A stretch of DNA of 64,000 nucleotides from Lacrimispora amygdalina. Its GTDB lineage: Bacteria > Bacillota > Clostridia > Lachnospirales > Lachnospiraceae. Below the pieces are notes generated by a model. That model worked only from the letters and a program-made list of their open reading frames with translations, ran no database searches and was not told where the DNA came from. This document shows, in pieces, positions 1 through 64,000 of this stretch (position 1 is its first letter; the number at the start of each line of letters is the position of its first letter). The stretch covers positions 1 through 64,000 of the forward strand of contig NZ_QOHO01000053.1 of the NCBI RefSeq assembly GCF_003432035.1. The letters are read 5' to 3'. The position numbers and the translations under genes were made by a program.

Positions 1-19
1 TCAAGTCCTACTCGGGGAG
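1..19 (+). tRNA. 3' end of a tRNA gene cut by window start (possibly tRNA-Asn)
   Basis: The first bases, TCAAGTCCTACTCGGGGAG, fit the last part of a tRNA: most of a T-loop (TTCRANNC pattern, its first T lying outside the window), a T-stem 3' strand CCTAC, a 7-nt acceptor 3' strand TCGGGGA and a discriminator G at 19. No CCA is encoded; a T-run and a terminator follow at once. A G discriminator with a predicted 5' acceptor TCCCCGA suits tRNA-Asn, but the anticodon is outside the window, so the identity is a guess. Confidence 0.55.
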
Positions 20-24
20 TTTTT

Positions 25-52
25 AAATCACACATAATGTGTGATTTTTTTA
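25..52 (+). terminator. Intrinsic terminator after the tRNA
   Basis: A perfect 10-bp stem, AAATCACACA with TGTGTGATTT, closes a 3-nt loop (TAA) and runs into a T-tract. It sits 6 nt after the tRNA discriminator base, so it most likely ends the tRNA transcript. Confidence 0.8.
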
Positions 53-127
53 TTGTTTAAAATAAGCACATAAAGTTTCATATTGAATCATATATATAAA
101 TGTACATACCTGTTAAGGTAGTACTTA

Positions 128-203
128 GGTGCTTTCCCCAGCACCCGCATTTCCGGGCGGAAGTCTCAATCTCCTGTAGACTTCCGCCCCTCTGCGTTCT
201 TTT
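128..203 (+). other. Two tandem hairpins in the intergenic region
   Basis: A 6-bp hairpin (GGTGCT at 128-133 with AGCACC at 140-145) is followed by a perfect 12-bp hairpin (GGGCGGAAGTCT at 155-166 with AGACTTCCGCCC at 178-189) and a broken T-run near 199-206. This GC-rich block stands out in AT-rich surroundings. It could be a second terminator, or a small structured RNA. No known riboswitch motif is recognised. Confidence 0.45.
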
Positions 204-216
204 TCCGTATTTGTTA

Positions 217-243
217 ACTGCAATTCTTATATTACATATAATA
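217..243 (+). promoter_or_regulatory. Candidate SigK-type sporulation promoter
   Basis: CATATAATA at 235-243 fits the SigK -10 consensus CATANNNTA, and an AC at 217-218 lies exactly 16 bp upstream as the SigK -35 element requires. The downstream gene encodes a small proline-rich protein of a type common in spore formers. Such a short consensus arises by chance in AT-rich DNA, so this is a suggestion only. Confidence 0.35.
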
Positions 244-273
244 ATATTAACATAAAACGAAAGGGTGTAGAAT

Positions 274-576
274 ATGCCCCCATTCCCACCTTACGGCACC
301 CCTCCAGGCGGACCAGTACCTATGGGCCCTCCGCCATCAGCCGCACCGCCTAAACCAGTCCAGTCCAGATCTGCTACAAAAATGGTGAGCCCTGGTTCAA
401 TGAAAAATTGTATCGGACGCTTTACCTATATATGGATGAGCAACGGACAGGAGTTCTGGTTCTTCCCAATTCAAATATGGCGGAACAGCGTCTCAGGCTT
501 CCGCTGGGACAGAAGATTCGGCTGGTCATATGCAGGAATATCGTTAAACCGGATAGATATGTTCACCTGCTCCTGA
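274..576 (+). CDS. Small Pro-rich protein with conserved FTYIW...GFRW core
   Basis: A 100-residue protein of unknown function. The first 30 residues are Pro/Gly-rich (PPFPPYGTPPGG style), followed by an aromatic domain with RFTYIW near 49-54, EFWFFP near 59-64, SVSGFRW near 72-78 and a terminal DMFTCS. I recall this pattern from small proteins widespread in Bacilli and Clostridia, sometimes loosely labelled 'transporter'; no membrane segment is visible here. An SD-like GAAAGGGTG precedes the ATG. It lies 65 nt ahead of the next gene in the same direction. A candidate SigK promoter upstream hints at a late-sporulation, spore-surface role, which is inference. An overlapping frame at 408-632 is not needed, because this frame keeps the conserved aromatic core. 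Confidence 0.7.
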   Translation: MPPFPPYGTPPGGPVPMGPPPSAAPPKPVQSRSATKMVSPGSMKNCIGRFTYIWMSNGQEFWFFPIQIWRNSVSGFRWDRRFGWSYAGISLNRIDMFTCS

Positions 577-641
577 CAAAGAAAGTCACCCACGCAGCCA
601 GACCGTTATACGGCAACAATTCAGAAAGGTGATGTGGTAAT

Positions 642-1211
642 ATGGATAAATATATATGCCGTTACGAAACGTGCATATTACCCAAAAAAGTAGATGTACC
701 AATAGAACTTTACAAGTCGCTGCAAGGGGAATATTTTATCGGCTATGCAGATAACTTGTCTTTTGGCAACAATACCAGCGCCTGGGCCAGATTATATAAT
801 CCCAGCCGCTCACAGGTAAACTTATATGTAAATGTTTGGACTGTCTCAGATATTTCGCAAGCTCCTTACCGCGCCCAATTTTGGTTTAATGCAACTCCGC
901 CTGGGACACCGACGGACTCAGATTTGGTATCGCCTGCCAATACTGCCCTCATTCCTTTGCCAGAGCCAAAAATAAAGTTACAATATGCTTCAAATGTTGA
1001 AGGGGATCCATCGGGAGGCGTAAAAGCATTTGTTCGCAGGGCCCAACCGGAAACAACCCTGGTAGAGAGCGAAAACGGTAAACTAATATTCCCGCCGGGA
1101 GGTTCTTTATTGATATTCCTGTCTACGCCAGAAGCTCCAACAGCTTCTGCCTCTGGCAGAATAGCCTTCGGCTGGTGGGAAGAAAGCATTTATGATACTT
1201 GTATCGTATGA
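642..1211 (+). CDS. Conserved hypothetical protein (DUF6143-like)
   Basis: A 189-residue protein with no signal peptide or membrane segment. It looks like a single beta-rich domain: alternating hydrophobic strands such as VNLYVNVWTVSDI (near 59-71), a GKLIFPPGGSLLIFLS stretch and a terminal SGRIAFGWWEES. From memory this matches the clostridial family DUF6143, whose function is unknown; I could not check this. AAAGGTGATG about 11 nt upstream is the ribosome site. It probably forms one transcript with the small Pro-rich gene upstream and ends at the strong hairpin at 1222-1262. Spore association is only inferred from that neighbour. Confidence 0.65.
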   Translation: MDKYICRYETCILPKKVDVPIELYKSLQGEYFIGYADNLSFGNNTSAWARLYNPSRSQVNLYVNVWTVSDISQAPYRAQFWFNATPPGTPTDSDLVSPANTALIPLPEPKIKLQYASNVEGDPSGGVKAFVRRAQPETTLVESENGKLIFPPGGSLLIFLSTPEAPTASASGRIAFGWWEESIYDTCIV

Positions 1212-1221
1212 CAGGATTAAT

Positions 1222-1262
1222 ACAGAAAGGAAGCAAGAATTTTATTTTTGCTTCCTTTCTGT
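1222..1262 (+). terminator. 15-bp perfect hairpin after the DUF6143-like gene
   Basis: ACAGAAAGGAAGCAA (1222-1236) pairs perfectly with TTGCTTCCTTTCTGT (1248-1262) around an 11-nt AT-rich loop, 11 nt after the stop codon. No long T-run follows, but the 3' arm is T-rich. It very likely ends the two-gene transcript. Confidence 0.7.
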
Positions 1263-1432
1263 TCTGAAATCCCTTATTTAAGAGGAGATAACCTGGTACG
1301 GATTATACATTGGCATATCAGGAAATAGCCTTATCTTCTAAATTGCGGCTCTTTTTCTTTTAGAAACTTAAGAATTTATAAGTAAGGTCGATTATACATA
1401 AGTAATATTATAAAAAAAGGTGAGGGAATGAG

Positions 1433-1756
1433 ATGAACGAAGAAACATTGGTATTTGGTAAAGGTATTAAAATTTGGAGCATTATTTGCATTGTTTTAAG
1501 TGCACTTGCTTTAATTGTTAATTGTGCAATAGGGTTTTATGATATGGCTGTTATAGGTGTAGTTGTCTGTGCAGCTTATATTCTTTTGTTAGTTAAGAAA
1601 AATAAGATTGCATTTTATGCCATTGCGGTTTGTACAATAATTATCATGATTCTGAATGTGGTAATACACGATGTGGGTATTGCCTCATTAGCCGGTATTA
1701 TTAATCCTATCGTTACATTTGGTTTTCTATCGAAATACTGGAAACAGATGAAATAG
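1433..1756 (+). CDS. Small four-helix membrane protein, unknown function
   Basis: A 107-residue, very hydrophobic protein with about four transmembrane segments (near 13-32, 36-53, 58-76 and 80-98) and a short basic C-terminus (SKYWKQMK). AAAGGTGAGG lies just before the ATG. Base composition is clearly more AT-rich than the following genes, which may mean recent acquisition. It stands alone between two terminators. I do not recognise a family. Confidence 0.6.
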   Translation: MNEETLVFGKGIKIWSIICIVLSALALIVNCAIGFYDMAVIGVVVCAAYILLLVKKNKIAFYAIAVCTIIIMILNVVIHDVGIASLAGIINPIVTFGFLSKYWKQMK

Positions 1757-1768
1757 CGGTTATTATTG

Positions 1769-1802
1769 AAGCAACTATCTAAAATGGTGGTTGCTTTTTT
1801 TA
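1769..1802 (+). terminator. Terminator of the small membrane protein gene
   Basis: AAGCAAC (1769-1775) pairs with GTTGCTT (1790-1796), followed by a T-run to 1801, 13 nt after the stop codon. Confidence 0.75.
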
Positions 1803-1861
1803 TTACCAATTTTGTTTAAATTAGGTTCAAATATACGATTAAGTCTATTTAAACGGATTTT

Positions 1862-1894
1862 GAAAATAAAAAAACCCCGTAAACACGAGGTTTT
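1862..1894 (-). terminator. Terminator of the infC-rpmI-rplT operon
   Basis: On the minus strand AAAACCTCGT pairs with ACGGGGTTTT (one G-U wobble) around a 4-nt loop and leads into a T-rich stretch, 18 nt after the rplT stop. Confidence 0.8.
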
Positions 1895-1912
1895 CGAGGT
1901 TTGAATCTGCGA

Positions 1913-2269
1913 TTAAGCCACCTTGGATTTTGCAAGCTCAGCTAATTTTGCGAAGCCTTCTGCATCATTAACAGCCATGTCAGCTAATACTTTTCTGTTT
2001 AAATCAACACCAGCCAGCTTTAATCCATGCATAAATACGCTGTAGGATACGCCGTTGATACGGGCAGCTGCATTGATACGGGCAATCCATAACTGTCTGA
2101 ACTGTCTCTTTCTTTCTTTTCTGCCTGCATAAGAACTTGTTAAAGCTCTCATTACGGACTGTTTTGCTACTCTATACTGTTTGGAACGAGCGCCTCTGTA
2201 GCCTTTAGCCATCTTTAACACTCTGTTATGTCTTTTCTTAGCGTTCATACCGCCTTTAATTCTTGCCAT
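1913..2269 (-). CDS. rplT: 50S ribosomal protein L20
   Basis: A 118-residue basic protein, the standard length for L20. It binds 23S rRNA early in 50S assembly, and in Bacillus it also represses its own operon by acting on the infC leader. The N-terminus ([20 protein letters not shown]) and the [19 protein letters not shown] region are typical. AAGGAGG stands 8 nt before the ATG. It is the last gene of infC-rpmI-rplT, 29 nt after rpmI, and is followed by a terminator. Confidence 0.98.
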
Positions 2270-2298
2270 CGGTCTTTCCTCCTTCTCAACTTAGAATT

Positions 2299-2496
2299 CT
2301 ATAAATATGGTAAAATCTTTTTCATTACTTTTGCATTGGTTGCATCAGTAACAATATCTTTTCTAAGATTTCTTTTTCTCTTAGTAGATTTCTTAGTTAA
2401 GATGTGAGATTTGTAAGCTTTATTTCTTACAAGCTTTCCTGTACCTGTAACTTTGAAACGTTTTGCAGCTGATTTGCTTGTTTTTAATTTAGGCAT
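2299..2496 (-). CDS. rpmI: 50S ribosomal protein L35
   Basis: A 65-residue, strongly basic protein with the L35 signature [20 protein letters not shown] and a C-terminal KKILPYL. It is part of the large ribosomal subunit. It is the middle gene of the operon, 27 nt after infC and 29 nt before rplT, with a strong AAGGAGG site. Confidence 0.98.
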
Positions 2497-2523
2497 TGTA
2501 TTTTCCTCCTTGATAATGTTCTT

Positions 2524-3030
2524 TTAGCGTTTTGCGGTTAAAAACATAACCATGCTTCTTCCTTCCACTTTCGATGGTTTGTCGATTGTCGCAATATCGG
2601 ATAACTTCTCAGCGAAATCATCTAAAATATATCTTGACTTTGACATATGCGCCATCTCACGACCTCTGAAACGTAAGGTTACCTTAACTTTATCTCCTTT
2701 TTCGAGGAACTTCCTTGCGGCGCCCATCTTTGTATTCAAATCATTCGTATCAATGTTGGGAGATAAACGAACTTCTTTTATTTCGATTACCTTCTGTTTC
2801 TTTTTAGCTTCTTTTTCTTTTCTTGCCAGCTCATAACGATACTTACCGTAATCGATGATCTTGCAAACCGGTGGTTTCGCGGTAGGAGCAATTTTAACCA
2901 AATCAAGCTCTGCTTCTTTTGCCATCTGCATGGCATCTTTGGTTGACATAACTCCAAGCTTTTCTCCGTTTTCACCAATCAACAGAATTTCTTTATCTCT
3001 GATCTGTTCATTAATCATTAAATCGCTAAT
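2524..3030 (-). CDS. infC: Translation initiation factor IF-3, probable AUU start
   Basis: IF-3 binds the 30S subunit and checks start codon pairing. The protein has the N-domain (INEQIRDKEILLIGENGEKLG), a lysine-rich linker (ARKEKEAKKKQKVIEIKEVRLSP) and the C-domain (VTLRFRGREMAH). The longest ATG frame begins at 3018, but its only SD, GGAGGTG at 3038-3044, is 19 nt away. An in-frame ATT at 3028-3030 lies 7 nt from that SD and gives MSDLMINEQIRD, so I place the start there (168 residues). An AUU start is known for Escherichia coli infC, where IF-3 discriminates against it and so limits its own synthesis. First gene of infC-rpmI-rplT. Confidence 0.93.
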   Translation of the reverse strand: MSDLMINEQIRDKEILLIGENGEKLGVMSTKDAMQMAKEAELDLVKIAPTAKPPVCKIIDYGKYRYELARKEKEAKKKQKVIEIKEVRLSPNIDTNDLNTKMGAARKFLEKGDKVKVTLRFRGREMAHMSKSRYILDDFAEKLSDIATIDKPSKVEGRSMVMFLTAKR

Positions 3031-3241
3031 TGTCGTGCACCTCCATTATATTGTGTGTGTATTGGTCGGAATCACATTGCTGCCTTTAGGCATAAAAAAA
3101 AGTAGATAGACAAACGCTATCCACCACCAAAGTCTCTACACAGTATACCTATGTATCAAAGGCTATGAACCAGGGACACTTACTCGTGCCGTGGTGAGGC
3201 GGATACCTACTTTCCTGTCTGTTGTTTCCACAACTTTTATT
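3031..3241 (-). promoter_or_regulatory. infC operon leader with attenuator hairpin
   Basis: About 200 nt of untranslated leader lie between the promoter and infC. On the minus strand GTAGAGAC (3132-3139) pairs with GTC-TA-TCTAC (3102-3111, 2-nt bulge) and runs into eight T at 3094-3101, an intrinsic terminator about 63 nt before the start codon. Upstream sequence can form further structure. Bacillus subtilis controls this operon by L20-dependent attenuation in a long leader, so the same is likely here. It is not a T-box: the conserved T-box motif is absent. Confidence 0.75.
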
Positions 3242-3270
3242 ATAATACTACACAATTTGTGATATGTCAA
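3242..3270 (-). promoter_or_regulatory. SigA promoter of infC-rpmI-rplT
   Basis: TTGACA (3265-3270), a 17-bp spacer and TATTAT (3242-3247) on the minus strand. The -35 box is perfect. Confidence 0.85.
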
Positions 3271-3340
3271 TGTTTTTCCGCTTTAATTTATGACTGAAAT
3301 TACAGCCGGCACCTTTTTTATGATTTTGTAAATAATATAG

Positions 3341-3391
3341 AAGAAAGACAAAAACCTGCCGGATTTCTGCCGGTATGTCTTTGTCTTTCTT
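3341..3391 (-). terminator. Terminator hairpin after the DUF1540 gene
   Basis: A long inverted repeat: AGAAAGACAAA on the left mirrors TTTGTCTTTCT on the right, with an inner CCGG/CCGG hairpin that runs on the minus strand into a T-run. It starts 6 nt after the DUF1540 stop codon. Confidence 0.7.
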
Positions 3392-3397
3392 TTACCT

Positions 3398-3712
3398 TTA
3401 TCTGGTCCTAAATGTTGCACACTCCGTATGCCCCGCTTCTCTGGCACCATCACCTGCAATGCCGATGTGCTCTGCCGAACAGTGACGGCCCTCATTGTAT
3501 ATACAGTTAACCGCTTCACAATCTACTTCCAGTCTGCTCTCTGGCGTTTTGAATAAGTTATGAAAAGAACCGTCTTTGTTCTCATCAAAGCTTCCGCAGC
3601 AGGTATCAGCCGTATCCTTGGCCTGAGATCCTTCCACAATAATTGCAGACTTGCAACAGCAATTATCAGAATTATGCAAACAACTGGTTACATTGCAGTC
3701 CAATTTTGTCAT
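3398..3712 (-). CDS. Cys-rich protein with two DUF1540 domains
   Basis: A 104-residue protein made of two copies of the DUF1540 motif. Copy 1 spans about residues 3-44 (CNVTSCLHN...CCCKSAIIVEG...DTCCGSF); copy 2 spans about 64-102 (CEAVNCIYN...HCSAEHIGIAG...TECATF). Each has four or more cysteines spaced as in a small metal-binding or disulfide-rich fold; the function is unknown. The first ATG (3718) is only 2 nt from AGGAGG, whereas the third codon ATG (3712) is 8 nt away, so I start at MTKLDCN. It lies downstream of thrS in the same direction but after a strong hairpin. Confidence 0.85.
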   Translation of the reverse strand: MTKLDCNVTSCLHNSDNCCCKSAIIVEGSQAKDTADTCCGSFDENKDGSFHNLFKTPESRLEVDCEAVNCIYNEGRHCSAEHIGIAGDGAREAGHTECATFRTR

Positions 3713-3766
3713 ATTCATTTCCTCCTGGAATTCTTATTGAGATTTTCTTTCAGGAGGTATTATGCT

Positions 3767-3811
3767 CCGAGGGAGAGGAAAATATTCTCACGAATCGTTC
3801 CTCTCCCTCGG
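3767..3811 (-). terminator. 14-bp perfect inverted repeat after thrS
   Basis: CCGAGGGAGAGGAA (3767-3780) pairs perfectly with TTCCTCTCCCTCGG (3798-3811) around a 17-nt loop, 12 nt after the thrS stop. There is no T-run after it on either strand, so it may act as an RNA-stabilising 3' structure or a factor-dependent stop rather than a classical terminator. Confidence 0.55.
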
Positions 3812-3823
3812 AATCATATGATA

Positions 3824-5785
3824 TTATTTAGACTCTTCTGTTACATTGATCTTCTTAATTTCTTTGGTACGGATCTCCCGGCAGATCTCATCAATAAAGT
3901 CTGCAACCGGCCGCTGTCCTTCATCTCCGTTAAAGCGGCTGCGTACGGAAACCACACCATCTTCCTCTTCTTTCTGTCCCACTACCAGCATATACGGCAG
4001 TTTTGAAAGACGGGCTTCGCGGATTTTATAACCGATTTTTTCGGAACGCTCATCTACTGTTGCAAGAATTCCGTTTGCTTTCAGCTGGTCAGCCACTTTC
4101 GCTGCATACTCATGATACTTTTCGGAAATTGGGAGAACGCGGACCTGTTCCGGACACAACCAGGTCGGGAAGGCACCTTCGTATTTTTCAATCAGCCATG
4201 CAAGAGTTCTTTCATAGCAGCCAATGGATGTTCTGTGAATAATATATGGACGTTTCTTTGTTCCATCCTTATCTACAAAGCTCATGTCAAAACGTTCTGC
4301 CAGGAACATATCCAGCTGGATGGTGATCATCGTGTCTTCCTTGCCATATACATTCTTAGCCTGGATATCCAGCTTCGGACCATAGAATGCTGCTTCTCCC
4401 ACTGCTTCCGTATACTCAATTCCAATGTGATCCAGGATTTTACGCATCATGTCCTGTACTTCATCCCACATCTCGGGAGTTCCAAGGTAGTGGCTGGCAT
4501 TGTCAGGATCCCATTTGGACATCCGGTAAGTCACATCCCCTTCCAGACCAAGAGTTGTTAAGCAGTATTTTGCAAGATCCACACAGCCCTTAAACTCTTC
4601 CTCAATCTGATCCGGACGGACGATTAAATGGCCTTCGGAAATAGTAAACTGGCGTACCCGGGTAAGTCCATGCATCTCTCCGGAATCTTCATTTCTAAAC
4701 AGAGTTGATGTTTCACCATATCTGCATGGAAGATCGCGGTAAGATTTCTGGCTCTGTTTGTACACATAATACTGGAATGGACATGTCATGGGGCGAAGAG
4801 CAAACACTTCATCATCTTTTTCTTCATCCCCAAGAACAAACATGCCTTCTTTGTAATGATCCCAGTGGTCAGAGATAATATACAAATCCCGCTTTGCCAT
4901 AAGAGGTGTCTTGGTTCTCATATAACCGCGTCTCTCCTCTTCATCCTCAATCCATCGCTGCATGGTCTGAACGATCTTAGCACCCTTGGGCATTAAAAGG
5001 GGCAGACCCTGACCAATGACATCAACAGTGGCAAACAGTTCTAAATCACGGCCAAGCTTGTTGTGATCACGGTTTTTGATATTGGCTAAATATTCCAGAT
5101 ATTCATTTAACTCGTCTTTCTTTGAGAATGCTGTTCCGTAAATGCGGGCAAGCATGGCATTCTTTTCGCTTCCTCTCCAGTATGCACCGGAGGATGAAGT
5201 CAGTTTAAATGCCTTGATCGGCTTTGTGCTCATAAGGTGAGGTCCTGCGCAAAGATCGGTAAAATCTCCCTGCTTATAAAAAGAGATCTCTTCTCCTTCA
5301 GGCAGGTCTAAAATCAGTTCCACCTTATAAGGCTCACCCTTTTCTTCCATAAATTTAACTGCTTCTTCTCTTGGAAGAGTAAAACGCTCAATGGCTTCCC
5401 CTTCTTTGATGATCTTTTTCATTTCTGCTTCAATTTTATCCAGATCTTCTCTGGAAAAAGAAGGATTGTCAAAATCATAATAAAATCCATTCTCAATAGA
5501 AGGTCCAATAGCAAGTTTGGCCTGAGGATAAAGTCTTTTCACTGCCTGAGCCAGGATATGGCTGGTTGTATGACGGTAAGCCGCAAGACCTGCAGGATCG
5601 CTGACTGTTAAAATGCTTAAACTGCAATCCTTATTTACTGTAGTTCGTAAATCCACAACCTCTCCATCTATCTCGCCTGCACAGGCATTTCTGGCAAGTC
5701 CTTCACTGATATCAGAAGCGATATCAATGACTGACATTGCATGATCATACTCTTTGACCGAACCGTCTTTTAACGTAATCTTCAT
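3824..5785 (-). CDS. thrS: Threonyl-tRNA synthetase
   Basis: This class II enzyme joins threonine to tRNA-Thr. It has an N-terminal TGS domain (MKITLKDGSVKEYD), an editing domain with HTTSH (HxxxH, near residues 72-76), a catalytic core with FRNEDSGEMHGLTRVRQF (motif 2) and a C-terminal anticodon domain. Length is 653 residues, usual for the family. A frame opening at 5806 exists, but its extra codons are the Shine-Dalgarno AAAGGAG itself; the ATG at 5785 has the right spacing and gives the typical N-terminus. Expression is controlled by the T-box upstream. Confidence 0.97.
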   Translation of the reverse strand: MKITLKDGSVKEYDHAMSVIDIASDISEGLARNACAGEIDGEVVDLRTTVNKDCSLSILTVSDPAGLAAYRHTTSHILAQAVKRLYPQAKLAIGPSIENGFYYDFDNPSFSREDLDKIEAEMKKIIKEGEAIERFTLPREEAVKFMEEKGEPYKVELILDLPEGEEISFYKQGDFTDLCAGPHLMSTKPIKAFKLTSSSGAYWRGSEKNAMLARIYGTAFSKKDELNEYLEYLANIKNRDHNKLGRDLELFATVDVIGQGLPLLMPKGAKIVQTMQRWIEDEEERRGYMRTKTPLMAKRDLYIISDHWDHYKEGMFVLGDEEKDDEVFALRPMTCPFQYYVYKQSQKSYRDLPCRYGETSTLFRNEDSGEMHGLTRVRQFTISEGHLIVRPDQIEEEFKGCVDLAKYCLTTLGLEGDVTYRMSKWDPDNASHYLGTPEMWDEVQDMMRKILDHIGIEYTEAVGEAAFYGPKLDIQAKNVYGKEDTMITIQLDMFLAERFDMSFVDKDGTKKRPYIIHRTSIGCYERTLAWLIEKYEGAFPTWLCPEQVRVLPISEKYHEYAAKVADQLKANGILATVDERSEKIGYKIREARLSKLPYMLVVGQKEEEDGVVSVRSRFNGDEGQRPVADFIDEICREIRTKEIKKINVTEESK

Positions 5786-5828
5786 TGTTCTAATCTCCTT
5801 TACCAATTATTTTGAATCATGGATCAAA

Positions 5829-6095
5829 TAAAAAAAGCCCCTTTCCATATGTTTCCATACAGAAAGGGACGATTCTAACTTAATAAATCGCGGTTCCACC
5901 CTACTTGAAAGAATGATTCACTCATTCAAACCACTTATACTGATGATAACGGAATCACCGTTCCCGATTAAGGGACGCTCCAAGCTGGTCTTCTCCTGAT
6001 ATTCCGGCAAGGCACTTTCACCGTATATGCCTCTCTCTGAGCTCTCCTGTCAGGATACTGGTCTTGTCACCGCTTTATCTTTATTGCTTTTCTAT
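5829..6095 (-). promoter_or_regulatory. T-box leader of thrS, specifier ACC (Thr)
   Basis: The minus strand carries the T-box sequence AGGGTGGAACCGCG (near 5889-5903), a Stem I with AGTA on one side of its internal loop and GAAG-ACC-AGC on the other (specifier ACC at 5987-5989, a threonine codon), a distal GGTGAAA loop, and a terminator CCCTTTC / GGAAAGGGG with a T-run at 5829-5870. Uncharged tRNA-Thr should bind and favour the antiterminator, raising thrS expression. Confidence 0.93.
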
Positions 6096-6101
6096 GCCTA
6101 A

Positions 6102-6129
6102 ATTATAACACTCAAAAACGTTTTGTCAA
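6102..6129 (-). promoter_or_regulatory. SigA promoter of thrS
   Basis: TTGACA (6124-6129), a 16-bp spacer and a perfect TATAAT (6102-6107) on the minus strand, just upstream of the T-box. Confidence 0.85.
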
Positions 6130-6147
6130 GCGTCATGAAATATTTTC

Positions 6148-7059
6148 TTACAAAAGGAGAAGAAGTGACGCTGTTATTGCCACAATGCTGATTATAATTG
6201 AAAGGGAATTAATGGCACTTGCCATTTCAATATCGCCTTTTAATTCCGCTGTGAATGCTGGTGAAATGCCCGCAACCGGGCCAAGAGTGACTATTGCAAG
6301 CGTCTGACGGATCTCCAGACTAAAGGGGGCAAAAAAGTAAAAACCCACGGCCATTGCGATTGCAATTGTATACCTCAACCCAAGTATCTGGATAATTTTT
6401 TTGATTTTTTCTTTATCCATACGGATTTCAAATCCAATTCCAAGCATAAGCAGAGCCAGAAATGCATTGGCTGCTCCTGCAGTATCTGCAAAGCTGATTA
6501 TGATACCTGGAAGCTTGATATTTAGGAGGCCTAAAATTGTCATGACCACATAGGAATCAAATGGTACAGAAGAAAAAAGCTTTTTCACAACCTTGTTAAA
6601 AGAAGGCTTATCCTCTCCTCCTGCCGCCATACTGGCAAGAGAATAGGTCAGTCCTGTACACATCACTGAATTCCCGGCATCAAAAAGACTGGTTGCCGCA
6701 AAACCTACAGGACTTAAGAAGCTCTGCACAAAAGGCATTGTGAAAGTCCCTATATTATAGCCGGACATATTAAGCATGGCGAAGGCTTTGCTGTCTCCGG
6801 AGCGGGAAATATTGGTGATATATCCGGTCCCTATCGTTATAAAATTACAAAAAATCCCAATAACACACATGGCAAGGAGGGAACGCTCCATAGTGATTTT
6901 GCTGAAATTGGAAACAATGGCAGCCGGAAGGGTGATCTTTATCACTATTCTGGAAAACAGATAAAAATCTTTTGCCTGAAAAAAACCTGCCCGTTTCAGT
7001 AAATAGCCCATTATAATAATCGCCACAAAGGCTGCTGCCCTCACTAGTACTGCTGTCAT
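6148..7059 (-). CDS. AEC family transporter (auxin efflux carrier type permease)
   Basis: A 303-residue integral membrane protein with about ten hydrophobic segments, split by a hydrophilic loop near 150-165 (GGEDKPSFNKVVKKLFSS). The GYLLKRAGFF N-terminus, ITLPAAIVSNF and the small-residue GPVAGISPAFTAELKGD near the end are typical of the AEC/MdcF permeases, which carry organic anions such as malonate or malate. The substrate cannot be read here. AGAGGAG is 5 nt before the ATG. It is separated from ilvE upstream by a terminator-like hairpin, so it may be transcribed by read-through or on its own. Confidence 0.85.
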   Translation of the reverse strand: MTAVLVRAAAFVAIIIMGYLLKRAGFFQAKDFYLFSRIVIKITLPAAIVSNFSKITMERSLLAMCVIGIFCNFITIGTGYITNISRSGDSKAFAMLNMSGYNIGTFTMPFVQSFLSPVGFAATSLFDAGNSVMCTGLTYSLASMAAGGEDKPSFNKVVKKLFSSVPFDSYVVMTILGLLNIKLPGIIISFADTAGAANAFLALLMLGIGFEIRMDKEKIKKIIQILGLRYTIAIAMAVGFYFFAPFSLEIRQTLAIVTLGPVAGISPAFTAELKGDIEMASAINSLSIIISIVAITASLLLLL

Positions 7060-7086
7060 AAAAACTCCTCTTTAAGTCTCCAGGCA

Positions 7087-7118
7087 AAACTGCCGGCGGT
7101 GCTTTAAGGCCCCGCCGG
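7087..7118 (-). terminator. Hairpin after ilvE
   Basis: CCGGCGG (7093-7099) and CCGCCGG (7112-7118) form a GC-rich stem. On the minus strand it is followed by CAGTTTTG, a weak T-run. It lies 16 nt after the ilvE stop. Confidence 0.6.
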
Positions 7119-7134
7119 TAAGTTCTTTCTTATA

Positions 7135-8205
7135 TTATTTTACCTCTACGCTCCAGCCTGCAGGTCCTGTCAGCCTGCCAAGCTGTATGCCGGTAATGGT
7201 ATCATAGCATCTCTGTGTGAGTTCGCCGATCTTTCCTCCGCCGATCGACATTCTCTCTTCCTCAAACCGAAGCTCCCCAACCGGTGAAACGACTGCTGCC
7301 GTACCGGTTCCAAAGCACTCTTCCATCTCTCCTGATCTGGCTGCAGCCACCACTTCATCTACAGAAATCTTCCGCTCTTCAACCTTAATTCCCCATTCTC
7401 TGCACAGGGAAAGAACAGAATCTCTTGTAACGCCTGGAAGAATGCTGCCGTTTAGTTCAGGAGTGATAACGACGCCGTTTATCTTAAAGAAAATATTCAT
7501 AGCGCCTACTTCTTCAATGTACTTGCGGTGAACACCGTCAAGCCACAGCACCTGGGAGTATCCTTCATCATGGGCTTTCACCTGCGCAGCCAGGGAAGCA
7601 ACATAGTTTCCGCCGGTCTTTGCTTCACCGATTCCGCCTTTTACCGCTCTTACATAATCATCTTCGATCCAGATCTTAACCGGGTCAAGTCCGCTTGCGT
7701 AATAAGCTCCTACAGGAGAAAGAATAATCATGAACTTATAAGTATGAGATGGTCTCACTCCCAGAAACGGATCAGTGGCAATCACAAATGGTCTGATATA
7801 AAGAGAGGTTCCCGGCTTTGTGGGAATCCAGTCCTGATCCACGCTTACAACTGTCTTTAACGCCTCTAAAAAGAGTTCTTCCGGAATCTCTGGAATGCAG
7901 AGTCTGTCATTGCTTCTGTTGGCTCTCTCAATGTTCTTGTCAGGACGGAATAAAAGGATCTTTCCCTCTTCGGTTTTATACGCTTTTAAGCCTTCAAACA
8001 TCTCCTGACCGTAATGGAACACCATGGATGAGGGTTCCAGTTCCAGCTTGTGGTAAGGTACAACTCTTGGGTCGTACCAGCCCTTTCCTTCCTCATAATC
8101 CACCTCAAACATATGATCCGTAAATATGGTACCAAATGTCAAAGGATTTTCTTTACCCGGTTTTTCTTTCGGGCAAGCGGTTCTCTCAATTCTTATAGTC
8201 TGCAT
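7135..8205 (-). CDS. ilvE: Branched-chain amino acid aminotransferase
   Basis: This PLP enzyme transfers amino groups between Leu/Ile/Val and 2-oxoglutarate. The sequence fits the longer (about 350-residue) group II BCATs: FVIATDPFLGVRP, the PLP-lysine region EAKTGGNYVASLAAQ near residue 195, EEVGAMNIFF, LPGVTRDSVL and FGTGTAAVVSPVG. The longest frame starts at 8226, but those codons include the SD (GGAAAGGAAGAG); I use the ATG at 8205 (MQTIRIER, 356 residues). It stands alone with its own promoter at 8262-8290. Confidence 0.95.
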   Translation of the reverse strand: MQTIRIERTACPKEKPGKENPLTFGTIFTDHMFEVDYEEGKGWYDPRVVPYHKLELEPSSMVFHYGQEMFEGLKAYKTEEGKILLFRPDKNIERANRSNDRLCIPEIPEELFLEALKTVVSVDQDWIPTKPGTSLYIRPFVIATDPFLGVRPSHTYKFMIILSPVGAYYASGLDPVKIWIEDDYVRAVKGGIGEAKTGGNYVASLAAQVKAHDEGYSQVLWLDGVHRKYIEEVGAMNIFFKINGVVITPELNGSILPGVTRDSVLSLCREWGIKVEERKISVDEVVAAARSGEMEECFGTGTAAVVSPVGELRFEEERMSIGGGKIGELTQRCYDTITGIQLGRLTGPAGWSVEVK

Positions 8206-8261
8206 GTTATACTCTTCCTTTCCCATACCGGCATATCGTCAGCTTTTATAATTTGTTTATC

Positions 8262-8290
8262 ATTATCTTCCAAAAAACTGCTGATGTCAA
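8262..8290 (-). promoter_or_regulatory. SigA promoter of ilvE
   Basis: TTGACA (8285-8290), a 17-bp spacer and GATAAT (8262-8267) on the minus strand. Confidence 0.75.
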
Positions 8291-8306
8291 GAATTTTCAG
8301 CCTGTT

Positions 8307-9218
8307 TTAGTCTGCCGAAATGGAATCAAATCCATAACTTCTGGTTATATAACGGGGAAATTCCATTCTCACCGTCTTCATGGGGTTCACTGTCTGGCAA
8401 ATCACAAGGTCTCCTGCCAGGGTCAGAAGCATTCCGGCATCCTCATCATCCAGGCCGATTTTTTCTTTCAGAAAACGATACATCTGTCTGACCGCCTTTC
8501 TCCATGCAGTCTCCACATCGTCTGCTGAAGCAATGGTAATCAGCTTTTCACCGGTCTCAATCACAGGATATGGAACGCAGTTTTTATTTTTCACCACATC
8601 AACCCGCAGAACGGCTTTTCCTTCTATCTCCAGACCGCAGTCTTCCACCTCTCCGTCGCCCATAATTCCATGAATATCGCCCAGGGATAAAAGTGCTCCC
8701 TCCGCAAAAACCGGGAGATAAAGTGTAACCCCTTTTCTGATCTGTGTGCAGTCCATATTTCCGCCATGATCCATGGGAGTAATGGTGGAGACACCATCTC
8801 CGTCCGGAGCCACACCGATCACTCCGATCATTGGTGTAAGGGGCAGTTTCAGCTGTTCACTGTAATGGGCATATCCGTCGATTACAGGAATCCGCTTCAG
8901 CACTTTTCCTGGAAAAAATTCCTTCTCACTGCCGCTTCCCGGTCCCAGCATAACTACTCCCACTGGCCCCAGTATGATATCCAGTATATCAATCTTTAAC
9001 ATATCTCCAGGCATGGCGCCTTCTATATAAAGTGGTCCTGTAGCCGGATTTCCAGGCTTTCGCACAACATTTTCAAAGGTTGCCTCTTCGGGAAGAAACT
9101 GATTGGTAAAGCAGTCATAAGTTTCAAAAACCACCGTCTCTCCCGCTTTGATCCGTTCACAGGGAGGATTATCGTTTGACAGTGTATGGGTAATATAATT
9201 TCTGGTTATGGTTTTCAT
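8307..9218 (-). CDS. Acetamidase/formamidase family protein
   Basis: A 303-residue protein of the FmdA_AmdA family, which hydrolyses short amides to an acid and ammonia. Supporting parts are GNPATGPLYIEGAMPGDML (near 55-74), the Asp/His-rich MDHGGNMDCTQIRKG (near 150-164) that carries metal-binding residues, LGDIHGIMGDGEV and the C-terminal DLVICQTVNPMKTVRMEFPR. The true substrate is unknown. It overlaps the upstream MATE transporter by 4 nt (ATGA), so the two are translationally coupled. Confidence 0.88.
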   Translation of the reverse strand: MKTITRNYITHTLSNDNPPCERIKAGETVVFETYDCFTNQFLPEEATFENVVRKPGNPATGPLYIEGAMPGDMLKIDILDIILGPVGVVMLGPGSGSEKEFFPGKVLKRIPVIDGYAHYSEQLKLPLTPMIGVIGVAPDGDGVSTITPMDHGGNMDCTQIRKGVTLYLPVFAEGALLSLGDIHGIMGDGEVEDCGLEIEGKAVLRVDVVKNKNCVPYPVIETGEKLITIASADDVETAWRKAVRQMYRFLKEKIGLDDEDAGMLLTLAGDLVICQTVNPMKTVRMEFPRYITRSYGFDSISAD

Positions 9219-10597
9219 CTTTTCAGTCCTTTCTGTGGTCTGGTCTTTCCGCTAAGTTCCGGCCATACCGTAACTAACATGGTGATAAAACAGGCGCCTC
9301 CTCCGATCAAATTGGAGATTGGCTCTGCCATTAGAATTCCATTTGCTCCATTCCCTAAAATGGCAGGAAGGAGTAAGATGAGCGGAACAACTATAACAAC
9401 TTTTCTGAAAATGGAAAAAAACACTGCTCTTCTGGCCTTTCCCAGTGCCACAAAAACCGACTGCCCGGCAAATTGAAGAGACATGAGAAAGAATCCAAAA
9501 TAATAAATCCGCATGGAAGGAATTCCTGCTTCCAGAAGCTCCCCATCCTGATTGAAAATACGGATAAAAAATTCCGGAAAGCTGTGGACAAGCACCCACA
9601 TGACCGTTGTGTACAAAATAGCTACTACAGAAATGAATTTGATGGCCTGCTTCACCCGTTTGTATTCACCAGCGCCGTAATTGAATCCAATAACTGGCTG
9701 AGAGCCATTGGTCAGGCCATTTACCGGCATGGAGATCACTTCTCTGACAGAATTAATCACGGTCATAATTCCTACATATAAATCACCACCATAGTGCTGA
9801 AGAGAGGAATTGTACATGATCTGCACCAGACTGTTGGTTATGGACATGGTGAAGCCGGACATTCCAAGGGCTGTGATGGATTTAACCCGGTTTTTTCTTA
9901 AGCGCAGTGCAGAAAGTTTCAGCTTCAGTATGGTTTTTTTCCCTCTTAAAAACAGCACAATCCAAAGCGCTGAGAGAAACTGGGATATAATTGTCGCGAG
10001 AGCCGCTCCTCTTACCCCCATATCCATGACAAAAATAAAGATGGGGTCCAGCAAAATATTAGCTGCCGCCCCAACCAGAACCGTAATCATCCCTATGGTT
10101 CCAAACCCCTGGGAATTGATAAAGCTGTTCATCCCAAGTCCGGTCATTACGAAAATACTGCCAAGAAGATAGATGCTGATATACTGATCTGCAAACGGAT
10201 AAGTCTTATCACTGGCACCAAAAAGATACAGCATGGGCTTTTTTAAAACAAGTCCCAAAGCAGTAAGAATGATTCCAAATATAATTAGCAGCACAAAGGA
10301 GTTTCCCATAATTTTTTCAGCTTCTTCCGTATTGCCCCTGCCTCTTTCAATGGAGCACAGGGGAGCTCCTCCCATACCGAATAAATTGGCAAAAGCGATT
10401 ACCATGGAAATAATGGGAAGGCAGAGCCCCAGACCGGTCAAAGCCAGTGTTGCATTCTCTGGAATCCTTCCTATGTAAATTCTATCGATGATATTATAAA
10501 GTACATTAATCAGCTGGGCAAGGGTCATAGGAACCGCCAATTTTAATATATTCCCTATAATATTTCCCTTTGAAAAGTCATTTTTTGTATCAGCCAT
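9215..10597 (-). CDS. MATE family efflux transporter
   Basis: A 460-residue protein with twelve predicted membrane segments in two halves, as in the MATE (NorM/DinF) exporters that use H+ or Na+ gradients to expel drugs or metabolites. Typical motifs are LAVPMTLAQLINVLYNIIDRIYIG near the N-terminus, GSQPVIGFNYGAGEYKRV near 300 and LLLPAILGNGANGILMAEPISN near the C-terminus. The SD is weak (GGCGGGAA). It overlaps the acetamidase gene by 4 nt, suggesting that the exported compound and the amide hydrolase are linked; this is inference. Confidence 0.92.
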   Translation of the reverse strand: MADTKNDFSKGNIIGNILKLAVPMTLAQLINVLYNIIDRIYIGRIPENATLALTGLGLCLPIISMVIAFANLFGMGGAPLCSIERGRGNTEEAEKIMGNSFVLLIIFGIILTALGLVLKKPMLYLFGASDKTYPFADQYISIYLLGSIFVMTGLGMNSFINSQGFGTIGMITVLVGAAANILLDPIFIFVMDMGVRGAALATIISQFLSALWIVLFLRGKKTILKLKLSALRLRKNRVKSITALGMSGFTMSITNSLVQIMYNSSLQHYGGDLYVGIMTVINSVREVISMPVNGLTNGSQPVIGFNYGAGEYKRVKQAIKFISVVAILYTTVMWVLVHSFPEFFIRIFNQDGELLEAGIPSMRIYYFGFFLMSLQFAGQSVFVALGKARRAVFFSIFRKVVIVVPLILLLPAILGNGANGILMAEPISNLIGGGACFITMLVTVWPELSGKTRPQKGLKR

Positions 10598-10717
10598 TCG
10601 TTTCCCGCCATTCGTTTATATTATGCTCCCAATACAGCACATTCTTAATCATAGCATGAATATTTCCATTTTGCATCCAGTTTTTAAGTCTTCCGCAGGA
10701 TTCCCGCCGTTCCCCTG

Positions 10718-10750
10718 TAAAAAAAGCCGGTTCCATTATCAGGAACCGGC
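10718..10750 (-). terminator. Terminator of the fucO-like gene
   Basis: A perfect 9-bp stem, GCCGGTTCC (10726-10734) with GGAACCGGC (10742-10750), followed on the minus strand by a T-run at 10718-10725, 19 nt after the stop codon. Confidence 0.88.
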
Positions 10751-10769
10751 AGGAATATAATAAAAATTC

Positions 10770-11918
10770 TTACATAAGGGATTGATATAACCATATAATG
10801 TCATCCAGACTGGCTTCTTTGGGATTGCCGGGAGCACAGGCATCTGCTGCTGCTGATTTGGCCAGAAATGCAATATCCTCTTCTTTTGCAATGCTTTTTA
10901 AATCAGCAGGAATTCCTACATCTGCTGAAAGCTTTTTAACTGCAGTAACTGCAGCCATTCTGTATTCCTCCGGGCTCATGGAATCTGTTCCTTCCACTCC
11001 CATGGCTTTTGCTATATCACGATACTTCTCTCCAGTTGCTTCCGCGTTAAACTCCATGATCGTCGGAAGGAGGATCGCATTAGCCACTCCATGAGGAGTA
11101 TCATAGACTGCGCCCAGAGCATGGGCCATAGAATGCACGATTCCGAGACCGCAGTTTGAAAATCCCATACCAGTCATATATTGTCCCAATGCCATACCCT
11201 CTCTGCCTTCCGGGGTATTGTCCACAGCACCTCTTAAGCTTTTGCCAATCAGTTCAACCGCTTTTAAATTAAACATGTCTGTAATGGGATTGGCACCTTT
11301 TGTGATATATCCTTCGATTGCATGTGTGAGCGCATCCATACCGGTAGCTGCAGTCAGCCCCTTCGGCATGCTGGACATCATGTCCGGATCAACAATTGCC
11401 ACAACAGGAATGTCGTGAGGATCTACACATACAAATTTACGTTTTTTCTCCACATCAGTAATGACGTAATTGATCGTTACTTCTGCTGCAGTTCCAGCCG
11501 TGGTTGGTACTGCAATGATCGGGACTGACGGATTCTTTGTAGGCGCAACACCTTCTAAACTTCTTACATCTGCGTATTCCGGATTTGCTATGATAATGCC
11601 GATTGCTTTGGAGGTATCCATAGAGGAGCCGCCCCCAATGGCAATGATATAATCAGCACCGGATTTTTTGTAGGCTTCTACTCCGGTCTGAACATTCTCA
11701 ATTGTGGGATTCGGCTTAATATCAGAATAAATTTCATATTCCAGACCGTTTTCTTCCAGTATTTTTGTTACTTTCGATGTAACCTGGAATTTAATTAAAT
11801 CAGGATCTGATGCAACAAATGCCTTCTTAAATCCTCTTTTTGCTACTTCGCCGGGAATCTCAAGAATGGCACCCGCACCGTGATAGGATGTCTCATTTAA
11901 AACAATTCTGTTTGCCAT
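10770..11918 (-). CDS. fucO: Iron-containing alcohol dehydrogenase, lactaldehyde reductase-like
   Basis: A 382-residue group III dehydrogenase, close to FucO, which reduces lactaldehyde to 1,2-propanediol with NADH. The nucleotide site GGGSSMDTSKAIG and the metal site are present: Asp and His in TGMDALTHAIEGY and two His in GIVHSMAHALGAVYDTPHG. The stretch VPTTAGTAAEVTINYVITD is nearly the same as in FucO. The natural substrate could be another short aldehyde, since no fucose or rhamnose genes are nearby. AAGGAGAG precedes the ATG. It lies downstream of a TetR regulator, and the gap contains nested palindromes. Confidence 0.9.
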   Translation of the reverse strand: MANRIVLNETSYHGAGAILEIPGEVAKRGFKKAFVASDPDLIKFQVTSKVTKILEENGLEYEIYSDIKPNPTIENVQTGVEAYKKSGADYIIAIGGGSSMDTSKAIGIIIANPEYADVRSLEGVAPTKNPSVPIIAVPTTAGTAAEVTINYVITDVEKKRKFVCVDPHDIPVVAIVDPDMMSSMPKGLTAATGMDALTHAIEGYITKGANPITDMFNLKAVELIGKSLRGAVDNTPEGREGMALGQYMTGMGFSNCGLGIVHSMAHALGAVYDTPHGVANAILLPTIMEFNAEATGEKYRDIAKAMGVEGTDSMSPEEYRMAAVTAVKKLSADVGIPADLKSIAKEEDIAFLAKSAAADACAPGNPKEASLDDIIWLYQSLM

Positions 11919-12000
11919 GGTAATCTCTCCTTTTCTTTTCTTCCATTAAGAAACCGTTTGGTCCTGTTATAATTTTAACAACCAGGCAATAAAAAAGAAA

Positions 12001-12052
12001 GTTACAGTTTACGGTTTTTGTAACAAATGTTACATCTTCCCTAAACTGTAAC
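12001..12052. promoter_or_regulatory. Nested palindromic operator upstream of the fucO-like gene
   Basis: Two palindromes share this site. An outer perfect 11-bp inverted repeat is GTTACAGTTTA (12001-12011) with TAAACTGTAAC (12042-12052). An inner one is TGTAAC-AAAT-GTTACA (12019-12034). The core GTTACA/TGTAAC thus occurs four times. Its position between the TetR gene and the dehydrogenase start makes it the likely operator of that TetR protein. Confidence 0.6.
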
Positions 12053-12079
12053 TCCAATTATGTGCATAAATACCAGATT

Positions 12080-12649
12080 TTAAACCAGTCCTGCTTCCGA
12101 AAAAACTTGAGACAGCTTAGGCGGCATGGCTTCCACAAGACTTTCTGCCATCTCCTTTGGTGACTTCGGCATTCCGGAAAGAACCCATTTCACCGTCATA
12201 TACACGGATCCGCGGCAATACATCTCCAGCAGAAACTGAATCTCTTCTGATAAAGGTTCCTTCCTTCTATGAATCAACAGATCCGTATAGAATCCCATGA
12301 TCAGTTCGAAATCATGCTCCTTTAATGAATTATAATCATCAGTACGGAATGCACCGGTAAAGAAAACCGACTCCTTCAAAATGAACTGGAACTTTTCATT
12401 CAGGCTCTGGCAGACAGTCTTGTCCACACCGATCTGGGCAAATGATTCCAGCACCAGCTTATCAAAATACCAGTTTATCAAATCATACTTATCCTTAAAA
12501 TTACGATAGAATGTCTGCCTTGTCATCTGACAGCCGTCTACAATATTCTGTACCGTGATTTTATCCACCGGTCTGGTTTTCATACAGTCTTTTATGGAAT
12601 CAGCAAGCCGGTATTTTGTCTTTTCACTCTTATTGGGATAATCAGCCAT
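12080..12649 (-). CDS. TetR family transcriptional regulator (DhaS-like C-terminal domain)
   Basis: A 189-residue regulator. The N-terminal helix-turn-helix (near 14-60) reads DSIKDCMKTRPVDKITVQNIVDGCQMTRQTFYRNFKDKYDLINW, with the usual TFYRNFKDK recognition helix. The ligand domain resembles the TetR_C_8 group that contains DhaS, the dihydroxyacetone kinase regulator (RGSVYMTVKWVLSGMPKSPKEMAESL). It lies between garD and the fucO-like gene, all on the minus strand, and probably controls the latter through the palindromes at 12001-12052. AGGAGCGG precedes the ATG. Confidence 0.88.
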   Translation of the reverse strand: MADYPNKSEKTKYRLADSIKDCMKTRPVDKITVQNIVDGCQMTRQTFYRNFKDKYDLINWYFDKLVLESFAQIGVDKTVCQSLNEKFQFILKESVFFTGAFRTDDYNSLKEHDFELIMGFYTDLLIHRRKEPLSEEIQFLLEMYCRGSVYMTVKWVLSGMPKSPKEMAESLVEAMPPKLSQVFSEAGLV

Positions 12650-12731
12650 GTTCCGCTCCTGTCACGTATATTTGATATCTATTTTAACACAGCAGGCGCT
12701 TTTTGTGAATATTGCTGATAAAAACTTCTTA

Positions 12732-14249
12732 TTAAGTGATTGGGGCAGGATTAAAAATACACAAATCATTGTGTAGACGGTATTTTTCAGCCCATGTCTG
12801 TTTCCGCCCGCTGGCTGTATCAATGATCTCATGAAACAGCAGAGTCCCGATTTCTTCAATTGTGGATTCTCCTGTGGCAATGGTCCCTGCATTGATATCA
12901 ATTAAGTCCTGCCACTGTGCCTTCATATCATTTCTTGAACAGACTTTTATGACAGGGGCGATTGCCAGACCATAAGGTGTTCCTCTTCCTGTCATAAATA
13001 CCTGAAGCCCGATACCGCTTGCCAGCTGACAGGGACCGCAGACAATATCACTCGCCGGTGTTGCAGCATAGATAAGCCCTTTTTTGCTTGGTTTTTCAGC
13101 AGGCGACAGCACTTCCACAATGGGAGATGTTCCGGATTTTGCTATGGAACCCATGGCTTTTTCCACGATGTTTGCAAGCCCTCCCTTTTTATTGCCGGGA
13201 GTCGGATTCGCACTGCGGTCAACCTCTCCTTCCTGAAGGTAGCGGTCGTACCATTTCATTTCACTGGCCAGTTTTTTCCCCACCTCTTCATTGATGCACC
13301 GCTTGGCCAAAAGATAGACTCCGTCCCTGACCTCTGTCACCTCGGAAAACAAAACGGTTGCTCCGCCTTTTACCAGCATGTCGGAGGCATAGCCTGCCGC
13401 CGGATTGGCGGTAACACCGGAAAATGCATCGCTTCCGCCGCACTGCATTCCAATGAGTAAATCAGAAAGGGGAAGCGTCACACGTTTTCTATCATTTAAA
13501 ATCTTAAGCTTCTTTTCTGCCATTTCCATCAAGGCACTGATCATATCTTCAAACCCCTCTTTTTCCTGAAGTATGATTACATTGTCCGGATTAATATCTG
13601 CAGAATCGCAAAGCATCTCCACCGTAAACTTTTCACAGCCAAGCGCCACCACCATAAGCTGCCCGCCAAAATTGGGGTGCTTCGATAAATTTCTAAGGGC
13701 ACGGATCGGGATTTTCGCCTCCGGCGCATGGATGGCAACTCCGCAGCCGTAGGCATGGTTAATGGGAACAATATCATCGACATTGGGATATTTATGAAGC
13801 AGTTCCCGTTTCATTCGCTCCACCGCTACATTTAATACACCGGTCACACACTGAACCGTTGTACTGATTCCCAGAATATTACGGGTCCCGGCGGGGCCGC
13901 CCCATGGATTTACATAGCCTTCCCATGTTGTTACCGGCGGCTCTGGCAAGTCTGTTACAAGACTGGTTGAAAATACCATATGATCCACATCCGGCGGTTC
14001 GGGAAGCTCCAGCATATATTCATTAATCCAGTCCCCCCTTTTAACAGCCTCTGTTGCGTAACCCAGCACCACACCATAGCGGATCACAGATCCACCCTTT
14101 TCAATATCCTTAAGCGCAATCTTGTGGGCCTGGGGAATGTCATATCTGGCAGTGACGCCGGGCATAATTTCCTGGCCTGCTTTGATCTCATCGACTGCAA
14201 TTGCCACATTATCTTCTTCCTTGATTTTAACAAACAGCGGTTTACTCAT
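12732..14249 (-). CDS. garD: Galactarate dehydratase (UxaA/GarD family)
   Basis: A 505-residue protein, close to Escherichia coli GarD, which dehydrates galactarate to 5-keto-4-deoxyglucarate using a metal. It has the N-terminal SAF domain (near 5-85, [20 protein letters not shown]), the core with [30 protein letters not shown] and [22 protein letters not shown], and the ending NPAPIT. Length and order match GarD rather than the shorter altronate dehydratase. No garL or garR partner is in view, so a related sugar acid is possible. It is divergent from a LysR regulator and shares its control region. Confidence 0.9.
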
Positions 14250-14309
14250 TTCTTACTGATCCTTTCCAAGTGATAATACACAAAAATCATGCAAATTCTG
14301 TTTGTTTTT

Positions 14310-14338
14310 ATTATAAATACATGGGATGCATTTGTAAA
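14310..14338 (-). promoter_or_regulatory. SigA promoter of garD
   Basis: TTTACA (14333-14338), a 17-bp spacer and TATAAT (14310-14315) on the minus strand, between garD and the divergent LysR gene. Confidence 0.75.
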
Positions 14339-14382
14339 ATTCATACTTTTAAGAATTCTCTAACTTTTTCTTTGAGTACTTG

Positions 14383-14411
14383 TTGTACTTTTTAGTTAAT
14401 TGATCTATACT
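14383..14411 (+). promoter_or_regulatory. SigA promoter of the LysR gene
   Basis: TTGTAC (14383-14388), a 17-bp spacer and TATACT (14406-14411) on the plus strand. The nearby stretch CTTGTTGTACTT may also be part of a LysR binding site. Confidence 0.65.
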
Positions 14412-14443
14412 GACAGTACATGATTCATACAGGGGGAAATATC

Positions 14444-15349
14444 TTGGATACCAAACAGATTGAATATATATTAAAGATTGCAGAAGAAAATAACATCACA
14501 AAAGCTGCAGAAAAGCTTTTTCTCACACAGCCCGCTTTAAACCAGCAGCTTCTTCGTCTGGAAAAGGAACTGGGTACCCAGCTTTTTCATCGTTCACGGA
14601 CAAATTGGAGACCTACCCAGGCTGGAGAGGTATATCTTGAAAATGCCAGGAAAATACTGCTGATTAAACAGGAAACCTACCGCACCATCGGCGATATGGT
14701 CTCTGATAAAAAGGGAACGCTGTCGGTTGGCCTCACGCCAGGGAGAGGAATTGCCATGTTTTCCGCGGTCTATCCCAAATTTCATCAGAATTTTCCGGGC
14801 ATTCATATCATTCCTGTGGAACGCAGTGTGATAAACCAGCAGGAGATGATTTTAAAAGGGGAACTGGATATTGGCTTTCAGACACTATGCCCCAGTCAGC
14901 GCACTTTAGACGAATATGTGGAACTGGGAAAAGAGGAAATTCTTCTTGCTCTTCCCTCAAAGCACCCTTTAAGCAGCCAGAAAGAAAACAGTGGGGAGAT
15001 TTATCCGGAACAGGATATCAAAGCTCTGGCAGAGGACCCCTTTGTTTTAATGTACCAGGAATCTACCATTCGCTATCTCGTGGACCGGATCTTTCTTGAA
15101 GCAGATTTCGCCCCGAATGTATTATTTGAGACATCCAGCACCAGCGCGATCATTACCATGATTCAGGCCGGCCTTTGCTGCGGCCTGATTCCCATGTCCT
15201 ATTTCCGGACGAAGCCGGAAGGGATTGCATGCTTTTCCCTTCCTTCCCACCCTACGTGGGATGTGGTGGCTTCATACCGCAAGAACAGCTATTTAACCCG
15301 TGCTGCCAAATACTTTATCAGGCTTGCTGCGGAATATTGGAACTATTAA
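14444..15349 (+). CDS. LysR family transcriptional regulator
   Basis: A 301-residue regulator with an N-terminal winged helix (DTKQIEYILKIAEENNITKAAEKLFLTQPALNQQLLRLEKELGTQLFHR) and a type 2 periplasmic-binding-like effector domain (from about residue 85). The longest frame begins with ATG at 14420 but has no SD; the TTG at 14444 sits 6 nt after AGGGGGA and begins the conserved helix at once, so I use it. Divergent orientation to garD strongly suggests that it regulates garD in response to a sugar acid or its product. Confidence 0.9.
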   Translation: MDTKQIEYILKIAEENNITKAAEKLFLTQPALNQQLLRLEKELGTQLFHRSRTNWRPTQAGEVYLENARKILLIKQETYRTIGDMVSDKKGTLSVGLTPGRGIAMFSAVYPKFHQNFPGIHIIPVERSVINQQEMILKGELDIGFQTLCPSQRTLDEYVELGKEEILLALPSKHPLSSQKENSGEIYPEQDIKALAEDPFVLMYQESTIRYLVDRIFLEADFAPNVLFETSSTSAIITMIQAGLCCGLIPMSYFRTKPEGIACFSLPSHPTWDVVASYRKNSYLTRAAKYFIRLAAEYWNY

Positions 15350-15780
15350 TCCTCTTTTGAAAACTCAAACAGATTTAATCCTACCGTCTCATCTGCTCTT
15401 CTGCCAACTGCACCCGGGATCTCCGTAACAATGATCTCTCCCGTAGCACTGATGACTGCACGTCCCAGATGACCGCTGTGGCATTCTCCGTTATGGGGAT
15501 TTCCTATTACCATGTGAAGATGGAGATATGGTTCTCCGTCTTTTTCCGTAATGCTGCCCATGAGAGATGCAATTTCATAAAGTCCTTTATACTCATGGCT
15601 GTAATACTCTTTCTTTTTTGTATCATAAACTCCAAGCTGAACGGTACCTGCTGCGCCCAGACCGTTTACGGACGCCAGCCTGATCTTTTCTTTTTTACAG
15701 ATCTGTATCAAACTGGTTAAAATCTCCTCTCCCGGATCCAGCCGTATGACAAATGTATGTTCAAATTTTCTGTATTCCAT
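15346..15780 (-). CDS. PPC/DUF296 domain protein
   Basis: A 144-residue protein with one PPC (DUF296) domain: FEHTFVIRLDPGEEILTSLIQICKKEKIRLASVNGLGAAGTVQLGVYD, then the His-containing YLHLHMVIGNPHNGECHSGHL. The histidines resemble the metal site seen in archaeal and bacterial members. Bacterial PPC proteins are mostly of unknown role. The start at 15780 follows AGGAGG by 9 nt; the longer frame from 15801 translates the SD. It lies 20 nt after the DUF1275 gene and its stop overlaps the convergent LysR stop by 4 nt. Confidence 0.87.
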   Translation of the reverse strand: MEYRKFEHTFVIRLDPGEEILTSLIQICKKEKIRLASVNGLGAAGTVQLGVYDTKKKEYYSHEYKGLYEIASLMGSITEKDGEPYLHLHMVIGNPHNGECHSGHLGRAVISATGEIIVTEIPGAVGRRADETVGLNLFEFSKED

Positions 15781-15800
15781 ATAGATTCGCCTCCTGTTCA

Positions 15801-16490
15801 TTAATCTTTTTCAACTGCTTCCTGATTCTCTTTCACAAACATGATGCCAAAAGCCAGTGCTAAAAACATACAGGAAAACCAGATGGTTTTTTCCGCAAAC
15901 AAAGGTACCAGAAAACTGCCAGCTGCTGCACCCACGGCAAAAAACAGGATCACTCCATAATAGCGAAGGCATTTTTCAAGGCTTTCCCTGTCCCTGGTCT
16001 GGCGGTACCGGTACAGCATTTCGGTCGCACTTCTCAGATTCCCGATACACATGGTGCTTGCAAAAGCACTGCCCTTCATTTTTCTAAATGCTTCCACCTG
16101 CATGGCACAGACAAAGGATACCATGGCATTGGCGGCCAGATCGACGGATCTGGGCAAAAATCCTACCGCAAACAAAAGGACCATTTCCATAACCACTACA
16201 ATCTGCCGCCAGTGTATTCTTTCATTATCTTTATATCTTCCCCTGATTATTTCAGAAACATAGATTCCTGCAGCAAAGGCCAGAATCGGCATCAGATAGC
16301 GGAAGGCTGTCTGCCAGCTTCTGTTCATAATACTGTGGGCAAAAATAATGATATTGCCAGTCTGGGCATTGGCATATACCTTACCTCTGTAAAAGTAGGT
16401 ATAGGCATCCTGTAAGCCTCCGGATAACGTGAGGATTACTCCCGTTGACATCGCTTCTGACATCTGCCCCTCAATTCTTTTCCAGATCAT
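15801..16490 (-). CDS. YoaK-like DUF1275 membrane protein
   Basis: A 229-residue membrane protein with about six hydrophobic segments. The N-terminal TLSGGLQDAYTYFYRGKVYANAQTGNIIIFA is the family hallmark (GG.DA...G.F.N.QTGN), and SFVCAMQVEAFRKMKGSAFASTMCIGNLRSATE is the second conserved block. The molecular role is not established. It forms a likely two-gene operon with the PPC protein downstream and is divergent from the MATE gene. Confidence 0.87.
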   Translation of the reverse strand: MIWKRIEGQMSEAMSTGVILTLSGGLQDAYTYFYRGKVYANAQTGNIIIFAHSIMNRSWQTAFRYLMPILAFAAGIYVSEIIRGRYKDNERIHWRQIVVVMEMVLLFAVGFLPRSVDLAANAMVSFVCAMQVEAFRKMKGSAFASTMCIGNLRSATEMLYRYRQTRDRESLEKCLRYYGVILFFAVGAAAGSFLVPLFAEKTIWFSCMFLALAFGIMFVKENQEAVEKD

Positions 16491-16680
16491 TTTCCATCAC
16501 CTGCCTTTCCAAAGCCTACTATACCACATCTTTTTCTGGTTGGAAACAAAGGGCTGCTGAAAGTGAACAAAAAATCTGTAGTATCTGCCAAATTCAACAT
16601 AAAATTAGTAGAATTTATTTCTTCTTTGCCTTATGCTTATTGAGCACGAAAAAACATTGCCCAGAAAGAGGAGAAATACC

Positions 16681-18117
16681 ATGTCAGAGAAAGCGACATT
16701 ATCTGCCAAAGATGAAAAATTCCGTAATTTTGCACTGCATGCCAATATGTGGAAGGTGGTTCTCTACGTCGGAACACCGTTAGCACTTTACCAAAGCTTA
16801 AATCAGCTTTTTAAAATATTTGACTCCATGATGGCGGCCCATATCAGCGCTTCTTCCGTTTCCGCAGTTGCCTATCTTTCCCAGATCAACTTAACGCTGT
16901 CCGCTCTGGGAGGAGGGCTTGCCATTGGATCCAGTTTAAAAATCAGTGAAGCTTACGGTGCCGGAGATTTTAATCTTGTAAAAAAACGGGTGAGCAGCCT
17001 TTTTGCCATGTGCGGTTTATTGGGGGCAGCGATTCTTCTTGTTCTCATGCCTGCTGCTCCCCAGTTCCTTAAATTTGCCAAAACGCCGGACAGTTTTATT
17101 GCAGAAGGCACCCAGTATTTCCGTCTGGAGCTGATCGGTATGGTCATCAGTTTTTTTAACAACGTCTATATTGCCATTGAAAGAGCCAGAGGCAATTCCC
17201 GCAGAATCCTTCACCTGAACATGGGTGTTATTGTCATTAAACTTTCCTTAACTGCTCTGTTTGTCTATGTGATGGGGGCTGGAATCAATATGATTTCCGT
17301 TGCAACAATCATCTCCCAGATTTTTATTCTGGCTGCTGCAATTAAAAACTTAAACCAGAAGGACAATGCATTTGGCTGCTCCTTACACAGCATCCGTTTA
17401 AAATCTGCTGTAATTGCGCCGATGATCACCCTGTCCATACCGGTTATTATCGAGAAAATTGCCTTTTCTCTTGGAAAAGTAGTTATTAATTCCATGAGCA
17501 CGATTTACAGTGCGCTGACGGTTGGTGCCCTTGGAATCTCCAATAATATCGGCGGTATTACTACGATGCCGCAAAATGGTTTTCAGGAGGGCGGTTCTGC
17601 CATCATCAGTCAGAATATGGGAGCTGGTAAGCCCGGCCGTGCCATGAAGGCATTCGGCTGCATCCTGGTAATCAATATTTTTCTGGGAGCCGTCCTGATG
17701 TCCTTATCCCTGCTCTTTTTAGGACAGATCAGCAGGCTTTTTGCAGGCCAAAACAGGGAATTCGCTGATATGATCGCATCGATTTACCGTTATGAGGCTT
17801 ATGGAGCCATTCCTCTGGGAATTAATGCATCCGTTCTTGCACTGCTGTATGGATTTGGCAGAACAAAAATTACCCTGACCATCAATTTCTGCCGGGTATT
17901 CGTATTTCGCATACCGGTTCTGTGGTATCTGCAGAACTATACACAGATGGGAAGTACCAGCGTCGGCGTAGTTATGGCTGTCAGCAATATCTGCACCGGA
18001 TTATTTGCTCTGGCCATCGGTATCATCGAAATCCGCAGAGTATGCCTGCAGTATCATATTGCAAACAGCTTTTTCCCTGTTTTAAAGAAAAGTCCGCAGC
18101 CAAAAGCTGATTCATAA
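16681..18117 (+). CDS. MATE family efflux transporter (second copy)
   Basis: A 478-residue transporter with twelve membrane segments. It begins MSEKATLSAKDEKFRNFALHANMWKVVLYVGTPLALYQSLNQLF and shows the MATE pattern of a duplicated six-helix unit (MMAAHISASSVSAVAYLSQ; GGSAIISQNMGAGKPGRAMKA). It differs clearly from the MATE protein at 9.2 kb, so it is not a recent duplicate. The ATG at 16681 follows AGAGGAG; the longer frame from 16633 lacks an SD. It is alone on the plus strand and ends at a terminator. Confidence 0.92.
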   Translation: MSEKATLSAKDEKFRNFALHANMWKVVLYVGTPLALYQSLNQLFKIFDSMMAAHISASSVSAVAYLSQINLTLSALGGGLAIGSSLKISEAYGAGDFNLVKKRVSSLFAMCGLLGAAILLVLMPAAPQFLKFAKTPDSFIAEGTQYFRLELIGMVISFFNNVYIAIERARGNSRRILHLNMGVIVIKLSLTALFVYVMGAGINMISVATIISQIFILAAAIKNLNQKDNAFGCSLHSIRLKSAVIAPMITLSIPVIIEKIAFSLGKVVINSMSTIYSALTVGALGISNNIGGITTMPQNGFQEGGSAIISQNMGAGKPGRAMKAFGCILVINIFLGAVLMSLSLLFLGQISRLFAGQNREFADMIASIYRYEAYGAIPLGINASVLALLYGFGRTKITLTINFCRVFVFRIPVLWYLQNYTQMGSTSVGVVMAVSNICTGLFALAIGIIEIRRVCLQYHIANSFFPVLKKSPQPKADS

Positions 18118-18124
18118 CAAAAAA

Positions 18125-18175
18125 CAGAGTGACATCCTCCCGCCTTACGGCATTGGATGGCACCCTGCTTTTTTA
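18125..18175 (+). terminator. Terminator after the second MATE gene
   Basis: CAGAGTGACATCC (from 18125) pairs with GGATGGCACCCTG (to 18167) with two mismatches, followed by six T at 18169-18174. It overlaps the last bases of nrdG on the other strand. Confidence 0.8.
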
Positions 18176-18691
18176 TTCCCATAATAGGACTTCCCCCAAA
18201 GCCAGAGATTCAGGAACCTTTATAATTCTCTGATTGGAAGATCCTTTAAACCGAAGTTTTAAATCCTTTTTTTCTTCTACAAATTTACCATCTACCAAAA
18301 CATCCAGGCAGGCTAATATCCGGCGGGTCTGCGGAACGCTTTCAATCATATCTCCCAGGATATCTTTTTCAAAATCATATCCTGTATAACACCAGATGGT
18401 TTTATCAGGAAAACGGCGCCGGACGTCTTCCACCAGATGGAGGATTCCTTTCTGGTTTTCCGGATGCATGGGTTCCCCTCCAAGAAGGGTAAGCCCTGCA
18501 ATATAGCTGTGTCCGAGGTATCCGGTTATCAGCTCCTCCGTATTCTTTGTGAACTCTTCTCCATAGTGAAAATCCCAGGCTTCTGCGTTAAAGCAGCCCT
18601 TACAGCAATGGGTGCAGCCGCTGACAAACAGGGATACCCTCACACCGGGTCCGTTGGCAACATCGGTGGGTTTTATTGTCGCATAATACAT
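18173..18691 (-). CDS. nrdG: Anaerobic ribonucleotide reductase activating enzyme
   Basis: A 172-residue radical SAM enzyme. It uses a [4Fe-4S] cluster and S-adenosylmethionine to place the glycyl radical on NrdD. The cluster motif CTHCCKGC (CX3CX2C, near residues 26-33) and GGEP (near 71-74) are present. AGGAGG lies 5 nt before the ATG. It follows nrdD by 9 nt and is surely co-transcribed with it. Confidence 0.96.
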   Translation of the reverse strand: MYYATIKPTDVANGPGVRVSLFVSGCTHCCKGCFNAEAWDFHYGEEFTKNTEELITGYLGHSYIAGLTLLGGEPMHPENQKGILHLVEDVRRRFPDKTIWCYTGYDFEKDILGDMIESVPQTRRILACLDVLVDGKFVEEKKDLKLRFKGSSNQRIIKVPESLALGEVLLWE

Positions 18692-18700
18692 GGCTGCCTC

Positions 18701-20830
18701 CTAAAGATGCAGTACTCTGGATTTAATTTCTTTTGTCTTACCTGTATTCCAGAAATTTTCTCCTAAATAACCGCAGGTTCTTCTGGTTACATTCATACGG
18801 TTTTTATCTTTATTATGGCACTGTGGACATTCCCATTCCATATTGTCATTGATTATAATCTCACCGTCAAATCCGCATACCTGGCAGTAGTCGGACTTTG
18901 TATTAAATTCTGCATACTGAATATTGTCATAGATATATTTAACTACGTCTTCCATTGCCTGTAAATTATGCTTCATATTGGGAACTTCCACATAGGAAAT
19001 GGCTCCTCCGGAAGAAATCTTCTGGAACTGGCTTTCAAAGTTAAATTTGGTAAAGGCATCAATATGCTCTCTGACGTCCACATGATAGGAATTGGTATAA
19101 TACCCCTTATCCGTTACATCAGGAATGCTGCCAAAACGCTCTCTGTCAATCTTTGCAAAACGGTAGCAAAGAGATTCTGCCGGAGTCCCGTACAGTCCAA
19201 AGCCAAGACCTGTCTCTTCCTTCCACTTGTCTACCACCTGCCTCATGTGGTTCATAACACGAAGGGCAAATTCCTCTCCTTCAGGAGTGGTATGGCTGAC
19301 TCCTTTCATGAGCCTGGTGGTTTCATACAAACCGATATATCCCAGTGAAATTGTGGAATATCCGCCATGAAGCAGAGCATCGATGGGCTCTCCCTTTTTC
19401 AGCCTTGCAATGGCTCCGTACTGCCAGTGAATCGGGCTTACGTCAGACAGGGTTCCTTCCAGTGATTTATGCCTGCACATCAGAGCTTCAAAACAAAGAT
19501 CTAACCGTTCGTCCAGAAGGCTCCAGAACGTGTCTTCATCGCCCTTTGCTATGATTCCAATCTGAGGAAGGTTTAAGCTTACGACTCCCTGATTAAATCT
19601 TCCCTCGAACTTATAGTCCCCGTTCTCATCCTTCCAGGTCGAAAGAAAGCTGCGGCAGCCCATACAGCTGAATACATTGCCCTCATAATTTTCCCGCATC
19701 TTTTTTGCTGAAATATAATCCGGATACATGCGCTTGGATGAGCACTTAACTGCAAGTTTTGTTATATAATCATATTTTCCGCCCTTTAAGCAGTTATTCT
19801 CATCAAGAACATAGATCAGCTTTGGAAATGCAGGCGTTACATAGACACCGGATTCGTTCTTAATGCCTTCCAGTCTCTGACGGAGAACCTCTTCCACAAT
19901 CATGGCATTTTCTTCAATATATTCATCCTGATCGTCCAGGCATAAAAACAGCGTAACAAAGGGTGCCTGGCCATTGGTCGTCATCAGCGTATTGATCTGA
20001 TACTGAATGGTCTGGACACCAGACTTCAATTCATCCCTTAAACGGATGGAAGCCATCTTTTCTACCATCTCTTCTGATATTGTATCGCCGAACTCATCTT
20101 TGATCTGCTTATGAAATTTATTGCTGCTTTTTCTTAAATATTTTCCAAGATGACGGATGTCTACAGACTGGCCTCCGTACTGATTGCTGGCAACCGCCGC
20201 AATTATCTGGGTCATAACTGTACAGGCTACCTGAAAGCTCCTGGGGCTTTCAATCATCTTCTCATTCATCACGGTGCCATGATCCAGCATGTCACCGATG
20301 TTGATCAGACAGCAGTTAAAAATCGGCTGCACGAAATAATCCGCATCATGAAAATGGATGGCTCCCTGTTCATGGGCAAGAGATATCCTCTCCGGCAGAA
20401 GCATTCTCTTAGTTAAGTCCCTGGAAACCTCTCCCGCAATATAATCTCTCTGCGTGGATGCAAGAATGGTATTCTTATTGGAGTTTTCCTCTGCCAGTTC
20501 TTTATTCTCATTCTTAATCAGCTTTAAAATGGATTCATCCGTTGTATTGGCTTTGCGAAGCAGAGCTCTCTGGTAACGGTAAATGATATATTTTTTGGAT
20601 AATGTATATTTGTTGTTATTTACAAGACCGCTTTCGATCATGTCCTGAATGGTTTCCACATTCATCACATCTTCTGAACGGCTCTCCACATGATCTAAAA
20701 TGGCATCTATCATGTCCTCACCAGCCTGCTCAGCAAGATCCACCTCAGCATTCGCCTTGCGAATCGCCTTGACGATTTTATCTCTGTCATACTCCACAAT
20801 TCTGCCGTCGCGCTTTTGTACTTTTATCAT
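18701..20830 (-). CDS. nrdD: Anaerobic ribonucleoside-triphosphate reductase
   Basis: This oxygen-sensitive class III enzyme makes dNTPs under anaerobiosis. It has an ATP-cone domain (IKVQKRDGRIVEYDRDKIVKA and on, residues 2-95), the glycyl-radical barrel, a C-terminal zinc site (CQVC ... CPQC) and the radical loop RRTCGYLG. Length is 709 residues. I place the start at the ATG at 20830, 6 nt after AGGGTG; a GTG three codons earlier (20839) is possible. Operon with nrdG; the promoter carries an NrdR-like box, and nrdR itself lies at 28 kb. Confidence 0.96.
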   Translation of the reverse strand: MIKVQKRDGRIVEYDRDKIVKAIRKANAEVDLAEQAGEDMIDAILDHVESRSEDVMNVETIQDMIESGLVNNNKYTLSKKYIIYRYQRALLRKANTTDESILKLIKNENKELAEENSNKNTILASTQRDYIAGEVSRDLTKRMLLPERISLAHEQGAIHFHDADYFVQPIFNCCLINIGDMLDHGTVMNEKMIESPRSFQVACTVMTQIIAAVASNQYGGQSVDIRHLGKYLRKSSNKFHKQIKDEFGDTISEEMVEKMASIRLRDELKSGVQTIQYQINTLMTTNGQAPFVTLFLCLDDQDEYIEENAMIVEEVLRQRLEGIKNESGVYVTPAFPKLIYVLDENNCLKGGKYDYITKLAVKCSSKRMYPDYISAKKMRENYEGNVFSCMGCRSFLSTWKDENGDYKFEGRFNQGVVSLNLPQIGIIAKGDEDTFWSLLDERLDLCFEALMCRHKSLEGTLSDVSPIHWQYGAIARLKKGEPIDALLHGGYSTISLGYIGLYETTRLMKGVSHTTPEGEEFALRVMNHMRQVVDKWKEETGLGFGLYGTPAESLCYRFAKIDRERFGSIPDVTDKGYYTNSYHVDVREHIDAFTKFNFESQFQKISSGGAISYVEVPNMKHNLQAMEDVVKYIYDNIQYAEFNTKSDYCQVCGFDGEIIINDNMEWECPQCHNKDKNRMNVTRRTCGYLGENFWNTGKTKEIKSRVLHL

Positions 20831-20878
20831 TTCTGTCACCCTAACCTATTCAATATTTTGTATATTAATTTAAATCTT

Positions 20879-20927
20879 CACTACATATAGTGCTTTTTAA
20901 TTATACACTACCCAGCAAAAATGTAAA
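20879..20927 (-). promoter_or_regulatory. nrdDG promoter with NrdR-like box
   Basis: On the minus strand TTTACA (20922-20927), a 16-bp spacer and a perfect TATAAT (20900-20905). Just downstream of the -10, CACTATATGTAGTG (20879-20892) matches the palindromic NrdR box core CACTATATATAGTG with one change. A half box, TAGTGT, overlaps the spacer and -10. NrdR normally binds a pair of boxes; the second here is degenerate. Confidence 0.72.
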
Positions 20928-20943
20928 GGAGATTTTTGGAATT

Positions 20944-21567
20944 TTATCGGATAAAGTTAGTCCAGACTTTCTCTTCTTTCTTGGGAAGGCCGATTCCTGC
21001 TGCCTTTCCGGCCTCAATACATTTTAAAAGCCATGCCATATTTTTACCAAGAGTCCTCATTGTGTAAAGTCCTTCCAGATCCTGTTCCACCTCCTGCGGA
21101 GTTCTTCCGTGTACCATATTCCAATAGGAGGAGGAAACAAGGGGCATCTGGGCAATGGTAAAATACTTATTTAAGGCATCAAGGGTGGCGGTAGTACCCG
21201 CTCTCCGTGCAGATGCTATGGCAGCTCCCGGCTTATGGGCAAAATTACTCCCCCCTGCATAAAAAAGACGGTCAAGGAACGAAAACAGGGCTCCATTGGC
21301 GGACGCATAATAAACCGGAGAACCTACAATAAGACCATCTGCCTGTTTCATCTTTTCAATAAACTCATTTACCGGATCATCCTCAAATACACAGGCTCCC
21401 TTTTTCATGCATGTTCCGCATGCAATGCATCCATGAATGGCTCTATTTCCCAAATAAACCAGTTCTGTATCAATTCCCTCTGCTTTTAATGACCCTGCCA
21501 CTTCAAGAAGGGCCCTGTTGGTGCAGCCCTCTTTATGAGGACTTCCGTTTAACATCAATACTTTCAT
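20944..21567 (-). CDS. Iron-sulfur flavoprotein / flavodoxin-fold NADPH-FMN reductase family
   Basis: A 207-residue flavodoxin-like protein. It has the N-terminal FMN loop GSPHKEGCTN, a compact cysteine motif GCIACGTCMKKGAC (CX2CX2CX5C, near 47-59) typical of iron-sulfur flavoproteins, and GSPVYYASANGALFSFLDRLFYAG near 79-102. It likely carries electrons or reduces quinones or nitro compounds; the partner is unknown. It follows the SNF2 gene by 19 nt in the same direction. Confidence 0.88.
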   Translation of the reverse strand: MKVLMLNGSPHKEGCTNRALLEVAGSLKAEGIDTELVYLGNRAIHGCIACGTCMKKGACVFEDDPVNEFIEKMKQADGLIVGSPVYYASANGALFSFLDRLFYAGGSNFAHKPGAAIASARRAGTTATLDALNKYFTIAQMPLVSSSYWNMVHGRTPQEVEQDLEGLYTMRTLGKNMAWLLKCIEAGKAAGIGLPKKEEKVWTNFIR

Positions 21568-21586
21568 GACACTCCCTATCCTTTCT

Positions 21587-24500
21587 TTAATCCAGAAGCC
21601 CCAGCAAATCTTCCTTCGTCAGATTGCTTAAGGAAACAGTACCCTCTGTTATAATCTGCTCTGCCAGATCCTTTTTTGATTCCTGAAGCTTCAAAATATT
21701 TTCTTCAATGGTTCCCTTGGTGATTAACTTAAATACAGTTACCTGTTTGTCCTGTCCGATTCTGTGAGCGCGGTCTGTGGCCTGATTCTGGGCTGCAACA
21801 TTCCACCACGGGTCAAAATGAATTACCATATCTGCTGCGGTTAAGTTGAGACCGGTTCCCCCGGCTTTCAGAGATATAAGAAACAGGGGTATCTCATCTT
21901 TTTTAAAAGAATTAACCATATGAAGCCTCTCTTCCTTAGGCGTACCCCCGGTCAGCATATAGTAGGAAATCCCTTCCCCATTCAGCCTGTTCCCGATAAT
22001 CTCCAGCATGGAGGTGAACTGGGAAAACAACAGGATCTTATGTCCTCCCTCCACACCATTTTTAATTAAATCAACGCAGGTCTCAAGTTTTGCAGAATCT
22101 CCCCTGTAATTATCGTAGCATAAATGGGGGTCACAGCAGATCTGGCGCAGCCTTGTAAGCTCTGCCAGTATCTGGATACTGTCTCTTCCGGTTCTGTTCT
22201 CTCCGCTTTCCAGTTCTGTCTTTAAGCGGTACGCATTAGCCGTATATAAATCCTTTTGCTCTTTGTCAAACGCGGAGTATACAACTGTTTCCAGTTTATC
22301 CGGCAGTTCCTTTAATACGTCTTTTTTCAGTCTTCTTAAAATAAACGGGCCGATCAGGCGGTGAAGGCTCTCTAACACCCATTGCTCCTGATTCTTAACA
22401 ATGGGCATCTCATATTCTTTTTTAAACTTCTGATAATGAAAAAGAAAACCAGGCATCAGAAAATCAAAAATACTCCACAGCTCTGAAAGGCGGTTTTCTA
22501 TGGGGGTACCTGTCAATGCAAACCTGCAGACAGCATCAACCGATTTAACGGCTTTGGCACTCTGCGTGGATGCATTCTTGATATACTGGGCTTCATCGAT
22601 GATCTGAAAACGGAATGTTCTGCCTTCATAAAGGTCTGCATCTCTTTTCAGCAGATCGTAGGAAGTGACGACAACACTCCCTTTCTCCAGATTCTTTAAC
22701 TGTTCTTCTCTCTCTGCCGCCGAACCTGTGACTGTTTTCACATGTAAAGCCGGTGCAAACAGATGAATCTCATTCTCCCAGTTATAGACAAGAGAAGCCG
22801 GGCAGACCACAAGAAAGCTGGCATCCGGATTATTCTGGGCTTCATCAAGAATTAAGGCGATGACCTGAATGGTCTTGCCAAGCCCCATATCATCCGCAAG
22901 AATTCCGCCGAATCCATATTTATCAAGAGTCTTAAGCCAGCGGTATCCAGTCTTCTGGTATCCTCTGAGTACAGATTTTAAAGGCTGGGGTATCTCGAAA
23001 TCGCTGTCCTCTATGGATTTCATACCGCGTACAACCGCTTTGTACAACTGATCCCTGTATAATGTTATGCCGCTTTCTTCTTTAAAAAGACCATCGAGAT
23101 AAAGAGCTCTGTATTTTGGCAGACGGAAATTTTTGTTCTCCATCTCATCCGGATTCATCCCAAGCCCCTCAACCAGCTTTGCGATGGTAATCAGACCATT
23201 ATCCTCAAGATTTACAAATTCCCCGCTTCTTAACCGGTAATACTTCTTTTTTCTGCTGTATTCGGATAAAAGCCTGGCCAAATCCTGACCGGTTAATTCT
23301 CCTGCATCCACATTGAGCTCAAGCCAGTTTCCCGTACTTTTTACACCGACAGAAATTTTAGGAGGGGGAAGCACCTTCAGTTTTTTAAATGACTCGGAAA
23401 AATAGACCTCTCCCACAGCCATAAATTCTCTTACCCCTTCTGTCAAAAGACGGTATACGGCTTCCTCGTCATCCTTAATTGCCGGATAATCGGATTCATA
23501 TTCCCTGTATTTAAAATATCTGGTGATCAGCTGGCTGATACGGAATTCCCCCGGAACATCCCTGCATACGGTTCGGGGCAGCTTTTCATCCTCAACCGGC
23601 TGAAAGGAATAGCTTCCGTAAGAAAGAGTAGGCCGCAGGACCAGCTTATTGAAACCATCGGAATCGAAATCAAACCTGGCTTTTAATTCTTCCGGTTTAA
23701 AAGACTCCAGATTAAGACTGCCTGAATCAATGGTACAGTAAGCGGCAATGCGTTTTAATACGCGTTCATAAAAAAGGGGCATATCCTTGTTATTGATTAC
23801 CGTCTGATAATCCGCACCATAACCGCTCATCATGTGGCTTAAAAAAACTCCAAGCGTCTCGCTGCAGGGCTGGTCACAGCAATAAAGGCGCTTTAAATCA
23901 CCAAGATAAAGATGGGTCTCACCCTTCAGCACCAAAAGGTTTTTATCGATGGATACACGGACTCCGTCTCTTCCTTCACGGGCCGCCGCTACAGACAGAT
24001 CCGGATTGCGCCAGGAGATCTCCAGATGTCTTTTCTCTCCTCTGTGATCCTCAAACTCCAGAGTCTTCCCTTTCATAATCTGAAAGAACCTGTCTCTGGC
24101 TGTTTTGCTCAGATTTAAATACCGCATCACCGGACGTGCAGAAAAGGAACTTTTCTGCATCTGTTCATACTGCTCACAGTAGGAATTGATAACCTCCAGC
24201 ATAAAATCCAAAAGCGGCCGGCTTTCCTTCACAAAAACAGACCGGTTATGGTAAAAAGCCAGATTTTTCCCATATTCCACATAGGTTCCATGATCCATGG
24301 CATCTGCAAAGGCGGCTAAATCCTTAACAAGGTAAAGGCGGTCTCTGCCCAGCTTTACTTCCAGCATCACCTCTCTGCGGTTTACCAGCACCGATACCGA
24401 AAGATAAATCTGTTCTTCCTGGCCTTCACTCATAATTCTGGCAACTTCCCCGTTGGTATACTCCCGGATCATGGCTCTCGCCTGGGCAGAAGTAGTAACC

Positions 24501-24733
24501 GTTTTTCCCTGATTTCCTGCTTCCTGTTCCTCATAAGCCTTAAAAAGAGCCTTACAATGAGGGCACATCCCACGGTAGGAATTTCCCTGGGCACAGGAAC
24601 AAGAGTAGTCAAAAACCTGACTACCCTTGAGATGAAGACTTGCTCTATATTCTTTTCCCTGATCTTCCACCAATGCCTTAACTCCTGTTTCGCCCTTCCA
24701 AAAAGCATTGGCAGTTATCTGTGATACTTTCAT
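21587..24733 (-). CDS. SNF2-family helicase with SWIM zinc finger
   Basis: A 1048-residue ATP-dependent DNA translocase. The N-terminus holds a SWIM zinc finger (CSCAQGNSYRGMCPHC, near 45-60), then a bacterial SNF2-associated region, then the SNF2 ATPase (from about 590): DDMGLGKT (Walker A), DEAQ (motif II), ALTGTPIENR (motif III), and a helicase C-domain with LLFSQFTSMLEIIGNRL and DRAHRIGQDKQV. Such proteins occur in many Firmicutes; roles in transcription recycling or repair are suspected, not shown. It lies 21 nt after argS and 19 nt before the flavoprotein gene, and the short spacing suggests one operon. Confidence 0.93.
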   Translation of the reverse strand: MKVSQITANAFWKGETGVKALVEDQGKEYRASLHLKGSQVFDYSCSCAQGNSYRGMCPHCKALFKAYEEQEAGNQGKTVTTSAQARAMIREYTNGEVARIMSEGQEEQIYLSVSVLVNRREVMLEVKLGRDRLYLVKDLAAFADAMDHGTYVEYGKNLAFYHNRSVFVKESRPLLDFMLEVINSYCEQYEQMQKSSFSARPVMRYLNLSKTARDRFFQIMKGKTLEFEDHRGEKRHLEISWRNPDLSVAAAREGRDGVRVSIDKNLLVLKGETHLYLGDLKRLYCCDQPCSETLGVFLSHMMSGYGADYQTVINNKDMPLFYERVLKRIAAYCTIDSGSLNLESFKPEELKARFDFDSDGFNKLVLRPTLSYGSYSFQPVEDEKLPRTVCRDVPGEFRISQLITRYFKYREYESDYPAIKDDEEAVYRLLTEGVREFMAVGEVYFSESFKKLKVLPPPKISVGVKSTGNWLELNVDAGELTGQDLARLLSEYSRKKKYYRLRSGEFVNLEDNGLITIAKLVEGLGMNPDEMENKNFRLPKYRALYLDGLFKEESGITLYRDQLYKAVVRGMKSIEDSDFEIPQPLKSVLRGYQKTGYRWLKTLDKYGFGGILADDMGLGKTIQVIALILDEAQNNPDASFLVVCPASLVYNWENEIHLFAPALHVKTVTGSAAEREEQLKNLEKGSVVVTSYDLLKRDADLYEGRTFRFQIIDEAQYIKNASTQSAKAVKSVDAVCRFALTGTPIENRLSELWSIFDFLMPGFLFHYQKFKKEYEMPIVKNQEQWVLESLHRLIGPFILRRLKKDVLKELPDKLETVVYSAFDKEQKDLYTANAYRLKTELESGENRTGRDSIQILAELTRLRQICCDPHLCYDNYRGDSAKLETCVDLIKNGVEGGHKILLFSQFTSMLEIIGNRLNGEGISYYMLTGGTPKEERLHMVNSFKKDEIPLFLISLKAGGTGLNLTAADMVIHFDPWWNVAAQNQATDRAHRIGQDKQVTVFKLITKGTIEENILKLQESKKDLAEQIITEGTVSLSNLTKEDLLGLLD

Positions 24734-24754
24734 AACCCCTCACATCCGTTCACT

Positions 24755-26524
24755 TTACATTCGTTCCGGTGCCTCTATGCCTAATACTCCGATGCAGCCG
24801 TTCAGTACATCCTTTGCCAGGCGGAGGAGTCCGATCCATGAGGCCTGCTGTTCTTTGTTTTCTTCTGAAATGATCTTTGTCTCATGATAGAAGCGGTTAA
24901 ATGCATTAGCTAATTCGTAAACATACTGGCATATCTTATGAGGAGCCAGCTCCAGGAAAGCACTCTCTGCCACTTCATTGTACTTAGACAGCTGGAGCAT
25001 TAAATCCTTTTCCGCATCTGAGGAAGGAGTAAGAATGGTTTCCGCTCCCTGGTACTTATCCTCCAGAGTCTGATATTTCGCCAGAATGGACTTAATACGC
25101 ACAATGGTATAAAGGATGTAGGGACCTGTGTTTCCTTCGAAGGACACGAACCGGTCCATATCAAAAATATAATCTTTCGCTGCCTGATTGGAGAGGTCGC
25201 CATATTTTAAAGCAGCCATTCCAACAATTTTAGAAGTTTCTCTGGCTTCGTCTTCCGAAACGGAACGATTCTCCATAATCTTTTCATAGGCGGCCTGGCT
25301 GATGTCAGAAATAAGGGTTTCCAGACGCAGCACTCCGCCGTCTCTTGTTTTAAACGGCTTTCCGTCTTTCCCGTTCATGGTTCCGAAGGCAAGATGGGAC
25401 ATTTTTTTATCAGCGCTTACAAAACCGGCTTTTTTCGCCACACGGAACACCTGTACAAAATGGAGCTCCTGGCGTTTGTCTGTTACATAAATATACCAGT
25501 CCGGCCTGATATCTTTCTCTCTTTCAATGATGGTTCCTAAATCAGAGGTGGAATAAAGAGCTGCTCCGTCAGATTTTCTTATTATACATGGAGGCAGTTC
25601 TTTGGAATCTCCTTCTGAAGCGATATCCACCACTAAGGCTCCCTGACTCTCATAGGCAAGTCCCTTTTCTGTCAGTTCTTTTATCACTTCCGGGATATAA
25701 GGTTCTGCATCACTTTCACCCTTCCACAATTCAAAAGTGACGTTAAGACTGCCGTAATTCATCTTCAAATCAGCAACGGAAACGTGAATAATGTGCTCCC
25801 AGATCGCGCGGTAAGGGCGATATCCGTTCTGCAGTTTTAAGGTTGCATCATGAGCTCTTTTGCTGAATGATTCATCCTCTTTGGACTTTAAACTGGCTGC
25901 AGGATAAATCTCCTCTAATTCTCCGATTGTAAAAGGGGCTTCTTTTGGATATTCTCCTTCAAATGACTCATCAAAATAAGGAAGATCCGGCTTTCTGTCT
26001 TTTAATTCTTCTATAATCAGACCCATCTGAAGACCCCAGTCTCCCAGATGTACATCACCGATCATATTATGTCCAAGGAAACGTCCCATACGCTTTAAGC
26101 TCTCTCCGATGACTGCAGAGCGGAGGTGTCCCACATGAAGAGGTTTCGCTACATTGGCACCGCCGTAATCCACAACGATGGTCATGGGCTCTTTCGCCAT
26201 GTCACAGCCGCACCGGTCGTCTCCTGCCATTCCATTCATATATTCTGCCAGATAACCGGCATCAATTTTTAAATTAATAAATCCAGGCATCACAACATCC
26301 ACAGAAGCGAAAACGTGACTTCCGGCAAGTTTTGACACCACTTCCGATGCGATATCAAACGGTTTCTTTTTATAAGCTTTGGCTGCCGCCATGGCTCCGT
26401 TGCACTGGTACTCGCAAAGATCCGGACGGTTGGATAAAGTCACCTTTGCATAAATTTCATCGTATCCGCTGTCTGCAAAAGCTGTCTTCATCTCTGCCGT
26501 AATCAAATCAAGAATCTTCTTCAT
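24755..26524 (-). CDS. argS: Arginyl-tRNA synthetase
   Basis: A 589-residue class I synthetase that joins arginine to tRNA-Arg. The N-terminal additional domain is present, followed by the HIGH-type motif in KPLHVGHLRSAVIGE (near 131-145) and the C-terminal helical anticodon domain (NTGPYILYTIVRIKSIL). As in many ArgS, a clear KMSK is missing. It has its own promoter at 26576-26604; no T-box is visible. Confidence 0.97.
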   Translation of the reverse strand: MKKILDLITAEMKTAFADSGYDEIYAKVTLSNRPDLCEYQCNGAMAAAKAYKKKPFDIASEVVSKLAGSHVFASVDVVMPGFINLKIDAGYLAEYMNGMAGDDRCGCDMAKEPMTIVVDYGGANVAKPLHVGHLRSAVIGESLKRMGRFLGHNMIGDVHLGDWGLQMGLIIEELKDRKPDLPYFDESFEGEYPKEAPFTIGELEEIYPAASLKSKEDESFSKRAHDATLKLQNGYRPYRAIWEHIIHVSVADLKMNYGSLNVTFELWKGESDAEPYIPEVIKELTEKGLAYESQGALVVDIASEGDSKELPPCIIRKSDGAALYSTSDLGTIIEREKDIRPDWYIYVTDKRQELHFVQVFRVAKKAGFVSADKKMSHLAFGTMNGKDGKPFKTRDGGVLRLETLISDISQAAYEKIMENRSVSEDEARETSKIVGMAALKYGDLSNQAAKDYIFDMDRFVSFEGNTGPYILYTIVRIKSILAKYQTLEDKYQGAETILTPSSDAEKDLMLQLSKYNEVAESAFLELAPHKICQYVYELANAFNRFYHETKIISEENKEQQASWIGLLRLAKDVLNGCIGVLGIEAPERM

Positions 26525-26575
26525 CGGTTTTATGATCTCCTTTTTCTATTCCAGAAATTTCTAAGCTAAATAACA

Positions 26576-26604
26576 ATTATATTACAACTGCCATAAAAAA
26601 TCAA
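26576..26604 (-). promoter_or_regulatory. SigA promoter of argS
   Basis: TTGATT (26599-26604), a 17-bp spacer and TATAAT (26576-26581) on the minus strand, just after the efp terminator. Confidence 0.75.
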
Positions 26605-26620
26605 ATCATTTAAGGCAGAA

Positions 26621-26646
26621 AGAAAAAAAGACCGGATCTCCCGGCC
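26621..26646 (-). terminator. Terminator of efp
   Basis: On the minus strand GGCCGG pairs with CCGGTC around GAGAT and runs into seven T (26622-26629), 13 nt after the efp stop. Confidence 0.85.
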
Positions 26647-26658
26647 CTTTTTAACTGA

Positions 26659-27216
26659 TTAAACTCTGGACAGGTATTCACCTGTACGTGTATCAATCTT
26701 AATCTTATCACCCTGTTCAACAAATAAAGGTACATAAACCACTGCGCCGGTTTCCACGGTAGCCGGTTTGGTTGCTCCCTGAGCAGTATCACCCTTGAAT
26801 CCTGGTTCTGTATCAGTAATAACCAGTTCCACAAATAACGGAGGCTCTATAGAATATACCTTACCATTGTAAGAGCATACCTTTACTGTATCATTCTCTT
26901 TCACAAACTTTAATGCATCTCCAATGACATCATTGCTTAATGCAACCTGCTCATAACTGCTGGTATCCATAAAGTTATGAAGATCTCCATCGGCATACAG
27001 ATACTGCATGTCTACTCTGTCGATTCTTGCCTGGGGAAACTTCTCTGTCGGGCGGAATGTGCGCTCTACAACGCCGCCGTTTACCACATCTTTAATCTTA
27101 GTTCTTACGAAAGCAGCACCTTTACCAGGTTTCACGTGCTGAAACTCCATAATCTGATATACAGTACCATCGATCTCCAATGTGATACCGTTTCTAAAAT
27201 CACCCGCTGATATCAT
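26659..27216 (-). CDS. efp: Elongation factor P
   Basis: A 185-residue protein with three beta-barrel domains. EF-P binds next to the P site and relieves stalling at consecutive prolines. The domain I tip reads [17 protein letters not shown], with the lysine (near 32) that is modified in some bacteria; the C-terminal domain ends [12 protein letters not shown]. It is monocistronic, with a promoter at 27257-27285. Confidence 0.98.
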
Positions 27217-27256
27217 AAATGATATTCCTCCTTGAATTCTCTTCTTAACCTTTTAT

Positions 27257-27285
27257 ATTCTATACTAAAATAAATTCATTTTCAA
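27257..27285 (-). promoter_or_regulatory. SigA promoter of efp
   Basis: TTGAAA (27280-27285), a 17-bp spacer and TAGAAT (27257-27262) on the minus strand. The remaining 130 bases up to yqeG hold no gene that I can support. Confidence 0.65.
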
Positions 27286-27420
27286 CCGTTTTTTGCAAAT
27301 ATCTCCTTTTTTCTTGTAACAGCTCAATCATAAATGATTAAAAAAGAGATCTGCTTGTCCAGGAAAACAATCCTCTCCCCTGATATTATAACCGAATAGA
27401 TCATATATACCCGCCGCCGG

Positions 27421-27942
27421 TCAGCGGCACTTTCCATGTCTGATTTTTTTGTTCTTGTGGTAATAATGCAGAACAACAGACTCCAGGGCCCGTTTCATTC
27501 TGATCTGAATTTCCTCTTTGGGATGAATCCGTTTGACAAAAATGCTGTGGATTCCTGCTCTCTTTGCACCGAGCACGTCAGTAAAAAGCTGGTCACCTAC
27601 AAAAATCGTATTAGATGAATCGGTTCCCATAAGCTTCATAGCCTGCTGATACCCTCTGATTCCGGGTTTTCTTCCTTTATAAATGTACTTAAGGCTCCCT
27701 GCATCCTGGGCAAATGCTGAAACTCTCGGCTCCTTGTTATTGGACAAAAGACAGGTTTCCATCCCAAGTTTATGAAGGGCGGAAAACAGTTTTTTTGCCC
27801 GGTTATCTGCCGGTGCCCCATGAGGTACAAGTGTATTGTCAATATCAAAAATTACACCCCTGATTCCTTTTTTATAAAATTCCTCAAAAGGTATTTCGTA
27901 CGTGGAATTTACGTCTTCATCTGGATAAAATTTCTGAAACAT
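27421..27942 (-). CDS. yqeG: YqeG family HAD phosphatase
   Basis: A 173-residue HAD-superfamily (subfamily IIIA) protein. The catalytic motif I is VIFDIDNTL (near 34-42), motif II is CLLSNN (near 70), and motif III/IV is KPGIRGYQQAM ... VGDQLFTDVLGAKRAG. It probably dephosphorylates a small phosphate ester (PGP-like); the substrate in Firmicutes is not settled. It starts 7 nt after the nrdR stop, with GTAGGAG as SD. Confidence 0.9.
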   Translation of the reverse strand: MFQKFYPDEDVNSTYEIPFEEFYKKGIRGVIFDIDNTLVPHGAPADNRAKKLFSALHKLGMETCLLSNNKEPRVSAFAQDAGSLKYIYKGRKPGIRGYQQAMKLMGTDSSNTIFVGDQLFTDVLGAKRAGIHSIFVKRIHPKEEIQIRMKRALESVVLHYYHKNKKIRHGKCR

Positions 27943-27949
27943 AGCTCTC

Positions 27950-28402
27950 CTACTTCTTTAATAATTTTCCTATCTCTTCCATAAAGGTATTTACATCCTT
28001 GAATTCCCTGTATACGGAAGCGAACCGCACATATGCCACCTCATCCACTTCCTGAAGTTTTTTCATAACAAGCTCACCGATGACGGTGCTCTCCACTTCT
28101 TTCTCCTCCCGGTTAAAAACCTGGGTTTCAATCTCATCTACCATAGCGGCGATCTGCTGGGAAGAAACCGGCCTTTTGTGGCAGGAGTGAAGAATTCCTG
28201 ATTCAATCTTGGAGCGGTCATAAACCTCTCTGGAATTATCTTTTTTTATAACCATAAGCGGCATGGTTTCCAGCTTTTCATAAGTGGTAAACCGCTTCCC
28301 GCACTTTTCACATTGTCTGCGGCGTCTGATGGAACTGTTGTCGTCTGCCGGTCTGGAATCAATGACCTTTGTATCTGCCTCGTTGCAAAATGGACATTTC
28401 AC
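27950..28402 (-). CDS. nrdR: Transcriptional repressor NrdR
   Basis: A 150-residue zinc-ribbon/ATP-cone protein that represses ribonucleotide reductase genes when dATP is high. The zinc ribbon is CPFCNEADTKVIDSR ... CEKCGKRFTTYE and the ATP-cone follows (VIKKDNSREVYDRSKIESGIL). The longest frame starts at 28501, but NrdR proteins begin at KCPFC; here GTG at 28402 stands 9 nt after AGGAGG, so I use it. It is followed by yqeG. Its likely target, the nrdDG promoter, is in this window at 20.9 kb. Confidence 0.96.
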   Translation of the reverse strand: MKCPFCNEADTKVIDSRPADDNSSIRRRRQCEKCGKRFTTYEKLETMPLMVIKKDNSREVYDRSKIESGILHSCHKRPVSSQQIAAMVDEIETQVFNREEKEVESTVIGELVMKKLQEVDEVAYVRFASVYREFKDVNTFMEEIGKLLKK

Positions 28403-28488
28403 GCCTGGGATCCTCCTGTCTTTGGGACTGTAACTTTTATTATGTATATCATAACTTACAATCCATAGATGCGCAAGCCCATCTTCCA

Positions 28489-28749
28489 TTAAATACCGCA
28501 TTTTTCCGTCGCTTTTTCCAAATCCACGTTAACCAGAATAATATCAGGACCTACCTGTCTGATATCACAGAACGGAATGATATATTCTTTTTCCCGCACC
28601 AGAAAGCCGCAAAAGCATCCGGGACCTGGCACAATGATAGCCAGCAGACAGCCTGTTTCCATATCAAAATCCACATCTCCTACAAAACCAAGACGCCTGC
28701 AGTCACAGATATTAATCACTTCTTTTTGTTTCAGATCGCAAATGCGCAT
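28489..28749 (-). CDS. YlmC/YmxH family PRC-barrel sporulation-linked protein
   Basis: An 86-residue protein with a PRC-barrel fold: MRICDLKQKEVINICDCRRLGFVGDVDFD, then REKEYIIPFCDIRQVGPDIILVNVD. The YlmC/YmxH group is common in endospore formers, with a role in sporulation suggested only by distribution. Two cysteines (ICDC) and GPGCFCGF near the middle are notable. The ATG at 28749 lies 6 nt after AGGAGGTG, and the longer frame from 28758 uses SD bases. It precedes nrdR by about 86 nt. Confidence 0.88.
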   Translation of the reverse strand: MRICDLKQKEVINICDCRRLGFVGDVDFDMETGCLLAIIVPGPGCFCGFLVREKEYIIPFCDIRQVGPDIILVNVDLEKATEKCGI

Positions 28750-28808
28750 AAGACACACCTCCTATAGTGTATTCTATGCGCATGCAAACACGGTGACACG
28801 GTTTCAAA

Positions 28809-29633
28809 TTAAAATTCCTGTTTCTGTAACGCTTCATAAGAAGAATCATAAAGATAGCCTTCAGGGTGTAACACTTTCTTTGGTTTCAGTTCTTTATAGT
28901 ATTCTGTTAATGTGGCATACATATACGGTATAATCCAAAGATATCCGATTCCAAAAGATAAATACCCAAGAATTATCATTCCCATAAAACTTAAATTAAT
29001 GTAAAAAAGACTTCCCTTGTTCCCTTTCATCAGCTCTGCACTCTCTCTGATGCACTGGAAAACACCTTTATCCGGTTCCTCTACAAATATAAATATGGCC
29101 TGGGACACATATAAGGATGTAATCATAATACCGGCCAGAAGAAGCAGATAGGTAATGATCAGCAGAACTACCATAACGGGAATAAAATTCGTAATAGCAG
29201 CCACTGCCAGTACTACATAATATGGAATTGCCCAGACAATCATAAGCAGAAATATAATAAAATTCAGGCCAATAAACTTATGCGGTTTATTTTTAAATCC
29301 AAATAGCAGATCTGCAATCTTCGCCGGCTCCTTGTCACTGATGTTTAAAAACATCTTTATCATGCCCGGTGTAAATAAGGATATCAGAACAAGCATAAGT
29401 ACCACTGCAATTCCCACGACTGTTATGATGATGATATATTCTGTCATATTGCCGCCTGATCCGGGCTTACCGCCAGTACTCAGTATCACCCCTATTAAGG
29501 TTGCAAAAAATACCATTATCATAATAATTGACATTACTGCGCCTACAATTAACTGAACACCTACGCAGATTCCATAGTTGCCCTTCAATTTTTGCTTTGC
29601 GCGCTTTTTCAGCTCTTTTGATGTTACCTTCAA
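28809..29633 (-). CDS. DUF975 family membrane protein
   Basis: A 274-residue membrane protein with about six hydrophobic segments. The N-terminus KVTSKELKKRAKQKLKGNYG and the C-terminal tail (MYATLTEYYKELKPKK) are typical of DUF975, a family of unknown function. The start is TTG at 29633, 7 nt after AGGAGGTG, and it overlaps the stop of the preceding DUF4190 gene in TTGA, implying translational coupling. Confidence 0.85.
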   Translation of the reverse strand: MKVTSKELKKRAKQKLKGNYGICVGVQLIVGAVMSIIMIMVFFATLIGVILSTGGKPGSGGNMTEYIIIITVVGIAVVLMLVLISLFTPGMIKMFLNISDKEPAKIADLLFGFKNKPHKFIGLNFIIFLLMIVWAIPYYVVLAVAAITNFIPVMVVLLIITYLLLLAGIMITSLYVSQAIFIFVEEPDKGVFQCIRESAELMKGNKGSLFYINLSFMGMIILGYLSFGIGYLWIIPYMYATLTEYYKELKPKKVLHPEGYLYDSSYEALQKQEF

Positions 29634-30031
29634 TAAAATACACCTCCTGCAGTTAATTTATCCGGCAATCCAAATGCCACAAATAGGATAAACACAATCA
29701 CTGTAAGTACCAGGGCAATTATTGAAGTAATTAAACCCGCTATCGCATTCCCTTCGAAATGATCCTCTGTTTTGGAAAGCAGGGCGAACACAATACCCAA
29801 ACTGCCAAAAATAAGGCCACCGTAACAGCTGCAGAAGGTTACAATGCCGATGATTCCCATAATAAGAGAGGCAAGTGCCATATTATTCTGCTTTTTCTGC
29901 TGAGGCTGCTGGTATACCGTGTTGTAACTACTGTTATTCTGTTCACCGCCGGAATTTTCTAAAACAGGCTGTATCTCATTCTTCTGCGTAACAGAAGGAT
30001 CATCTAAATTCATCTGATTATCCTGATCCAT
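29630..30031 (-). CDS. DUF4190 domain membrane protein
   Basis: A 133-residue protein with a hydrophilic, Gln/Asn-rich N-terminus (residues 1-50, including YQQPQQKKQNN) and two membrane segments with a small CSCYGG-containing loop (MALASLIMGIIGIVTFCSCYGGLIFGSLG), the DUF4190 pattern. Function is unknown. It is coupled to the DUF975 gene downstream, so the two products may form a membrane complex. Confidence 0.82.
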   Translation of the reverse strand: MDQDNQMNLDDPSVTQKNEIQPVLENSGGEQNNSSYNTVYQQPQQKKQNNMALASLIMGIIGIVTFCSCYGGLIFGSLGIVFALLSKTEDHFEGNAIAGLITSIIALVLTVIVFILFVAFGLPDKLTAGGVFY

Positions 30032-30130
30032 GAATTATCATCTCCTTTAAGTCATAATAAAGGCATTATACATTATTTTCCATTATATGTAAAATGAAGT
30101 TTTTCTTTCAATTTCATTTGAATTTTAACC

Positions 30131-30166
30131 AAAAAAAATGCAGCAGGTTTATTCATCCCCGCTGCA
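30131..30166 (-). terminator. Terminator of metNIQ
   Basis: On the minus strand TGCAGCGGG pairs with CCTGCTGCA (one wobble) and runs into eight T (30131-30138), about 26 nt after the metQ stop. Confidence 0.85.
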
Positions 30167-30192
30167 TAATAATTCTTACCACTATTCACTGA

Positions 30193-31095
30193 TTAAAATG
30201 AAGGAACAACCGCTCCGTCATAGGTATCTTCAATAAACTTTTTAACGGTATCACTGGTTAAAGCTTCTACAAGAGCTTTTGTCTTATCGTTTGCTTCATC
30301 TCCCTTGCGGACTGCAATAATATTGCTGTAACGGGTCGCTGCTGCAGAGGATGCATCTTCAACGGCAAGTGCATCTGAAACCTTTAAACCTGCATCAATG
30401 GCATAGTTTCCGTTGATAACCGCTACATCCACATCACCGAGAGAACGGGGAAGCTGGGCTGCCTCTACCTCAACAATTTTAAAGTTCTTGTCATTTTTTA
30501 CAATATCATTCTTGGTTGCTTCCAGACCAACGCCTTCTTTCAGCTGTATAAGACCTTTGTCAGCCAGAAGATTTAACGCTCTTGCTTCATTGGATACATC
30601 ATTAGGTACCGCGATCTGTGCGCCTTCTGCAAGATCGTTAAGAGATTTGCTCTTTCCTGCATAGATTCCGTATGGCTCATAATGTATGGATCCGGCACTG
30701 ACTAAATCGGTTCCTTTTTCTGCATTGAACTGATCTAAATAAGGCTGATGCTGGAAGTAGTTTGCGTCTAAATCGCCGGAGTCAAGTGCTACGTTTGGCT
30801 GTACATAATCGGTATATTCCTTTACAACCAGCTCATATCCCTTTTCCTTTAAGATATCTTTTGCAGCATTTAAAATCTCTGCATGTGGAGCGGGTGTGGC
30901 TCCTACTACGATTTTCTCCAGCTTGCCTGAAGCCTCTGTCTTGCTTTCTGCTTCTGCCTTTGTCTCAGCAGCCGTAGTTTCTGTTTTTGAATCTGCTGCA
31001 GCCGTGGTAGCCGGTGCTTCTTTGCTTCCTGCGCAGCCGGTCAGTGCTCCTGCCAAAAGCAGGGTTGCGGTTAAAGCATAAAAAGATTTTTTCAT
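30193..31095 (-). CDS. metQ: MetQ/NlpA family substrate-binding lipoprotein
   Basis: A 300-residue lipoprotein that binds methionine (or a related amino acid) outside the cell for the MetNI importer. It has a signal peptide and lipobox LTGC (Cys near 21), a low-complexity Ala/Thr/Glu linker (about 25-60), and the mature domain (KIVVGATPAPHAEIL ... LDSGDLDANYFQHQPYLDQFN). Third gene of metN-metI-metQ, 46 nt after metI, with AGGAGG before the ATG and a terminator after it. Regulation is discussed at the leader (32.85-33.12 kb). Confidence 0.95.
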   Translation of the reverse strand: MKKSFYALTATLLLAGALTGCAGSKEAPATTAAADSKTETTAAETKAEAESKTEASGKLEKIVVGATPAPHAEILNAAKDILKEKGYELVVKEYTDYVQPNVALDSGDLDANYFQHQPYLDQFNAEKGTDLVSAGSIHYEPYGIYAGKSKSLNDLAEGAQIAVPNDVSNEARALNLLADKGLIQLKEGVGLEATKNDIVKNDKNFKIVEVEAAQLPRSLGDVDVAVINGNYAIDAGLKVSDALAVEDASSAAATRYSNIIAVRKGDEANDKTKALVEALTSDTVKKFIEDTYDGAVVPSF

Positions 31096-31141
31096 AATGA
31101 TTTCCTCCTGAAAATTTATTTAATAACGCCTGTGGCAGTTA

Positions 31142-31807
31142 CTATTTTATTCGCTTGTCGCTCACTCTGGAAAGCTTCATGCCTGCCTCCTGAATAACCT
31201 GGACAATGAGGACAAGGATGGCTACTGTTATAAACATCATCTGTGTCTGATAACGGTAGTATCCGTATTTGATGGCAATATCGCCCAGACCGCCTCCGCC
31301 TACAAAGCCTGACATGGCAGAATAGGAAAGAATGGTTGTGATGGATAAAGCTGCTCCTACTAAAAGAGAAGGCTTTGCCTCCGGCAGAAGAACCTTCCAG
31401 ATAATCTGCATGGCAGATGCTCCCATGGACTTGGCAGCCTCAATCACCCCTGCATCCACTTCTTTAAAAGAGGACTCCACTACTCTTGCAACATAGGGCG
31501 CAGAAGCGATCACCAGAGGCGGAATTACCGCTTTTGCCCCGAGAGTGGTTCCCACAATCGCTTTGGTAATGGGGATTACCATAATCAGAAGAATAATAAA
31601 AGGTACGGAACGAAGCAGATTAATAATCAGCCCCAGCGTTTTCTGCAGCCAGGGAATGGGATAAATTCCATCTTTATCCATGACAATGAGAACAATTCCT
31701 AACGGAATTCCGATTAAATAGGCAAAAAAGGAAGAGGTAAATGTCATGAATAAAGTTTCCCATATTCCTAATTTCAGCATCTCTATCGTCGCAGCATCAA
31801 AGGTCAT
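31142..31807 (-). CDS. metI: Methionine ABC transporter permease
   Basis: A 221-residue inner-membrane permease with five membrane segments. The conserved cytoplasmic loop that docks the ATPase is visible as EAAKSMGASAMQIIWKVLLPEAKPSLLVG (near 142-170). It begins 11 nt inside the end of metN (overlap), with GAGGAGGTG as SD, so the two are translationally coupled. Confidence 0.96.
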   Translation of the reverse strand: MTFDAATIEMLKLGIWETLFMTFTSSFFAYLIGIPLGIVLIVMDKDGIYPIPWLQKTLGLIINLLRSVPFIILLIMVIPITKAIVGTTLGAKAVIPPLVIASAPYVARVVESSFKEVDAGVIEAAKSMGASAMQIIWKVLLPEAKPSLLVGAALSITTILSYSAMSGFVGGGGLGDIAIKYGYYRYQTQMMFITVAILVLIVQVIQEAGMKLSRVSDKRIK

Positions 31808-32819
31808 AATCCTTCACCTCCTCAAAATTAATCTTTGCAGTCTTCAAATAATTTAAAATACGGTTCTGGTCAATCTCTTCTTCGGGAAGCTGAATCACCA
31901 TCTGCCCCATGGCGGTGCCTCCAATATCCCTTGTTTCCGCATGCATAATATTCACCGGCACCTTGCAGGCAAGTATCATATTGGAAAGAACCGGTTCAAA
32001 GGACGAACGTCCGTCAAAGGAAATGCGGATTCTTCTGTTATTTCCAAACCCAATTACCTGTTCCGCCGCATCTCCAAGAATCAGCTGTCTTCCGATTTTG
32101 GATTTGGGTCCGGAAAAGATGTCAGTGACGCAGCCAACTTCTGCGATATGACTCTGATCAATGATTGCAACCCGGTCACAGATCGCTTCTATAACCGTCA
32201 TCTCATGAGTGATCACCACAACGGTAACTCCCATGTTTTTATTGATTTCTTTTAAAAGCCCCAGTATGGACTTTGTGGTATTGGGATCCAGCGCACTGGT
32301 GGCCTCATCGCAAAGCAGAATCTTGGGGTTTGTGGCCAGCGCTCTTGCTATGGCAACTCTCTGCTTCTGGCCTCCGGAAAGCTGGGAGGGATAGGCTTTC
32401 GCCCTTTCCTTCAGACCAACCAGCTCCAGCAGTTCCATGGCTCTTTCCACTGCTTCCTTTTTCGAAACATTGGCAATTTCCAGAGGGAAGCATACATTCT
32501 GAAGCACATTTCTCTGGGCAAGTAAATTAAACTGCTGAAAAATCATGCCCATGGATTGTCTTGCCAGCCTCTGCTGCCTGGAACTCATGGCTGAAAGACT
32601 CTGGTTTTCAAAAAGCACATCGCCGGATGTGGGAACCTCTAAATAATTGATACAACGGACGAGGGTGCTTTTACCGGCTCCGCTTAAACCGATAATTCCA
32701 AATATCTCCCCCCGTTCAATGGATAGATTGATATCATCTAATGCTTTAATGGGACCGTTTGAGGTTTGAAACTCTTTCCCCAGTCCGACCAGCTGAATAA
32801 TAGGCTCTACTGACTGCAT
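31797..32819 (-). CDS. metN: Methionine ABC transporter ATP-binding protein
   Basis: A 340-residue ATPase with Walker A GLSGAGKST (near 44-52), signature [15 protein letters not shown], Walker B KILLCDEATSALD and an H-loop (VVITHEM). The C-terminal NIL domain (about 260-340) is the part that in MetN binds methionine and shuts transport down when it is plentiful. AAAGGAA lies 7 nt before the ATG. It is the first gene of metNIQ and is preceded by a terminator and a Met/Cys-rich leader ORF. Confidence 0.96.
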   Translation of the reverse strand: MQSVEPIIQLVGLGKEFQTSNGPIKALDDINLSIERGEIFGIIGLSGAGKSTLVRCINYLEVPTSGDVLFENQSLSAMSSRQQRLARQSMGMIFQQFNLLAQRNVLQNVCFPLEIANVSKKEAVERAMELLELVGLKERAKAYPSQLSGGQKQRVAIARALATNPKILLCDEATSALDPNTTKSILGLLKEINKNMGVTVVVITHEMTVIEAICDRVAIIDQSHIAEVGCVTDIFSGPKSKIGRQLILGDAAEQVIGFGNNRRIRISFDGRSSFEPVLSNMILACKVPVNIMHAETRDIGGTAMGQMVIQLPEEEIDQNRILNYLKTAKINFEEVKDYDL

Positions 32820-32845
32820 GTGTCAATTCCTTTCTTTTTATGTAC

Positions 32846-32904
32846 AAAAAGGCCGCAAGCCATGCACAGACCTGCGACCTGAAACTTCCGCATATGCGGT
32901 TTCC
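32846..32904 (-). terminator. Attenuator upstream of metN
   Basis: On the minus strand GGTCGCAGG (from 32879) pairs with CTTGCGGCC (ending 32851; two wobbles) and is followed by TTTTT (32846-32850), 27 nt before metN: an intrinsic terminator inside the leader. Just upstream is a perfect palindrome CCGCATATGCGG (32888-32899), flanked by GAAAC and GTTTC. The same GAAAC can also pair with GTTTTC a few bases further upstream, so alternative hairpins are possible, as expected of an attenuator. I have not computed folding energies. Confidence 0.78.
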
Positions 32905-32941
32905 AGAAAACTCCAATCACATTCTATACAAATGAATTCCT

Positions 32942-33037
32942 TTATCGGTTTTTTACGCATCCGGCGAAACAACACATCATCATACACATGCCGTTCATCT
33001 GATCCATATTCATCTGCATAGCTGTTAACCGTCTCAT
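32942..33037 (-). CDS. Met/Cys-rich leader peptide of metNIQ (31 codons)
   Basis: ATG at 33037, stop TAA at 32942-32944. The SD AAAGGAG (33046-33052) is spaced 8 nt. Of 31 residues, nine are Met (1, 7, 9, 11, 14, 17, 19, 20, 21) and four are Cys (18, 22, 23, 27), including the run MCMMMCC at 17-23; the last residues are VKNR. Its own SigA promoter lies 59 nt upstream and an attenuator follows before metN. This fits a leader peptide whose translation senses charged tRNA-Met, and perhaps tRNA-Cys, and sets read-through into the importer. An independent metal-binding micropeptide is an alternative. Not found in any leader family I know. Confidence 0.75.
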   Translation of the reverse strand: MRRLTAMQMNMDQMNGMCMMMCCFAGCVKNR

Positions 33038-33095
33038 GGCAGCCGCTCCTTTCCCTAAATCCTACGGATATAGTAGGTATATCTTTATGAGGCGT

Positions 33096-33124
33096 ATTTT
33101 ACGCTCTCTTATCCGATTTGTCAA
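33096..33124 (-). promoter_or_regulatory. SigA promoter of the metNIQ leader
   Basis: Perfect TTGACA (33119-33124), a 17-bp spacer and TAAAAT (33096-33101) on the minus strand. The start point would be near 33089, giving a leader of about 270 nt before metN. A small hairpin, CCTAC/GTAGG, lies between the start point and the leader ORF. Confidence 0.85.
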
Positions 33125-33153
33125 TAGTTTTTTTAATATGCGGAAAACTTTAC

Positions 33154-34557
33154 TTATGAACAGAGATCCACGATTACCTGGGCAAATATCTTTGCACTCA
33201 CCAGAAGTTCATCAATCACAGCGAACTCGTCGGCACCATGCATGCGGTTGTCCGTTCCCGGCAAAGATGCTCCGAATGCAACACCGTTCTTAAGTTCGTG
33301 AACATAGGTGCCACCTCCCATAGAAACGCACTCTCCCTTTAAACCGGTATAGGATTCATATGCATTCAGCAGTGTTTTTACAAATACTGAATTTCCGTCA
33401 ACGTGATGAGGCGGGCGCATGGAATCATTATGCAGGGTAAATCCCTTATCTTCCATATTCTTTCTTACTACCTCAAGCACGCTTTCCTTTGTTGCACAGA
33501 TGGGGCAGCGGCTGTCAAAGGTTCCGGAAAGGCCGGTCTCTATTACTTCCAAAAGACTGAAAGCCAGAGTTAATTCACCTGAGATTTCATCGCTCATGGC
33601 AATGCCCAGGGCTTTCCCTTCTGTATCTCCATGAGGAATCAGCTCCAATAGACGGCCGAGCATGGTGATCTGGGGACATTTTGCAAAAGGAAGTCTGGTT
33701 AGATAAACCAAAAGACCGGTTAATGCATTATTGCCCTCTTTTGGTGTGGATGCATGTGCACTCTCCCCTACTGCGGTTATGTGAGCTTTATCACCATCAA
33801 AAGCCAGTTCGTAACGGACTCCGGTTTCATTCTCACATTCAGCTGCTGTACGGCTTAATATTTCTTTGTCAAAACCGGCAACTACAGCATTCGCCTTGCC
33901 CGGTACAACATTTACCTTAAGGCCTGCTTTGATGCTCACCAGCTTTGGAAGGGCATCGGACGGCTCCCAGTCTGCAGTGAAATGACCATTCAGTCCGCCT
34001 TTTTCCGTATTCACTACAGGAAATGCACCATCTGGTGAAAACGTCATGGGTGCTTCCTTTTCAATGGAGTAATAATGGGCAATATCGGAACTGCCGCATT
34101 CTTCATCTGTGCCAAGGATCAGGCGCACATTCTTCTTTAAAGGAATGTTTAACTCCTTCACTGCCCTCATGGCATAAAGTGCCGCTACAGCAGGTCCCTT
34201 ATCATCGGAAGTTCCTCTTCCGAATAATTTATCTCCTTTTACAACCGGCTCAAAGGGTTCCGTCTCTTTCCAGCCCTCTCCTGCCGGTACCACATCGAGA
34301 TGAGCCAGAATATCAAGCTGATGTTCCTGATCATTTAAATCGGCTGTTCCCACATAATTATCATAATTGGTAATGGTAAATCCATAAGAGTCCGCCATAT
34401 CAAGGGCTTCCTCCAGTGCATGAAATGCGCCAGGACCGTAAGGCATTCCCTCTTTGTAAGGCATTTTCTCACTGTTGATTCTGCAGAGCCTGCAGATATC
34501 TTCAATCATCTCCTCCTTATGAGAATCGATGTACTGGCCAATCTCTTTCTTATACAT
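33154..34557 (-). CDS. PepV-like M20 dipeptidase (Sapep family)
   Basis: A 467-residue metal-dependent dipeptidase. The M20 metal ligands are visible in order: LAHLDVVPAG (His), GTSDDKGP (Asp), GTDEECGSSD (Glu), SPDGAFP (Asp) and MHGADEF (His) near the C-terminus. It splits dipeptides, often with an N-terminal beta-Ala or D-Ala, in the cytoplasm. AAAGGGG precedes the ATG. It ends 30 nt before the met leader promoter; it supplies amino acids, but a functional link with metNIQ is inference. Confidence 0.92.
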   Translation of the reverse strand: MYKKEIGQYIDSHKEEMIEDICRLCRINSEKMPYKEGMPYGPGAFHALEEALDMADSYGFTITNYDNYVGTADLNDQEHQLDILAHLDVVPAGEGWKETEPFEPVVKGDKLFGRGTSDDKGPAVAALYAMRAVKELNIPLKKNVRLILGTDEECGSSDIAHYYSIEKEAPMTFSPDGAFPVVNTEKGGLNGHFTADWEPSDALPKLVSIKAGLKVNVVPGKANAVVAGFDKEILSRTAAECENETGVRYELAFDGDKAHITAVGESAHASTPKEGNNALTGLLVYLTRLPFAKCPQITMLGRLLELIPHGDTEGKALGIAMSDEISGELTLAFSLLEVIETGLSGTFDSRCPICATKESVLEVVRKNMEDKGFTLHNDSMRPPHHVDGNSVFVKTLLNAYESYTGLKGECVSMGGGTYVHELKNGVAFGASLPGTDNRMHGADEFAVIDELLVSAKIFAQVIVDLCS

Positions 34558-34592
34558 AAATCCGCACCCCTTTCTGCTTTTATAACTATTTA

Positions 34593-35045
34593 CTATTTCA
34601 TCATGGCTGCAAGTGTATCATTTACTACCTTGCCGTCTGCTTTTCCTTTTACCTTAGGCATGAGCACCTTCATGATCTTTCCTTTGTCTGCAGCAGTGGG
34701 TGTTTCAATTCCCAGTTCCGCCAGCACGCCGCCGATGATCTCCTTAATCTGGTCTACTCCCATGTCCTCCGGTGCGAACTCTTTATATACTGCAATCCGG
34801 AATGAAGCTTCTTCTTTTATGTCGGTACGGTCTGCCGGTGCCTGTTCAAGTGTCTCCTGAGTCTGTCTCAGTTCTTTTTTCACAACTGCATCTGCTTCTT
34901 CTTCCGTAATAGGAGTATGATCCTTCTTATCAATCTCAAAATTCTTAAGAGCGGAAAGAAGCATGGATAACGCATCTTTTCTTGGCTTATCCTTAGCCTT
35001 CATCGCTTCTACCATTGCCTGTCTTACTTCATCAATTCTACTCAT
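34593..35045 (-). CDS. yqeY: GatB/YqeY domain protein
   Basis: A 150-residue protein with the YqeY fold, the same domain as the tail of GatB, which recognises tRNA. It reads MSRIDEVRQAMVEAMKAKDKPRKDALSMLLSALKNFEIDK, then a C-terminal helical part (TPTAADKGKIMKVLMPKVKGKADGKVVNDTL). Stand-alone YqeY may act in tRNA or amidotransferase metabolism, which is not proven. AAGGAGG lies before the ATG. It sits 51 nt after prfC. Confidence 0.93.
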   Translation of the reverse strand: MSRIDEVRQAMVEAMKAKDKPRKDALSMLLSALKNFEIDKKDHTPITEEEADAVVKKELRQTQETLEQAPADRTDIKEEASFRIAVYKEFAPEDMGVDQIKEIIGGVLAELGIETPTAADKGKIMKVLMPKVKGKADGKVVNDTLAAMMK

Positions 35046-35095
35046 TGTCTGCTGCCTCCTTGTTTTTATACATTCCCAGGTCCTTCTCTTCCTGA

Positions 35096-36685
35096 TTAGT
35101 TATGTCCGAATTCAGAAAGTCTGAGGCCTGGATTGCGGTCCAGTACCATTCCCACGCTCCAGCTGTTAACAAAAAGCAGAAGCGGGTTGTCTTTTAAGTC
35201 CTTAATACGTTTCATATCGGATGTGCCCTGAATCTTTGCTACATCCACCTCAGCGCTGTTTTCTACCCAGCGGATATATTCATATGGCAGCTTTTCAAGC
35301 TTCACTTCCACGTTGTATTCATTCTCCAGGCGGTAGGTCAGCACTTCAAACTGCAGTTCTCCCACGACGCCTACAATAATCTCTTCCATTCCTGTATTAA
35401 ACTCCTGGAAGATCTGAATGGCACCTTCCTGGGCGATCTGATTCACACCTTTTATAAACTGTTTCCTCTTCATGGTATCAATCTGGCGCACTCTGGCAAA
35501 ATGCTCCGGTGCGAAGGTGGGAATACCTTCGAATTGGAATTTTTCATTTGATTTACAGAGGGTGTCTCCAATGGAGAAAATTCCGGGATCAAATACACCG
35601 ATGATGTCTCCGCCGTACGCCTCTTCCACAATCTTTCTGTCCTGCGCCATCATCTGCTGGGGCTGGGATAAACGAAGTTTTTTCCCTCCCTGCACGTGAT
35701 TCACTTCCATACCGGCATCAAACTTTCCGGAAACAATCCTCATGAAAGCAATCCGGTCTCTGTGAGCCTTATTCATATTTGCCTGAATCTTAAAGACAAA
35801 AGCAGAAAAATCCTCGTCAAAAGGATCAATCACTCCGGTTGTTGTCAGTCTGGGAAGAGGTGAGGTGGTCATCTGAAGAAAATGCTGTAAAAATGTCTCA
35901 ACACCGAAATTGGTCAGTGCAGAGCCGAAAAAAACGGGGGATAAATCTCCTCTGCTGACCCGTTCCATATCCAGTTCGTCACTGGCTCCGTCAAGTAGCT
36001 CGATCTCGTCCATCAGCTGTCTGTGGAAGGATTCCCCGATTAAAGCGTCCACCTGGTCATCGCCTAACTGAACCTCCGTGGATTCCACTTCCTTTTGACC
36101 GTTCATGGCTGCCTTAAAGGTGGTAATGGTACCCTTAAAACGGTCATAAACCCCTTTAAAATCTCTTCCGCAGCCAATGGGCCAGTTCACCGGACAGGTT
36201 CTGATTCCAAGAACGGACTCAATCTCGTCCATCAGTTCAAAGGGATCTCTCGCCTCCCGGTCCATCTTATTTATAAAGGTAAAAATAGGTATATGTCTCA
36301 TCACACAAACTTTAAAAAGCTTAATCGTCTGCGCTTCCACACCTTTGGAACCATCAATGACCATGACAGCAGAGTCTGCCGCCATCAACGTACGGTACGT
36401 GTCCTCAGAGAAATCCTGGTGGCCCGGGGTGTCTAAAATATTAATGCAAAATCCGTCGTAGTTAAACTGTAATACGGAGGAGGTTACGGAAATACCTCTT
36501 TCCTTTTCGATCTCCATCCAGTCGGAAACCGCATGTCTTGATGATTTTCTTCCTTTTACAGAGCCGGCTAAATTAATGGCTCCTCCATATAGAAGAAACT
36601 TCTCTGTCAGCGTGGTCTTTCCCGCATCTGGATGGGAAATGATGGCAAATGTTCTTCTCTTCTTTATTTCTTCTGCAATATTCAC
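35096..36685 (-). CDS. prfC: Peptide chain release factor 3
   Basis: A 529-residue GTPase that removes RF1/RF2 from the ribosome after termination. The G motifs are SHPDAGKTTLTE (G1, near 18-29), RGISVTSS (G2), DTPGHQDF (G3) and NKMD (G4); the RF3 C-terminal domain follows (ELQFEVLTYRLENEYNVEVKLE). The start is GTG at 36685, 11 nt after GGAGG. A clear promoter is at 36724-36752. Confidence 0.97.
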   Translation of the reverse strand: MNIAEEIKKRRTFAIISHPDAGKTTLTEKFLLYGGAINLAGSVKGRKSSRHAVSDWMEIEKERGISVTSSVLQFNYDGFCINILDTPGHQDFSEDTYRTLMAADSAVMVIDGSKGVEAQTIKLFKVCVMRHIPIFTFINKMDREARDPFELMDEIESVLGIRTCPVNWPIGCGRDFKGVYDRFKGTITTFKAAMNGQKEVESTEVQLGDDQVDALIGESFHRQLMDEIELLDGASDELDMERVSRGDLSPVFFGSALTNFGVETFLQHFLQMTTSPLPRLTTTGVIDPFDEDFSAFVFKIQANMNKAHRDRIAFMRIVSGKFDAGMEVNHVQGGKKLRLSQPQQMMAQDRKIVEEAYGGDIIGVFDPGIFSIGDTLCKSNEKFQFEGIPTFAPEHFARVRQIDTMKRKQFIKGVNQIAQEGAIQIFQEFNTGMEEIIVGVVGELQFEVLTYRLENEYNVEVKLEKLPYEYIRWVENSAEVDVAKIQGTSDMKRIKDLKDNPLLLFVNSWSVGMVLDRNPGLRLSEFGHN

Positions 36686-36723
36686 AAAAATAATTCCTCC
36701 AATTATACGTCTGAGTCCTGTCT

Positions 36724-36752
36724 ATTGTAGTATGATTCCAACCATAAGTCAA
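36724..36752 (-). promoter_or_regulatory. SigA promoter of prfC
   Basis: TTGACT (36747-36752), a 17-bp spacer and TACAAT (36724-36729) on the minus strand. Confidence 0.75.
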
Positions 36753-36789
36753 GATTCACTCTGGCAGTTGGAATATGGAATTTTTCCTG

Positions 36790-37977
36790 CTACGCATGAA
36801 AAATCTCAGATAAGAGACGGTGTGCCACTTCTTCTTTTGTCATCTTTTCAAGAGCGGTCTCCCGGTCTTTCGTAATAATGGTAACCACATTGGTATCCGT
36901 CCCGAATCCGGCGCCTTCCACCTTTAAATTATTTGCCACAATCATATCGATTTTTTTCCGTTTCAGCTTTTCCCTGGAATTTTCCAGCATATTCTCTGTT
37001 TCCATGGAGAAACCGCAGAGGAATTGCCCTTCCGGCTTGTGCTCTCCAAGCCATTTTAAAATATCTTCCGTCCGTTCCAGTTCCAGAGATAAGTCCCCGT
37101 CTTTTTTCTTGGTTTTCTCTGCATTCACATGTTTTGGACGATAATCTGCAACGGCTGCCGCTTTGATCACCGCATCCTGGTCCATTGCTTCTTTTTTCAC
37201 AGCTTCAAACATGTCTGCGGCGCTTTCCACCTCAATGACCTTCACAAAGGAAGGTTTTTTAATCTCTGTTTTTCCGGTTACAAGCGTGACGAAAGCTCCC
37301 CTTAAAGCTGCAGCCCTGGCTATTGCATATCCCATTTTTCCAGTGGAAAAATTAGTGATATAGCGGACCGGATCAAGGGCTTCCCTGGTTGGTCCTGCTG
37401 TAACGAGAATCCTCTTTCCTTCCAGATCTTTTTCATATCCTGCTTCTTTTTCGATGTATTCAAACAGCGTTTCCGGTTCCGGCATCTTACCTGCACCCAC
37501 GTCTCCGCAGGCTAAATATCCCACTGCAGGAGTGATGACTTCCATTCCATAGGACTGGCAGATCTTTATATTATCCTGTACAATGGGGTTCTCATACATG
37601 TTTGTGTTCATGGCAGGCGCAATGATCTTTTTACACTTACATGCCAACACCGTGGTAGAAAGCATATCATCTGCCAGTCCATGGGCAAGCTTTGCAATTA
37701 CATTGGCACTGGCGGGAGCTATCATCACCACATCCGCTAATTTAGCGATGGAAACATGCTCTACCTGAAACTGAAAATTACGGTCAAAGGTATCAACCAG
37801 GCATTTATTGCCGGTCAGGGATTCAAACGTTATGGGATTTATAAAATTAGTGGCACTCTCAGTCATGATTACATGGACGTTGCAGCCTTTTTTCACCAGC
37901 ATGCTGGCAAGCCCGGCTGTTTTATAAGCAGCGATGCTTCCTGTAACGCCCAGAATTATATTTTTTCCTTTCAGCAT
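36790..37977 (-). CDS. coaBC: Bifunctional phosphopantothenoylcysteine decarboxylase / synthase
   Basis: A 395-residue fusion that makes 4'-phosphopantetheine from 4'-phosphopantothenate in coenzyme A synthesis. The CoaC half (about 1-185) has GVTGSIAAYKT, the catalytic-His region QVEHVSIAKLADVVMIAPASAN and MNTNMYENP; the CoaB half has TAGPTREALDPVRYITNFSTGKMGYA. The longer frame from 38031 lacks an SD; CGGAGG stands 5 nt before the ATG at 37977. Divergent from coaX, another CoA gene. Confidence 0.97.
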   Translation of the reverse strand: MLKGKNIILGVTGSIAAYKTAGLASMLVKKGCNVHVIMTESATNFINPITFESLTGNKCLVDTFDRNFQFQVEHVSIAKLADVVMIAPASANVIAKLAHGLADDMLSTTVLACKCKKIIAPAMNTNMYENPIVQDNIKICQSYGMEVITPAVGYLACGDVGAGKMPEPETLFEYIEKEAGYEKDLEGKRILVTAGPTREALDPVRYITNFSTGKMGYAIARAAALRGAFVTLVTGKTEIKKPSFVKVIEVESAADMFEAVKKEAMDQDAVIKAAAVADYRPKHVNAEKTKKKDGDLSLELERTEDILKWLGEHKPEGQFLCGFSMETENMLENSREKLKRKKIDMIVANNLKVEGAGFGTDTNVVTIITKDRETALEKMTKEEVAHRLLSEIFHA

Positions 37978-38060
37978 AAAAGCCTCCGTTGTTTTTCCAT
38001 TAAAAATATGATACTCTACAGTATAGCACAAGAAAAAAAAGTTGGAAAGGAGTTCTCTCC

Positions 38061-38825
38061 ATGATTTTAGCCATCGATATCGGAAACAGTAATATCGTCA
38101 TAGGCGGCATAGACAGCAGCAAAACTTATTTTGTTGAACGGGTGAACACCAATCACAGAAAAACAGAACTGGAATATGCCGTAAATATAAAGGACATTAT
38201 GGATCTTAACAGTTTTTCGCTTTCCTCCATTGAAGGATCAATCGTATCCTCGGTTGTCCCTCCCCTCACTGAGGTTATCCTCTCTGCAGTCAGAAAACTG
38301 ACGGGCAATACACCTCTCCTTGTGGGCTCAGGAATGAAAACGGGCCTGAACATTAAAATGGATAACCCAAAGACAGTGGGAAGCGACTTAATCGTAGATG
38401 CCGTTGCCGCACTTAAGAATTTTACCCCTCCTATTATTGTAATAGATATGGGAACTGCAACTACCGTGTCCGTGATTGACCAGCAGGGGAATTTTACAGG
38501 AGGTATCATCTTTCCCGGTCTCAGGGTTTCTCTGGATTCCTTAAGCAGCCGCGCTGCCCAGCTTCCTTATATCGGCTTAGATAAACCCGGCAGAATTATT
38601 GGTAAAAACACCATTGACAGCATGAAAAACGGCATTCTGTACGGCAATGCGGCCATGATTGACGGTATCATTGACCGAATGCAGGATGAGATACAGATGA
38701 AAGCCAGCCTTGTGGCAACAGGTGGTCTGGCATCATCGGTCATTTCCCTCTGCCGTCATAAAATACACTATGACGATGCTCTGCTGTTAAAAGGTCTGCA
38801 GATTTTATATGAAAAAAACAGGTAA
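38061..38825 (+). CDS. coaX: Type III pantothenate kinase
   Basis: A 254-residue ASKHA-fold kinase that phosphorylates pantothenate, the first step of CoA synthesis. The phosphate loop DIGNSNIVIGGID is at the N-terminus, DMGTATTVSVID near 130 is the second one, and GGIIFPGLRVSLDSLSSRAAQLP follows. AAAGGAG stands before the ATG. It pairs head to head with coaBC across 83 bp. Confidence 0.96.
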   Translation: MILAIDIGNSNIVIGGIDSSKTYFVERVNTNHRKTELEYAVNIKDIMDLNSFSLSSIEGSIVSSVVPPLTEVILSAVRKLTGNTPLLVGSGMKTGLNIKMDNPKTVGSDLIVDAVAALKNFTPPIIVIDMGTATTVSVIDQQGNFTGGIIFPGLRVSLDSLSSRAAQLPYIGLDKPGRIIGKNTIDSMKNGILYGNAAMIDGIIDRMQDEIQMKASLVATGGLASSVISLCRHKIHYDDALLLKGLQILYEKNR

Positions 38826-38937
38826 AATAAAAGCGCCCAAAAACTGGAAATAAATTTTAATTCGGCAATCGTATAAAAGCCCTCGAATAAGTACATCATT
38901 TCTATGTAAGAGATTAAAATGATGCGGAGGGAAAGAT

Positions 38938-39714
38938 ATGTCTGGATACAAAGTAGAGATTTGCGGCGTCAATACTTCCAAACTGCCTCTTCTGAGCAAT
39001 GAGGAGAAGGAAGTTCTTTTCAAGCGGATACTTAACGGAGATAAAAAAGCCAGAGAAGATTACATCAGGGGAAACTTAAGACTGGTTCTCAGTGTCATAC
39101 AGCGTTTTTCCGGCAGCAGCGAGAATGTGGACGATTTGTTTCAGATCGGCTGCATCGGTCTGATCAAGGCCATCGATAATTTTGACATTACGCAGAATGT
39201 CCGGTTCTCCACTTATGCAGTGCCCATGATACTGGGCGAGGTACGGCGTTATCTTCGGGATAATAACTCCATCCGTGTCAGCCGTTCCCTGCGTGATACT
39301 GCTTATAAAGCAATTTACGCAAAAGAAAACCTGATGAAAAAGAACTTAAAAGAACCCACACTCATGGAAATAGCGGATGAAATCGGTGTCAGCAAGGAAG
39401 ATATTACCTATGCACTTGATGCGATTCAGAGCCCGGTAAGTTTATATGAACCGGTTTACTCAGATGGGGGAGATCCTCTGTTTGTCATGGACCAGATCAG
39501 TGACAAGAAAAACCTGGAAGAAAACTGGGTTGAGGACATCTCTTTAAACGAGGCCATGAGAAGACTTCCGGAACGGGAACGTCATATTATCGATATGCGT
39601 TTCTTTGAAGGCAAAACACAGACGGAAGTCGCGGAAGAGATCCATATCAGTCAGGCTCAGGTCAGCAGGCTGGAAAAGAACGCTCTTAAAACCATGAAAA
39701 ATTATCTTTCATAA
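38938..39714 (+). CDS. sigG: RNA polymerase sporulation sigma factor SigG
   Basis: A 258-residue sigma-70 family factor that drives late forespore genes. The N-terminus MSGYKVEICGVNTSKLPLLSNEE is the SigG hallmark, followed by region 2 (NVDDLFQIGCIGLIKAIDNFDITQNVRFSTYAVPMILGEVRR) and region 4 (RLPERERHIIDMRFFEGKTQTEVAEEIHISQAQVSRLEK). GGAGGG precedes the ATG. A GTATA element near 38877 resembles a SigF/SigG -35, but I cannot find a convincing -10. Unlike the usual colinear spoIIGA-sigE-sigG order, it converges on sigE. Confidence 0.96.
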   Translation: MSGYKVEICGVNTSKLPLLSNEEKEVLFKRILNGDKKAREDYIRGNLRLVLSVIQRFSGSSENVDDLFQIGCIGLIKAIDNFDITQNVRFSTYAVPMILGEVRRYLRDNNSIRVSRSLRDTAYKAIYAKENLMKKNLKEPTLMEIADEIGVSKEDITYALDAIQSPVSLYEPVYSDGGDPLFVMDQISDKKNLEENWVEDISLNEAMRRLPERERHIIDMRFFEGKTQTEVAEEIHISQAQVSRLEKNALKTMKNYLS

Positions 39715-39741
39715 ACAGCTTTATGTGAAACTCACATAGCA

Positions 39742-39771
39742 TAAGCCCACCTTTTTTCAAAGGCAGGCTTA
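39742..39771. terminator. Bidirectional terminator between sigG and sigE
   Basis: TAAGCCCACCT on the left pairs with AGGCAGGCTTA on the right around a T/A-rich loop. It lies 28 nt after sigG and 14 nt from the sigE stop, between the two convergent genes. A small palindrome, ATGTGAAACTCACAT, sits beside it at 39723-39737. Confidence 0.7.
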
Positions 39772-39784
39772 GCTACATAATCTT

Positions 39785-40525
39785 TTATTCGAACCTGACA
39801 ATTTCTTTTTTCAGCCTCTTCATAATCTTTTTCTCAAGCCTTGATATGTAAGATTGGGAAATGCCAAGTAAATCCGCCACTTCCTTCTGCGTCATCTCTT
39901 CCCCATCCTCATCGGAAAGGCCAAACCGCAGCTCCACGATCTTGCGTTCCCTGGGACTTAACCGGCTGATTGCGGTGTTCAGGAGATTTCTTTCAACCTC
40001 TGTTTCCAAATCTTTATAAATTACATCCTCATCCGTACCAAGGATATCTGACAAAAGAAGCTCATTTCCATCCCAATCCACGTTTAAAGGCTCATCAATG
40101 GACACTTCCATTTTTGTCTTATTATTTCTTCTTAAATACATGAGTATCTCGTTTTCAATGCAGCGGGAAGCATAAGTTGCCAGTTTTATATTTTTTGTTG
40201 GATTAAAGGTATTGATTGCCTTTATCAGCCCGATGGTACCTATGGAGATTAGATCTTCCACGCCAACACTGGTATTATCAAATTTTTTAGCGATATAAAC
40301 GACCAGGCGGAGATTGTGTTCAATCAATTCTGATTTCGCTCTCTGGTCCTCGTCTCCTCCAAGAAGTGCAATAATCTGGGCCTCTTTCTCATTATCCAGG
40401 GGTGCAGGCAGAATATCCGCACCTCCGATGTAATGGATCTCCCCCTGAGACGGCATCATCAATGTTCTGAATGTAGGAATTGCTTTAAACTGAAAACGAT
40501 TTGGTACAGATACTTTTATAATCAT
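39785..40525 (-). CDS. sigE: RNA polymerase sporulation sigma factor SigE (pro-protein)
   Basis: A 246-residue sigma factor for early mother-cell genes. It begins with a pro-sequence of about 27 residues ([11 protein letters not shown] and on) ahead of the conserved [15 protein letters not shown], where SpoIIGA cuts. Region 2 ([44 protein letters not shown]) and region 4 ([46 protein letters not shown]) are intact. AAGGAGAG precedes the ATG. It lies 29 nt after spoIIGA and is co-transcribed with it. Confidence 0.97.
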
Positions 40526-40554
40526 GTCGACACTCTCTCCTTTACATCATACAA

Positions 40555-41391
40555 TTACTCATCGTGCAGCAGCATCTGATAATCTCCGCTTGAGGACAGC
40601 GCCTTTTTGCAGACAGCAATCAGAGGCTTTTCAATTATTTTTACATCATCCCCCTGGCGTACCTCCATCTCGTCTAAAAAAATACCGGGCATGACTCCGT
40701 TTGATTTCCCCACACTTCCGAAAGGGATATAAACCACTTCAGAAACACTTTCACAGAGTTCCCGGACGGCTTCATAGGTCACAACGTGGACGGGACGGCG
40801 GCTTACCGGCTCATAAAGGCGGTTTCCTGTATCAAGAAGAGCAGTCACCCTCTTTTCCTTTCCTCTGTAATGCATGGTGACTTCATATAGATTGCTCTTT
40901 GCTTTCCACAGCCCCGGAAGCCATCGAAGCAAAACGCGAATTCCAAAATAGGATCCGGCTCCCAAAAAAATCAACTGGTAAAAAGGAATGGCCTTGCCTG
41001 TATTTCCTCTAAGAATCTGTTCTATATAATAGCCGGCCTTCGTATGCTGATATAGGAACTCCATAATTCCTCCTACAGCCACGGAAGCCAGATAAAGGGC
41101 TATTACTCCTTTTCCGATATCTTTGGGTCTTTTTAAGTCGAAAGCCGTCACTACCATCAGGGTACTGACTCCCAGATAAGTAACTGCCATCTCAGGCAAA
41201 ACAGGCAAATATGGAAAAGCAGCGGCAAACACGGCCCACGCTGCTCCCAAAGCTGCCCCCAGAATCAGCCTCCACCGGATCAGACGGTACTTCATCCCCC
41301 GTCTTACGATGGACAATACCAGAAAATCCATGGTAAAATTAATAAAGAACAACACATCTATGTACAGGTTAAGTTCCGTTGCTGCGTTCAC
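40555..41391 (-). CDS. spoIIGA: Sigma-E processing peptidase SpoIIGA
   Basis: A membrane aspartic protease (about 278 residues) that activates pro-SigE after septation. The N-terminal half has about five membrane segments (LYIDVLFFINFTMDFLVLSIVRRGM and on); the C-terminal half holds the protease part with LLDTGNRLYEPVSRRPVHVV, where DTGN contains the catalytic Asp. The longest frame begins with GTG at 41448, but its first codons are the promoter itself (TTGACA, TATAAT). I therefore use the GTG at 41391 (MNAATELNLYIDV), though its SD is weak and GGGAGG overlaps it; the exact start is uncertain. Confidence 0.9.
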   Translation of the reverse strand: MNAATELNLYIDVLFFINFTMDFLVLSIVRRGMKYRLIRWRLILGAALGAAWAVFAAAFPYLPVLPEMAVTYLGVSTLMVVTAFDLKRPKDIGKGVIALYLASVAVGGIMEFLYQHTKAGYYIEQILRGNTGKAIPFYQLIFLGAGSYFGIRVLLRWLPGLWKAKSNLYEVTMHYRGKEKRVTALLDTGNRLYEPVSRRPVHVVTYEAVRELCESVSEVVYIPFGSVGKSNGVMPGIFLDEMEVRQGDDVKIIEKPLIAVCKKALSSSGDYQMLLHDE

Positions 41392-41409
41392 CTCCCGCCC
41401 TGTAGGAAC

Positions 41410-41443
41410 ATTATAGCCAGTTATCCATTCAGAATTTGTCAAA
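41410..41443 (-). promoter_or_regulatory. spoIIG promoter with 21-bp spacer and Spo0A box
   Basis: Perfect TTGACA (41437-41442) and TATAAT (41410-41415) on the minus strand, but separated by 21 bp instead of 17. Overlapping the -35 box is TTTGTCAAA (41435-41443, plus strand), a full match to the 0A box TTTGTCRAA. The Bacillus subtilis spoIIG promoter is known for a 22-bp spacer and Spo0A binding at the -35, so this is very probably a SigA promoter that needs phosphorylated Spo0A. Confidence 0.85.
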
Positions 41444-41581
41444 ACCACGGAAAAAATTCCACTTTTTCATCGTCTTTTTCCAACCTGCTGTGTCAGTTCC
41501 CGACAGTATTTTACAGTCCGGATCCGATATTTTTGTCTTACTCTCTCTTATCTGGAGATTGGGGCTTCCAATCCCGGACAG

Positions 41582-41630
41582 CAAAAAAACAGCCGGACAC
41601 AGTGGTTTTTTCCGTGTTCGACTGTTTTTT
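41582..41630 (-). terminator. Terminator after valS
   Basis: On the minus strand AACAGTCGAACAC pairs with GTGTCCGGCTGTT (two mismatches) and runs into a T-run (41583-41589). It lies about 37 nt after the valS stop. A/T-runs on both sides make it bidirectional. A second palindrome, ACAATATTATATTGT, lies at 41634-41648. Confidence 0.75.
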
Positions 41631-41666
41631 CATACAATATTATATTGTCGATTTTTTATAAAAGGA

Positions 41667-44306
41667 TTAAGAAAGCTGTGAAAGCCGTTCTTTCACCTGC
41701 TCCATCATCTGAGCATACTTCTCAAGCTTTGCCTTTTCTTCTTCGATCTTGGCCTCAGGCGCCTTGCTTACGAACTTCTCATTGCTTAACATGGTGCGCA
41801 CACGCTCCAGTTCCTTATTAAGGCGTTCCTCTTCCTTCTTCAGGCGTTCAATTTCTTTCTCAACATCAACCAGCTCTGCAAACGGCATATAGATGACAGC
41901 CTGGTGAATCACTGCTGAAACCGCGTCTTCACCGATCCCTGCCTTATCCTTCTGTATGCATACCTCACCTGCATATCCAAGAGCAGCAAAAAATACTTTG
42001 CTTCTCTCAAAAATATCCAGAACGTCCTGATTTTCAGAAACTACGTATACCTTTGCTTTTTTGCTGGGGGGAACATTCATGGAGGTTCTCACATTTCTGA
42101 TACCCCGTACTGCTTCCTTTATGGTTTCTACCGCCAGCTCATCCGCCTCAAATGCAAATTCTTCCCTGTATTCCGGCCATTTTGATATCATAATTGACTC
42201 TTCTTCCTCCGAAAGATTGCAGAAAATCTCCTCAGTCAGGAATGGCATATAGGGGTGAAGCAGCTTTAAGGAATTGATTAAAACAGTTTTTAATGTCCAT
42301 ACGGCTGCATTCTTTGTGGTATCTTCTTCGTTCCACAGCCTTGGTTTCACCATCTCGATGTACCAGTCGCAGAATTCTTCCCAGATAAAATCATATACCT
42401 TGGAAAGAGCGATTCCAAGCTCATATTTATCCAGATTTTCTGTTACATCCCTGGCAAGAGTATTGGCTTTTGATAAAATCCACTTATCCGCCATGGTGAG
42501 CTCAGTAAGCTGTGCTTTTGCATCAGGAGCCTTTTCAATATTCATCATGATAAACCGGGATGCATTCCATACTTTATTGGCAAAATTTCTGCTTGCCTCT
42601 ACCCGCTCCCAGTAAAAGCGCATATCATTGCCCGGTGCATTACCGGTAATCAGTGTCATTCTAAGGGCATCTGCGCCGTATTTATCGATAACTTCCAGAG
42701 GATCAATGCCGTTTCCTAAGGATTTGCTCATTTTCCTTCCTTCGGAATCTCTAACCAGTCCATGAATCAGCACAGTATGGAAGGGAAGCTCCCCTGTCTG
42801 CTCAATTCCGGAGAATACCATGCGGATTACCCAGAAGAAAATAATATCATAACCGGTTACAAGAACGCTGGTGGGATAGAAATATTTTAAATCTTCTGTA
42901 TTTTCCGGCCAGCCAAGGGTTGAGAATGGCCAGAGAGCAGAGGAAAACCAGGTATCAAGGGTATCTTCATCCTGCGTGAAGTGAGTACCGCCGCACTTGG
43001 GACAAACATCAGGAGAATCTTTGGAAACAATAATTTCATGACACTTATCACAATAATATGCCGGAATCCGGTGTCCCCACCAGAGCTGTCTGGAAATACA
43101 CCAGTCCCTGATATTCTCCAGCCAGTGAAGGTAGATCTTATCAAAACGCTCCGGAACGAACTTCAGCTTTCCGGTCTTTAATGCCTCGATAGCCGGTTTT
43201 GCCATCTCTTCCATCTTAACAAACCACTGCTGTTTCACCATAGGCTCTACCGTGGTTTTACAGCGGTCATGGGTACCGACTGCATGAGAATGGGGAACCA
43301 CTTTAACCAGAAGTCCTGAATCCTCTAAGTCTTTAACAATGGCCTTTCTGGCTTCGTAACGCTCCATACCGTTATATTTACTGCCTGCAAGACAAATGGT
43401 GGCATCATCATTCATGATTGTAAGCTCAGGCAGCTGATGTCTTCTTCCCACTTCAAAGTCATTGGGGTCATGAGCCGGGGTGATCTTAACGCAGCCGGTT
43501 CCAAATTCCTTGTCTACATAGGAATCCGCAATGACAGGAATCTCCCGGCCGGTAAGCGGAAGGATTAACATCTTACCGATTAAATCCTGGTAACGCTCGT
43601 CATCGGGATTTACCGCTACTGCCGTATCACCTAAGAGCGTTTCCGGTCTTGTGGTTGCTATTTCCACGAATCTTCCTTCCTCACCTGCAATGGGGTAGTT
43701 AATATGCCAGAAAAATCCATTCTGGTCTTCATGTTCTACCTCAGCATCGGAAATAGAGGTCTGACAGACAGGACACCAGTTTACAATCCTGGAACCTTTA
43801 TAGATATAGCCTTTTTTATACAATCTGATGAAAACTTCCTGTACTGCCTCGGAACAGCCTTCATCCATGGTAAAACGCTCTCTGTCCCAGTCAGCAGAGG
43901 ATCCCATCTTGTGAAGCTGATTAATGATCCGGCTTCCGTAATCTTTTCTCCAGTCCCAGCATTTTTCCAAAAAGCCGTCCCGTCCTAAATCTGCCTTTTC
44001 AATCCCCTGGGCTCTTAAGCTTTCAATTACTTTTACTTCTGTCGCAATGGCTGCATGATCCGTACCCGGCTGCCATAAAGCCTCAAAGCCCTGCATCCTC
44101 TTATAGCGGATCAGAATATCCTGCATGGTATTATCAAGGGCATGCCCCATATGAAGATGACCGGTAATATTGGGCGGGGGCATCACAATGGTAAACGGTT
44201 TTTTATCCTTATTTGGTTTGGCATGGAAATACTTTTTGTCCAGCCACTTCTGATAAAGTTTGCCTTCAATCCCTGAAGGATCATAGGTTTTCTCCAACTC
44301 TTTCAT
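41667..44306 (-). CDS. valS: Valyl-tRNA synthetase
   Basis: An 879-residue class I synthetase joining valine to tRNA-Val, with editing of threonine. It shows [18 protein letters not shown] (HMGH motif, near 43-60), a large editing insertion ([20 protein letters not shown]), [14 protein letters not shown] (KMSKS, near 522) and a C-terminal coiled coil rich in Glu/Lys (about 815-879). AAGGAGAAG precedes the ATG. Control is by a valine T-box upstream. Confidence 0.98.
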
Positions 44307-44346
44307 AATCTTCTCCTTTATATCAGTTCAGTATTTTGGAAAAACA

Positions 44347-44597
44347 AAAAGCCCTCTGCATCCGAAGATACAAAGGGCGAATAAACGCGGTACCACCTTT
44401 ATTATGGCAGATTCAGCCATATCTTTAGAGCCTTTAACGGGGCCATGCGTGAAAGCTTACTGTATGATAAAATTCAGCCTTCCGGTTCCGAAGCTACCTT
44501 CCGCATACACTGCCTTAACCGCCTTTCAGCCAGCGGACGGTTTTCTCTTTCAGGGTTATGTGCGTACTCCTCTTCTTCCATACCTTTTCCTGTTATC
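44347..44597 (-). promoter_or_regulatory. T-box leader of valS, specifier GTA (Val)
   Basis: The minus strand has the T-box motif AAAGGTGGTACCGCG (44386-44400), a Stem I internal loop with AGTA on one side and GAAG-GTA-GC on the other (specifier GTA at 44495-44497, a valine codon), and a terminator GCCCT / AGGGC with a T-run (44346-44378). The layout parallels the thrS T-box, including the GAAG before the specifier. Confidence 0.92.
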
Positions 44598-44603
44598 TAG
44601 TAT

Positions 44604-44632
44604 ATGATAGAGGCTTTTCACCGTTTTGTCAA
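44604..44632 (-). promoter_or_regulatory. SigA promoter of valS, overlapping the upstream stop codon
   Basis: TTGACA (44627-44632), a 17-bp spacer and TATCAT (44604-44609) on the minus strand. The -35 box includes the TGA stop (44629-44631) of the TPR protein gene upstream. Confidence 0.8.
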
Positions 44633-45444
44633 GACATAATATTGCGGTATTCCTTCTTCCACTTAGAAACCAGCTCTCCCGCTCCCTGGAAACGCTTAAT
44701 GGGATCTTTCTGGAATAAGTCTTCCAGTTCAAGCAGGCTCTTTGCCTTACCTGCCGTTTCATTTGCCATTTCCCGCTCTTTGATGCATATCTGCTTCAAT
44801 TCTTCCGTCATAAGAGTTAAAAAGCGCTCTCCCGGTGTCACAGAAGGGTTCCACTGGCTTAAGTGGCAGATTTTTTTAAGCACCTCCTCGTTTTTAACAA
44901 GGTCATATGATTTTTCATAAGCTTTACAGGCCTTATCCATGAGAAACAGACGGGCATAGGCAGCCCCTAAGTTATGATAGACTTTTGCCGTAAATCCGTC
45001 ACTGCCTCTGTCTGCTCTTGCCATGTCAAGAATTCTTAAATAAATGGATACTGCTTTTCCGTATTGTTTTTTCAGGAATAGAAAATCAGCCTTCTCCTTT
45101 AACAGTTCTGACTGCGGCAGCCTGCGAAATGCCGCCAGCTGCTGACGGAACCGTCCCACTTCCGCAGCACTGTAATAATCACATTCATGGAGGATCATAG
45201 CCAGAAGCTCATCCTCATCTTCCCCGCTTTTTTGCCATTTTTCAAGTTTTGCCGCAAAAAAGGCCATATCTAAATCTTCCCGGATAAATTCCACAAGACT
45301 TTCATCTATAAATCCGTCTATTACAAGAAGGGGATGATTATAAATCACATAGCAAAGTTCCTGGGAAGAAAAAATCCGTATTCCCAGATATTCAAAGTAA
45401 AAGGGCCGCTTTACCGGTTCCTGCCGGCACAGTATGAGGCTCAT
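44629..45444 (-). CDS. TPR-containing protein of the DUF5717-DUF5716 operon
   Basis: A 271-residue soluble, mostly helical protein with no signal peptide. The N-terminal 100 residues are unrecognised (SLILCRQEPVKRPFYFEYLGIRIFSSQELCYVIY). The middle has TPR-like helix pairs: LLKEKADFLFLKKQYGKAVSIYLRIL (near 114-139) and AKVYHNLGAAYARLFLMDKACKAYEKSYDL (near 153-182). Its ATG overlaps the stop of the DUF5716 gene by 4 nt (ATGA), so both are made together. It probably bridges partners in a complex with the two upstream products; no function is known. Confidence 0.85.
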   Translation of the reverse strand: MSLILCRQEPVKRPFYFEYLGIRIFSSQELCYVIYNHPLLVIDGFIDESLVEFIREDLDMAFFAAKLEKWQKSGEDEDELLAMILHECDYYSAAEVGRFRQQLAAFRRLPQSELLKEKADFLFLKKQYGKAVSIYLRILDMARADRGSDGFTAKVYHNLGAAYARLFLMDKACKAYEKSYDLVKNEEVLKKICHLSQWNPSVTPGERFLTLMTEELKQICIKEREMANETAGKAKSLLELEDLFQKDPIKRFQGAGELVSKWKKEYRNIMS

Positions 45445-46664
45445 AACATAACCTCCTGCCTGATGACTGCATCGGTAGCCGGAAACAGTTCTCCAAATCC
45501 CTTATCCCTTAAAACAACGGCCATGGTTTTCTCATCCAGGAATCCAAAACTGATCCCCAGGCGGGTTGTCCGGTCGGGGCGATTGGGAAATCCCTCCAGA
45601 GGTATCTTCACCAGTCTCTTTTGCTTGGGATCCATGGGTGTTACCATAAATTCCACATAATCCTGTTTGTCCACAATTAAGTCCACGCTGCTTTTCGCCT
45701 CATACCAGTTATCACCTGCTGCTGCCACTATGAGCTGGCTCTCCCGTTCCTTATGAAGCACACACAGGGAAACAGTGGAATGAAGATGGCCTTCGCAGAT
45801 ACAGATAAATGGATAAGCGGAGTTATCCTGTAAATAATCCATTCCTTTAAAAGCGGCGCCTCTGGCAAACAGCTCCGGCTCCATATAAACCTTTCTTCTG
45901 GAACAGAGCACTTTCATGGAATCCTTTGCCCAGTCATGGCGTTCAAACCCCTTTCCTGTTAAAAATACAGAAGAAAAGAGTTTTTTCTGCAATAGCCGGT
46001 CCGCACAGGAGCTTAAAATTTTATCCGCCAGCTTTCCGCCGGAAGGCGTATCCAGAATATCCAGATTAAAGCTTTCTTCCAAATCCTCATGCTCTGCAAT
46101 CACCATCATTTTCCGAAGTCCTCTCTGGACTTTAAGCTCATGGTAATGAAAGGAGTCCTCAGATAAATCAAATACTCCCACCTGGTTTCCCCATACTTCT
46201 TTTTTCTGGCTGAGAGCATAGTAAACAAAGCTTTCCGTATGGCTGATAATATGAACCCGCTCCCGTTCAATTCCCAGAGAGTCTGCACAATACATCAGGG
46301 CATCCATCAGCTTTCCATCCACTTTCTGCATGGTAATCACCAGCTGTTTAATCTCCTCACAGAAGAATTCTTCCATGGGTAGTTTTATGATTTTTTTCAA
46401 AAATAATTTTAGTAAGTCAAGACCTTCATATTTCGTACCGCCAAGCGTTGCAGTCCCGTCTTTTCTTACCATCTTTATCAGCTTGTCCACAATGATGCCT
46501 TCTCCCACAAGAGTATAGGCATAAGCTTCTTCTCCTATGTACCAGGCTTCTTCATCCTTTTTCTTGCAGATAACCGTAGGAATGCTCCATGATTTTTCTC
46601 TGTCATGGCAGCAGATCCGGGTATAGGCATCACACAGATCAAGCCCTATTATCAGTCCGTCCAT
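45441..46664 (-). CDS. DUF5716-like protein with actin/Hsp70 fold
   Basis: A 407-residue protein whose layout looks like an ASKHA ATPase (actin, Hsp70, MreB). The N-terminus LIIGLDLCDAYTRICCHD resembles phosphate loop 1, followed by IPTVICKKKDEEAWYIGEEAY. NQVGVFDLSEDSFHYHEL (near 180) sits where loop 2 (DxG) would be but lacks its glycine, and FLTGKGFE ... ELFARGAAFKG (about 250-290) resembles the adenosine site. Loop changes mean ATP hydrolysis may be lost. From memory it belongs to DUF5716. I start at the third codon (ATG 46664), 6 nt after AAGGGG. Operon: 15 nt after the DUF5717 gene, 4-nt overlap with the TPR gene. Confidence 0.82.
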   Translation of the reverse strand: MDGLIIGLDLCDAYTRICCHDREKSWSIPTVICKKKDEEAWYIGEEAYAYTLVGEGIIVDKLIKMVRKDGTATLGGTKYEGLDLLKLFLKKIIKLPMEEFFCEEIKQLVITMQKVDGKLMDALMYCADSLGIERERVHIISHTESFVYYALSQKKEVWGNQVGVFDLSEDSFHYHELKVQRGLRKMMVIAEHEDLEESFNLDILDTPSGGKLADKILSSCADRLLQKKLFSSVFLTGKGFERHDWAKDSMKVLCSRRKVYMEPELFARGAAFKGMDYLQDNSAYPFICICEGHLHSTVSLCVLHKERESQLIVAAAGDNWYEAKSSVDLIVDKQDYVEFMVTPMDPKQKRLVKIPLEGFPNRPDRTTRLGISFGFLDEKTMAVVLRDKGFGELFPATDAVIRQEVML

Positions 46665-46679
46665 TGACATCCCCTTATC

Positions 46680-49600
46680 TTACATCAGTGAAAATATTTC
46701 TTCCGCAGCAGCATTTTTCTTTAAATACTCCTGCATCCGTTTTTTAAGCCCGGTCTCATCCTTTAAATTGAGAGACAGGCTCATTTCGTTTAAGCAGGCA
46801 TATCTGCTGTCCGAATCTTTGGGTGCAACGCCTGCCTCGCAGCCGACGCTCCCCTCTTCCTTTAATACCCATTCTTCATCAATCAGTTCTTTTACCCGGT
46901 ATTCCATGATTTCGCCTTCAAACAATATTTTCTGTTTCACGAAAACACCCTGATACATACGGGTAATATCCTCACTGTGATACTCTTCCTCATCGGGTAG
47001 TATTCTGATTTCCAGTTCAATTTTCGAATCCCGTTCTGCGCAGTACTGAATCATCGCCTTATCCATGACATCCTCAGGCATGGGAATATACTTAGCCAGC
47101 TTTTTGTAGTACGGGAATACCAGGCGTTCTTCCATCAGCAGGGATACCATGCTTTTCAACAGTTCTTCCTGCTTCTCATCAATGGCAGGAAGTTCCGAAT
47201 AATATCTGGTCAGTGCCAGTAAATAGATGGTAGGAAAACGGCCTTTTTGAGACGCCGCCTGCAGGATTCCTTCCAGATAAGAAAAGACCTTTTCTTCCGG
47301 TTCTTTCCCATTCATAAAATAGTCCGTGCACTTTAAGGTAAAATATGCCTTTACGATGCTCTCACCAGGCTCTTTCCTGCTCTGGTATAAATGAAAAACC
47401 TTATCCAGTCTGGAAATATCGCCGCTGAACATCATCTGGGCAGTCAGCCGCTCTTCTAAATCATAGGTCTCCACATGAAGGGAAACTCCCTGCAGCAAAA
47501 TACGGTACATCTGGCTGCTGAGACCATTGTAATGTTCACACAGATAATCCAGGAGAACGCTGTCGCTTTCTTCTTCTAAAAAGGCGGTATATGCCAGATG
47601 CAGTAAAAGCGGATCCTCGCGGAATAAATTCTTAAGAATCATCTCCGTGCACAGCTTATGAAGCTGCCTGGAACTGATTCCTTCCCCGCCGAAATCCCGG
47701 ATCATCCGGTAAGCTTCTTCCATGTAATTGTTGTGAATCAGCGTATCACAGACACCTGCCCGCTCCTGCCTGGTAAGAACCTTCTTATCAAGTTTCAGTA
47801 AGTAACCGGCTCCGGCTCCCTCTCCCGGCGCAGTTTCTGCCTGCTTTTGATAATATTCAATGACTCTGGATAACAAAAGCTTCTGATAATAGGGACGCAG
47901 ATTTGGATCCTCCAGTGTGCTTTCCAGAATCCCCACCTCTTTGGCATCTTTCGCACCGCGGGCCAGAATCTCATCACAGACACGAAGGCGAAGCATGGAA
48001 TGCTCCGGATACAGTTCAAAGCATCTCTCCTCCAGCTCATTCCGCTCCATTACCGGATCCTTTTTGTATGGAATATTGGCGTACCGGTTTCCATATGCAT
48101 CCTGAAAAAGCAGAATGCTGTGTTCCGAAAACAGAGGAACATAGGCTACGCCGTCATCTAAAAGGAACGCATCTTCCTGCGTCATTTCTTCATAACAGAC
48201 AATGACATACTTCATTTTTTTATTGCTGCATTCCACCCGGTAGGAACGCAGAATGGAAGGAAGCACTTTCGCCATGGATAAATCCACAACTTCCTTTAAC
48301 ACCATCCGCTCATAGATTGCAGCCAGGTAATTGTCAATCCTGGATTCAAAGAGCTGTTCCGTCGCAAACTTCTCAATTATCCGTTCATAAGCCTGATAAA
48401 GAGGATCGGAAGGCTCTAAATATACAAGAACATTCTTATAAAGAACACTTCTGCTGTAAAGATCAAGTTCACTGCCTCCGTAGGAAAAATAAAGAAGCAC
48501 TTCTTTGGGAAGCAGATAGCAGTAGTTCTTAGGAAGCGCGTAAATATAATATTCATAAAGCCTGGTCAGGCTGATTCCCGCCCTGATTCCCTTCTCATAC
48601 CAGGAAAAAGCTTCTGAATTACGGCACTCTCCTTTGATCAGCAGGGAACAGATGGCCTCTAATACCTCTTTTTCAGATGTCTCTTTATAAAGTCTGCAAA
48701 GCATCCGGTAATGCAGCCGGTTATAATGCCTGGCTGCGAGAGTAAGTCTGCAAATCTGTGATGCCAGTCTTTTCTCTATGAGCCCTTTCCCCGCAGCAGA
48801 AAACAGGATCTGAAGTTCCACAGGACCAATAACCCGCACTAACTCCGGCGCACTGTTTAATACGTTGCAGCCCCATACATAGAAAAATGGGCTTCTTACC
48901 CCTGCTTCGTATTGACGCCTGAGTGTTGCCAGTAATGCCGGCGGATTTTCAAGCAGCCGGCTGTCTGTTTTTAGAAGAAGTCCAAATATATAAAACAGGT
49001 GATGATCCTCTTCCAGATATTTTTTCATCAGACGGACGAGAGATTCCCGCTGGTACTCATCAGGCTGAATCTCCAGCCGCAGATACTGGTAATAGCAGTA
49101 GATCTCCTTCTTCTCCTGTCTTTCTGAAAGGATCTCATCCCTGCTTTCATCAAGGAAAAGCGCTGCTTTCGACTTCTCTCCGGCAAACAGGCAGCATTCT
49201 GCACGAAGCAGCTTTATAAGGCCTGACTCCCCTTTCATCAGTTCGATTTCATCAAGTGCCTTCTCCATCTCTCTGCACAGAGACTCTGCACGTTCTTTCC
49301 CTGTCTCCGCCTCCAGGCGAAGCCGCAAAAATCGGCCGAATGCCTCTTTTGCAAAGGCGTCCTCCGCCGATATTCCTCCTCCCGGGTTGCTTACCGATAT
49401 GACCGGTACCAGGAAACACTCTTCCACTCCGTTTATCTGAATTCTGCCATAATTTTCTCCCTGGTGCATACGCTCCGGGTGTACCACAAAAGGCAGCTTA
49501 CATATATCATCTTCAAAATCCTGTTCGCCAATGGTTTTCTTTGGCAGTTCTATAAAATCACAGTCTGTTGTCACTTCCAGGCTGATGCAGCCCCAGCAGC

Positions 49601-50252
49601 TTCGTCTGATCTCGATCCAGTCCCTGGCAGCCTCCTCCAGTTCTCCATATCTGCGCTCTCCGGTATCCACCGACAACTCCACCGGCTTTTTTACCTTTAA
49701 AGCCACAAGAAACTCTTCCAGTTCCTTTCTTCTGTCAGGCCTGCCCTTTAATCCGTCATAAATTGCTCTTACATGAAGATCATTCATAAACGGAGCCGTA
49801 ACAAAATCGCGGTACTCAAACAAACGAAGAGCCGTATCCATATCTTTTTTTGCAGTATCTGCAAAATTCTCTGCTGTCGTTAAATCACTCAGTGCCTTCC
49901 CTGACGTGCCAAGCTCTACACGAAACGAATAAGGGACTTCTTTCTCGCCGCCATTGGTAACCAGATAAAAAGATCCCTTAATCACATCTCCGTCTTCCAT
50001 GAAACTTCCGTTAATCTCATAGACAAGATGATTGTATGTACCCCCAAACGATCCGCTTATCATCCGAACGCGGTAGTTAGAGGAATATGCAAGTCCTTTT
50101 ATGTGCAGGTTATTCTCACTGGTAACGACAAGTTCCCGTCTCGTGGCTCCGCCCGAACGCACCACATCATCAATTCCTGATGGGGTAACCTTTATCTTTG
50201 GAATCTCTGAATCAATGATGCCCTTTGCCAGCCTGTTGATTCGTTCTCTCAT
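46680..50252 (-). CDS. DUF5717-like giant scaffold protein
   Basis: A 1190-residue soluble protein. Residues about 30-115 look like a beta-sandwich domain (RRELVVTSENNLHIKGLAYSSNYRV ... GGTYNHLVYEINGSF). A second beta region covers about 200-290 (CWGCISLEVTTDCDFIELPKKTIGEQDF ... CFLVPVISVSNPGGG). From about 300 to 1080 the chain is helical repeats of TPR-like character, and a final beta part follows (GVFVKQKILFEGEIMEYRVKELIDE). No enzyme motif, signal peptide or membrane segment is visible. I recall it as DUF5717. It is the first gene of a three-gene operon with the actin-like and TPR proteins, suggesting a large assembly. Confidence 0.82.
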   Translation of the reverse strand: MRERINRLAKGIIDSEIPKIKVTPSGIDDVVRSGGATRRELVVTSENNLHIKGLAYSSNYRVRMISGSFGGTYNHLVYEINGSFMEDGDVIKGSFYLVTNGGEKEVPYSFRVELGTSGKALSDLTTAENFADTAKKDMDTALRLFEYRDFVTAPFMNDLHVRAIYDGLKGRPDRRKELEEFLVALKVKKPVELSVDTGERRYGELEEAARDWIEIRRSCWGCISLEVTTDCDFIELPKKTIGEQDFEDDICKLPFVVHPERMHQGENYGRIQINGVEECFLVPVISVSNPGGGISAEDAFAKEAFGRFLRLRLEAETGKERAESLCREMEKALDEIELMKGESGLIKLLRAECCLFAGEKSKAALFLDESRDEILSERQEKKEIYCYYQYLRLEIQPDEYQRESLVRLMKKYLEEDHHLFYIFGLLLKTDSRLLENPPALLATLRRQYEAGVRSPFFYVWGCNVLNSAPELVRVIGPVELQILFSAAGKGLIEKRLASQICRLTLAARHYNRLHYRMLCRLYKETSEKEVLEAICSLLIKGECRNSEAFSWYEKGIRAGISLTRLYEYYIYALPKNYCYLLPKEVLLYFSYGGSELDLYSRSVLYKNVLVYLEPSDPLYQAYERIIEKFATEQLFESRIDNYLAAIYERMVLKEVVDLSMAKVLPSILRSYRVECSNKKMKYVIVCYEEMTQEDAFLLDDGVAYVPLFSEHSILLFQDAYGNRYANIPYKKDPVMERNELEERCFELYPEHSMLRLRVCDEILARGAKDAKEVGILESTLEDPNLRPYYQKLLLSRVIEYYQKQAETAPGEGAGAGYLLKLDKKVLTRQERAGVCDTLIHNNYMEEAYRMIRDFGGEGISSRQLHKLCTEMILKNLFREDPLLLHLAYTAFLEEESDSVLLDYLCEHYNGLSSQMYRILLQGVSLHVETYDLEERLTAQMMFSGDISRLDKVFHLYQSRKEPGESIVKAYFTLKCTDYFMNGKEPEEKVFSYLEGILQAASQKGRFPTIYLLALTRYYSELPAIDEKQEELLKSMVSLLMEERLVFPYYKKLAKYIPMPEDVMDKAMIQYCAERDSKIELEIRILPDEEEYHSEDITRMYQGVFVKQKILFEGEIMEYRVKELIDEEWVLKEEGSVGCEAGVAPKDSDSRYACLNEMSLSLNLKDETGLKKRMQEYLKKNAAAEEIFSLM

Positions 50253-50331
50253 AGTACCACCTGTATCTTCAATTTCCTTATGTTTTTCGTATGCTTCATT
50301 TGAATTACTCTATATTCTAACATATTTTCTA

Positions 50332-50360
50332 TTGATTTAAAACCCTAAAATTGGTATGAT
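50332..50360 (+). promoter_or_regulatory. SigA promoter of the malic enzyme gene
   Basis: TTGATT (50332-50337), a 17-bp spacer and TATGAT (50355-50360) on the plus strand. The 143-bp gap also serves the divergent DUF5717 operon, for which I see only a weak TAGAAT-type -10. Confidence 0.65.
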
Positions 50361-50395
50361 AAATAAAAACTGTTGAAAAAAAGGACAAACTCATT

Positions 50396-51547
50396 ATGAC
50401 GACCAACGAGAAAGCATTATTGCTACATGAGAAATGGGGCGGAAAGCTGGAAATAACTTCCAAGGCAGCAGTAAAAAGCAGGGAAGATTTAGCCCTTGCA
50501 TATACCCCCGGAGTAGCGGAGCCCTGCAGGGTAATCGCGGATAATCCTGAAGCCGCCTATCAATATACCATCAAATCCAACACCATCGCTGTTGTATCCG
50601 ACGGCAGCGCTGTTTTAGGCCTTGGAAACATCGGCCCTCTTGCCGCCATGCCTGTGATGGAAGGCAAAGCAGTATTATTTAAAGAATTCGGCGGGGTCAA
50701 TGCCATTCCCATCTGCCTGGACACCCAGGATACGGAAGAGATTATTAAGACCGTCACTGCCATTGCCCCTGCTTTTGGCGGAATTAATCTTGAAGACATA
50801 TCTGCACCCAGATGCTTTGAGATTGAAGAGCGGTTAAAGAAGCTCCTTACCATTCCAGTCTTTCATGATGACCAGCATGGTACTGCAATCGTAGTCCTTG
50901 CAGGAGTCATCAATGCGCTGAAAGTGACAGGGAAAAAGAAAGAGGACTGCCGCGTGGTAGTAAACGGTGCAGGCTCCGCCGGCATTGCCATCACCAGACT
51001 TCTGCTGTCTTACGGATTTTTGCATATCGTCCTCTGTGACCGGGCAGGAATTCTTTTTAAGGGAATGGAAGGTTTAAACTGGATGCAGGAAAAGATGATG
51101 GATTCCACTAATTTAGAAGGCCAGACAGGAAGTCTTGCCGACGCCATGAAAGATGCCGATATCTTCATCGGAGTCTCAGCTCCCGGAATTGTAACAGAGG
51201 AGATGGTTTCTTCCATGAATTCTGATTCCATTCTCTTTGCCATGGCTAATCCGGTCCCGGAGATCATGCCGGATCTGGCGAAAAAGGCAGGAGCCAGGGT
51301 CGTTGGTACAGGAAGATCTGATTTCCCGAATCAGGTGAATAACGTAGTTGTCTTCCCAGGTATTTTTAAAGGTGCGCTGGAGAGAAGAGCTGCTGCCATT
51401 ACAGAAGAGATGAAGCTTGCTGCTGCAGAGGCCATCGCAGGCCTGGTAGCACCTTCCGCAATAAATGAAGACAATATCCTGCCTGAGGCTTTTGATCCCC
51501 GTGTGGCAGATGTTGTCAGCCGGGCGGTGAAAGACCATATCCGGTAA
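50396..51547 (+). CDS. NAD(P)-dependent malic enzyme (short form)
   Basis: A 383-residue enzyme that oxidises malate to pyruvate and CO2. It shows YTPGVAEPCR (near 40), the KEFGGVNAIPICLDTQD active-site region, VFHDDQHGTA with metal-binding Asp residues, and the nucleotide loop VVNGAGSAGIA. Length matches the short bacterial form without a phosphotransacetylase tail. First of three plus-strand genes; the DUF4364 gene follows 21 nt later. Confidence 0.93.
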   Translation: MTTNEKALLLHEKWGGKLEITSKAAVKSREDLALAYTPGVAEPCRVIADNPEAAYQYTIKSNTIAVVSDGSAVLGLGNIGPLAAMPVMEGKAVLFKEFGGVNAIPICLDTQDTEEIIKTVTAIAPAFGGINLEDISAPRCFEIEERLKKLLTIPVFHDDQHGTAIVVLAGVINALKVTGKKKEDCRVVVNGAGSAGIAITRLLLSYGFLHIVLCDRAGILFKGMEGLNWMQEKMMDSTNLEGQTGSLADAMKDADIFIGVSAPGIVTEEMVSSMNSDSILFAMANPVPEIMPDLAKKAGARVVGTGRSDFPNQVNNVVVFPGIFKGALERRAAAITEEMKLAAAEAIAGLVAPSAINEDNILPEAFDPRVADVVSRAVKDHIR

Positions 51548-51568
51548 TAAAAAGATGGAGGTTATCCA

Positions 51569-52093
51569 ATGCTCTCAGAACCCATGACACTATATAAGCT
51601 GATGATTCTATACATGTTGAAGCAGGTTAACTTCCCCCTGACCAGTGCACAATTATCTAACTTTTTTCTGGAGCATGAATATACCACATATTTTACATTG
51701 AATCAGGCATTGAATGAACTGTTAGAGGCAAGACTGCTGCATGTGGAGACCAATCACAACAGCAGCCGGTACGATATTACAAGAGAAGGGGAGGAGACTC
51801 TCTCATTCTTCGGCAATAAGATTTCACCTGCTATTGTCCATGACATGGATGAATATTTGAAAGAAAACAAGTTCCGTCTCCGCAATGAAGTGGGCGTGAC
51901 AGCAGATTACTATAAATCCACAAGCCAGGATTACATTGTTCACTGCGAGGTAAGAGAAGGCAAGAACTGTCTCATTAATCTGGAACTGTCCGTTCCCGAT
52001 AAGGATCAGGCAGAAATCATGTGTGACCACTGGAAATTAAAAAGCCAGGAAATTTATGCATTTGCCATGAAATCATTAATGAGCGGATCGTAA
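51569..52093 (+). CDS. DUF4364 family winged-helix protein
   Basis: A 174-residue protein. The N-terminal half is a winged helix (LYKLMILYMLKQVNFPLTSAQLSNFFLEHEYTTYFTLNQALNELLEARLLHVE, followed by YDITREGEETL), similar to PadR/MarR-type DNA-binding domains. The C-terminal half is a mixed alpha/beta domain typical of DUF4364. It is found widely in Clostridia and is presumed to be a regulator; the target is unknown. GGAGG lies 7 nt before the ATG. Confidence 0.88.
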   Translation: MLSEPMTLYKLMILYMLKQVNFPLTSAQLSNFFLEHEYTTYFTLNQALNELLEARLLHVETNHNSSRYDITREGEETLSFFGNKISPAIVHDMDEYLKENKFRLRNEVGVTADYYKSTSQDYIVHCEVREGKNCLINLELSVPDKDQAEIMCDHWKLKSQEIYAFAMKSLMSGS

Positions 52094-52130
52094 AATTCCT
52101 GTCAGCAGATATGATTAAGGGGGAATTCGT

Positions 52131-52352
52131 TTGAAGAAAGTTCCGGTTAAAAAAACATGGTATCACTCTGTTTCTGACCATTATAAGTCTTTGAAGCTGC
52201 AGCACAAAAAGAAGATGTTCCGGTTAAAAGCAAAATTGTTTCTCACTGTTATTCTTCCATTTTTAATTCTGGTGCTGGGTGCCGAAGTTCTCCGTACCTT
52301 CATACAGATCAAGATAAGGAAACTTTTTACCCGTCCGCTTCCGAAAGACTGA
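52131..52352 (+). CDS. Small basic single-pass membrane protein
   Basis: A 73-residue protein with a Lys/Arg-rich N-terminus (residues 1-36), one membrane segment (AKLFLTVILPFLILVLGAEVL, near 34-54) and a basic tail. The start is TTG at 52131, preceded by AAGGGGG. It follows the DUF4364 gene by 37 nt and is closed by a terminator. No family recognised. Confidence 0.65.
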   Translation: MKKVPVKKTWYHSVSDHYKSLKLQHKKKMFRLKAKLFLTVILPFLILVLGAEVLRTFIQIKIRKLFTRPLPKD

Positions 52353-52359
52353 TCACATA

Positions 52360-52386
52360 AGGCGGCCTTTTAAGCCGCCTTTTTTT
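52360..52386. terminator. Terminator between convergent genes
   Basis: A perfect 7-bp stem AGGCGGC / GCCGCCT with a 7-nt loop and a T-run to 52386, directly after the small membrane protein gene and 4 nt from the end of the convergent dehydrogenase gene. Confidence 0.88.
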
Positions 52387-52389
52387 GTG

Positions 52390-53343
52390 TTATACAATAT
52401 TTCTTTCCTCTCCCCGCAGGTAAGAGACGATGTTTTCGTATACCTCACAAAGACACCGTCTTCTGGCCTCTACCGTGGCCCATGCGATATGGGGAGTAAT
52501 AATCAGTTTTGTACTGTCTTTCATTCCCAAAAGAGGATTATCCGGCAGCATGGGCTCTGCACTGATTACATCCAGCCCTGCTCCCCCGATCTCTCCGGTT
52601 TCCAGAGCTTTTAAAAGAGCCTCTTCCCTGATGATATTTCCCCTGCCCAGATTCAGCAGTACCGCAGATTTTTTCATCTTTTTTAACGCATCTTCATCAA
52701 TTAAATATTCTGTAGCAGAATTTAACGGGGCATGAATGGATATAATATCCGACTCATTTAACAATACATCAAAATCCACACGTTCCCAGCTGGAATTGGT
52801 ATTTTTACCGGAGGTGGAGTAATAAACCACTCTGCATCCGAAGGCTTCTGCCACCCGGGCCACCCCTCTGCCAATCTCTCCAAGTCCGATTATTCCCCAG
52901 GTCTTTCCGTAAAGTTCATTGAATTTCATATCAAATCTGCTGAATATATCACTGACTGCATATTCACCTGATTTTACAAACTGATCATAATATGCAAGCT
53001 TCTCATAGACATAAAACAGCAATGCAAAGGTGTGCTGAACGACAGACCGGGTGGAATAGCCCTTCACATTGGTGACTGCTATGTTTCTACTTCTCACATA
53101 ATCAAAATCAACGGTATTGGTCCCGGTGGCTGTGAGGCAGATCAGCTTCACATGTTCTGCATATTTCAGTGTTTCTTCATTCATGGGGATCTTATTTACT
53201 ATAATGATATCCGCATCCCTGACCCGTTCCTGATTGTACTCAGGCTCCGATTTGTTATATTTCACCACTTCTCCAAGAGCATAAAACGGGGAATAGTCCA
53301 CATCATCTCCCAGAGTATCGGTTTCCATAAATACCAGTTTCAT
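52390..53343 (-). CDS. D-2-hydroxyacid dehydrogenase
   Basis: A 317-residue NAD-dependent enzyme reducing 2-keto acids, close to hydroxypyruvate/glyoxylate reductases. The NAD loop GLGEIGRGVARVAEAFG (near 144-160) is present, with the catalytic Arg in LNLGRGNIIREEALLKAL, Glu in GLDVISAEPM and His in ITPHIAWAT. The exact keto acid is not predictable. AAGGAGG stands before the ATG. Confidence 0.92.
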   Translation of the reverse strand: MKLVFMETDTLGDDVDYSPFYALGEVVKYNKSEPEYNQERVRDADIIIVNKIPMNEETLKYAEHVKLICLTATGTNTVDFDYVRSRNIAVTNVKGYSTRSVVQHTFALLFYVYEKLAYYDQFVKSGEYAVSDIFSRFDMKFNELYGKTWGIIGLGEIGRGVARVAEAFGCRVVYYSTSGKNTNSSWERVDFDVLLNESDIISIHAPLNSATEYLIDEDALKKMKKSAVLLNLGRGNIIREEALLKALETGEIGGAGLDVISAEPMLPDNPLLGMKDSTKLIITPHIAWATVEARRRCLCEVYENIVSYLRGEERNIV

Positions 53344-53450
53344 AAGAACCTCCTTTCAGTCAATCCTTCTTTTTTTATCTACCAGTATATCAAAAAGGAG
53401 CCTGCTCCACAACTGATCTTTCAGTCATTTTGCAACAGCTCCGTCTTCTT

Positions 53451-54194
53451 CTATCCCTGCATAAACCGGGTTAAGAATTCCTTTGTTGAGTTTTTCCGGG
53501 GATTTCCGAATATATCGGCCGGTGCACCCTCTTCTTCAATCACGCCTCCTGCCATATAAACCACGTGGTTGGACACATCTCTTGCAAATGCCATCTCATG
53601 CGTTACAATGATCATGGTAAGACCTTCTTTTGCAAGTGTTCTCATAACTGCAAGAACCTCTCCAACCATCTGGGGATCCAGAGCGGAAGTCGGCTCATCA
53701 AACAAAAGAACCTCCGGTTCCATGGCAAGCGCTCTGGCAATTGCCACTCTCTGCTTCTGTCCGCCTGAGAGCTGCCTTGGTTTGGCGTTGATATAAGGAG
53801 CCATTCCAACCTTCTCCAAAAACATCATCGCCGTCTTTTTCGCTTCTTCCTTATCCTTCTTTAAAACCTTCACCTGGCCTACCATACAGTTGTCCAGTAC
53901 GGTCATGTTATTAAAGAGATTAAAGTTCTGAAACACCATACCGACTTTGGTCCGGTATTCAGGCACGTTCATCTTCCTGTCAGTAATATCCACATCATGA
54001 TATAAAATCTCACCGGTAGTTGGGGTTTCCAAAAGATTGATACAGCGTAAAAGAGTGGACTTTCCGGAGCCGGATGCTCCGATAATGCAGGTCACATCTC
54101 CTGCATTTACATTGAAATCAATATCCCTTAAAACCACATTGGTTCCAAATGTCTTACTTAAATGACGAATTTTCAACACATTGCTATCAGCCAT
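53451..54194 (-). CDS. Polar amino acid ABC transporter ATP-binding protein
   Basis: A 247-residue ATPase with Walker [10 protein letters not shown] (near 36-44), signature [34 protein letters not shown] and H-loop IVTHEM. It is of the GlnQ/ArtP class that energises import of polar amino acids. It begins directly after the permease stop, with GAAGGAGGG as SD. Last gene of the SBP-permease-ATPase operon. Confidence 0.95.
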
Positions 54195-54995
54195 TTATTT
54201 ACCCTCCTTCTCTTTCGGATCCGGAAATTTCACCATTCCGCTGGTATAAGCTAACGTATCTGTGGTCGCCAGATCGTAGCTGTCGGGTCCATCCATCTTT
54301 TTCTCCCAGTGGCGGAGAATTCTGGAACAGGTAAAGGTCAGGACAAAGTAAATTACCATGGTAATGGTAAATGCTTCAAAATAGGTATAGTAAGCTCCTG
54401 CCACACCCTTAGTCGCGTAAAACAGCTCCACGACGCCGATGACAGAAAGCACACACGTATCCTTAATATTGATGATTAAGTTATTGCCGATCTGTGGCAT
54501 GATGTTACGCAGCGCCTGTGGCATGATAACATTCAACATCGTCTGGTAATGGGTCATACCAATGGCCTTCGCTCCTTCTGTCTGACCGGGATCAATGGAA
54601 AGAATTCCTCCTCTGACAGTCTCTGCCATATAGGCTCCGGTATTGATGGAGACAATAAAATAGGAGGCAAATACAATGGACATATTAATTCCAAAGAGGG
54701 CGGAGGATCCATAAAAAATAAACATGGCCTGAACCATCATAGGGGTTCCGCGGAATACTTCCACATAGACATTTAAAATAAATTTGATTCCTTTAACCAG
54801 TACCTTTTTTAACAGGTTATCCTGCTTTGATTCCGGGGTTGTCTGAATAATTCCCACAGCAAAGCCAATCACACAGCCGATCAATGTACCTAAAACGGCG
54901 ATTGCCATTGTTTTGCCGGCCCCTGCTAAAAAGGACGGGCCATAATTTTGCAGTATAAATACGATTCTTCCAAAAAAATCTGACGGCAAAGACAT
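54195..54995 (-). CDS. Amino acid ABC transporter permease
   Basis: A 266-residue permease of the HisM/GlnP type. About five membrane segments; the ATPase-docking loop is GQTEGAKAIGMTHYQTMLNVIMPQALRNIMPQIGN (near 134-168). The C-terminal tail is hydrophilic (KKMDGPDSYDLATTDTLAYTSG). Middle gene of the operon. Confidence 0.94.
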   Translation of the reverse strand: MSLPSDFFGRIVFILQNYGPSFLAGAGKTMAIAVLGTLIGCVIGFAVGIIQTTPESKQDNLLKKVLVKGIKFILNVYVEVFRGTPMMVQAMFIFYGSSALFGINMSIVFASYFIVSINTGAYMAETVRGGILSIDPGQTEGAKAIGMTHYQTMLNVIMPQALRNIMPQIGNNLIINIKDTCVLSVIGVVELFYATKGVAGAYYTYFEAFTITMVIYFVLTFTCSRILRHWEKKMDGPDSYDLATTDTLAYTSGMVKFPDPKEKEGK

Positions 54996-55094
54996 ATACT
55001 ACCTTCTCCCTTTCACAGCTTCGTTAAAACAGAACAAGGGGCACGGAAAAACGCTTATCCCGTGCCTGCAAGCCCTGATTCTTTTTATCCTTTA

Positions 55095-55973
55095 TTACTT
55101 TGAAAGCGGCTGAACACTGATCGCCTCTTCCATCATCTTATTAAAATCATCCTTGGTCATTTTTTTCAGCACTCCGTTGATGGCATCCTTTAATTCAGCA
55201 TTGCCTTTTTTAACAGAAACACCGATGTTAATGTCTTCATCAGATACCTTGAACTCCCCGTCTGTACCGGTGAAATCAAGAAGTTTGAAATCAGGATATG
55301 CAATCAGTGCAGCCTGACCGGTTGGCTTATCTGTTACTACTACGTCACATCTTCCGGAATTTAAAGAAACAAGCATGGCCGGAGCGGATTCCTGTGCCGG
55401 CTGAATGTCTGCTTCCGGAATCTGGGGAAGACAGTTATCATACCAGATGGTGTTTAACTGGGAGGTCGCAACTGCGCCCTTTAAGTCAGCAACACTTTTT
55501 GCATTCTCATACTTGCCGCCGGCTTTTACTAAAGCTACGATGGTAGCGAAATAGTATGGATCTGTAAAATCAACGGACTGCATACGTTCTGCAGTGATGG
55601 ATTGACCTGCGATAACACAGTCAACCTTACCCGACTGTACAGCAGGTACTAATGAATCCCAGTCCAGCTTCACAATTTCCAGACTATAGCCAAGCTCGTC
55701 CGCAATCTTTTTCGCCATCATTACATCGTAACCGTATGCAAAATCAGAGCTTCCTGAAATCTTCACCGCTCCGTTGGCATCGGTTGGCTGAGTCCAGTTG
55801 TAAGGGGCATAGCTGCACTCCATGGCAACTTTTAATACTTTCTTGTCTCCTGCTTCTTTTCCTGCACCAGAAGTGCCTGCTGTGGAGTTTCCGCCTGAAC
55901 AGGCAGTTAATGCCGCCGCTGCCAGAGCTGCCGCCATGAGAGTTGATACAATTTTCTTCATAGTTTTTTTCAT
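55095..55973 (-). CDS. Amino acid ABC transporter substrate-binding lipoprotein
   Basis: A 292-residue family 3 binding protein with a signal peptide and lipobox LTAC (Cys near 25). It reads KVLKVAMECSYAPYNWTQ, YGYDVMMAKKIADELGYSLEIVKLDWDSLVPAVQSGKVDCVIAGQSITAERMQSVDFTDPYY, a typical polar amino acid pattern with the ligand Arg in ITAERMQSVDF. The ligand is unknown. First gene of a three-gene operon whose promoter lies at the end of ysxC. Confidence 0.94.
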   Translation of the reverse strand: MKKTMKKIVSTLMAAALAAAALTACSGGNSTAGTSGAGKEAGDKKVLKVAMECSYAPYNWTQPTDANGAVKISGSSDFAYGYDVMMAKKIADELGYSLEIVKLDWDSLVPAVQSGKVDCVIAGQSITAERMQSVDFTDPYYFATIVALVKAGGKYENAKSVADLKGAVATSQLNTIWYDNCLPQIPEADIQPAQESAPAMLVSLNSGRCDVVVTDKPTGQAALIAYPDFKLLDFTGTDGEFKVSDEDINIGVSVKKGNAELKDAINGVLKKMTKDDFNKMMEEAISVQPLSK

Positions 55974-56025
55974 AACTGTTTTCTCCTCTTTCTTCCTTAA
56001 TGAACTCTATGTAATAAATAGGTTC

Positions 56026-56054
56026 ATTATAAAAAGATTTTTACTCCTTGTCAA
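56026..56054 (-). promoter_or_regulatory. Consensus SigA promoter of the amino acid ABC operon
   Basis: Perfect TTGACA (56049-56054), a 17-bp spacer and perfect TATAAT (56026-56031) on the minus strand. It overlaps the last codons and stop of ysxC. Downstream, AATGAAC and GTTCATT can form a leader hairpin before the SD. Confidence 0.88.
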
Positions 56055-56640
56055 GACTATTTACAGAATCCTCAATCAAGTCCCAGATTTCTTCTCTGCC
56101 CTGTTTGGTCTCTGCAGAAAATGGAATTACGGTTACTTCCGGTCCGATCCCCAGCCCGGTACGCACCACCTTTAATGCTTTTGCTACCTGGCTCCGCTTC
56201 AGCTTATCCAGCTTCGTGGCAATAATAACCGGCTGATACCCATTGTTAACAATCCAGTCATACATGGTTTTGTCATTGTCGGAAGGCTCGTGACGGATAT
56301 CAATCAGTAAAAATACACATTTTAACATCGGGGATTTATGAAGATAATTTTCAATCATCTTTCCCCATTTTGCTTTTACTTCCACGGCTACCTTTGCATA
56401 ACCGTAGCCGGGAAGATCCACATAGTAGAATGAGTCATTCATGTTATAGAAATTAATGGTCTGTGTTTTACCTGGTTGAGATGAGGTCCTTGCAAAGGAC
56501 TTCCGGTTCATAAGGGCATTGATGAGAGAGGATTTCCCAACATTGGACTTGCCGGCAAATGCAAATTCCGGTTTTGTGTTTTCCGGGAGTTTGCTGGTAA
56601 TGCCGCATACAGTCTCCAGTTCCACGGTTTTAATAATCAT
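56041..56640 (-). CDS. ysxC: Ribosome biogenesis GTP-binding protein YsxC/YihA
   Basis: A 199-residue GTPase of the EngB family, needed for late 50S assembly. G1 is GKSNVGKSSLINAL (near 30-43), G3 is DLPGYGYA, G4 is TKLDK. It follows lon by 12 nt, the common clostridial arrangement. The consensus promoter of the next operon lies inside its last codons. Confidence 0.97.
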   Translation of the reverse strand: MIIKTVELETVCGITSKLPENTKPEFAFAGKSNVGKSSLINALMNRKSFARTSSQPGKTQTINFYNMNDSFYYVDLPGYGYAKVAVEVKAKWGKMIENYLHKSPMLKCVFLLIDIRHEPSDNDKTMYDWIVNNGYQPVIIATKLDKLKRSQVAKALKVVRTGLGIGPEVTVIPFSAETKQGREEIWDLIEDSVNSLDKE

Positions 56641-56652
56641 ATGATTTCCTTT

Positions 56653-58971
56653 CTATTCCTGGACGAAAGCCTCTTTTAATACTTCCGGCATTTCCTTTAC
56701 GAACACAATTGTAAGGCCTTCTGTTATCTCTTCCGATAATTCTGCAATGTCCGGGCGGTTTTTATCCGGAACCAGAACCTTTTTTACACGAGCCATGCGT
56801 GCTGCCAGTATTTTCTCCTTTAAGCCTCCGACTGGAAGAACCCTGCCTCTTAAGGTTATTTCCCCTGTCATGGCGACTGTTGCACTTACCTTCTGGTTTG
56901 TAGCGGCAGAAAGCATGGCAGTTGCCATGGTAATTCCTGCAGACGGCCCATCCTTTGGTACTGCTCCCTCCGGTATATGCAGATGAATATCGTGCTTCTC
57001 AAAATAGTCGTCCGGTACTTTATACTCCGGTCCTACGGATCTGACATAGCTTAAAGCAGTCTGTGCAGACTCCTTCATAACGTCTCCCATCTGCCCTGTC
57101 ATCTGAAGAGTGCCTTTCCCAGGCATTACATTTACTTCAATCTGCAGGGTATCTCCCCCTACACTGGTCCATGCAAGGCCTCTTACAATCCCCACCTGGT
57201 CTTCTTCATTGACATTGTCATAGGATACTTTTTCTTTCCCTAAGTATTTCTCCAGCTCATTTTCTGTTATTTCAATTATCCGGTTTTTATCTTCCAGGAA
57301 TTCTCTTGCTGCTTTTCTGAAAACGGCACCGATCCGCCTCTCTAAATTTCTGACTCCGGCTTCTCTTGTATAGTTGTGAATGACCTTTTCAAGGGCATGA
57401 TCCGTTATGGTAACCGGTTTTCCCATGAGACCGTTTCTTTCCTGCTGCTTTTTCACCAGATAGTTTTTGGCAATATGGAATTTTTCATTCTCCGTATAGC
57501 TGTTTATTTCAATTACTTCCATACGGTCAAGAAGAGGACCGGGGATCGTTGTTATGGTATTGGCTGTTGCAATAAAGAGCACATTGGATAAATCAATGGG
57601 AAGTTCAATATAATGATCCCTGAATTTTACATTCTGCTCGCTGTCAAGCACCTCCAAAAGTGCGGAAGAAGTATCACCTCTGTAGTCACTGCTGACCTTG
57701 TCTATCTCATCAAGAAGCATCAGGGGATTGCTGACTCCCGCCTGTTTGACGGCCTCTGCAATCCGGCCCGGCATTGCGCCTACATAGGTTTTTCTATGTC
57801 CCCGGATCTCGGCTTCATCCCGGATTCCACCCAGACTGATTCTTACATATTCTTTATTCAGCGCTTTCGCCACAGATCTTGCAATTGAAGTTTTTCCCGT
57901 TCCGGGAGGTCCAACCAGACATATAATAGGACTGGTTCCCTTTTTTGTAAGAATGCGGACTGCAAGGTATTCCAGAATCCGTTCCTTTACCTTTTCCAGA
58001 CCATAATGTTCTTCGTCAAGTACCTGCTGCGCATGAACGATGCTGTTATTGTCTTTTGACATCTTCTTCCACGGGAAATCAAGGACGGTATCCAGATACA
58101 TCCGGACTACATTGGCTTCCTGACTTCCTCCTGGCATGGATTTAAAACGGTCAATCTCTTTTTGAATCTTTTCCTTTATCTCTTTATCCGCTTTTAAAGC
58201 CTTTAAACGTTTTGCATATTCATCGCTGTCAGTGAGGGGATTGTCCTCGCCCAGTTCTTCCCGGATCACTTTCATCTGCTCTCTTAAAATGTAGTCCTTC
58301 TGATTTTTGTCAATCCGTTCCTTTACATGGGACTGCAATTCTTTTTTTACCTTAGTCACTTCAATTTCAGTAATCAGGTGTTTCATAACAAGAGCATATC
58401 GTTCTTCCAGAAGCACGCTTTCAAGCACCTGCTGGCGGATACGGTAATCCCATGACAGCTGAACCGCCACCTGGTCTAAAAGTTCCCCTAAATCCAGAAT
58501 AACCAGCAGCCCAGGCACCACTTCCTTGGCAATCCTCTGGTTTTCCCTGCCATAGGCTTCCAGCTTTTCTTTTACGATCTCGGCCATCGCCTGTATGGTA
58601 ATCGGATCCAGTATATCATCCGGCACCTGCAATTCTTCGATTTCTCCCACAAGAAGCGGTCCTTCATTATCAAGAGCCAGCAGCTCTGTCCTTTCCAGTC
58701 CTTCCACCATGACACGTATGACGTTGTTGGGAAGCTTCACCAGCTGTTTGATTAAAGCTACCGTTCCTACCTGATATAAGTCATCCATTCCCGGGTCGGA
58801 TTCTTCAGGATTTCTCTGGGTCACCAGACACACCTTCTGATCTCCTACCATCGCTTTTTCAACTGCTGCGATGGATTTCTCCCGGCTGATATCAAAATGC
58901 AGCATCATTTTGGGTAGAATAGTCATACCCCTTAAGGCAATAACCGGCATTGTAATTGTCTTATCTACCAT
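56653..58971 (-). CDS. lon: ATP-dependent protease La (Lon)
   Basis: A 772-residue AAA+ protease that degrades damaged and short-lived regulatory proteins. It has the N-terminal LON substrate domain (PVIALRGMTILPKMMLHFDI), a coiled-coil linker, the AAA+ module (GPPGTGKTSIA; LLDEIDK) and the protease domain with the catalytic Ser in KDGPSAGITMAT and the Lys in GLKEKILAA. The longer frame from 59028 lacks an SD; the ATG at 58971 follows AAAGGAGAG. It lies 78 nt after clpX. Confidence 0.98.
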   Translation of the reverse strand: MVDKTITMPVIALRGMTILPKMMLHFDISREKSIAAVEKAMVGDQKVCLVTQRNPEESDPGMDDLYQVGTVALIKQLVKLPNNVIRVMVEGLERTELLALDNEGPLLVGEIEELQVPDDILDPITIQAMAEIVKEKLEAYGRENQRIAKEVVPGLLVILDLGELLDQVAVQLSWDYRIRQQVLESVLLEERYALVMKHLITEIEVTKVKKELQSHVKERIDKNQKDYILREQMKVIREELGEDNPLTDSDEYAKRLKALKADKEIKEKIQKEIDRFKSMPGGSQEANVVRMYLDTVLDFPWKKMSKDNNSIVHAQQVLDEEHYGLEKVKERILEYLAVRILTKKGTSPIICLVGPPGTGKTSIARSVAKALNKEYVRISLGGIRDEAEIRGHRKTYVGAMPGRIAEAVKQAGVSNPLMLLDEIDKVSSDYRGDTSSALLEVLDSEQNVKFRDHYIELPIDLSNVLFIATANTITTIPGPLLDRMEVIEINSYTENEKFHIAKNYLVKKQQERNGLMGKPVTITDHALEKVIHNYTREAGVRNLERRIGAVFRKAAREFLEDKNRIIEITENELEKYLGKEKVSYDNVNEEDQVGIVRGLAWTSVGGDTLQIEVNVMPGKGTLQMTGQMGDVMKESAQTALSYVRSVGPEYKVPDDYFEKHDIHLHIPEGAVPKDGPSAGITMATAMLSAATNQKVSATVAMTGEITLRGRVLPVGGLKEKILAARMARVKKVLVPDKNRPDIAELSEEITEGLTIVFVKEMPEVLKEAFVQE

Positions 58972-59049
58972 ATGGTTCTCTCCTTTGCATTCAAAAAGGT
59001 GTTCCAGCAGATTGATTCGCTGTAACACCTTCCCGACTCATGCAGGGAT

Positions 59050-60351
59050 CTATGCGATCTCGCCTGTCTTATCTTTTCTCAATTTCTGAGCCAGTGATTT
59101 TCTGGGAACTGCCGTATCCCGATAAACCAGCTCCGGCTCTCCGTTTTTATCCACAACCTCTTTGGTGATTCTGCAGATTCCGATGCTGCTGTCTGATGGT
59201 ATCTCATACATCAAATCCATCATAACGCTTTCCATAATGGAGCGTAAACCTCTGGCACCGGTTTTTCTTTCAACAGCCAGTTCCGCAATCCGTTCCACTG
59301 CTTCACTGGTCAGTTCCAGTTTTACGTCGTCCAGCTCAAACAATTTCTGGTATTGCTTAATCAGCGCATTCTTCGGCTCGGATAAAATCTTAACCAGAGC
59401 CTCCCGGTCTAAAAGTTCCAGCGATACGGTGATGGGAACGCGTCCGATAAATTCAGGAATCAGCCCGAACTTAACCAGATCCTGTGGCAGGGTCTTCTTT
59501 AAGAGATCGTCAATATCCGTTTTGTTCTTATCTACAATTTCCGCATTAAATCCAATGGATCCTGCGCTTAAACGGCGTTCAATGATTTTCTCCAGACCAT
59601 CAAAAGCTCCGCCGCAGATAAACAGAATATTGGTGGTATTGATCTGTAAAAGTTCCTGGTGGGGATGCTTTCTTCCTCCCTGGGGCGGAACGCTTGCAAC
59701 CGTGCCTTCCAGAATCTTTAACAAAGCCTGCTGAACACCTTCACCTGAAACATCTCTGGTGATTGACACATTCTCCGATTTCTTGGTGATCTTATCAATC
59801 TCATCAATATAAATGATTCCGAATTCAGCTCTGCTGATATCATATTCAGCTGCCTGGATCAATTTTAAAAGGATGTTTTCTACGTCTTCACCAACATAAC
59901 CGGCTTCTGTAAGGGCGGTGGCATCTGCAATGGCAAAGGGAACATTAAGAACCTTAGCCAGAGTCTGCGCAAGATAAGTTTTACCGGAACCGGTAGGCCC
60001 CAACATCAGAATATTGCTCTTCTGTATATCCACATCCATTTTTTTACCGGATGTGATTCTCTTATAATGGTTATATACTGCTACGGACAACACCTTTTTT
60101 GCTTCGTCCTGACCAATCACGTACTCATCCAAAAATGCCTTCATTTCTTTGGGCTTCATCAGATTAATGTTACTGAAATCAGGTGCCTCATCATCATGAC
60201 CGTCGAATTCTTCCTCTAATATCTCCGCACATAAATCAATGCACTCATCACAGATGTAGACATTATTGGAACCGGCTATCAGTTTCTTTACCTGATCCTG
60301 GGTTTTCCCGCAAAAAGAGCATCGGATCTTGTCGTCTGTTCTGACCGGCAT
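59050..60351 (-). CDS. clpX: ATP-dependent Clp protease ATP-binding subunit ClpX
   Basis: A 433-residue AAA+ unfoldase that feeds ClpP. The N-terminal zinc domain [17 protein letters not shown] ... CDECIDLC, Walker [13 protein letters not shown], pore loop GYVGED, Walker [11 protein letters not shown] and [14 protein letters not shown] (sensor 2) are present. The ATG at 60351 lies 5 nt after GAGGTG, so I drop the two upstream codons. Genes clpP and lon flank it. Confidence 0.98.
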
Positions 60352-60368
60352 ATACACACCTCATACTT

Positions 60369-60437
60369 TCCTTGTTAATGGCTCACGTTTTTTGAGCATA
60401 AAGGGATACCCGAAGGGGGCTCCTTGTTAATGGCTCA
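60369..60437 (-). repeat. 17-bp direct repeat in the clpP-clpX gap
   Basis: TCCTTGTTAATGGCTCA occurs at 60369-60385 and again, identical, at 60421-60437. On the minus strand the copies flank a short hairpin region (GCTCA/TGAGC and a CCC/GGG stem). One copy lies just after the clpP stop, the other just before the clpX SD. Confidence 0.75.
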
Positions 60438-60440
60438 TTA

Positions 60441-61028
60441 TCAGCGGTCGTGGCTGTAGAGAATATTATCAATCAGCCCATAAGCCTTTGCTTCATCAGC
60501 AGTCATGTAATTATCACGTTCTGTATCACGTTCAATTACTTCATAAGGCTGACCAGTGTTTGCCGCCATAATTTCATTCAAGCGTTTCTTTATCTTCAGT
60601 ATATTCTCTGCAACGATGCGAATTTCAGTTGCCTGACCTTTCGCTCCGCCGGAAGGCTGGTGAATCATGACTTCCGCATTGGGAAGTGCAAAACGCTTGC
60701 CCTTTGCACCGCCTGCTAAAAGAAATGCCCCCATACTTGCAGCCATACCCATGCAGACAGTAGAAACATCGCATTTGATATAGTTCATGGTATCATAGAT
60801 CGCCATGCCGGCAGTCACAGATCCGCCCGGGCTGTTAATATAAAGATTGATGTCCTTCGTGGGATCCTCTGCCTCTAAAAACAACAGCTGTGCCACAATA
60901 AGGCTTGCTGAAACATCAGACACTTCTTCACCGAGAAAAATAATTCTCTCTTTTAAAAGTCTGGAATAAATATCGTAAGAGCGTTCCCCCTTACTGGTTG
61001 ATTCAATGACATAAGGTACTAAACTCAT
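60441..61028 (-). CDS. clpP: ATP-dependent Clp protease proteolytic subunit
   Basis: A 195-residue serine protease that forms the ClpP barrel. The catalytic triad is visible: Ser in GMAASMGAF (near 97), His in MIHQPSGG (near 122) and Asp in [10 protein letters not shown] (near 171). The ATG at 61028 follows AGGAGG; the longer frame from 61061 translates the SD. It lies between tig (85 nt away) and clpX. Confidence 0.98.
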
Positions 61029-61113
61029 CTTTCTTCCTCCTGTCTGTTCTTGCTCACTCAAAACCGAATAGACTCCGGACAGGATGTCTGGAATCTACCG
61101 GGAATAAAACTTC

Positions 61114-62400
61114 TTAAACTAATTTTGCTTCTGCTACCAGGAAATCAACAGCTTCCTGTACTGCCAGATCTTCTTTCATCTGTGCAATGCCGCTTTCGCC
61201 AAGATATTCTTTAATCTGTCCAACTTCCATCTTGTAGCTTTCAGCCATAGTTGCAATTTCTTTTTCTACTGCTTCATCAGAAACAGTGATATTCTCTGCC
61301 TTTGCAACTGCCTCAAGAACCAGTCTTGTCTGGATTCTCTTTAATGCCTGAGGCTTCATCTGCTCTCTTAATGTTTCAATTGTCATGCCTGTAAACTTCA
61401 TATACTGGTCAAGAGAAAGTCCCTGGCTCTGCATTCTTCTTGCATAGTCATTCACCATGTTGCTCACCTGGCTGTCAATCATCGGCTCTGGAATATCCAT
61501 AGCTGCGTTCTCCACAACCTTCTCTACCACATGATCTTCATTCTCAGTAGCTGCTGCCTTCTGCTTTCTCTCAGCAACTTTTTCCTTGATGTCGTTTTTG
61601 TATTCTTCCAAAGTATCATATTCTGAAACTTCGCCAGCGAATTCATCATTTAACTCAGGAAGCTCTTTTCTCTTGATTTCCTTAACGGTAACCTTGAACA
61701 TAGCCGGTTTTCCAGCAAGTTCCGTGGAATGATATTCATTTGGGAAGGTTACGTTTACTTCACAGGATTCTCCAATGTTCTTTCCAATGAGCTGTTCTTC
61801 AAATGTATCGATAAAGGAATGGGAACCGATGGTAAGCGGATAATCCTCGCCCTTACCGCCTTCGAAAGACTTTCCGTCAACGAAGCCTTCAAAGTCGATT
61901 ACTGTCTGGTCGCCGTCTTCTACTGCTCTGTCTTCTACGGTAACAAGTCTGGAATTCTGTTCCTGGACTCTCTTTAATTCTGCTTCAATATCTTCTTCTG
62001 TAACTTCAGCGGATGCTTTGGTTACTTCAATTCCTTTATATTCGCCTAAAGTCACTTCCGGTTTTACGGCTACAGTAGCAGTATAGATTAAGTTCTGGCC
62101 TTTTTCAACCTGAACAACGCTGATTTCCGGTCTGGATACGATCTCCAGTCCGCTTTCCTCTGCCGCATCTCCATATGTCGCATCAAGAGCTTCATTTACA
62201 GCGTCCTCATATAAGACACCTGCTCCATACATCTTTTCTACCATGGCACGTGGTGCTTTGCCTTTTCTGAAACCAGGGATATTAAATCTGCCCTTATTCT
62301 TATTGTAAGCTGCGGTAAGAGCCTTCTCAAACTCCTCAGCCGGCACTTCTACCGTTAATTTTGCCATGTTCTTTTCTAATTTTTCCACTTGTAAACTCAT
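61114..62400 (-). CDS. tig: Trigger factor (ribosome-associated chaperone)
   Basis: A 428-residue peptidyl-prolyl isomerase/chaperone that binds nascent chains. The N-terminal ribosome-binding domain shows NIPGFRKGKAPRAMVEKMYG (FRKGKAP), then the FKBP domain (GDQTVIDFEGFVDGKSFEGGKGEDYPLTIGS) and the helical C-terminal arms. The ATG at 62400 follows AAGGAGG; the longer frame from 62460 lacks an SD. First gene of tig-clpP-clpX-lon-ysxC; a TATAAT at 62467-62472 is the probable -10 box. Confidence 0.97.
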   Translation of the reverse strand: MSLQVEKLEKNMAKLTVEVPAEEFEKALTAAYNKNKGRFNIPGFRKGKAPRAMVEKMYGAGVLYEDAVNEALDATYGDAAEESGLEIVSRPEISVVQVEKGQNLIYTATVAVKPEVTLGEYKGIEVTKASAEVTEEDIEAELKRVQEQNSRLVTVEDRAVEDGDQTVIDFEGFVDGKSFEGGKGEDYPLTIGSHSFIDTFEEQLIGKNIGESCEVNVTFPNEYHSTELAGKPAMFKVTVKEIKRKELPELNDEFAGEVSEYDTLEEYKNDIKEKVAERKQKAAATENEDHVVEKVVENAAMDIPEPMIDSQVSNMVNDYARRMQSQGLSLDQYMKFTGMTIETLREQMKPQALKRIQTRLVLEAVAKAENITVSDEAVEKEIATMAESYKMEVGQIKEYLGESGIAQMKEDLAVQEAVDFLVAEAKLV

Positions 62401-62466
62401 TAATGGGTTCCTCCTTGAGATATATGTGAACCGCCTTACCGACAGGGCGTTACACTTCAATTTAGC

Positions 62467-62495
62467 ATTATACCATACTCGTCCCCTAAATTCCA
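62467..62495 (-). promoter_or_regulatory. Putative promoter of tig
   Basis: A perfect TATAAT (62467-62472, minus strand) with a weak -35 (TGGAAT) 17 bp upstream. The leader then has a small hairpin, AACGCC/GGCGGTT. No CIRCE or clear CtsR site was seen. Confidence 0.5.
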
Positions 62496-62513
62496 GTATT
62501 ATTTATGATAAAA

Positions 62514-64000
62514 TCAGGTTTTTCCTGCGAACTCCTTCATTTTTCCGGCGATATACGGATCAAGAGGACGAATCTCGATCTGGGGTCTGGCAATGTAATA
62601 TCCCTGGAATAAACAGATGCCGGAATTTAGTAAAAATACCAGTTCCTCTTCCGTTTCCACACCTTCTGCCAATACACAGATTTCGTTGCTGGAAGCAAAA
62701 TCAAGCAGATTTTTTAATATCATCTGCCTTTTTGTATCCTTGTGTATCTGCCTTACCAGACTCATATCCACTTTAACAATCTCCGGCCTCATATGCAGAA
62801 GAACGGATTCGCTGTTATATCCGGTACCAAAATCATCCACAGCCGTCTGTCCCCGCCATTTTCTGGCCATAGCCATCTTTCTCTCCATGAGTTCCCTGCT
62901 GGCAGGTTCCCCCTCAGTCATCTCAATGACAATCCGGCTTAAGAGACCGCTAAAATTACGCTCCAGCTCTGCCTGTTCATCCTCGGTGATGCACACAGAT
63001 GCAATGGAGTTAATAAACAGCTTTTCCATCTCTCCCAGATGGCCCTTCTCCAGTTCAGCTGCTGCTGCCTTTAAGCCTGCAAACCAGGTCAGTGACTCAA
63101 TCTGGGGCAGCTTCGCCTGGGACCTTGCAAGGTTTAAAACTTCACCGATCCCCCTTAAATTTGTAAAATGAGGCCGCATCAGAAGTTCGTATCCATAGAT
63201 ACTGCCTTCCCGTGTCACAATCGGCTGAAAAACAAAGCTTACATCTCTTGTTTCCAGCATTCGGTTCAATTCTTCACTTCCTGTCAGCATATAGGAATTA
63301 TGGGTATACTCATCAAGGTCAAATTCCCTTACATTGCCCTTCACGCTATGCTTTACCATATACATGGCAAAATCCGCATAATTAAACAGAGTTTCAAATT
63401 CCGCTGCATCATCAGGGTACCAGGACATACCCCCTGAAACCCGGACAGGAAGCATGTATCCGCCTTCCATATTGAGAGCTGCCTTCTGAATATACTTTAT
63501 AAAATCACAGACATCCTTTCGTATTTTCTCCTTGCTGTCTCCATGTAAGTACGTCACAAATTCATCGCCGGAATAACGGGCTAAAATGCCCCTTCCGGCA
63601 AAGCTGTTCTTTAAACAGTCCGCAAACAGTATCAGATAACGGTCTCCTTCATCATGCCCATATGTATCATTGATATACTTTAAATTATCAAGATCCCACA
63701 TGATGACTGCCCCATATTTCTCCTTCTGGGTTCTCATCACAAACTCCACCTGCTCCCGAAACGCCCTCCGGTTATACAGCTCTGTCAGCAGATCAAAATT
63801 ACGTTCCCTTTCCAGCTTTTCCTTCTCCTGCACATCTGCAGTCACATCAGAGCATACGCCAAGAGTAGTTCCCGCCTTGGACTCATCTATGATCACCTGT
63901 ACCCACCGTGTCCGGCCTTCCAATTCCAGGCTCTGAAACACACGGTCTCCCTTAATCCGCACGCCGGTAAATGTCTGGTCCATCAGCACTTCAAATTTTT
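62514..64000 (-). CDS. PAS-GGDEF-EAL cyclic-di-GMP protein, 5' end outside window
   Basis: At least 495 residues; the frame is still open at the window edge, so the GTG at 63989 is not the real start. The visible part begins in a PAS-like domain (LEGRTRWVQVIIDESKAGTTLGVCSDVTADVQ), then a GGDEF domain with signature SGDEF (ARYSGDEFVTYL), then an EAL domain whose signature is ELL (YGYELLMRP). The other EAL residues look intact: FINS, EMTEGE, DDFGTGYNSE, KVDMSL, LAEGVE and FQGYYIARP. So phosphodiesterase activity seems likely, diguanylate cyclase activity uncertain. Confidence 0.9.
   Translation of the reverse strand, partial: KFEVLMDQTFTGVRIKGDRVFQSLELEGRTRWVQVIIDESKAGTTLGVCSDVTADVQEKEKLERERNFDLLTELYNRRAFREQVEFVMRTQKEKYGAVIMWDLDNLKYINDTYGHDEGDRYLILFADCLKNSFAGRGILARYSGDEFVTYLHGDSKEKIRKDVCDFIKYIQKAALNMEGGYMLPVRVSGGMSWYPDDAAEFETLFNYADFAMYMVKHSVKGNVREFDLDEYTHNSYMLTGSEELNRMLETRDVSFVFQPIVTREGSIYGYELLMRPHFTNLRGIGEVLNLARSQAKLPQIESLTWFAGLKAAAAELEKGHLGEMEKLFINSIASVCITEDEQAELERNFSGLLSRIVIEMTEGEPASRELMERKMAMARKWRGQTAVDDFGTGYNSESVLLHMRPEIVKVDMSLVRQIHKDTKRQMILKNLLDFASSNEICVLAEGVETEEELVFLLNSGICLFQGYYIARPQIEIRPLDPYIAGKMKEFAGKT

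Follow-up and report, generated by a model that had tools for sequence, protein, structure and literature searches.

A probable methionine-sensing, ribosome-mediated attenuator upstream of metNIQ in Lacrimispora and other Clostridia

Anatomy of the metNIQ leader

The window analysed here, a stretch of 64,000 nucleotides from contig NZ_QOHO01000053.1 of Lacrimispora amygdalina, carries on its minus strand an ABC transporter operon, metNIQ, preceded by a promoter, a short open reading frame (ORF) rich in Met and Cys codons, a set of segments with alternative pairing partners and an intrinsic terminator. The features are:

33119..33124 (-): -35 element, TTGACA, read directly.
33096..33101 (-): -10 element, TAAAAT, with a 17-nt spacer to the -35 element; read directly, kept in relatives.
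33061..33077 (-): small 5' hairpin, CCTAC/GTAGG, between the transcription start and the leader Shine-Dalgarno sequence.
33046..33050 (-): Shine-Dalgarno sequence of the leader ORF, AGGAG; read directly, kept in relatives.
32942..33037 (-): leader ORF, 31 codons, MRRLTAMQMNMDQMNGMCMMMCCFAGCVKNR; reading frame preserved in all 34 aligned leaders.
33009..33021 (-): region 1, CTATGCAGATGAA, codons 6-10; when free, predicted to pair with region 2.
32969..32994 (-): ORF-internal hairpin, codons 15-17 with codons 21-23, from RNAalifold.
32915..32936 (-): region 2, TTCATTTGTATAGAATGTGATT, the partner common to regions 1 and 3.
32881..32903 (-): spacer hairpin with a GAAAC/GTTTC pairing, kept in close relatives only.
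32860..32879 (-): region 3, terminator 5' arm and loop; predicted to pair with region 2 (antiterminator) or region 4 (terminator).
32846..32880 (-): intrinsic terminator, hairpin 32880-32850 and T-run ending at 32846; 96% of cells paired, covaries.
31797..32819 (-): metN, ABC transporter ATPase (Pfam ABC_tran and NIL).
31142..31807 (-): metI, BPD permease (Pfam).
30193..31095 (-): metQ, substrate-binding NlpA lipoprotein (Pfam).

The original prediction for this locus, made from the sequence alone, had named a consensus promoter, a 31-codon ORF with a good Shine-Dalgarno sequence holding nine Met and four Cys codons (MCMMMCC at codons 17-23), a terminator with a T-run shortly before metN, and the absence of S-box and T-box motifs. 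These observations hold: the promoter reads TTGACA-17-TAAAAT at 33124-33096, every count for the ORF is right, the terminator spans 32880-32846 with 26 nt between the end of its T-run (32846) and the start of metN (32819), and an Rfam scan of the leader matched neither the T-box (RF00230) nor the SAM riboswitch (S-box, RF00162) family model. The 5' hairpin was called as terminator-like on the opposite strand, and relatives carry a stem of other sequence at its place, as judged by eye from the alignment.

Distribution of the leader upstream of metN

Conservation ahead of metN in relatives, which had been proposed as a check, was found throughout the genus: the Met/Cys-rich leader lies upstream of all 24 metN orthologues in the 25 Lacrimispora genomes searched (the 25th, which has no metN orthologue, is 67% complete), and conservation covers the promoter, the Shine-Dalgarno sequence, codons 7-11, the terminator and a block that follows the leader stop. 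In two records named Lacrimispora, MetN is 96% (L062) and 86% (L065) identical to that of the window. A leader-peptide profile searched against 397 genomes of the family matched 33 at E ≤ 0.1, and in 13 of these the match lies directly before metN (the window's own genome, one congener and 11 loci of nine further genera). The other 20 genomes matched weakly (E of 0.01 or worse), and none of the 17 loci inspected among them adjoins a close metN relative, one (L052) holding an ATPase that is 32% identical. Two genomes, G180 and G137, gave a second match. A profile from distant leader peptides gave three weak matches in 391 genomes of the class.

A set of 149 metN loci was reduced to 136 by removing those with less than 150 nt upstream or with an identical last 200 nt, and a leader was defined as an ORF led by a Shine-Dalgarno sequence and containing at least nine Met and Cys codons. 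Such leaders occur at 64 of the 136 nonredundant loci, whereas dinucleotide shuffles lead one to expect 0.15; the count of 64 is a minimum, since the threshold misses shorter leaders (L092, L099 and L105). Among the 52 ORFs of at least 150 amino acids in the window, metN alone has such a leader (13 Met and Cys codons; next best, 5). The 64 include 28 of the 80 named loci, among them Enterocloster, Hungatella and Herbinix records and Clostridia bins. An intrinsic terminator lies downstream of the leader in every one of the 64, and by one common measure terminators were present at 64 of 64 loci with the leader versus 32 of 72 without it. A promoter-like site, TTGACN-16/18-TANNNT, lies no more than 140 nt ahead of the leader ATG at 62 of the 64 loci, a raw count with no shuffled control. 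On a tree of 121 rows (15 loci dropped), the distribution of leader versus other arrangements needs 13 changes, a number to be read with many deep branches weak and no shuffled labels.

Several smaller observations concern the variety of these upstream regions. A perfect palindrome, GCGTAAAATACGC, spans the -10 element in the window (33104-33092) and recurs in full or nearly so upstream of 30 of the 64 leaders, with three sites in total in the genome; it is a possible operator. L104, L118, L119, L120, L126, L130, L134, L136 and L139 (the last named Oscillospiraceae, the others broadly named Clostridia or bacterial bins) carry metN leaders of a second type, whose peptides resemble MMM..M..MCGMCMMMRAQK and whose terminator lies 16-43 nt past the stop; this type looks like a separate origin. 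In a third type (L076, L077, L078, L096 and L150; Herbinix and other loci), peptides start MRTS or MRTP and carry a Met-Cys pair at codons 8-9. In L102, an Enterocloster bolteae bin, metN comes straight after a frame similar to the terminal part of the M20 peptidase in the window, and no leader separates the two.

Translation and alternative pairings

For comparative analysis we aligned 34 Lachnospiraceae leaders from the 64, leaving out near-duplicates, distant leaders and L042, which was dropped before the pairing counts as its regions 2 and 3 were not recognised. Counted from the start codon, the last conserved Cys column lies a multiple of three nucleotides away in all 34 aligned leaders, over five lengths, and the spacer is in register in 9 of the 34; this frame test is not wholly independent, the ORFs having been picked by in-frame Met and Cys count. 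We infer that the leader ORF is translated, because its length stays a multiple of three while the spacer drifts.

Three pairings link four regions of the leader RNA. Region 1 consists of AUGCAGAUGAA of codons 7-10 (the MQMN codons) together with the preceding two bases; region 2 lies at the leader stop or immediately downstream of it and reads UUCAUUUGUAUGG-A-UUGUGAUU in its common Lacrimispora form; region 3, the terminator 5' arm and loop, reads GGUCGCAA-GU-CUGUGCAGG; and the terminator is closed by region 4. The 2:3 antiterminator of the common Lacrimispora sequence is formed by UUUGUAUGG:CUGUGCAGG and UUGUGAUU:GGUCGCAA. Across the 34 leaders, 91% of cells are paired for 1:2, 88% for 2:3 and 96% for 3:4, compared with at most 53% overall (at most 52% for 2:3) when the partner was slid by 1-3 columns. 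The loop of the terminator is conserved too, which no terminator needs but which pairing with region 2 would require.

Covariation differs among the three pairings. For the terminator (3:4) it is strong, with 16 double-change cells, a number matched by none of 500 shuffles. For 1:2 it consists of one pair within Lacrimispora (five cells, C-G to U-A; matched by 1 of 500 shuffles), with none above shuffles in leaders of other genera, for which 18 of 20 rows were used. Changes in 2:3 are mostly one-sided and G-U tolerant, and its double-change pairs were matched by 245 of 500 shuffles; in the 18 leaders of other genera its outer helix is 95% paired and its inner half 69%, neither half exceeding shuffles. 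Thus, of the covarying terminator and antiterminator that the original prediction had suggested looking for, the terminator covaries, whereas the antiterminator pairing is kept but with compensatory change no greater than in shuffles. The ORF-internal hairpin shows six double changes in the 18 leaders of other genera (matched by 3 of 1,000 shuffles) and no covariation signal within Lacrimispora; it may shorten the 1:2 loop.

The GAAAC segment that had been proposed as shared by alternative hairpins does pair in the window (32903-32899 with 32885-32881), but it is unconserved in most relatives, and we ruled these hairpins out as the switch.

A model for control by methionyl-tRNA

Together, these features suggest, with a probability of roughly 0.84, that the leader is a ribosome-mediated transcription attenuator that reads the charging of elongator tRNA-Met and thereby controls metNIQ. 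The locus has a promoter and a short ORF led by a Shine-Dalgarno sequence, enriched cognate codons and an intrinsic terminator before the first gene, and in silico the control codons are placed so as to free the antiterminator in most of the Lacrimispora leaders folded. As far as sequence and folding models go, the features of a trp-type attenuator appear to be present, except for conservation of the antiterminator by compensatory change. The alternative pairings and the relevant codons are those that folding and conservation point to. With sufficient methionine, the leader would be translated beyond region 1, after which region 2 would be engaged by region 1, or a ribosome completing the leader would sit beside it; in both cases region 3 would be free for region 4, the terminator would form and transcription would end. 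With Met-tRNA scarce, a ribosome would stall at Met codon 7, 9, 11 or 14, covering region 1, so that region 2 could pair with region 3, the terminator would be blocked and metNIQ would be transcribed.

To identify the stalls predicted to induce, RNA was folded to the end of region 3 under a thermodynamic model with an assumed ribosome footprint masked, using subsets of the 34 leaders (19 in one run, 20 in another). With no ribosome, eight Lacrimispora leaders formed 1:2 at 0.83-0.99. Among 14 Lacrimispora leaders, placing the A site at codons 3-14 gave 2:3 values that were for the most part 0.5-0.9, and with the A site at codons 16-30 most values were close to 0. Exceptions were low 2:3 at early positions (L001 at codon 9, L007 at codons 9-11, much of L014, and L017 and L019 beyond codon 10) and partial 2:3 at late ones (L009 at codons 17-18, L018 at codons 26-28 and L023 at codon 27). 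With the ribosome at the stop codon, 2:3 returned to 0.6-0.75 in L001, L007, L011 and L023, which a clean off-state would not do. Because 2:3 is high with the A site early and near 0 with it late, the inducing codons in most species are predicted to be Met 7, 9, 11 and 14.

Four leaders of other genera (L041, L044, L069 and L146) were predicted to form 2:3 by default; a ribosome near the stop abolished it in L044, L069 and L146, and no ribosome position did so in L041. In this model, the off-state of these four would have to work differently. A generic, unsupervised test of terminator-arm sequestration found no clear gating in distant leaders and was uninformative for most loci.

Methionine, cysteine and rival readings

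After the start codon, Met accounts for 26.6% and Cys for 10.4% of codons in the 64 leaders, compared with 2.9% and 1.7% in MetN, although selection of the leaders by Met and Cys count inflates these leader figures. The two amino acids are placed differently: of the 104 Cys codons in the 34 aligned leaders, 103 fall at codon 15 or later and one in codons 2-14, compared with 146 of 285 internal Met codons within codons 2-14. Because the leaders share ancestry and the early codons are in part dictated by region 1 pairing, we attach no probability to these counts. According to the folding model, a single ribosome stalled at Cys codons is expected to keep the operon off in most cases.

The original prediction had the operon sensing low charged tRNA-Met and/or tRNA-Cys, which, taken as equal sensing, means that any stall at Met or Cys would antiterminate. 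This we consider doubtful. The Cys enrichment over MetN, with at least one Cys in each of the 64 leaders, speaks for it (inflated, again, by selection), as does folding under other assumptions: if the ribosome blocks pairing across itself, or if a second ribosome is queued ten codons behind, most folded leaders form 2:3 when stalled at codons 17-23. At codon 27, a lone ribosome already yields a partial antiterminator in L018 and L023. However, nearly all Cys codons lie at positions from which one stalled ribosome would in most cases not disturb 1:2. The conservation of codon 22 may have a different origin, this codon being part of the ORF-internal hairpin with covariation in other genera, and region 1 pairing by itself excludes Cys from codons 7-10. 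Methionine sensing is well supported, whereas neither single-ribosome folding nor Cys position supports equal sensing of cysteine; correspondingly, the folding check that had been proposed gives the antiterminator for early Met codons and mostly not for Cys codons with one ribosome.

A more elaborate and improbable proposal combines a position-coded gate for two amino acids, or a queue of ribosomes in its stead, with an exchange of sensors. In the gate, Met codons of region 1 would switch the operon on, and Cys codons past region 1 would stall the ribosome at places where it no longer covers region 1, such that Cys shortage alone would keep the operon off. In the queue, the Met clusters at codons 7/9/11 and 17/19/21, ten codons (about one ribosome) apart, would act through a second ribosome. 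Finally, several lineages of Clostridia would have swapped the leader device with Met T-boxes and S-boxes.

Two further readings dispense with attenuation altogether. Met and Cys bind soft metals, and the ORF, whose peptide is conserved in frame, could encode a functional Met/Cys-rich small protein, such as a metal binder, with the terminator merely a transcript boundary. We regard this as very unlikely: the ends of the peptide vary, its conserved core coincides with the RNA pairings and has near-invariant wobble bases, and the profile found no paralogous leader elsewhere in the window's own genome (E ≤ 0.1). We give still less credence to a ligand-binding riboswitch or protein-bound leader with an incidental ORF. 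The leader is indeed structured (fold z of -2.7) and contains conserved elements, yet no Rfam family reaches its threshold, Met codons are among the most conserved parts, and distant leaders share ORF composition, promoter and terminator despite very different sequences. Rfam matches to RsmY and PhotoRC-I in the leader fell far below gathering scores and were rejected. The preferred reading remains attenuation by a ribosome reading Met codons. The original interpretation is thus partly supported: ribosome-mediated attenuation of metNIQ draws support from the in-frame ORF, the covarying terminator and the trp-like pairings, but the switch differs from the GAAAC hairpins.

Relation to known systems

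In the trp, his and leu attenuators of Proteobacteria, a promoter, a Shine-Dalgarno sequence and a short ORF of cognate codons precede competing 1:2, 2:3 and 3:4 pairings, a terminator and the cognate operon. The metNIQ leader resembles them in its promoter, Shine-Dalgarno sequence, short codon-rich ORF, competing pairings, terminator and cognate operon; it differs in its Met signal, its transporter operon and its occurrence in Clostridia, and in that every leader peptide begins with the very amino acid that is sensed. The ilv-leu leader of Staphylococcus aureus (PMC5794164) is likewise a case of leader attenuation in a Firmicute, but it responds to Leu (and Ile) and precedes a biosynthetic operon. 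For Bacilli, his leader peptides have been predicted ahead of hisZ and a hisS paralogue (PMC2965389); there too a leader peptide of a Firmicute takes the place of a T-box, but the amino acid (His) and the genes differ. Mycobacterium and other Actinobacteria have leader ORFs with Cys codons at cys genes, with Cys runs near the stop, and share with metNIQ the use of sulfur amino-acid codons in a leader ORF; no conserved terminator hairpin is reported for them (PMC1262725). Corynebacterium ilvB uses a uORF (PMC10272879). Control of methionine transporters is usually attributed to riboswitches, and L. lactis met uses a Met T-box (PMC7058034). The Met T-boxes and S-boxes of met transporter operons serve the same gene in some relatives and the same area of metabolic signalling, but there the RNA binds tRNA or SAM directly.

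Literature searches, which covered open-access papers, listed no Met leader-peptide attenuator. If the attenuation model holds, methionine would, as far as these searches show, join the amino acids sensed through leader peptides, and the device would stand ahead of metNIQ in many Clostridia, a setting in which riboswitches are usually invoked. Because each leader also starts with fMet, severe Met starvation should stop leader initiation, and the ribosome-free state is predicted to be off in the folded Lacrimispora leaders and on in L041, L044, L069 and L146. How an attenuator senses the initiator amino acid is a design question that this raises and that is directly testable.

Sensors at metN and elsewhere in the genome

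Neither a T-box nor an S-box was found in the 14 leader loci scanned (of the 64). At the 72 metN loci without the leader, all scanned with Rfam over about 500 nt upstream, there were nine T-boxes, four S-boxes and 59 loci with neither. Sensor exchange is therefore seen only in part, 59 of the 72 leaderless loci lacking both sensors. The six T-boxes read at the sequence level all have AUG at what we take to be the specifier position, so methionine is likely to be the signal for metN in relatives with a T-box or S-box, and the leader stands where they have such sensors. Orthologous metN genes under a T-box, an S-box or the leader offer a natural comparison of sensors for one transporter. In the genome, the sole S-box match precedes an ORF that we read as metK. 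In the window, the sole Rfam match at gathering level is an ordinary T-box at 44370-44589, upstream of a large ORF that, from its sequence, we take to be valS.
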